IMG/VR virus record: IMGVR_UViG_3300042197_003224
Location: 1-22,619 of that record
DNA from: a virus
Direction: 5' to 3' (one strand)
Length of the DNA: 22,619 nucleotides
The translations under genes and the position numbers were made by a program. Each line of letters starts with the position of its first letter. Position 1 is the first letter of the stretch. Below, in pieces: positions 1-22,619 of the stretch. The notes beneath the pieces were generated by a model. The model was given only the letters and a program-made list of their open reading frames with translations, made no database searches and had not been told where the DNA came from.

Positions 1-1320
1 GCAACTGGGATTGGTGGTACACCTGGCGAACAAGGCCCCAAAGGTGATAAGGGCGTAACAGGAGCCACAGGTATTGCTTCGGGTCTTCAGTATAAGTGGC
101 AGAGTGCAGATATTAACCAGACCGTTCCTCCCAGCGGGGTTGTGGGGATAAACTACGGCGGTACTGATTTCCAAATCCATAAAAAAGACTTCTATGGGTA
201 CGATCAAAACGGGTATTTACAGACATGGGATGACAGTACATCCACTGTCCGAGGTCACATTATTATTCGGGGCAATAATGATTCTTCGGTCACAGGAACG
301 ATTGTCTTCAGAGTTGATTCCGCAACATCGGATGCTAACACCAACACATTTCAAGGAAACCTGATTGTTGGTGGCACAGGATCAGAAACCTTTAAAAATA
401 ATCAGCCGCTGCATATCAATTTTATTCCCAAGGGCGATAAGGGGAATTTCGATATTCAGTCGCAAAGTTTTCAGACAAATTCAGGTGTAAGCCACGCATC
501 AAACAACACTCTTGGAACTGATCTTGGTCAGGCTCGTAAAGTAGCATTTTTGATGGACAATGGAAGTCTTACATTTGACTTTATTCGCAACTACGATGTG
601 TTCAAACCAAGCGACTTCGTGTTCTCAATTAGTTCGTTCTCATTTGCAGGGAACAGCAGTACACAAAATGTTCTTATCAGTAACCAAAACACTACAATCG
701 CGGAAGGATCTCTAATATCAGCACCTTTGGTTGCAGGCCCTGCATTAACCGCACAGATTTATGTCGATGCTGCGAATGAGGGCGTTGGATTCCCGATTTA
801 TTTTACACAGACAGAGTTGAACCGTACATCTTCGCTTACCGCAGGAGTTCCCAGTGGAGTATCCATCACTTCGGGGGCAGGAGGGAGTGTTCAGATTAGA
901 CTTATTGCAACAGGCAACCAGTCAGTAACTGGTACTGCGAGTGTCACCTACAACTTCTTCAACCACTTCATCTATGGTGTGACAAGTGCGCCAAGTTTGA
1001 CTAGCAACACCATAACAGGCTCATGGGTTACTAGAGTACTTTCCAACAGTTTGGATCAAACATTCACCGTGGATGTTCCTTCTGGTAACTATATCTTCTT
1101 TGCGTATCCACAGCGTTTGGGAGAAGCGGTAGTCCAAATAAACGATCAGAGTCAAGGTGGATTGGATCCCCAAGGTTATGCAGGGATTCCAGGGGTAAGT
1201 TCTCACTCCTATTCAAATATGAATAATTTTACCGAAAAATACTATATCTACAGATCAAACAACTCTGGTCTTGGGAATAACACGAAGGTTGATACAGGAA
1301 GCAGCAACGCGGAATTGTGA
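1..1320 (+). CDS. Collagen-like phage tail fibre or virion protein, 5' partial
   Basis: The reading frame is open from base 1, so the gene starts outside the window; the GTG at 142 is only an internal codon. The first 24 visible residues hold collagen-like Gly-X-Y triplets (GTPGEQGPKGDKGVTGATG). After them comes a long stretch rich in Ser, Thr, Asn and Gly with alternating beta-type hydrophobics and no cysteine, typical of a trimeric fibre shaft and tip. In phages such Gly-X-Y stretches form triple-helical rods in tail fibres. It is the first of four plus-strand virion-like genes and ends 6 bases before the next start. The C-terminal end (TEKYYIYRSNNSGLGNNTKVD) resembles a beta-sandwich tip, but I recognise no named domain. 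A structural fibre role is inferred from composition and neighbours; receptor or partner is unknown. Confidence 0.75.
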   Translation, partial: ATGIGGTPGEQGPKGDKGVTGATGIASGLQYKWQSADINQTVPPSGVVGINYGGTDFQIHKKDFYGYDQNGYLQTWDDSTSTVRGHIIIRGNNDSSVTGTIVFRVDSATSDANTNTFQGNLIVGGTGSETFKNNQPLHINFIPKGDKGNFDIQSQSFQTNSGVSHASNNTLGTDLGQARKVAFLMDNGSLTFDFIRNYDVFKPSDFVFSISSFSFAGNSSTQNVLISNQNTTIAEGSLISAPLVAGPALTAQIYVDAANEGVGFPIYFTQTELNRTSSLTAGVPSGVSITSGAGGSVQIRLIATGNQSVTGTASVTYNFFNHFIYGVTSAPSLTSNTITGSWVTRVLSNSLDQTFTVDVPSGNYIFFAYPQRLGEAVVQINDQSQGGLDPQGYAGIPGVSSHSYSNMNNFTEKYYIYRSNNSGLGNNTKVDTGSSNAEL

Positions 1321-1326
1321 TAAATT

Positions 1327-1722
1327 ATGCCTGTTAGAATTGGTGACATAGTCCAACAAATAAATCGTGAAAACACGATTGGAACATCAGACTATTTCTA
1401 TGTTGTCGATGGATCGGATGTTAACTTTGCGGTGGAAAAGATTCTTGAGAACGGAAGTGAGGATGTAGACTCGTTTTTCAACTACAAGTATGTTGTGAGA
1501 AATTCTAGTAGTAGCCCTATCACCCCACAAGGTCTTGGAAATAATGACATTGTTCGTTACAACGGAAACGATTGGGAGATCTTCAAAAAAGTCTCCAATA
1601 ACAAGACTAATTTTGGAATCATCTATGACAAGAGAACTATGTTGTTCTATCAATATGACGAAACAAATGGATGGAAACCACTTCTCCGCAGTGGGAAAAT
1701 CGATGGTGGAACCTTCCCATAA
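1327..1722 (+). CDS. Hypothetical protein, 131 aa, in the tail fibre block
   Basis: I do not recognise this protein. It starts with MPVRIGDIVQQINRENTIGTSD and is acidic to neutral, with no signal peptide, membrane segment or cysteine. The central part (QGLGNNDIVRYNGNDWEIFKK) resembles the short G-x-x-DI-x-Y-NG-x-x-W motif often found where phage fibre proteins describe a sampled value, as in YNGTSW-type repeats. The ATG lies 6 bases after the upstream stop without a clear Shine-Dalgarno sequence, so translation may be coupled; a weak late-like GATAAATT stands directly before it. Position between two collagen-like fibre genes suggests a virion accessory part, such as a fibre connector or chaperone. 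This is inference from context only. The minus-strand frame over the same bases lacks a sensible start context and is a shadow. Confidence 0.7.
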   Translation: MPVRIGDIVQQINRENTIGTSDYFYVVDGSDVNFAVEKILENGSEDVDSFFNYKYVVRNSSSSPITPQGLGNNDIVRYNGNDWEIFKKVSNNKTNFGIIYDKRTMLFYQYDETNGWKPLLRSGKIDGGTFP

Positions 1723-1725
1723 ATA
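1718..1725 (+). promoter_or_regulatory. Late-promoter-like motif CATAAATA
   Basis: Seven of eight bases match the T4 late promoter TATAAATA. The TAA of the upstream stop codon (1720-1722) is part of the motif. It stands 25 bases before the ATG of the 1751 gene, leaving room for the AAAGGA ribosome site. Confidence 0.5.
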
Positions 1726-1750
1726 ACAGAAAGCAAAGGAACAAACCAAC

Positions 1751-2917
1751 ATGTCTTTTAGCCCACCCCCCACTCCTTCTGACGGTCAGGAATATAGTTA
1801 CGGTAACCTAAAATGGCAATTCTCTGCCAGCACAGGCACATGGAACATTGTTGATGGAAGTGTTGTTGGTGGGCAAGGCCCCGAGGGCCCCGCTGGCCCC
1901 GCTGGCCCCGCTGGCCCCACTGGTGCTACTGGCAGTGGCAGCAGTCCTCTCGCAGGAGCCACAAGTGGTGTCACGGGAATTGCCTCATTCAATCCAAATA
2001 GGTTCCAAGTCTCTGTCACGGGAAATGTCGATCTACTTGCCGCCTATCAGGTCACAGGGGATACGGTACAAGCGGGTTCCGCGATCAACATCGGTGCAGG
2101 AAAGACCATTAATAACATTGGTGTCACGGCATTCAATGGATTGACAGGAAGTGTCTCTCTCACAGGTGATGGCGGTGCTGTTCAGGGTAGGGGAAACGCA
2201 TTCATTACGGCGAGACTTGCTTCAGCCTCTGTCACGGGTGTCGCATCGTTCAACGATGTTCAGTTCACACTAGGCACTACGGGGCATGTCAATATCAAAT
2301 TCTCAGGAATTCATGGTCTCACGGGAGTAAGACACGGTATTCCATTCTTCTCTCCTGAATATGAATCAACACAAAGGATGGGGCTCACTTCTTCAAACAC
2401 ATTCCTGTACAATGGTAATTCGCTGACTTTCGGATCCAATAATAGTACATTCACCGTGACTGGCCCAAGCATAGTTTTTGGAGCAGCCACGGAAATCGCG
2501 GGTGGTATTTTCAAGAATCCTGCCGAAGCGGCACCCATTTTCACCTTAGGTCAAGGAGTAAACACGCTTGTAGTTAATGGTACATCTGGAAGCATTCAGA
2601 GATTCTCCGTCAATCCAAGTGAGCACATGACTATTTCAACAGGTTCTTCTTGGAGCAACTTTGCAACAGGGACAGAAACAATTGCAGTCATTGTTCAAAA
2701 CAAAAACAATATAACGGGTCAGTTCGATAGCAGTATTCTCACAAATGACAGCACACCAATTTTGTTCGGTAATAGCACATCAGGATCGAAGGGCGTTACA
2801 GGTGGAATTACGATCTTCACGATCATGCGCATCAACAAAGGATCGGGTTCAGGTGGTCTCACCATGGGCTTCGTCATTTCAACGGGCATGACAGGCGGTA
2901 ACTTCAATATCAACTGA
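1751..2917 (+). CDS. Collagen-like tail fibre protein
   Basis: A 388-residue fibre protein. Residues 1-35 form a small N-terminal region (PPPTPSDGQEYSYGNLKWQF) of the type seen in T4-like aquatic phage fibre proteins, ending in W-N-I-V-D-G-S. Residues about 42-62 are Gly-X-Y collagen repeats (GPAGPAGPAGPTGATG). The rest is beta-rich and contains two copies of a repeat: VTGIASFN followed by F-Q-V-S-V-T-G-N-V-D (about residues 74-97), and VTGVASFN followed by F-T-L-G-T-T-G-H-V-N (about 160-180). This ASFN repeat is, from memory, common in T4-like cyanophage fibre proteins. AAAGGA about 12 bases upstream is the ribosome site, and a late-promoter-like CATAAATA lies just before it. There is no cysteine. 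A structural role is likely; which fibre it builds is not shown. Confidence 0.8.
   Translation: MSFSPPPTPSDGQEYSYGNLKWQFSASTGTWNIVDGSVVGGQGPEGPAGPAGPAGPTGATGSGSSPLAGATSGVTGIASFNPNRFQVSVTGNVDLLAAYQVTGDTVQAGSAINIGAGKTINNIGVTAFNGLTGSVSLTGDGGAVQGRGNAFITARLASASVTGVASFNDVQFTLGTTGHVNIKFSGIHGLTGVRHGIPFFSPEYESTQRMGLTSSNTFLYNGNSLTFGSNNSTFTVTGPSIVFGAATEIAGGIFKNPAEAAPIFTLGQGVNTLVVNGTSGSIQRFSVNPSEHMTISTGSSWSNFATGTETIAVIVQNKNNITGQFDSSILTNDSTPILFGNSTSGSKGVTGGITIFTIMRINKGSGSGGLTMGFVISTGMTGGNFNIN
1886..1921 (+). repeat. 9-bp tandem repeat coding Gly-Pro-Ala
   Basis: Four in-frame copies of GGCCCCGCT, the last with one changed base (GGCCCCACT), encode GPA-GPA-GPA-GPT in the collagen rod. Identical codons, not only identical residues, point to recent slippage or expansion. 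Confidence 0.9.
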
Positions 2918-2927
2918 AAGATAAATC

Positions 2928-4493
2928 ATGGGCTTTGCGTGGCATAAATTAATTCCCAACCAAAAAAAACAGTGTTTTTCGGCGCAAGTTTGCGTTTTTG
3001 ATGTATCACAACCAGCAGTCACTGGCGACATTTGCATTGATCCATGCGCTTGGCAAACAGGGCCGAGTACTTGCTCGCTAGCATGCCCCCCTGTTATAGT
3101 TGAAGGCCTGAATTGCGTTAACTTCGTATTTTTAGAGGAATTGTCTAGTGATTATCAGTCTTCCTCATCAGGAGGAGGCCCGAGAGAACTTCGTCTGTCG
3201 GGTATCATGCCCTGCACAGTAAACAACACCAATTCACAGTTTCCACATAATCTTGCTGATCCAGGAACATGGGGAGGTTCATTTGGTTACTACTACAGAA
3301 CTCCAGTAAGCCCGTCAAGTACTCCTACTGATTATTCGTTTGCGGCAATTTGCGCGAAATACACAACTTACACTGTTCATGATAGAATGATTATCATTAG
3401 CGGAAGAAACAGATATCGTTATGCGGGATGGGGAGTTGACCCCCAATATAATAATACAATTCCACCTTTATGGCACAATACCATTAGCGGTGCTACGGGG
3501 CTGAGTCAGGCAGAAGGATTCTTAGGAAGAGAATGGCCTCTGCCCGATAGCATACTAGATCTGCCTCTGTGGGGTGCTGATACATCTCGCAATCCTGGGG
3601 CTGAAACAGTCACTGACTGTAGCGGAGCGACAATTATACCTCCTTGTATCGAACCTTCATGTTTTGATGTAAGACCGAATCAGGGTATGGGGCACTATAA
3701 CACTTCAGGACAATCGCCTGCGAACGGGCAGGGACTTTATTCATTCCAATGCTTCAATCCACAATCTTCAGTTGAAGATCTGCAAGGTCTCGCGCTGCCA
3801 ATACCAACATGCTCTTTATTTTCGTTAGTTCGTTCTATTTGGGACTATGCATGGAGAAATTCCATTTACGCAGATGAAGCAGATTTCCGAACAAACTATA
3901 CTGATGTAACAAATGCATTTAACAATTTAATCCAATCAAATCCTAGCAGCAGTTCTGTAAATGGCAAATCAAATGTTCGTCATTATCTTGAGCAGTTCGC
4001 TGATTCCCTAGAAACTAATTTAGCACTTATATTTAAAATTCCTAATGTCTTCCTTTGGGATAAGGAAGCATACACCAACGCGGCTGGTTCTGATAAATGG
4101 AAACACCTGTATGTGATTGGAAATGGTAACATTCTCCAAGATACGGGGTGCATTGCTACGGCCTATCATCTTGGTGAATCAGGTCATGTCGGCAGATTGT
4201 TTATTCTTGATGATGTTACTCACAGCACGAGTGATCCACAATATAATGCAAGAGTAGTACACTTTTGGGGATGTAATAGTACAATTGCAATAAACAACAA
4301 TCAGGATTCCCGAGCAAAGGTGTCAATGACTCTTGCCGACTGTGTTCCCACTGATACGAAGGGGGATACTACGATTAATTATTGCCAAACATGCGCGAAT
4401 GCGGATAGTAGTGTTAGTGACTGTACATATAAAGGGCCACATAATAACTGCCCAGATGATCCCGAGGACGAAGGGCCGCCCTTTAATAATTGA
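2928..4493 (+). CDS. Cysteine-containing putative virion or adhesin protein, 521 aa
   Basis: Not recognised as a named family. The N-terminal 65 residues hold seven cysteines (C16, C22, C36, C40, C49, C53, C63) ending in LNCVNFVF. More cysteines occur in the middle (VTDCSGATIIPPCIEPSC) and in the last 60 residues (DCVP, YCQTC, DCTY, NCP), while the body around residues 70-230 and 280-460 is nearly free of them. The body is rich in aromatic, Ser and Asn residues, with stretches such as GRNRYRYAGWGVDPQ and HVGRLFILDDVTH. No signal peptide or membrane helix is visible. It follows the fibre gene after 10 bases, behind a weak late-like GATAAATC, and ends the virion block. A bound-metal or disulfide-stabilised surface protein is plausible. 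Its N-terminal Cys pattern resembles the C-terminal part of the 8470 gene product, suggesting a shared module. Confidence 0.75.
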   Translation: MGFAWHKLIPNQKKQCFSAQVCVFDVSQPAVTGDICIDPCAWQTGPSTCSLACPPVIVEGLNCVNFVFLEELSSDYQSSSSGGGPRELRLSGIMPCTVNNTNSQFPHNLADPGTWGGSFGYYYRTPVSPSSTPTDYSFAAICAKYTTYTVHDRMIIISGRNRYRYAGWGVDPQYNNTIPPLWHNTISGATGLSQAEGFLGREWPLPDSILDLPLWGADTSRNPGAETVTDCSGATIIPPCIEPSCFDVRPNQGMGHYNTSGQSPANGQGLYSFQCFNPQSSVEDLQGLALPIPTCSLFSLVRSIWDYAWRNSIYADEADFRTNYTDVTNAFNNLIQSNPSSSSVNGKSNVRHYLEQFADSLETNLALIFKIPNVFLWDKEAYTNAAGSDKWKHLYVIGNGNILQDTGCIATAYHLGESGHVGRLFILDDVTHSTSDPQYNARVVHFWGCNSTIAINNNQDSRAKVSMTLADCVPTDTKGDTTINYCQTCANADSSVSDCTYKGPHNNCPDDPEDEGPPFNN

Positions 4494-4496
4494 CAC

Positions 4497-4525
4497 TTGA
4501 CACCGCCTGATATTGGTGGTACAGT
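4497..4525 (+). promoter_or_regulatory. Early (sigma70-type) promoter before the reductase gene
   Basis: TTGACA at 4497-4502, a 17-base spacer, then TACAGT at 4520-4525. The start of transcription would be near 4532. The first 11 bases (TTGACACCGCC) are identical to the promoter at 20197. Confidence 0.75.
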
Positions 4526-4552
4526 ACTTACAACAAATTTATTTTGCTGACA

Positions 4553-4584
4553 GGAACCTCCGCCTCGACAAACGCGGAGGTTCC
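4553..4584 (+). other. Strong hairpin in the reductase leader
   Basis: GGAACCTCCGC (4553-4563) pairs perfectly with GCGGAGGTTCC (4574-4584) around a 10-base loop. It lies downstream of the early promoter and directly before the late-like motif. No run of T follows, so a simple intrinsic terminator is not well supported; an attenuator, mRNA-stabilising stem or processing site are alternatives. Confidence 0.8.
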
Positions 4585-4592
4585 TCTAAATA
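4585..4592 (+). promoter_or_regulatory. Late-promoter-like motif TCTAAATA
   Basis: It differs from T4 TATAAATA at one position and stands 29 bases before the reductase ATG, with the CAGGAG ribosome site between. It follows immediately after the hairpin, giving the gene both an early and a late-type control element. Confidence 0.5.
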
Positions 4593-4621
4593 CTCTCGCA
4601 TCTTAACCTCAGGAGTACATA

Positions 4622-6586
4622 ATGAGTAACGACCAACATAGCCTTCCGACAGCGTATCAGCAGTTCATTCACCTTAGCAGATACAGTCGGTGGCTTTCAG
4701 AAATGGGTCGGCGTGAGACTTGGACGGAAACGGTTGATCGTTACTTCAACTTCTTTGACAAGCATCTAAAAGACAATCAGAACTTCAAGTTGCCCAAAGA
4801 AATCCGCGGGGAACTTCGCACAGCAGTTCTCAACCTTGAGGTGCTTCCATCCATGCGCTGTCTCATGACGGCAGGAGAGGCACTTGAGCGTGACAACATC
4901 GCGGGATACAACTGCTCGTATGCACATGTCAATCGTGTCCGTGCATTCGATGAGATTCTGTATGTTTTGATGTGTGGCACAGGCGTGGGCTTCTCGGTTG
5001 AGCGTGAATTTATTGAAAAGTTGCCAACTATTGCAGAAGAGTTTTCTGATACGGATACGACCATCATTGTTGCTGACTCCAAGCAGGGTTGGGCAAAAGC
5101 ATACCGCGAACTGATCTCGCTCCTCATCGTGGGACAGGTGCCCAAGTGGGATCTATCGAAGGTTCGTCCTGCGGGGGCAAGACTGAAAGTTTTCGGTGGA
5201 AGGGCAAGCGGCTCTCGCCCCCTAAACGATCTGTTCGTGTTCACAGTAGAGACATTCAAGAAGGCGGCGGGTCGCAAGTTGACATCCATCGAATGCCATG
5301 ACATTGTCTGCAAGATCGCCGAGATCGTTGTGGTTGGTGGTGTTCGTCGCTCGGCACTTATTAGTCTTTCCAACCTCACAGACGAGCGTATGCGCGATGC
5401 TAAGAGCGGTGCTTGGTGGGAAGCAAATCCACAACGGGCACTTGCAAACAATAGCGTTGCATACAAGGAGAAACCTGAAATTGGCACCTTCATGGAGGAG
5501 TGGATCTCTCTCTACAAGTCTAAGAGTGGTGAGCGTGGTATCTTCAACCGTGCCGCAGCGCAGAAGACTGTTGCCAAGTTGGGCGACCGCCGCGATTCAA
5601 CTCATGCATTTGGGACTAATCCATGCAGCGAGATTATCCTGCGCGACCGCGAGTTCTGCAACTTGACCGAAGTGGTTGTTCGTGAGAACGATACGGAGGA
5701 AAGCCTGAAGCGCAAGGTTCGCCTTGCCACCATTCTCGGCACGATGCAAGCCTCGCTGACTAACTTCCAATACATCTCTTCGGAGTGGGCAAAGAACTGC
5801 CGCGAGGAAGCCCTACTTGGCGTGTCGCTGACAGGCATCCTTGATTGCAAGTTGACTAATGGACAATCGGGAAGTGGGATCGATGATGAACTCGGTCTGT
5901 CTATGTTACTTTTTGATCTTCGTCAGTTGGCTGTCACCACAAACTCGGAGTGGGCTAATCTGATCGGAATCAATCCCTCCGCAGCGATCACTTGCGTCAA
6001 GCCCTCGGGAACCGTGTCTCAGTTGACGGACGCAGCCTCGGGCATCCATGCCCGTCACGCGCCCTATTACATCCGTACCGTCCGCGCAGACAACAAGGAT
6101 CCGCTGTGTCAGATGATGAAGGAAATGGGCTTCCCAAATGAAGCCGATGTCATGAAGCCCGAACACACCACGGTCTTCTCATTCCCAATGAAGTCTCCTG
6201 AGGGTTCAGTGTTCCGCAAGAACATGACTGCAATTGAACACCTGAACCTATGGCTCGTCTATCAGCGTAGTTGGTGTGAACACAAGCCGTCGATCACCGT
6301 CACAGTCAAAGAAAACGAGTGGATGGATGTTGGGGCATGGGTTTACAACCACTTCGATGAGGTGTCGGGAATCTCGTTCCTGCCCTTTGCCGATCACTCA
6401 TATCGTCAGGCCCCATATCAAGACTGCACAAAGGAAGAATACGAAGCCCTCCTTGCCAAGATGCCAAAGGATGTAAATTGGAGTCTCCTTTCGAATTATG
6501 AAAAGGAAGACAATACAGTCGGAAACCAAACATTTGCTTGCTCGGGCGATAAGTGTGAGGTGGTTGACTTGACTCGGACGGGCTAA
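4622..6586 (+). CDS. nrdJ: Adenosylcobalamin-dependent ribonucleoside-triphosphate reductase (class II)
   Basis: This enzyme reduces ribonucleoside triphosphates to dNTPs in the cytoplasm using vitamin B12 as radical source, feeding phage replication. The key residues of the monomeric RTPR family are present: C98 (GYNCSY) and C346 (FCNLTE) as the redox pair, C335 and E337 in NPCSEI as radical cysteine and acid, and the C-terminal shuttle pair C640/C645 (CSGDKC). From memory these match C119, C408, E410, C419, C731 and C736 of the Lactobacillus leichmannii enzyme, with the same spacing between C335-C346 and C640-C645. GVRRSALISLSN is a further family motif. At 654 residues it is about 85 shorter than that enzyme, with about 50 residues missing between the first two cysteines, so effector control may differ. 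CAGGAG upstream sets the start. Confidence 0.93.
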   Translation: MSNDQHSLPTAYQQFIHLSRYSRWLSEMGRRETWTETVDRYFNFFDKHLKDNQNFKLPKEIRGELRTAVLNLEVLPSMRCLMTAGEALERDNIAGYNCSYAHVNRVRAFDEILYVLMCGTGVGFSVEREFIEKLPTIAEEFSDTDTTIIVADSKQGWAKAYRELISLLIVGQVPKWDLSKVRPAGARLKVFGGRASGSRPLNDLFVFTVETFKKAAGRKLTSIECHDIVCKIAEIVVVGGVRRSALISLSNLTDERMRDAKSGAWWEANPQRALANNSVAYKEKPEIGTFMEEWISLYKSKSGERGIFNRAAAQKTVAKLGDRRDSTHAFGTNPCSEIILRDREFCNLTEVVVRENDTEESLKRKVRLATILGTMQASLTNFQYISSEWAKNCREEALLGVSLTGILDCKLTNGQSGSGIDDELGLSMLLFDLRQLAVTTNSEWANLIGINPSAAITCVKPSGTVSQLTDAASGIHARHAPYYIRTVRADNKDPLCQMMKEMGFPNEADVMKPEHTTVFSFPMKSPEGSVFRKNMTAIEHLNLWLVYQRSWCEHKPSITVTVKENEWMDVGAWVYNHFDEVSGISFLPFADHSYRQAPYQDCTKEEYEALLAKMPKDVNWSLLSNYEKEDNTVGNQTFACSGDKCEVVDLTRTG

Positions 6587-6589
6587 ATA
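6582..6589 (+). promoter_or_regulatory. Late-promoter-like motif GCTAAATA
   Basis: The reductase stop codon TAA (6584-6586) is part of the motif. It lies 13 bases before the ATG of the membrane-protein gene. Confidence 0.45.
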
Positions 6590-6602
6590 CGGTTGGTTCG
6601 TT

Positions 6603-6974
6603 ATGGAAGTCCTTCTCACATCTCTTTGGGTCGCTTTGGCTCTCTACTTGGTCTACGAGACGAGTGTGGTGTACTCATACCTGAGCAGACTTCCTTTTTT
6701 GAACTTCATTACGCACATCAAGGAGTACGAGCGCGAACGGAAAGACAATTGGTCGCTCTCGTACTCTTTGTTCATGCAACTCAATCACGGAGGGTTTCTG
6801 TTGGATCTCCTCCTGTGCAGATACTGCCTCGGGTTTTGGTTGGCTTTGGCATCATCATGGTTTTGTGGACTTCAATATGGTGCGCCTATCTACTTTGTGT
6901 CTCAATTGGGATACTCGGGATTCCGCGCAATAGAGAAGGTTCTTTACAAGGTGGGAGAAGACTCCGATGAGTGA
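6603..6974 (+). CDS. Small membrane protein, DUF1360-like
   Basis: A 123-residue protein with an N-terminal hydrophobic helix (about residues 2-24, VLLTSLWVALALYLVYETSV) and two further hydrophobic stretches at about 66-86 and 87-105. Between them is the signature LLCRYCLGFWLAL, which resembles the C-x2-C-x-G-x-W pattern I associate with DUF1360 inner-membrane proteins; that name is from memory and uncertain. A charged loop (KEYERERKDNW) separates the first two segments. No Shine-Dalgarno sequence is evident 16 bases after the reductase stop. It overlaps the next gene by 8 bases. The other plus-frame reading of the same bases begins at a TTG and has no coherent hydrophobic pattern, so I reject it. 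A host-membrane role during infection is inferred. Confidence 0.7.
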   Translation: MEVLLTSLWVALALYLVYETSVVYSYLSRLPFLNFITHIKEYERERKDNWSLSYSLFMQLNHGGFLLDLLLCRYCLGFWLALASSWFCGLQYGAPIYFVSQLGYSGFRAIEKVLYKVGEDSDE

Positions 6975-7260
6975 AATGACATTCGATAGTATGCAAGCAT
7001 TGTTCAGTCACATTCATTCCCGTGGTGGGGCTAATCCTGTTTCTCATGGCATGTTGGGCAATTTCTATGCATTGATGGCGGTGTACACAAATCCCAATAC
7101 ATGTTCATGCAAAAAGGGCAGGGCTGCTCTCAACAACATCATGTCAACATGCAAATCGTTATCGGGAATGACGGGAGAAGCCCTTTCGAACTCTAAAGCA
7201 ATTTTTGATAACAAGACGGTGATCGTCAAAGAAAATGGAACAGAATTTGCTAGGTTCTAA
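6967..7260 (+). CDS. Conserved small phage protein, 97 aa, unknown function
   Basis: Cytoplasmic, with helices predicted by eye in residues 8-40. The centre reads NTCSCKKGRAALNNIMSTCKSL: three cysteines near a basic segment, which could bind metal. The C-terminal part (SKAIFDNKTVIVKENGTEF) looks like a short beta hairpin. Small proteins with a C-x-C-x-K-G core followed by a helix occur in T4-like cyanophages as unnamed proteins; this is a weak recollection, not a search. It overlaps the membrane-protein gene by 8 bases and ends 2 bases before the metallopeptidase-like gene, so the three are probably translated together. No function is assigned. Confidence 0.7.
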   Translation: MSEMTFDSMQALFSHIHSRGGANPVSHGMLGNFYALMAVYTNPNTCSCKKGRAALNNIMSTCKSLSGMTGEALSNSKAIFDNKTVIVKENGTEFARF

Positions 7261-7262
7261 AC

Positions 7263-7865
7263 ATGTCAACCGCCGAGAGAAATTTTGTCAAAGCAGTAAG
7301 GAGTGACCTGAATGACTATGGGATGAAACTTGTATTCGGTCGCGGTAAGTTTGTGCGGGGGGATGGCGCGAAGTGCTTTGGTTTCTTTGACGAGAAGGAA
7401 ATCCGCGTGGCGAAAGGAAATCCATGTTGGATAGGAGTCCTTGCACACGAATACTCCCATTTCATTCAATGGCTTTCAGGAAGCAGACTGTATTCACTTT
7501 GCTTTGGCCCAATGGGCGACTACGCGACTATTCATGAGGATTGGCTTCGTGGCAAGAAGTACGAGGCTCGGCGCGTCCGTAAGGCATTTGATGCTGTTCG
7601 CGCAATGGAGCGCGAGTGTGAGATGATCGCGGTCGAAGTCATGAAAGAGTATCAACTGAATATAGACATCGAACGCTACAAGCAGGAAGCAAACTGCTAT
7701 GTCTACATTCATCATCTTATGCAGATCCATCGAAAAGAATTGGACAAGTTCAAGAAGGATCCCATGGTTCCCTATTACATCCGCAAGATGCCCGCATCGT
7801 TCAGGCAACAGAGCCATTCAACTCTTCCCAAAAAGGTCGAAAAGATCTTTGCACGGTGCATTTGA
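7263..7865 (+). CDS. Putative zinc metallopeptidase-like protein (HEYSH)
   Basis: A 200-residue protein with a zincin-type HExxH motif at residues 62-66 in the context GVLAHEYSHFIQW, preceded by a predicted beta strand with KEIRVAKG, the usual order in gluzincins. A possible third ligand is E120 within ECEMIA, about 54 residues downstream on a helix rich in charged residues. There is no signal peptide or membrane segment, so it would act in the infected cell or in the virion. Another conserved-looking stretch is PYYIRKMPASFR near the C-terminus. Such minimal zincin-like proteins occur in large aquatic phages without known targets. It starts 2 bases after the upstream stop. A catalytically inactive metal-binding protein cannot be excluded, and the substrate is unknown. 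Confidence 0.72.
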   Translation: MSTAERNFVKAVRSDLNDYGMKLVFGRGKFVRGDGAKCFGFFDEKEIRVAKGNPCWIGVLAHEYSHFIQWLSGSRLYSLCFGPMGDYATIHEDWLRGKKYEARRVRKAFDAVRAMERECEMIAVEVMKEYQLNIDIERYKQEANCYVYIHHLMQIHRKELDKFKKDPMVPYYIRKMPASFRQQSHSTLPKKVEKIFARCI

Positions 7866-7871
7866 CCAAAG

Positions 7872-7879
7872 TCTAAATA
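7872..7879 (+). promoter_or_regulatory. Late-promoter-like motif TCTAAATA
   Basis: It lies in the 81-base gap before the 7947 gene. A transcript starting about 6 bases downstream would begin near 7885, exactly at the 5' arm of the hairpin listed next. Confidence 0.55.
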
Positions 7880-7884
7880 CCTCT

Positions 7885-7931
7885 AACATCGGTTCTTTTC
7901 TGCGATGCTTCCGTGCATGAATTCCGATGTT
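7885..7931 (+). other. Inverted repeat in the leader of the 7947 gene
   Basis: AACATCGG (7885-7892) pairs with CCGATGTT (7924-7931), 8 perfect pairs around a 31-base loop. A smaller CATCG/CGATG pairing inside the region is an alternative fold. The stem ends 3 bases before the AGGAGGT ribosome site. Confidence 0.55.
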
Positions 7932-7946
7932 CACAGGAGGTGCGCC

Positions 7947-8420
7947 ATGTGGAATTACCGCCTCGTAAAGCGTGTACAGCGCGTAGGGCTGAACGACTAT
8001 GTTACCTACGGGATCCACGAAACCTATTACAATCAAAAGGGAGAACCAAATGGAATCACAGAAAGACCTATCGAACCCTTTGGTGAGAACGCCACAGAAA
8101 TTCTCCAATGTTGGTCAATGATGGCAGAGGCTTTCACCCTTCCGATTCTTGACTATGACGAGTTCGTGAACAAGGACTTGGAGAATGTCGATGACTTGGA
8201 GGATTTGGTGAGTCTCAAAAATATCACCTTCAAGCACGATGAAAAGCCTGTTCCAAAGAAAGAAATAATACAATTTAGGAACGAACAGGCTAAAGAACGC
8301 GAACTGGCTGAAATCATTTATAACAACGAATGTGTCGGCAATTCGGTGGAAAGAGTTATCAACTTTGGTCTGCTCTTGGTTGAGGACATGAAGAAGAGAC
8401 TCCCCCCCAAGAAAAAGTGA
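7947..8420 (+). CDS. MWNYR-type conserved protein, unknown function
   Basis: 157 residues from the ATG at 7947, which has a very good AGGAGGT site 5 bases upstream. An in-frame ATG at 7905 would add 14 residues with unrelated character and is less likely. The N-terminal 65 residues (MWNYRLVKR, then GIHETYYNQKGEPNGITERP, then PFGE and MMAEAF-x-P-x-L) match, from memory, a widespread family of short bacterial proteins with MWNYR, hEVYYd, E-x-P and FGE blocks; its function is not known. The C-terminal half is lineage-specific, acidic then lysine-rich, ending in LPPKKK. The family is seen in bacteria and phages, so acquisition from a host is possible. It closes the cassette following the reductase. 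Confidence 0.75.
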   Translation: MWNYRLVKRVQRVGLNDYVTYGIHETYYNQKGEPNGITERPIEPFGENATEILQCWSMMAEAFTLPILDYDEFVNKDLENVDDLEDLVSLKNITFKHDEKPVPKKEIIQFRNEQAKERELAEIIYNNECVGNSVERVINFGLLLVEDMKKRLPPKKK

Positions 8421-8434
8421 TTGATATTGGTGGG

Positions 8435-8442
8435 GCTAAATA
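8435..8442 (+). promoter_or_regulatory. Late-promoter-like motif GCTAAATA
   Basis: It stands 27 bases before the ATG of the large virion-like gene, the expected place for a late promoter. Confidence 0.55.
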
Positions 8443-8467
8443 CAGGTAACTTTTTCCAAGACCTGTA
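8441..8467 (+). other. Small inverted repeat before the 8470 start codon
   Basis: TACAGGT (8441-8447) and ACCTGTA (8461-8467) form a 7-bp stem with a 13-base loop, ending 2 bases before the ATG. No clear Shine-Dalgarno sequence is present. Because the left arm lies inside or near the presumed late start site, only earlier transcripts would contain the whole stem. Confidence 0.4.
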
Positions 8468-8469
8468 CC

Positions 8470-10683
8470 ATGGCAAACGACTACTATCAGATTTACAATC
8501 ATGCCTATTCGTTCTCGTCCAGTACGGTGAACTCGGGCGGTCTCACCTACTCCCTACCACAGAACGACTACGGCATCTACGGACAGCATGTCGATGCCTT
8601 CTTCAACACGATTAGCCGCAGCGCAGGAGCCACAGGGAGCCTCGCTGTGTGGTTTGTCTCGGACAAGGGGCTGACCTTCTATACTCACTCCCTCGGGGCT
8701 ACAGCGGCAATTACGGGCTATGTACAGGGTCGCTTCCCCGTGACCTCCTCCACGACAGGACTCGGTCTAATCGACCTCAGAGGCTCCCCTGATTGGACGA
8801 AGATTGTTGGAGATGGAATCGTTGGCCCGACTCGCGGTTCCACGGGATCTGTGGCAGGGGCAAACGCGACTCAGTATGTAAACGGAATCAAAGCAGTCTT
8901 TGGAGTACTAAAAAGCCAATACCCAAAAATCGATTGGGCTATTGCTGGTTTGCCTCATCTTCCATATGTGATGGCATATGCCCCTCCAATCGGACAGTCT
9001 CCTGTGTGGGATGCTTCGCTTACGAATAGCGGCGGCTATACGGCACCAACATGGTGGGATCCTGCACATCCAACAGGAAGCAGCGCAGCCAATTTCTATA
9101 GTTGGATTGATGCCCCACAGGAGTTACAAGAATTCTATGAAAAAGTTGTTACCGATGGAATTCAAGAAATGGTATTCGATAACTGCGCAGTTGATTGGCT
9201 GTGCCCCGACATTCGTGTTCCTTATACAGACTCGTTGCCTTTCTACGAGTATGGAAACAATTATAACTCAAACTATAACAGAAACAAAAAACTGTGTGAA
9301 CTGTCGTTTACAAAAGCACGAAGTCTATTAGTACAAACTTATCCGCTGTTGTCAACGATGTATCCTTCTCGACCATTGACTCGTTATGATGATCCTAAAT
9401 CTCAATACACGATTACAAATCAAGTTACGGGCAATAATTACATTAACATCGATGGGTCTTCGTATGTGGGCGTGACAGCAAATGCATCTGAGGATTACTA
9501 TTCTTCATTAACATATCGACATGATATGCTTCAAGCAGCAATCGATGGAAACTCTGATGGGTTCATCTTCTTTGATCCGATGCCATCAGTAATAGAAATT
9601 GCATGCACAGGAGATATTGCCGTAGGTGCAACTGGCTACGATGCACAGATACGCGCAAGAAATATGTTCTCTTCGATGATGTATGGAGGAACATATGTAG
9701 ATGGATATGTGCCTTCGGGCAGCGGATACGCAGATCCATGTGTGAAAGCAGAACTGCTTCGGTTCGCTTCAAAAAGAACTGTTGGGTATTTGGATGATAT
9801 TCGCGAAAGCGTTAATCTAGCGGGTCATGGAAACAGTGATAAAGGAAATCTGAGTGGTTGGATTCGCGGGGCGAAGAATCCAATACTAAAGGAAGTCACA
9901 TACGACATTAAAGATTCATCTAATACAACTGCTAGTGATTCGATATACGGAGAACAGTATTGGCAACAGAAGCAAATGGTAGATTGTGAATGCCCCATCG
10001 ATTGCGAGTCACCCAATAATCCTTATAGGACTCAAGGCGGGGCGATGGGATGTTGTTGTATTTCACTTTATCGGTTTAGACCATTTAGTGATAAATGCCT
10101 TTGCCCACCTTGGATGATTAGGGGCGTTTCGATTAACTCTGATCAATGTAACACCTACGCCGCAAACTGTGAGTGTGAGACTTTTACGGTTAATCTTGCT
10201 GGTTTCTTTAGTAATGACCCCGAATGTGAAAATTCTACCTGTATACCGTCTGTTGGAATACAAAGTTCATGTAACTGTTTAAATTTTACTTTCGAAGGAG
10301 GCATTTGTGATAACCCACCTTGTCTTATCTGTACTTGCGATGGTACTGAAGAAGACCTGATTGAAACTTGCGACGATGCGGTTCCACTCACTGAAGGTAA
10401 GAAAAATATTTGGAAAGAAATCGATTATGCTCTCATATTAGACATGAAAACCTACAAAAGATCGTCATTTGATACAAAAACATTCTTACTCACCCGAAGC
10501 AACAACGAAAAGTATTCAAACTGGAGTGCGATATACAAAAATATTTTGACCCCTTTAAGACATCCATCACTTATCCAAGCGAGAGTAACAATTCTAAAAC
10601 CAACGGTTTCAACTGCTGCTCTGCGAACACAATTTAACAAGGAAGTGCTACGGCATCTGCCTAATCAATACTTCACAACCTAA
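8470..10683 (+). CDS. Large putative virion protein with cysteine-rich C-terminal domain
   Basis: 737 residues, not assignable to a named family. Residues 1-140 are Ser/Thr/Gly-rich, like phage surface proteins. Residues about 140-420 have alternating strands and helices with motifs such as LKSQYPKIDWAIAGLPHLPY, EFYEKVVTDGIQEMVFDN and DGNSDGFIFFDP; these resemble beta-alpha repeats of a TIM-barrel, glycosidase-like fold, but I see no secure catalytic pair. Residues 506-634 hold 20 cysteines in 129 residues (DCECPIDCE, GCCC, KCLC, NCEC, SCNC, CTCDG), clearly set apart. The last 100 residues are basic and Cys-free. It is preceded by a late-like promoter and stands alone between the accessory cassette and gp46. 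A virion-borne enzyme or adhesin with a disulfide- or metal-stabilised domain is the best inference. Confidence 0.72.
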   Translation: MANDYYQIYNHAYSFSSSTVNSGGLTYSLPQNDYGIYGQHVDAFFNTISRSAGATGSLAVWFVSDKGLTFYTHSLGATAAITGYVQGRFPVTSSTTGLGLIDLRGSPDWTKIVGDGIVGPTRGSTGSVAGANATQYVNGIKAVFGVLKSQYPKIDWAIAGLPHLPYVMAYAPPIGQSPVWDASLTNSGGYTAPTWWDPAHPTGSSAANFYSWIDAPQELQEFYEKVVTDGIQEMVFDNCAVDWLCPDIRVPYTDSLPFYEYGNNYNSNYNRNKKLCELSFTKARSLLVQTYPLLSTMYPSRPLTRYDDPKSQYTITNQVTGNNYINIDGSSYVGVTANASEDYYSSLTYRHDMLQAAIDGNSDGFIFFDPMPSVIEIACTGDIAVGATGYDAQIRARNMFSSMMYGGTYVDGYVPSGSGYADPCVKAELLRFASKRTVGYLDDIRESVNLAGHGNSDKGNLSGWIRGAKNPILKEVTYDIKDSSNTTASDSIYGEQYWQQKQMVDCECPIDCESPNNPYRTQGGAMGCCCISLYRFRPFSDKCLCPPWMIRGVSINSDQCNTYAANCECETFTVNLAGFFSNDPECENSTCIPSVGIQSSCNCLNFTFEGGICDNPPCLICTCDGTEEDLIETCDDAVPLTEGKKNIWKEIDYALILDMKTYKRSSFDTKTFLLTRSNNEKYSNWSAIYKNILTPLRHPSLIQARVTILKPTVSTAALRTQFNKEVLRHLPNQYFTT

Positions 10684-10686
10684 ATA
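10679..10686 (+). promoter_or_regulatory. Late-promoter-like motif CCTAAATA
   Basis: The stop codon TAA of the 8470 gene (10681-10683) is part of the motif. It stands 21 bases before the ATG of the 37-residue gene, leaving the GAAAGGA ribosome site in the transcript. Confidence 0.5.
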
Positions 10687-10707
10687 TAGGTAGAAAGGAA
10701 AACTCAA

Positions 10708-10821
10708 ATGGAACATATTCTCGGTACCGCATGGTGGAGTGTCATAATGTTTATCGCGGGTGCGCTGATTGGCCCGCCTTTGTGGAAGTGGCTATCTTCG
10801 AAGATGCCATGGAACAAGTGA
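10708..10821 (+). CDS. Small single-span membrane protein, 37 aa
   Basis: A short gene with a convincing start: AAAGGA lies about 8 bases before the ATG, and a late-like promoter lies just upstream. The product begins MEHILGTAWWSVIMFIAG, continues ALIGPPLWKWLSS and ends in KMPWNK. It is a single hydrophobic helix (about residues 5-27) with a short basic, tryptophan-containing C-terminal tail, predicted in the inner membrane. Glycine and small residues (GTAWW, AGALIGPP) could allow helix packing. It stops 1 base before the TTGACA of the gp46 promoter. Function is unknown; small phage membrane peptides can be holin-like, signalling or host-modifying, but nothing here decides between these. Confidence 0.65.
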   Translation: MEHILGTAWWSVIMFIAGALIGPPLWKWLSSKMPWNK

Positions 10822-10822
10822 C

Positions 10823-10851
10823 TTGACATCACCCTTTTTGTGGTGTACAAT
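10823..10851 (+). promoter_or_regulatory. Early (sigma70-type) promoter of gp46
   Basis: TTGACA at 10823-10828, a 17-base spacer and TACAAT at 10846-10851. The start of transcription would be near 10858, giving a leader of about 26 bases. The spacer holds a small CACC/GGTG dyad, as does the promoter at 4497. Confidence 0.8.
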
Positions 10852-10883
10852 TTCGGAATGCTACTTGAAGTGACTACACCACA

Positions 10884-12581
10884 ATGATCAAGTTCAAGAA
10901 GATCTGCTGGAAGAACTTTCTTAGCACGGGAAACAACTTCACAGAGATCCAGTTCGACAAGACTGACACTGCCCTCATCTTGGGTGAAAATGGAACGGGA
11001 AAGAGTACTCTTTTAGATGCTCTTACTTTTGTCCTTTTCAACAAGCCTTATAGGAACATCAATCTACCTCAATTGGTCTCCTCAGTAAATGAGAAAGACT
11101 GTGTGGTTGAAATTGAGTTCTCAGACACCAAGTCTGAGTACAAAGTTGTACGCGGTCAATCCCCCAAGATCTTTGAGATTTGGAAGGACAACAAGCAACT
11201 TGACCAAGACTCCAAGACTCGGGACGGACAGAAGATGCTTGAGGAAATCATCCTTGGTATGAACTACAGGTCGTTTTGTCAAGTGGTCATCCTTGGGTCG
11301 GCAAACTACATCCCATTCATGCGACTGACCGCAGCGGAGCGTAGGGCTGTCGTTGAGACAATTCTTGACATCGGGGTGTTCTCGTCCATGAATGCATGCC
11401 TTAGGGAGCGAATCAGCGCGAACAAGGAAGAGTTGCAGCATGCTGAATCTGCCCTCGCGGTTGCGCGTGAGCGAGTAGGCGGACTCAAGCGCATGTGTGA
11501 GGATGAGAGGAAGCGCAGTGAGATGGATGAGGCATGGGAAACCGAACAGGTAGCAGCAGCAAACGCTACTATTAAAGAAGCCCACGAATCAATTAAGTCT
11601 TCGTTGGAGAGAATCGAAACTATTTCCAAAACTATCACTGATAGCAACAAGGTGAAGAAAAACTTTGACAAGTACACTGAACTGTGGTCACAGATTCAAA
11701 AGAAAATACAGACCATGAACAAGGAAATCGCCTTCTATGAGAAGAACGATTCCTGTCCTACATGCTCTCAGAAGATCGCGGATGACTTCAAGCGTGATGC
11801 CATCGACAGGGGCAAGAGCAAGACAATTGAGATGGAGAAAGCCATCGAAGAAATCGCCAAGGAGAGGGAGATCGCAGAGAAGCGGCTTGAAGCAATTGAA
11901 ATCGTGATGCGTGAGATCAGCGACCTGAACTCGCTCATCATGAAGAAGACAAATCAGATTGAAGCCACGGAAAAGCACATCAAGACCATCACCTCTAAGA
12001 AGTCGGCTAAGATCGGAAATGTTTTGGATGATCTGTCGGCTGCTTTATCAGCAGAGGAAGAAACGATTGAGAACAAGCGTGAACTTATAGAAGATCAGCA
12101 CTATCTTTCGATAGCAGGAACTCTGCTCAAGGATTCGGGAATCAAAAGCCGTATCATCAAAAACTACATTCCTGTGATCAACGACACGATCAACAAGTAT
12201 CTTACGCAGATGAACTTCTTCGTGAACTTTCACTTGGATGAGGAGTTCAATGAAACAATTAGGTCTCGTCACCGCGATGTGTTCACATATGCATCGTTCA
12301 GCGAAGGCGAGAAAAAAAAGATCGACTTGGCCCTGCTTTTTGCATGGAGGTCTATTGCGTCAATGAAGAACTCCATCACCACGAACCTGTTGATTCTTGA
12401 TGAGATCTTGGACGGCAGTTTAGACGATTCTGCAATCGAAGCCTTCTTGGACATTATGAACAACATTAAAGCGGGTACAAATACCTTCGTAATTAGCCAT
12501 AAGCCCAAGGAAATCTTGCAGGACAAGTTCGACCGATGCATTCAGTTTGCCAAGCGCGGCAACTTTAGCAGAGTGGTCTAA
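10884..12581 (+). CDS. 46: Recombination endonuclease subunit gp46 (SbcC/Rad50-like ATPase)
   Basis: The ATPase subunit of the gp46-gp47 complex, which processes double-strand ends for recombination-dependent replication and host DNA breakdown. The 565 residues fit T4 gp46 (about 560). Walker A GENGTGKS is at 34-41; a long coiled coil runs from about 170 to 400 and is broken by the zinc-hook CPTC at 291-294; the ABC signature SFSEGEKK is at 471-478; Walker B LLILDEIL is at 502-509; and a VISHK switch is at 536-540. All catalytic parts are intact. The gene has its own near-consensus early promoter but only a weak ribosome site. It lies on the strand opposite to gp47, 2.3 kb away, whereas these genes are adjacent and parallel in T4. 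Its stop abuts the stop of the converging 12582 gene with no gap. Confidence 0.96.
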   Translation: MIKFKKICWKNFLSTGNNFTEIQFDKTDTALILGENGTGKSTLLDALTFVLFNKPYRNINLPQLVSSVNEKDCVVEIEFSDTKSEYKVVRGQSPKIFEIWKDNKQLDQDSKTRDGQKMLEEIILGMNYRSFCQVVILGSANYIPFMRLTAAERRAVVETILDIGVFSSMNACLRERISANKEELQHAESALAVARERVGGLKRMCEDERKRSEMDEAWETEQVAAANATIKEAHESIKSSLERIETISKTITDSNKVKKNFDKYTELWSQIQKKIQTMNKEIAFYEKNDSCPTCSQKIADDFKRDAIDRGKSKTIEMEKAIEEIAKEREIAEKRLEAIEIVMREISDLNSLIMKKTNQIEATEKHIKTITSKKSAKIGNVLDDLSAALSAEEETIENKRELIEDQHYLSIAGTLLKDSGIKSRIIKNYIPVINDTINKYLTQMNFFVNFHLDEEFNETIRSRHRDVFTYASFSEGEKKKIDLALLFAWRSIASMKNSITTNLLILDEILDGSLDDSAIEAFLDIMNNIKAGTNTFVISHKPKEILQDKFDRCIQFAKRGNFSRVV

Positions 12582-12902
12582 TCACTCTGTAATCAGACGC
12601 AACGGCGGTGCCTCGACATTCTTATCAAGAACTACGAGACCTGAACCGAAGTTCTCGTTGTAGTCGTTGACCAACTGCGTCTTCGGTGTGGCGACAAATG
12701 CAATCGCCTTCTCGGGCAGTTCCATGCTGTCGGTTTCGCAGTAGGGAAGCCAAGGTGCCAACCCCAACTTGCCGTTTCCAACGGGGAGAAGGATGGCGGG
12801 GGACTTTAACAGCCACGATCCCGCATGGGCATGGGAGTTTTCCAACACCTTGCTGATCACTTCTTCGCCCGAATTCAGTCTAAACAGTTTCACAGTACTC
12901 AT
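12582..12902 (-). CDS. Sm-like (LSm-fold) conserved phage protein, copy A
   Basis: 106 residues. It starts with KLFRLNSGEEVI (residues 5-16), a first-strand motif I associate with Sm-like small proteins of T4-like cyanophages. It continues with LLKSPAILLP, KLGLAPWLPY and LPEKAIAFVATP. The block order (K-L-x-R-x-x-(S/T)-G-E, hydrophobic-K-x-P, P-x-K-A, P-x-x-x-(L/I)-x-x-(D)-Y) is repeated in the 16714-17166 product, so the two look like divergent paralogues. Sm-fold proteins often bind RNA as rings, but RNA binding is not shown here. AAAGGAG lies 6-7 bases upstream of the ATG and supports the start. It is the last gene of the minus-strand block and converges with gp46. The family name is moderately uncertain. 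Confidence 0.72.
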   Translation of the reverse strand: MSTVKLFRLNSGEEVISKVLENSHAHAGSWLLKSPAILLPVGNGKLGLAPWLPYCETDSMELPEKAIAFVATPKTQLVNDYNENFGSGLVVLDKNVEAPPLRLITE

Positions 12903-12933
12903 GACAAATCTCCTTTGTTTTAGTATGTAGGCG

Positions 12934-14658
12934 TTATGCCGTGAAGTCTATTGTGATAGTGGTTCCGATTTCATCATTCGATTCGGGCTGTAGATATGGT
13001 TTGTTTACAAACTTATCAAATCCACCTTCGCTGATCTTTATACCTACGCTAGGATTGGTGTTTCTCAACTGTGCCCGTCTTGATTTTGATTTGGGCACAA
13101 CACTTCCAAAAGGAATTGAAGGATAGGGATATGTCTGATTCGTATCCTCAGTTTTTCTAGTCAGTGACACACTCTTTGCCGACACACCTGAAAGAGAAAG
13201 GTATTGATTAAGGAAAGAGATGGGAGTCCATGTTGTGCCCCACGGGAATGTGATTGGCTTGCTTGAACCGATCCCCGTGCCGCGAAGCGATGCAAACGCA
13301 ACCAACTTCTTAGGATCTGAATAATGGGTATATCCTGCTCCAGTTACTAATCCAAGGAACACGGGATTTCCATGGTAGTAAGTAATGACGGGAGACCCAT
13401 TGTCGCCGCGAACAACGGCGATGGTTCTTAATGTGTTCGCCATTTCATGCAATTCTGATGAGGGGATGTTTGCACATGCATCAGATCCCTTAAACAGCAA
13501 GGTCGGGAGAATAGTAGGATTGAATAAACTTCCTGTAAATGGTGGGCAGAATGTTCCATGATGCCCTCTTGCTTCTTGACCGATTGCCAATCCATAGAAA
13601 ATGGGGTCGCTTTGATAAGCGTCGATCAGACCGATTGGAGTGATGTCGTTCGGCAGATTCGTGGTAAAGGTGATGATCTTGATGTCATCAAAGTATGCAG
13701 CCATCTCGTTGTACTTCGCTAAGATTTCTGTGCTGCTATTTTCATTAACAAACCCAATAGCATCCCACATCTGCTTGAATGTATTGATGGAAGTTGAAAC
13801 CGTGGGGGTTACGAATCCGCTGGCACCTGAGTAAAAGCGGAGGTTTGAATTGTCGATATCTGCGGACGCAGACACAATTGCATGTCTGCTGCTGATCAGC
13901 ACGGCAGAGACTCCCTTGCCGCTGTTACTTTTCATACTGTATGGAATCGGTCTCTTGAAACGGTTCCTTGTATTAATCCATGTGTAGTCCAAATTTTTGT
14001 ATGGTGTCTTGTTCATAAACAAGGAATTGAACGGCGTTGTCACATCAACGATTGTTCGTGGTTGGTCTGAGTATTTGAACAGGTTGAGATGAACGGGAGA
14101 GAATAAATACTCATAGTAAGAACCCTTGAGGCTACCATTACAATCCATTCCATTCAATTTATTTACTGCTGTTGCTCCTTCGCAGATACATTCGATTTCT
14201 TTAGTGAATCCTTTGAACGGGCCTGCATAGAATCTTTTCGCGCCGCTGATTTCACCAACAATGATCGATCCATTCAACAAGAATGAATCGATCCCATTAT
14301 CGGCAGTAATCCCCCTGTCTGAAATAGGTCTAAGCCCCGTATTGAATGTTGGAACAGTTGTGATATCGATCTCACTCTGATATGGAAATACAGAGTCGGG
14401 ATTGATGACCAATCCTACATTTTCTGTGCGACTATTCGATCTTTCTCGCTCCTGCGTAAAGATACCGAGAACAGTTGCTCCAAGATGTGAGTCAAATTGG
14501 AAATTGGAACCGCTGTTTCCATGGTCGGGGGGGTAGAGCAACTGTAGTTTCTCCCCCGCAACGAACGGCTTCGTGAAGTCTGTGCTTACGAAAGTGTCAT
14601 ACCCAAATATGTTCCCCGCCGCAATGACAGTTGCCTTGCAGTCATGTCCGAACATCAT
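12934..14658 (-). CDS. Trypsin-fold protein with apparently lost catalytic residues (pseudo-protease), probable virion protein
   Basis: 574 residues from the ATG at 14658, which overlaps the upstream stop as ATGA; a TTG 21 bases further upstream is possible but less likely. Residues about 250-440 look like a chymotrypsin-type domain. AVLISSRHAIVSAS (252-265) matches the usual LIS-x-RH-x-(L/I)-x-A-x-H strand, but Ser stands where the catalytic His belongs. FDDIKIITF (323-331) fits the Asp strand. RGDNGSPVI (417-425) matches GDSGSP with Asn in place of the nucleophile Ser, followed by the expected FLGLVTGAG strand. Near the N-terminus, HGNSGS (46-51) followed by ATVLGIFTQ resembles another Ser-strand region. 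The C-terminal 100 residues are beta-like. No signal peptide is seen. Two losses together suggest a non-catalytic binding or structural role; this is by-eye alignment. Confidence 0.65.
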   Translation of the reverse strand: MMFGHDCKATVIAAGNIFGYDTFVSTDFTKPFVAGEKLQLLYPPDHGNSGSNFQFDSHLGATVLGIFTQERERSNSRTENVGLVINPDSVFPYQSEIDITTVPTFNTGLRPISDRGITADNGIDSFLLNGSIIVGEISGAKRFYAGPFKGFTKEIECICEGATAVNKLNGMDCNGSLKGSYYEYLFSPVHLNLFKYSDQPRTIVDVTTPFNSLFMNKTPYKNLDYTWINTRNRFKRPIPYSMKSNSGKGVSAVLISSRHAIVSASADIDNSNLRFYSGASGFVTPTVSTSINTFKQMWDAIGFVNENSSTEILAKYNEMAAYFDDIKIITFTTNLPNDITPIGLIDAYQSDPIFYGLAIGQEARGHHGTFCPPFTGSLFNPTILPTLLFKGSDACANIPSSELHEMANTLRTIAVVRGDNGSPVITYYHGNPVFLGLVTGAGYTHYSDPKKLVAFASLRGTGIGSSKPITFPWGTTWTPISFLNQYLSLSGVSAKSVSLTRKTEDTNQTYPYPSIPFGSVVPKSKSRRAQLRNTNPSVGIKISEGGFDKFVNKPYLQPESNDEIGTTITIDFTA

Positions 14659-14873
14659 GTGATACCCCCCGAACTCCAATTTGCGTTCTTTAGTTTGCCG
14701 ATTTCTACCCGCGAAGGAGACTTGTTCTTCAGTTGGATTACAGACGGCTTCTTTGCCTTGTTGGACTCACCTGTCTTGAGGGACATCACGGGGGTAGTGT
14801 CTCCACTACCGCTCGTTGGAACGGTACTCCACTCCTTGATGTCCTGAATCAGCGTGTTGTAGTGTTTAGGCAT
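14655..14873 (-). CDS. Small protein, 72 aa, upstream partner of the trypsin-fold gene
   Basis: Not recognised. It is basic and low in hydrophobics, with the sequence MPKHYNTLIQDIKEWSTVPTS at the start and a Ser/Lys-rich second half (GESNKAKKPSVIQLKNKSPSR). The ATG lies 10 bases after the gp47 stop with no clear Shine-Dalgarno sequence; a late-like GCTAAATA overlaps the gp47 stop. Its TGA overlaps the ATG of the 574-residue gene (ATGA), so the two are probably co-translated and may act together. Disorder in the second half is likely. It could be a small linker or head/tail accessory, but there is no direct evidence. A frameshifted fusion with the following gene is possible; the ATGA overlap makes separate genes the simpler reading. 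Confidence 0.6.
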   Translation of the reverse strand: MPKHYNTLIQDIKEWSTVPTSGSGDTTPVMSLKTGESNKAKKPSVIQLKNKSPSRVEIGKLKNANWSSGGIT

Positions 14874-14880
14874 TTCATCA

Positions 14881-14888
14881 TATTTAGC
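14881..14888 (-). promoter_or_regulatory. Late-promoter-like motif GCTAAATA (minus strand)
   Basis: It includes the gp47 stop codon TAA (14886-14884). It stands 7 bases before the ATG of the 72-residue gene, so a transcript from it would be leaderless or nearly so. Confidence 0.45.
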
Positions 14889-15927
14889 CTTGCAACGAAT
14901 CGCTGTAAATCTCCCGAATCAAGGTCTTGAGGCGTACTTGATCCTGCACTCCCTGTAGCGTGTCGATCTCGTCGCAGATCAGGGTAAGGGTATCCTTGGT
15001 CATGTCCACCACATCGGTGTTGCTGTTTATTTCCTTTTCCGTCTGATCGGTCACACTCACCGAATGGGCGGGGGCATCGTTCAGCCGATCTAACAAGTTG
15101 TCGAACATGATCGGGCGGGTCTTGTTCTTGACCAAGAGCCGAATGAATGTATTCCTGTACTGCTTGCAGTTCAGGATGTTGTAGTCTTCCTTGGTGTCAT
15201 CGTATTCGATCTGATGGAAGATCTGAATCGGGTTCTCAACGAACTCCATCTCCCCCGTGCGCGGGTGAAAGATGCTGAATCCTTTGCGCTCGTTTAGATC
15301 GGCAAAGGTCATCTGATACTGGGTACCCAAGTAGTGAATGTTTGCCCTGCTGTGACGGCAATGGAAGTGACCGCTGTAGACCGCCTCATAACTCTTGAAC
15401 AGAGCAGGATCCATTCCATCGTGGTGTTCGACCCCGCGAAGCACCTCATAGCCACTCACCTCAAAGTGCCCCATGAGCACGCGCACGGGCGCGGACGCGA
15501 TGAACTTCAGGCACTCCTCTGCGTTGTCCTTGGTAATCCAAGGCATCAATCCTACCTTTGTTTCGCCCAAGTCAAGCACAGTCGGCTGTTCGTGGATTCG
15601 AATGTTTGGGTAGTTGCGGAACAGTTCAATAACTGAGTTGAGTCGATTCGTGTTCTTGAAGAAGACATCGTGGTTGCCTAGAGTGATGTCCATTTCCACA
15701 CCCATGTTTTTCAGCGGCTCCAAGAACCGAGTTCGAACCTGATGCAGCGTGTAGAAGTTAACATACTTGCGACGATCTAAGAAGTCGCCCAAATGGATGA
15801 TCCTCTTTATGCCACGGTCTTCTATTGTAGGAAAGAACACCTTCTCCCAAAACTCCATAAAATGTTCAAGAAAGATCGGGCTGTCATTACGAGCACCAAA
15901 GTGTGTGTCGTTAATGATTGCAATCAT
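14884..15927 (-). CDS. 47: Recombination endonuclease subunit gp47 (SbcD/Mre11-like nuclease)
   Basis: The metal-dependent nuclease of the gp46-gp47 complex. The 347 residues fit T4 gp47 (about 339). The calcineurin-type phosphoesterase motifs are all present: NDTHFG (D7, H9), HLGDFLDRR (D48), TLGNHD (N85, H86, D87), MGHFE (H154) and SGHFHCR (H187, H189). These bind two metal ions and cut DNA ends. The C-terminal third (DRLNDAPAHSVSVTDQTEKE) should hold the gp46-binding segment, by analogy with Mre11. The start overlaps the gp55 stop by 4 bases (ATGA), so gp55 and gp47 are translationally coupled; this is a conserved-looking order. Its partner gp46 is transcribed from the other strand from its own promoter, so expression of the two subunits must be balanced in some other way. 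Confidence 0.96.
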   Translation of the reverse strand: MIAIINDTHFGARNDSPIFLEHFMEFWEKVFFPTIEDRGIKRIIHLGDFLDRRKYVNFYTLHQVRTRFLEPLKNMGVEMDITLGNHDVFFKNTNRLNSVIELFRNYPNIRIHEQPTVLDLGETKVGLMPWITKDNAEECLKFIASAPVRVLMGHFEVSGYEVLRGVEHHDGMDPALFKSYEAVYSGHFHCRHSRANIHYLGTQYQMTFADLNERKGFSIFHPRTGEMEFVENPIQIFHQIEYDDTKEDYNILNCKQYRNTFIRLLVKNKTRPIMFDNLLDRLNDAPAHSVSVTDQTEKEINSNTDVVDMTKDTLTLICDEIDTLQGVQDQVRLKTLIREIYSDSLQG

Positions 15928-16502
15928 AGATCTTCCATCACATCATCCAAGGTGTTCTTTGGATTTTTAGTGGTATTTTTCTTTCGCTTTTTCTTTTTCT
16001 TGGGTCTGAGTGATTCTGATGTGAGGTAAGTATCAGAGATTATCCCCATGTACGGGTTTTGATTGCCGTCATCATACTTGCGGTTTTGTTCTTCCATCCA
16101 GTTTCGAAAGCGACCAGACAAATCGTTTTCTTCGAAACACTTCATCTTGATGTAGAGTTGTTTCTTTTCCTTCTGAATGCGCCTAAGGAATGCGTAGTAG
16201 ATGATCTGCGTGAAAAATGCAAATGGATTGCGTGACTTCTTTGGATCAAAGTTGGTCGCATACATGATGCAGTTCTCCACCGAGTCTGATACCATTTCTT
16301 CCTTGTAGATGTAGTTTGCAAAGTTGGGCTTTTTTGCCAAATTGTTAGCAATGTCGAGAAAACATTGACCGATGTAGTTTGTCACACCAGGTGGCTTGAT
16401 GCCTTCTTTCTTTGCCTTGGCTACAGCCTTCTTATGTGCAACTAGTTCCTCTAAGAACTGTTCGTTGTTGATGTAATGATTTCCTGTTTTTTTCTTATTC
16501 AT
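15924..16502 (-). CDS. 55: Late transcription sigma factor gp55
   Basis: gp55 binds host RNA polymerase core and recognises the late promoter TATAAATA, switching the phage to late transcription together with gp33 and the sliding clamp. The 192 residues are close to T4 gp55 (185). The region NFDPKKSRNPFAFFTQIIYYAFLRRIQ (about 104-130) is a hallmark of the family and corresponds to sigma region 2. MNKKK, then NNEQFLEELVAHKKA, forms the N-terminal part. A very basic tail (KKKKKRKKNTTKNPK) precedes an acidic end (DDVMEDL). It is preceded by GAGGAAAAATG as ribosome site and by a TTTACT-N17-TATAAT promoter in a 211-base intergenic region. Presence of gp55 supports reading the many (C/A)TAAATA motifs here as late promoters. 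Confidence 0.92.
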   Translation of the reverse strand: MNKKKTGNHYINNEQFLEELVAHKKAVAKAKKEGIKPPGVTNYIGQCFLDIANNLAKKPNFANYIYKEEMVSDSVENCIMYATNFDPKKSRNPFAFFTQIIYYAFLRRIQKEKKQLYIKMKCFEENDLSGRFRNWMEEQNRKYDDGNQNPYMGIISDTYLTSESLRPKKKKKRKKNTTKNPKNTLDDVMEDL

Positions 16503-16713
16503 TTTTCCTCTGCGTTGTTGATTATAACACTGGTTTCTGTTGAAGTAAAGAAGATTGTTAGTAGAATTTTTACAGACTTAGTGAAATCAAATACAATTTA
16601 CTTTTTGCTGCTACTAGATACACTTGAGGTTCAAGAGTAAACTAGTACTTATAGAGTACTACTTAAGTAACCTTTTTAGAGAGTACATAGAGTACTTTTA
16701 GTATCCTAAGTAC
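16503..16713. other. AT-rich intergenic region with repeated AGTAC sites
   Basis: A 211-base stretch without a gene. Next to gp55 it holds the gp55 promoter. Further away (16644-16714) are three AGTACT palindromes (16644, 16655, 16691) plus AGTACA (16682) and AGTACC (16709), the palindrome TACTTAAGTA (16660-16669) and a small CTTGA/TCAAG hairpin (16623-16635). No tRNA or intrinsic terminator is seen. Confidence 0.7.
16521..16549 (-). promoter_or_regulatory. Sigma70-type promoter of gp55
   Basis: On the minus strand: TTTACT (16549-16544), a 17-base spacer, TATAAT (16526-16521), then the GAGGAAAA ribosome site and the gp55 ATG at 16502. The -10 box is perfect; the -35 box matches 4 of 6 bases. 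Confidence 0.7.
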
Positions 16714-17166
16714 CTAGTCGAGACGAGGATCACCACCCCAACCTGGGAACTCGTCGTGACCTTCTTCGTATTCGACATCATCATCGCCACAGTCTTCAAT
16801 TTTTTTCTTTGAGTCTTTCGATGTATTGTTGTCATCAGTCATTCTGTTTTCAATCATGTCACTTGCAGTGACGGATTGAATCTTTGCCTGAGAATAGTCT
16901 GCAATGATGTTCTTGTTGGGTTTCATGATGCACATGACCGCCTTTTTTGGGATGATGTAGTATTCCTCGTCACTGAATTCCATCCAATCACGAAGCATGA
17001 TTGTGACCTCCTGAACCATATTTGGCTTTTGGTTCGGCAATGCAACAGCAATAATAATCATGGGCTTTTCAAAAAGATATGATTCTTTCCCGCTGTTTGA
17101 GATGCCTGTGACTATTATTTCACCCGTCATCATTCGTACCAGTTTGATTGGGTAGTATTGGGTCAT
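16714..17166 (-). CDS. Sm-like (LSm-fold) conserved phage protein with acidic tail, copy B
   Basis: 150 residues. KLVRMMTGEIIV (8-19) is a first-strand motif like that of the 12582-12902 product; then come YLFEKPMIII (30-39), IPKKAVMCI (72-80) and PNKNIIADYS (83-92). All four blocks align with copy A in the same order and similar spacing. From about residue 105 the tail is highly acidic and probably disordered (SKKKIEDCGDDDVEYEEGHDE), ending in FPGWGGDPRLD; acidic C-terminal tails are also known from other nucleic-acid-binding ring proteins. The ATG overlaps the uvsW stop by 4 bases (ATGA), so it is coupled to uvsW. Its place between uvsW and gp55 suggests a link to DNA or RNA handling. RNA binding is inference only. 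Confidence 0.75.
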   Translation of the reverse strand: MTQYYPIKLVRMMTGEIIVTGISNSGKESYLFEKPMIIIAVALPNQKPNMVQEVTIMLRDWMEFSDEEYYIIPKKAVMCIMKPNKNIIADYSQAKIQSVTASDMIENRMTDDNNTSKDSKKKIEDCGDDDVEYEEGHDEFPGWGGDPRLD

Positions 17167-18704
17167 TTCTCATCTTTCTTTGGTCTTTGTATCCGCATGT
17201 CAATTGGTAACTTAACTAACTTGTAGCGAAATTGTTCGGATTCGTATATTTTTACCCGCTTCAGGAAATGCTGTAGTGTGTAATTCAGATTATCGCCATG
17301 GTGCAGATCATCGGCAATATCGTACAACTTTGCAATGTGTTTGCCCTCACATTTTCGCAGTTGGCGACCGATGCTCTGAAGTATTCGAATACGGCTCTTT
17401 GATGGGCTAGCAAATATTACATTCTTCAGACTGCGAATGTTGATGCCTGTCGAGAATGTTCCATAAGATGCGACAATGATCGCATTCTCTTCCTTTTCCA
17501 CAATAGATCGGATTCCCTCGCGCTGCTCAAGTTCGGTTTCCCCTGCGACGAAGAATACCTTGCGCCCTTCGATGGTCGCCATGGCGGTCTTTTTGATTAA
17601 CTCATACAAGGGCTTTCCATGCTTCTCAACATAGTTGAAAAGTAAGAGAGTGTTACCACGGGTCGCGGAAGCCAAGAACGCGATGAACTCGTTTCGCTTC
17701 TCACAGTTGATCAACCACTCTATTTCGCTGTGGTAATCTAACCCACACACACCTTTGCGGATATCAGGTGGATAACGGAGCATGATACATTCAATTCTCA
17801 GGTTGGTCAAAAGGTTCCGCTCCATCAATTCCTTTGTGGTGATCACGCGGTGAACTGGGCCAAACAGTCCTTCTATAGCCAACTTGTGAATTTTGCTTCC
17901 ATCGAGCGTACCTGTGAGTGCGATGCGATAGGGGCAATCGATCAACTTGTTCATGATTGTGTTCAGGCTTTGTGCCTTGAATAAGTGTGCTTCATCTCCT
18001 ATAACCACTTCAAAGTTATCGAACCACGCCCTAGGTAACTTGTAGATGCTCTGCCATGTTGAAATAACGATTTGCTTGTCTGTTACCTTGGATTCGCCGC
18101 CAACGATGCGGTGGCAGTTCTTCTCGGCATTCCAATTCGTCGTACCCGAGTAATCATTGAAGTCAGAATATAACTGTGCGACCAATGAGATAGTTGGGAC
18201 GATGATGAGTATTTTTCTGTTTGGAGCGATTGTATTTTGGTAGTACCTAACCATCGAATAAATAGCAAGACTTTTGCCACTAGCAGTAGGCGATAAAAGT
18301 ACGCATCGTGATTGGTTTAGGGCATGACACACTGCATTGACTTGATGATCATGAGGATCCAAGAGTTTGCCATTGCTGGTTGGGTTCAAAGACTTAATAA
18401 AGCCCCTGACCTTTTCACAATCGAACTTGATCTCGGGTTGGGCTATTAGGGAATCAACTCGCAACTCATAATTTCGATCCTTTGCGAATGTCGCAAGATA
18501 GTCCATGAGACCTGAAGGCAATAGCCCTGAATATGCGTTGAAGAGTCGTATCTTTCCGTCCCATACACGCCGTTTGTATGCGGGGGTGTATTTCGCACCT
18601 GGGACTTCGAAAGTGAAGTAATCCTGAAGTTCATATGCAATGCCATTCTCTGCAATGACACGAAGATAAGCGGTATTCATGTTACGAACTTCAATCACGC
18701 TCAT
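17163..18704 (-). CDS. uvsW: UvsW helicase (RNA-DNA / recombination helicase)
   Basis: UvsW is a superfamily 2 helicase that unwinds R-loops, regresses forks and branch-migrates Holliday junctions, moving T4-type replication from origin to recombination mode. The 513 residues agree with T4 UvsW in length. An N-terminal domain (residues 1-105, with PAYKRRVWDGKIRLF) precedes the motor. The Walker A is SPTASGKS (138-145), the Walker B is GDEAH (236-240), ALTGT is motif III, FSTGINIRSLKNVIFA is motif V and QSIGRQLRKCEGK is motif VI. All are intact. The ATG lies 9 bases after the uvsY stop with no Shine-Dalgarno sequence; a late-like CCTAAATA sits between, in keeping with the late expression of uvsW in T4. 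It is coupled to the next gene through an ATGA overlap. Confidence 0.95.
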   Translation of the reverse strand: MSVIEVRNMNTAYLRVIAENGIAYELQDYFTFEVPGAKYTPAYKRRVWDGKIRLFNAYSGLLPSGLMDYLATFAKDRNYELRVDSLIAQPEIKFDCEKVRGFIKSLNPTSNGKLLDPHDHQVNAVCHALNQSRCVLLSPTASGKSLAIYSMVRYYQNTIAPNRKILIIVPTISLVAQLYSDFNDYSGTTNWNAEKNCHRIVGGESKVTDKQIVISTWQSIYKLPRAWFDNFEVVIGDEAHLFKAQSLNTIMNKLIDCPYRIALTGTLDGSKIHKLAIEGLFGPVHRVITTKELMERNLLTNLRIECIMLRYPPDIRKGVCGLDYHSEIEWLINCEKRNEFIAFLASATRGNTLLLFNYVEKHGKPLYELIKKTAMATIEGRKVFFVAGETELEQREGIRSIVEKEENAIIVASYGTFSTGINIRSLKNVIFASPSKSRIRILQSIGRQLRKCEGKHIAKLYDIADDLHHGDNLNYTLQHFLKRVKIYESEQFRYKLVKLPIDMRIQRPKKDEK

Positions 18705-18710
18705 CTAAAA

Positions 18711-18718
18711 TATTTAGG
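18711..18718 (-). promoter_or_regulatory. Late-promoter-like motif CCTAAATA (minus strand)
   Basis: The uvsY stop TAA (18716-18714) is inside the motif. A start 6 bases downstream would be near 18705, at the uvsW ATG itself (18704), so the late mRNA would be leaderless. uvsW is a late gene in T4, which fits. Confidence 0.5.
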
Positions 18719-19151
18719 TTACCCCGCTCATAAACTTCCGCCATTCAATTGCGTTGCGAATCACCCATTGGCGGTTGTTGATGCTTTTGATCACACTGTC
18801 AAGGTACTCAACTTTCGCCTTTTGTAGATCGATCTTTGAGCAGACACGAATAAGATCCTCATCTGCGTTCATGTAGGTATCCATGTCTTGACGCAGAATT
18901 CGATGCCCGAAAGGCTCCCACCCAAGTTGGGCAAGTTCCTGTTGAGACATCTTCCCATTGTAATACTCCCACTTCTTTTTTCGAAGGGTGTTCAGATCTA
19001 CATCCAACTTACGAAGAATCAGGCACTCGTCATGATAGATGTTAAGGTACTTGCCGTGCAGTTGGGGAATGCGGATTGACTCATCTCCCAATTCGGTTCC
19101 GTCGATCTTGAGGTCTGCTTCAACTATCTCTTTGATTCGTTCGATGTTCAT
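18714..19151 (-). CDS. uvsY: Recombination mediator UvsY
   Basis: UvsY loads the UvsX recombinase onto single-stranded DNA covered by gp32. The 145 residues are near the 137 of T4 UvsY. Family features are the N-terminal helix (IERIKEIVEADLKID), the central segment IPQLHGKYLNIYHDECLILRKL with following basic KKKWEYYNGKMS, and the C-terminal NRQWVIRNAIEWRKFMSGV, which strongly resembles the end of T4 UvsY. The order uvsY-uvsW is the same as in T4 and its relatives. The start at 19151 has no good ribosome site, but a possible promoter (TTGCAT-N16-TAGAAT) lies in the 46-base gap shared with the divergent RuvC-like gene. No UvsX or gp32 is in this window. Confidence 0.9.
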   Translation of the reverse strand: MNIERIKEIVEADLKIDGTELGDESIRIPQLHGKYLNIYHDECLILRKLDVDLNTLRKKKWEYYNGKMSQQELAQLGWEPFGHRILRQDMDTYMNADEDLIRVCSKIDLQKAKVEYLDSVIKSINNRQWVIRNAIEWRKFMSGVT

Positions 19152-19197
19152 AGATTAGATTCTATCACAGGTTTCAGGAGATGCAATACATACTTTC

Positions 19198-19746
19198 GTG
19201 AAAGTTCTTGGTATTGACTACTCTATGACATCACCCGCCGTCACCCTCATCGACGGGGACAAAGCCACTTGTTGGTTTCTTACATCAGTCAAGCGAAACC
19301 AAGTAACTCAGACTTTTGGATTCTTAACTTGTGTTGGTGATGTCTATCCTAACTTTCTTTCGCCTGAGGAAAGATACGATTTGATTTCAAATTGGGCGAT
19401 CTCTAAGTGTGGGGTCAATCCCGATTTTCTCGTCATAGAGGACTACGCAATGGGTGCCAAGGGCAAGGTTTTTCATATCGGCGAAAACTGCGGTCTGTTG
19501 AAGCACAAGTTGTGGAAATACAACATTCGATTCGAAACGGTTGCTCCCGCCGCACTTAAGAAGTTTGCGGTAGGAAAGGGGAACGCAGACAAATGTATTA
19601 TGCATGCTGCATTCAAGGATCAAACGGGAATTGATCTAATGAAGTCTATGGAGAAAGAGAGCAAGGACTGTGGAAGTCCTGTCTCAGACATAGTTGACTC
19701 CTACTTCCTTGCGCGATATGCTCTTAGGAAGCAACCACAACATTAG
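19198..19746 (+). CDS. RuvC-like Holliday junction resolvase
   Basis: 182 residues with an RNase H-fold resolvase pattern: D7 in LGIDYSMTSPAV, E81 in FLVIEDYAMG, and D164/D167 in SPVSDIVDSYFLARYAL, the four acidic residues that bind metal. GKGNADK (126-132) is a motif of the phage RuvC-like group. The enzyme should cut four-way junctions, perhaps in place of T4 endonuclease VII, resolving intermediates made by UvsX/UvsY and UvsW before packaging. The start is GTG at 19198. The only purine-rich site, AGGAG at 19176-19180, is 17 bases away, unusually far, and no in-frame ATG or GTG lies between. The gene is divergent from uvsY, and its 3' end overlaps the converging 19724 gene by 23 bases. Confidence 0.85.
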   Translation: MKVLGIDYSMTSPAVTLIDGDKATCWFLTSVKRNQVTQTFGFLTCVGDVYPNFLSPEERYDLISNWAISKCGVNPDFLVIEDYAMGAKGKVFHIGENCGLLKHKLWKYNIRFETVAPAALKKFAVGKGNADKCIMHAAFKDQTGIDLMKSMEKESKDCGSPVSDIVDSYFLARYALRKQPQH

Positions 19747-20161
19747 CAATGTCGGGGAAAGCACTTTGAACAATCGTCTTGGACAATCCGTAACCGCATT
19801 CGAAGGTACCCCCCATAAGTTCTTTGAGCAGTTTCGCCTCGTCGGGGTGGACAGACTCAAGAATCTGAATGAGCAGGATGTCCTTACGATCCTTTGGGAG
19901 GTTGTAAGACTCTTTGAAGATGTACAGTCGCTTGCTTTCTTGAAACAGGCTCGACACGGTCAATCCTTCGGGGGCTTGTTCGGGCGTGTATGGTGGAAGG
20001 TCGTTGCGGTACCACTTTGTATTGTCAAAGAAGGCGTAGTGAAGCAACTGCTTCAGCGCGTGACTTCCGTTTTCACGAAGGATACGGATGTTGTCCTCGC
20101 GGCTCTTTGCGGTTTGCGAGATTTTTTTCAGAACTTCAGGAATGGTCAGAGTAGTTGGCAT
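19724..20161 (-). CDS. Conserved T4-like phage protein (DUF6433-like), unknown function
   Basis: 145 residues from the ATG at 20161. A GTG at 20176 would add five residues, but it lies inside the GGTGAGG ribosome site that serves the ATG, so the ATG is preferred. The protein starts MPTTLTIPEVLKKISQTAKS and contains LPPYTPEQAPEGL, LFQESKRLYIF and DRKDILLIQILESVHPDEA, ending with SKTIVQSAFPD. This pattern (LP-E-x-L-x-K-I, then Y-x-P-x-x-APEG, then FIQ-x-LE-x-x-x-x-x-EA) matches, from memory, a family found in nearly all T4-like cyanophages and listed as DUF6433; the number is uncertain. It is mostly helical, with no membrane segment. It converges with the RuvC-like gene, sharing 23 bases. Confidence 0.8.
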   Translation of the reverse strand: MPTTLTIPEVLKKISQTAKSREDNIRILRENGSHALKQLLHYAFFDNTKWYRNDLPPYTPEQAPEGLTVSSLFQESKRLYIFKESYNLPKDRKDILLIQILESVHPDEAKLLKELMGGTFECGYGLSKTIVQSAFPDIANVVVAS

Positions 20162-20178
20162 GATAATATACCTCACCT

Positions 20179-20186
20179 TTATTTAG
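20179..20186 (-). promoter_or_regulatory. Late-promoter-like motif CTAAATAA (minus strand)
   Basis: It precedes the 20161 start. The ribosome site GGTGAGG begins 3 bases after it, so a transcript from the usual late start position would lose part of that site. It may therefore not be a working promoter. Confidence 0.35.
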
Positions 20187-20196
20187 TACTTAGGGC

Positions 20197-20225
20197 TTGA
20201 CACCGCCACTATTATGGGCTATGAT
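20197..20225 (+). promoter_or_regulatory. Early (sigma70-type) promoter of the 20266 gene cluster
   Basis: TTGACA (20197-20202), 17 bases, TATGAT (20220-20225). Transcription would start near 20232 and read the closely packed genes to the window end. The first 11 bases match the promoter at 4497. Confidence 0.8.
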
Positions 20226-20265
20226 TGTCTAAATCGCAACTTTAAACCAAAAAAGTTACAAAAAC

Positions 20266-20478
20266 ATGAAAAACAACGAAACAACACAGAAAAAAGCACC
20301 GCAGCAAAAAGTTTGGCTGAAGGACGAGCAAAACACCGCTATTGTTCGGCGGATAGAGATGCACCCTAATTGGGGTAAGCAGTATCTCGTTACAACCTAC
20401 AGCCATGAGTGGGGCCCCGATACTTATTGGGTTAAAGAAAAAAATGTCGAACTGATGGGGGTGCAGCACAATGGCTAA
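20266..20478 (+). CDS. Small hydrophilic early protein, 70 aa
   Basis: Not recognised. The N-terminal 18 residues are polar and basic (MKNNETTQKKAPQQKVW). The remainder looks like a small beta barrel: NTAIVRRIEMHPNWGKQYLVTTYS and HEWGPDTYWVKEKNVELM, strands separated by short turns. The early promoter is 40 bases upstream and the leader is A-rich with no evident Shine-Dalgarno sequence; AACTTT and AAAGTT in the leader could form a weak stem. It is the first gene of the cluster and overlaps the next by 8 bases. Small early phage proteins of this kind often modify host functions, but no target can be proposed from the sequence. Confidence 0.7.
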   Translation: MKNNETTQKKAPQQKVWLKDEQNTAIVRRIEMHPNWGKQYLVTTYSHEWGPDTYWVKEKNVELMGVQHNG

Positions 20479-20875
20479 GTCAATCAAGAAGCGCGTGGTC
20501 AAGACCGTCAAGAAAGTTACGCACGCACCCGCGCCCGTGCGCGAGGCAGAACCTGTGATCGATGTAAAGCCCATCGACAGTAACAAATACGACAAAATCA
20601 AGATCAAACCATCATATGTAATGGTGGGTAAAAAAAGCATGTACAATGCCGATTCATGGCTTGGACTTGGTTGGACAGTCCTAAGACATTGTCTGTGGCA
20701 TCTTGATGAAAAGCCCATCGACAGTAACAAATACGACAAAATCAAGATTGCACCGTCCTATATCATGGAATGTGAAGCAGGCGTGTACCATGCCAAGTCA
20801 TGGCTTGGACTTGGTTGGGCAATCTTCACACACCGTCTGTGGCATCTTTGGAACGATGGTTCCTTCAAGGACTGA
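20471..20875 (+). CDS. Protein with internal tandem duplication, 134 aa
   Basis: Not recognised as a family. After a basic N-terminus (MAKSIKKRVVKTVKKVTHAP) come two copies of a 48-residue unit. Each begins KPIDSNKYDKIKI and continues with PSY-(V/I)-M, Y-(N/H)-A, SWLGLGW, then R-x-LWHL. The copies are about 60-65% identical and near-identical in DNA at three blocks. SWLGLGW is a short hydrophobic, tryptophan-rich stretch that may bind a membrane surface or pack two repeats together. The start overlaps the preceding gene by 8 bases and the end is 3 bases before the next start, so it belongs to the early cluster. The duplication looks recent, since silent positions are conserved. Role unknown. 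Confidence 0.75.
   Translation: MAKSIKKRVVKTVKKVTHAPAPVREAEPVIDVKPIDSNKYDKIKIKPSYVMVGKKSMYNADSWLGLGWTVLRHCLWHLDEKPIDSNKYDKIKIAPSYIMECEAGVYHAKSWLGLGWAIFTHRLWHLWNDGSFKD
20566..20853 (+). repeat. Two tandem 144-bp direct repeats
   Basis: Copy 1 is 20566-20709 and copy 2 is 20710-20853. Identical blocks at offset 144 are 20566-20604 with 20710-20748 (39 bases), 20654-20674 with 20798-20818 (21 bases), and the GTCTGTGGCATCTT block at 20691 with 20835. Between these the copies have diverged. Confidence 0.9.
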
Positions 20876-20878
20876 TAC

Positions 20879-21418
20879 ATGAACATCTTCGTAGTGCAAT
20901 CCTCACCGCATGAAGCGGCGCGGGATCTTTGCGACAAGCATGTCGTGAAGATGATCGTTGAAAGCGCACAAATGCTTTCTACGGCTCACCGTGTGCTTGA
21001 CGGCGAACCCACCATCCGTCTATCCAAAAACGGTCGCAAGATCAAGCATTGGATTCACCCCGAGTACGACGATGTACTTTGTCTTGCGACAATGGTCAAC
21101 CACCCATGCACACGATGGGCAATGGAGACTTCGTCCAACTACGATTGGCTTTGGCACCATGCACAAGGTCTAATGTCTGAGTACACCAAGCGGTATGGTA
21201 AAAAGCATTCGATGAATAAACTGATGGGCATTCTTGCAGAGTGCCCCAACAACATCAAGAATGGGCAGTTGACTCCGTTTGCCCAAGCAATGCCCGAACA
21301 GTATCGCTGTGAAAATGCCGTCACGGCGTATCGCAAGTACTACATCGGCGAAAAGAAGCGTTTTGCCAAATGGGCGAAGACCCCTGTTCCATTGTGGTTT
21401 GCTAGCGAAGTCGTATAA
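20879..21418 (+). CDS. Conserved phage protein (DKHVVKM family), unknown function
   Basis: 179 residues. The N-terminal block NIFVVQSSPHEAARDLCDKHVVKMIVESAQMLSTAHR is, from memory, the signature of a family found in many T4-like phages and in large DNA viruses, always annotated as hypothetical. Other conserved-looking blocks are HPCTRWAMETSSNYDWLWHHAQGLMSEYTKRYGKKH and YRKYYIGEKKRFAKWAKTPVPLWF, with many aromatic, His and Arg/Lys residues. This composition and the conserved C, D, K and H of DLCDKH suggest an enzyme or nucleic-acid-binding protein, but no catalytic set is established. AAGGA lies 7 bases before the ATG. The gene ends in a TAA that forms a perfect TATAAATA with the following bases. 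Confidence 0.8.
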   Translation: MNIFVVQSSPHEAARDLCDKHVVKMIVESAQMLSTAHRVLDGEPTIRLSKNGRKIKHWIHPEYDDVLCLATMVNHPCTRWAMETSSNYDWLWHHAQGLMSEYTKRYGKKHSMNKLMGILAECPNNIKNGQLTPFAQAMPEQYRCENAVTAYRKYYIGEKKRFAKWAKTPVPLWFASEVV

Positions 21419-21421
21419 ATA
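21414..21421 (+). promoter_or_regulatory. T4 late promoter consensus TATAAATA
   Basis: The only exact match to the T4 late consensus that I found in an intergenic position. It includes the stop TAA (21416-21418), and its last A starts the AGGAG ribosome site of the next gene (21421-21425). A late transcript would lack most of that site, so function is open. Confidence 0.45.
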
Positions 21422-21432
21422 GGAGACTCGCT

Positions 21433-21687
21433 ATGCCAAATTATGATTATCATTGCCGTGCATGCGATCACATATTTGAAGAGTTCTTGATGATCAAGGA
21501 TCGGGCGAAGCCATGCAAGAAGCCATGCCCGAAGTGTGGCAAGAAACAGGTTAAGCAGTACATCGCATCTGCCCCGCCTGTGATCGATCCTGTTCGATTG
21601 GGCATTCGTAAACCCGACAGTGGGTTCAAGGAAGTCATTTCCAAGATCAAGTCGGCACACCCTCGCCATGGAATGAGAGACTATTGA
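21433..21687 (+). CDS. FmdB-type zinc ribbon protein
   Basis: 84 residues. The N-terminal MPNYDYHCRACDHIFEEFL is the classic FmdB/CxxC zinc-ribbon start, with C8 and C11 as the first metal pair and C33 and C36 (CPKCGKK) as the second. The second half is polar, with VIDPVRLGIRKPDSGFKEV. FmdB-type proteins occur widely in bacteria and often in T4-like cyanophages; they are named after a putative regulator of formamidase, but the molecular role is not settled. Zinc binding is well supported by the four cysteines. AGGAG is 7 bases upstream of the ATG. The gene ends 2 bases before the ATG of the nuclease gene, so translation is probably linked. Confidence 0.88.
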   Translation: MPNYDYHCRACDHIFEEFLMIKDRAKPCKKPCPKCGKKQVKQYIASAPPVIDPVRLGIRKPDSGFKEVISKIKSAHPRHGMRDY

Positions 21688-21689
21688 GC

Positions 21690-22370
21690 ATGAACACAAA
21701 TGAAGCAAAACTCGTTTCCGTGGAAGCGGAAGGTCTTGGGCGGTACTATCAATCGCCAACCAACGGCAAGTGGTATCCATCGGTAACCACCGTGGTGAAC
21801 CATGAGGATGCCGACAAGTGGAAGAAGTGGCGAGAGGATCCCGAGAATGCGAAGAAGTCGCAGATGGCGATCAATCGCGGGAACAAGTTGCACTCATTGG
21901 TGGAGGAGTACCTGACGAAACGCAAGGTTCCTACGGAGATCGGTGATCGTTGGCATTTCGATCCGATTCTCCCCTTGTTGGAAAACATCGGGGACATCTA
22001 CGCAATCGAAAACGGTCTGTGGTCGGACAGTCTCATGCTTGCAGGACGAACGGACTGCATCGGTGAGTACTGCGGTGAACCCGCCATCATCGACTTCAAG
22101 ACAGCGTCCAAGGAGAAGAAGCGTTCGTGGATCACGAACTACTTCCATCAAGCGGCTGCGTATTCGTACATGTGGGAGGAGCGGACAGGCAAGCGTATTG
22201 AACGCCTTGTCGTGCTGATTACCACCGACGAGGGTACGGCTCAGGAATTCGTTGAGCATCGCAACGATTTCAGGGAGGGGTTGGCAAATGTCATCCGCTC
22301 CTATTGGGCAAAGAACAACTTCAAGAAAGTGCAGGAGATCGCCAATGAACTGGCTCAAAAGATTGTTTAA
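21690..22370 (+). CDS. PD-(D/E)XK (Cas4/RecB-like) nuclease
   Basis: 226 residues from the ATG at 21690; a TTG two codons earlier is possible. Motifs follow the RecB/Cas4-type order: INRGNKLHSLVEEYL (H68), GRTDCIGEY (D122), AIIDFKT (D135, K137) and FHQAAAYSYMW (Q154, Y158), the metal and catalytic residues of the fold. YPSVTTVV near the N-terminus is also typical of phage exonucleases of this class. It has no helicase domain and no four-cysteine iron-sulfur cluster, unlike Cas4. A single-strand or double-strand exonuclease in recombination, or host DNA breakdown, is likely. No adjacent cas gene or repeat array is present. Its last 26 bases overlap the following gene. Confidence 0.85.
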   Translation: MNTNEAKLVSVEAEGLGRYYQSPTNGKWYPSVTTVVNHEDADKWKKWREDPENAKKSQMAINRGNKLHSLVEEYLTKRKVPTEIGDRWHFDPILPLLENIGDIYAIENGLWSDSLMLAGRTDCIGEYCGEPAIIDFKTASKEKKRSWITNYFHQAAAYSYMWEERTGKRIERLVVLITTDEGTAQEFVEHRNDFREGLANVIRSYWAKNNFKKVQEIANELAQKIV

Positions 22371-22587
22371 GTATTTCGGGTGGTCTTTTACCCGTGCAGA
22401 TCAAATGGTGGTTCCCCCCAAGCAGGAGAAGTTTCATTGCATTCGTTTCATGACAGATAGAGGAGAGCAGATTGGAATCCTTCTGACAGGAGGAGAGTTT
22501 GAAACGGGCATTCGCCGTTGGGTCGATAGTATTGAGGAAATGCCGATTGAAACAACGAATGCCACAGATGAAGAAAGTATTTCCTAA
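22345..22587 (+). CDS. Small protein, 80 aa, unknown function
   Basis: 80 residues from the ATG at 22345, which has AGGAG 9 bases upstream. The frame is open further upstream, but those residues are the shadow of the nuclease gene. The N-terminus MNWLKRLFKYFGWSF is amphipathic, aromatic and basic, and could lie on a membrane. The middle (KFHCIRFMTDRGEQIGILLT) looks like a beta hairpin and the end is acidic (EEMPIETTNATDEESIS). It overlaps the nuclease gene by 26 bases, and its TAA shares one base with the next ATG (TAATG). I do not recognise a family. Confidence 0.65.
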   Translation: MNWLKRLFKYFGWSFTRADQMVVPPKQEKFHCIRFMTDRGEQIGILLTGGEFETGIRRWVDSIEEMPIETTNATDEESIS

Positions 22588-22619
22588 TGGGATCTATCAT
22601 TAAAATCGAAGAGACATTC
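22587..22619 (+). CDS. Start of a further gene, 3' partial
   Basis: Eleven codons (MGSIIKIEETF) follow a TAATG stop-start overlap with the 80-residue gene and remain open at the window edge. Tight packing in this cluster makes a true start plausible; the product cannot be judged. Confidence 0.45.
   Translation, partial: MGSIIKIEETF

Follow-up and report, generated by a model that had tools for sequence, protein, structure and literature searches.

A 574-aa protein of a T4-like phage is best read as a pseudo-protease, a trypsin-fold homologue of intact proteases in which the catalytic His and Ser have been lost, with the fold probably retained for binding or structure rather than for cutting. 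Proteases that have lost their activity are familiar from animals; the protein described here would be one in a phage. Its gene lies in a window of 22,619 bases (the whole stretch of DNA analysed, a virus record) that also has T4-like genes for the UvsW helicase and for SbcC- and SbcD-like gp46/gp47, together with an ORF that we take to be gp55-like. The UvsW of the window is less than 60% identical to each of the 3122 matching phage records. Features of the gene and its product are collected in Table 1.

Fourteen viral contigs carry relatives of the protein, at 42-100% identity; the contig of one of them, L021, stops short of the trypsin-like domain. Of the 14 domain-bearing records, L002 has a protein with 100% identity to that of the window, and L017-L019 are near-copies. 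Lengths range from 507 aa in L020, through 574-578 aa in some members, to about 800 aa in L015-L018. No relatives were found in phage records by tblastn and, for this family and its intact counterpart alike, none in prokaryote contigs by pattern-based scans. Searches of Pfam, PHROG and PDB sequences with the protein and with its family found nothing in Pfam or the PDB and nothing of use in PHROG, and none of 12 members matches the curated Pfam Trypsin profile. The N-terminal residues 1-204, for which there was likewise no Pfam or PHROG match, reach just E 0.6 against the intact domain in hhalign. A GNSGS at residues 47-51, considered as a second nucleophile motif, is absent in L007 and L008 and was taken as chance. 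The related gene at L004:4965-5147 loses its reading frame close to the start, possibly through an assembly error.

Table 1. Location of the pseudo-protease gene, its parts and the ORF upstream (window coordinates)
Feature	Position	Strand	Basis or remark
Pseudo-protease gene, 574 aa	12934..14658, stop included	(-)	ORF; ATG 14656-14658, stop 12934-12936
72-aa ORF, conserved, directly upstream	14655..14873	(-)	Its stop overlaps the pseudo-protease gene ATG
N-terminal region, conserved, residues 1-204	14047..14658	(-)	Alignment A2
Predicted trypsin-like domain, residues about 212-493	13180..14025	(-)	AlphaFold2; VIA range 8-289, model starting at residue 205
Variable C-terminus, residues 494-574	12937..13179	(-)	Tails of a few hundred residues instead in L015-L018
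S265 codon, catalytic His position	13864..13866	(-)	Alignment A6
D325 codon, catalytic Asp position	13684..13686	(-)	Alignment A6
N420 codon, nucleophile position, RGDNGSP	13399..13401	(-)	Alignment A6
Insertion TFKQMWDAIGFVNEN, residues 293-307	13738..13782	(-)	Residues invariant in 10/10 pseudo-protease rows, gaps in 16/16 intact rows
QEARGHHGTFCPP, residues 361-373	13540..13578	(-)	Q, E, R, G, H, H, F, C, P, P invariant in 10/10 pseudo-protease rows

With what can such a domain be compared? A Pfam Trypsin search over four contigs carrying relatives of the pseudo-protease led to two loci. P0002 (L026), in the contig of L010, has AVLISPRHALICQHF, GPDLTLLEF and GDSGSP together with a dockerin domain. 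The other Trypsin match (L025:1336-2082, in the contig of L017) is HtrA-like by eye, with a His-Asp-Ser set that looks intact, and belongs to a separate family. A search with the P0002 family gave a second intact homologue, L045, adjoining gp46 in the contig of L017, and further scans gave 29 intact loci and then two more. His, Asp and Ser are all kept in the 31 intact homologues aligned. Of seven of these proteins five match Pfam Trypsin, weakly (best E 0.11), and the match to a solved trypsin has an E of 1.1. Dockerin-like repeats were detected by a script pattern in 27 of 29 intact proteins, with Pfam confirmation covering P0002 alone. As an observation in its own right, L026 (P0002), L032-L037 and L047-L082 appear to be phage proteins that combine dockerin-like repeats with an intact trypsin-like domain, and neither phage records nor prokaryote contigs yielded relatives of such fusions. 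Gene neighbourhoods of the intact homologues in L056, L073 and L079 were not informative.

The pseudo-protease domain is homologous to these intact trypsin-like phage proteins. In hhalign the two domains score 46.2 in local and 53.4 in global mode, to be set against maxima of 26.6 and 10.0 in 200 column shuffles and against 17.0 and 3.1 when the alignment is reversed. Taken alone, the His region (E 2e-7) and the Ser region (E 1.7e-5) each carry the resemblance, with no profile signal against the intact domain from the Asp region alone (E 0.11). When an HMM of the intact set was run over the 2245 ORFs of all loci in the comparison, 13 pseudo-protease ORFs ranked above every unrelated ORF and directly behind the intact ones, with E-values from 2.1e-5 to 1 (2.7e-4 for the window protein, just 0.29-1 for L015-L019). 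The reverse search with an HMM of the pseudo-protease set gives a weaker signal: 23 of the 25 intact ORFs, the best at E 1.3e-4, exceed all unrelated ones, whereas L045 ranks lower than four unrelated ORFs and L092 is absent from the listed matches. In an unrooted tree, made without an outgroup and so with the direction of change assumed, the pseudo-protease rows lie on one side of a branch with support of 100/100 and a length of about 2 changes per column.

The preliminary description had placed Ser at the position of the catalytic His and Asn at that of the nucleophile, in an ORF at 12934-14658 with a LISSRHAIVSAS strand and an RGDNGSP loop, and had regarded two of three catalytic residues as replaced within an otherwise preserved nucleophile motif. 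The ORF, strand and loop are present as claimed, and in alignment A6 S265, D325 and N420, residues that it had itself numbered, share columns with the His, Asp and Ser of all 16 intact rows. The gap beside S265 is unstable: in each of four MAFFT modes on a trimmed set of 22 rows S265 stands opposite some residue that is not the catalytic His, with D325 opposite a gap in one of the four and N420 opposite the Ser in all of them. No His of the window protein enters the catalytic His column in these four modes, and the nearby H259 corresponds to a His that both families conserve and that is not catalytic. The losses run through all 14 domain-bearing records, the His position being taken by Ser, Glu or Asp and the nucleophile position by Asn, Val or Ile. 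They also reach further than first proposed, with the Asp position holding Asp in eight records, Gly in three and Asn in three. Around the nucleophile the Gly-Asp and Gly-Ser-Pro are indeed unchanged, Gly 418, Asp 419, Gly 421, Ser 422 and Pro 423 being invariant in the pseudo-protease family. Catalytic loss is a family trait older than the divergence of the sampled members. Each old triad column has three different residues among the 10 pseudo-protease rows; since 118 of the 251 domain columns, about half, have three or more, the triad columns are ordinary rather than exceptionally variable.

A chymotrypsin-type double-barrel fold is predicted for the domain. From a six-row full-length alignment that contained no intact homologues AlphaFold2 gave a poor model (pLDDT 33.5, pTM 0.27), and from residues 205-516 with 10 pseudo-protease and 16 intact rows a template-free one with a mean pLDDT of 76.3 and a pTM of 0.83; the confident model needed the intact homologues in its alignment, so that the evidence for fold and the evidence for homology are not fully independent. 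With this model Foldseek matched 532 PDB chains at E <= 0.001 (best E 2.3e-6), the best 50 of the 532 all being chymotrypsin-type, with low TM-scores (TMq 0.29-0.38) in those 50. The best VIA match has Z 13.0 (rmsd 3.6, 182 residues aligned), 978 of 1000 chains have a Z of at least 8, and the solved matches are chymotrypsin-type. Among predicted viral structures the best match to the domain model is an uncharacterised Caudovirales protein, at E 1.5e-6. The existence of intact homologues, the profile comparisons, the template-free model and the matches to solved structures all back the trypsin fold suggested at the outset, for which a Foldseek comparison and a structure prediction had been proposed.

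That the likeness of motifs is mere chance, with no trypsin fold behind it, could be argued from a family that matches nothing by sequence in Pfam, PHROG or the PDB and from the poor six-row model, but the shuffle controls, the HMM comparison, the combined model and the solved-structure matches speak otherwise and we hold it to be extremely doubtful.

What, then, has kept the domain? It is under purifying selection: between the window and L010 dN is 0.091 and dS 0.69 over the gene, or 0.069 and 0.72 over the domain, and dN/dS is low too in other pairs with unsaturated dS. Residues invariant in the pseudo-protease family stand opposite gaps in all 16 intact rows in segments 233-249, 293-313, 370-395 and 460-474. 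Purifying selection and new invariant segments together fit retention for binding or structure. The domain is also exchanged between phages. Identities between L015 and L016 are 97% for the domain, 72% for residues 1-205, 91% for UvsW and 84% for gp47, and L012, L013 and L015, with UvsW identities that round to 100%, share just 59-75% in the domain.

Variability by itself does not single out the gene. The most variable gene of the block is the 737-aa ORF; ORFs of 97, 123, 134 and 150 aa and one resembling pyrimidine dimer glycosylase vary as well, and these five match the variability of the pseudo-protease in some pairs. The late-promoter-like TATAAATA has no exact copy before the pseudo-protease gene, its sole exact match in the window being at 21414, and sites with one mismatch number 18 in the window where 13.5 are expected. 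Other genes of the window merit a mention for their own sake. The 737-aa ORF (8470-10683, plus strand) has C-terminal ~80 residues that recur in L045:1501-2733 (29% identity, E 3.0e-7) as the end of the intact protease adjoining gp46 in the contig of L017, and in that contig the 737-aa ORF is split. The ORF at 4622-6586 (plus strand) is ribonucleotide reductase-like and, in a T4-like setting, 64% identical to its counterpart in Puniceispirillum phage HMO-2011, annotated there as adenosylcobalamin-dependent. The 134-aa ORF (20471-20875, plus strand) has an internal repeat, KPIDSNKYDKIKI, present twice, and its homologues in other contigs are shorter.

Several other roles for the protein deserve weighing. 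A dead copy might pair with, protect or tune an intact phage protease, or soak up host protease inhibitors. An intact homologue does share a contig with the pseudo-protease in two of the seven pseudo-protease-carrying contigs searched (those of L010 and L017, the two longest), and in that of L017 its gene is on the far side of gp46. However, no intact copy was found in the other five, these being fragments, the pseudo-protease was found in none of 14 intact-carrying records searched, and there is no known inhibitor target; such regulation or decoy activity seems unlikely. Those 14 records gave a lone match (E 3.1e-5), to an intact protein of the L082 type, and this points to homology. An intracellular accessory of the recombination genes gp47 and gp46, with the trypsin fold as scaffold, would suit the fixed surroundings of the gene, which has the 72-aa ORF and gp47 upstream at 13 of 13 loci examined and a 106-aa ORF downstream at 10 of 10 where the contig continues, and would suit too the overlap of its start with the stop of the 72-aa ORF. 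Yet gp47 and gp46 are conserved and the pseudo-protease diverges and is exchanged, which leaves that role quite unlikely.

Might the chemistry simply have moved? The invariant Q-E-R-G-H-H-F-C-P-P segment, with C395, could be a new catalytic or metal site, those residues being unchanged in 10 of 10 pseudo-protease rows in which the old triad columns vary; but invariance by itself is no proof of catalysis, the model is at its poorest in this segment, with pLDDT 41-72 around it, and Cys and His may serve folding, so that we consider an enzyme of this sort very unlikely. A broader proposal, that a protease has turned into an exchangeable recognition module, would have the triad columns drifting, the new insertions (TFKxMWDxIGFxxEN, QExRGHHxxFCPP and GIGSxKxxxFxWG, each with its invariant residues) creating a functional site that is new and may have a chemistry or metal of its own, and intact copies persisting in the same phages; this, too, we find unlikely.

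The reading that we prefer, and to which we would give about an even chance of being right in full, is of a dead trypsin-fold domain within a larger T4-like phage protein, its catalytic machinery lost and its barrel put to another use. Such a domain would cleave no peptides by the serine-protease mechanism and would present partner-binding loops, the new insertions among them. Binding is the usual use of dead protease domains. The partner would more probably be a component of the host surface or of the virion than an intracellular one, and this is the weakest step in the argument, drawing as it does on a variability that several small neighbours match; neither the PHROG search nor the scan for the late-promoter-like site pointed to the virion place first suggested. 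We infer the binding or structural role, the lack of catalysis and the host-facing or virion place from the comparisons above.

With chymotrypsin- and trypsin-type proteases, which we take to be clan PA, the pseudo-protease shares the fold, the order of elements, the Gly-Asp-x-Gly-Ser-Pro loop and the strand before the His, and it differs from them in the loss of catalytic His and Ser (14/14 records) and of Asp (6/14), in the lack of a Pfam Trypsin match in any of 12 members and in its family-specific insertions. Its nearest sequence relatives are the intact phage homologues (P0002, L045, L047-L082, L091, L092), with which it has in common the strand that reads AVLISP(R/K)HA in the intact set, the loop that reads GDSGSP there and a C-terminal helix, and from which it is set apart by their complete triads (31/31), shorter length and, mostly, dockerin-like repeats. 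Protein Z and the hepatocyte growth factor beta chain, both VIA matches (Z 12.3-12.9) and presumably non-catalytic trypsin relatives, resemble it in having a trypsin fold with no working triad, whereas the phage protein is a separate lineage; VIA matches within 1 Z are tied, and imply no closer kinship to animal pseudo-proteases than to active proteases. Titles and abstracts on phage pseudoenzymes and on trypsin-like and dockerin-bearing proteins yielded no phage pseudo-protease and, in that part of the literature, no report of this family. With dead and intact versions in related phages, and sometimes in one contig, the shift away from cutting and towards another use is open to comparison and to laboratory tests.
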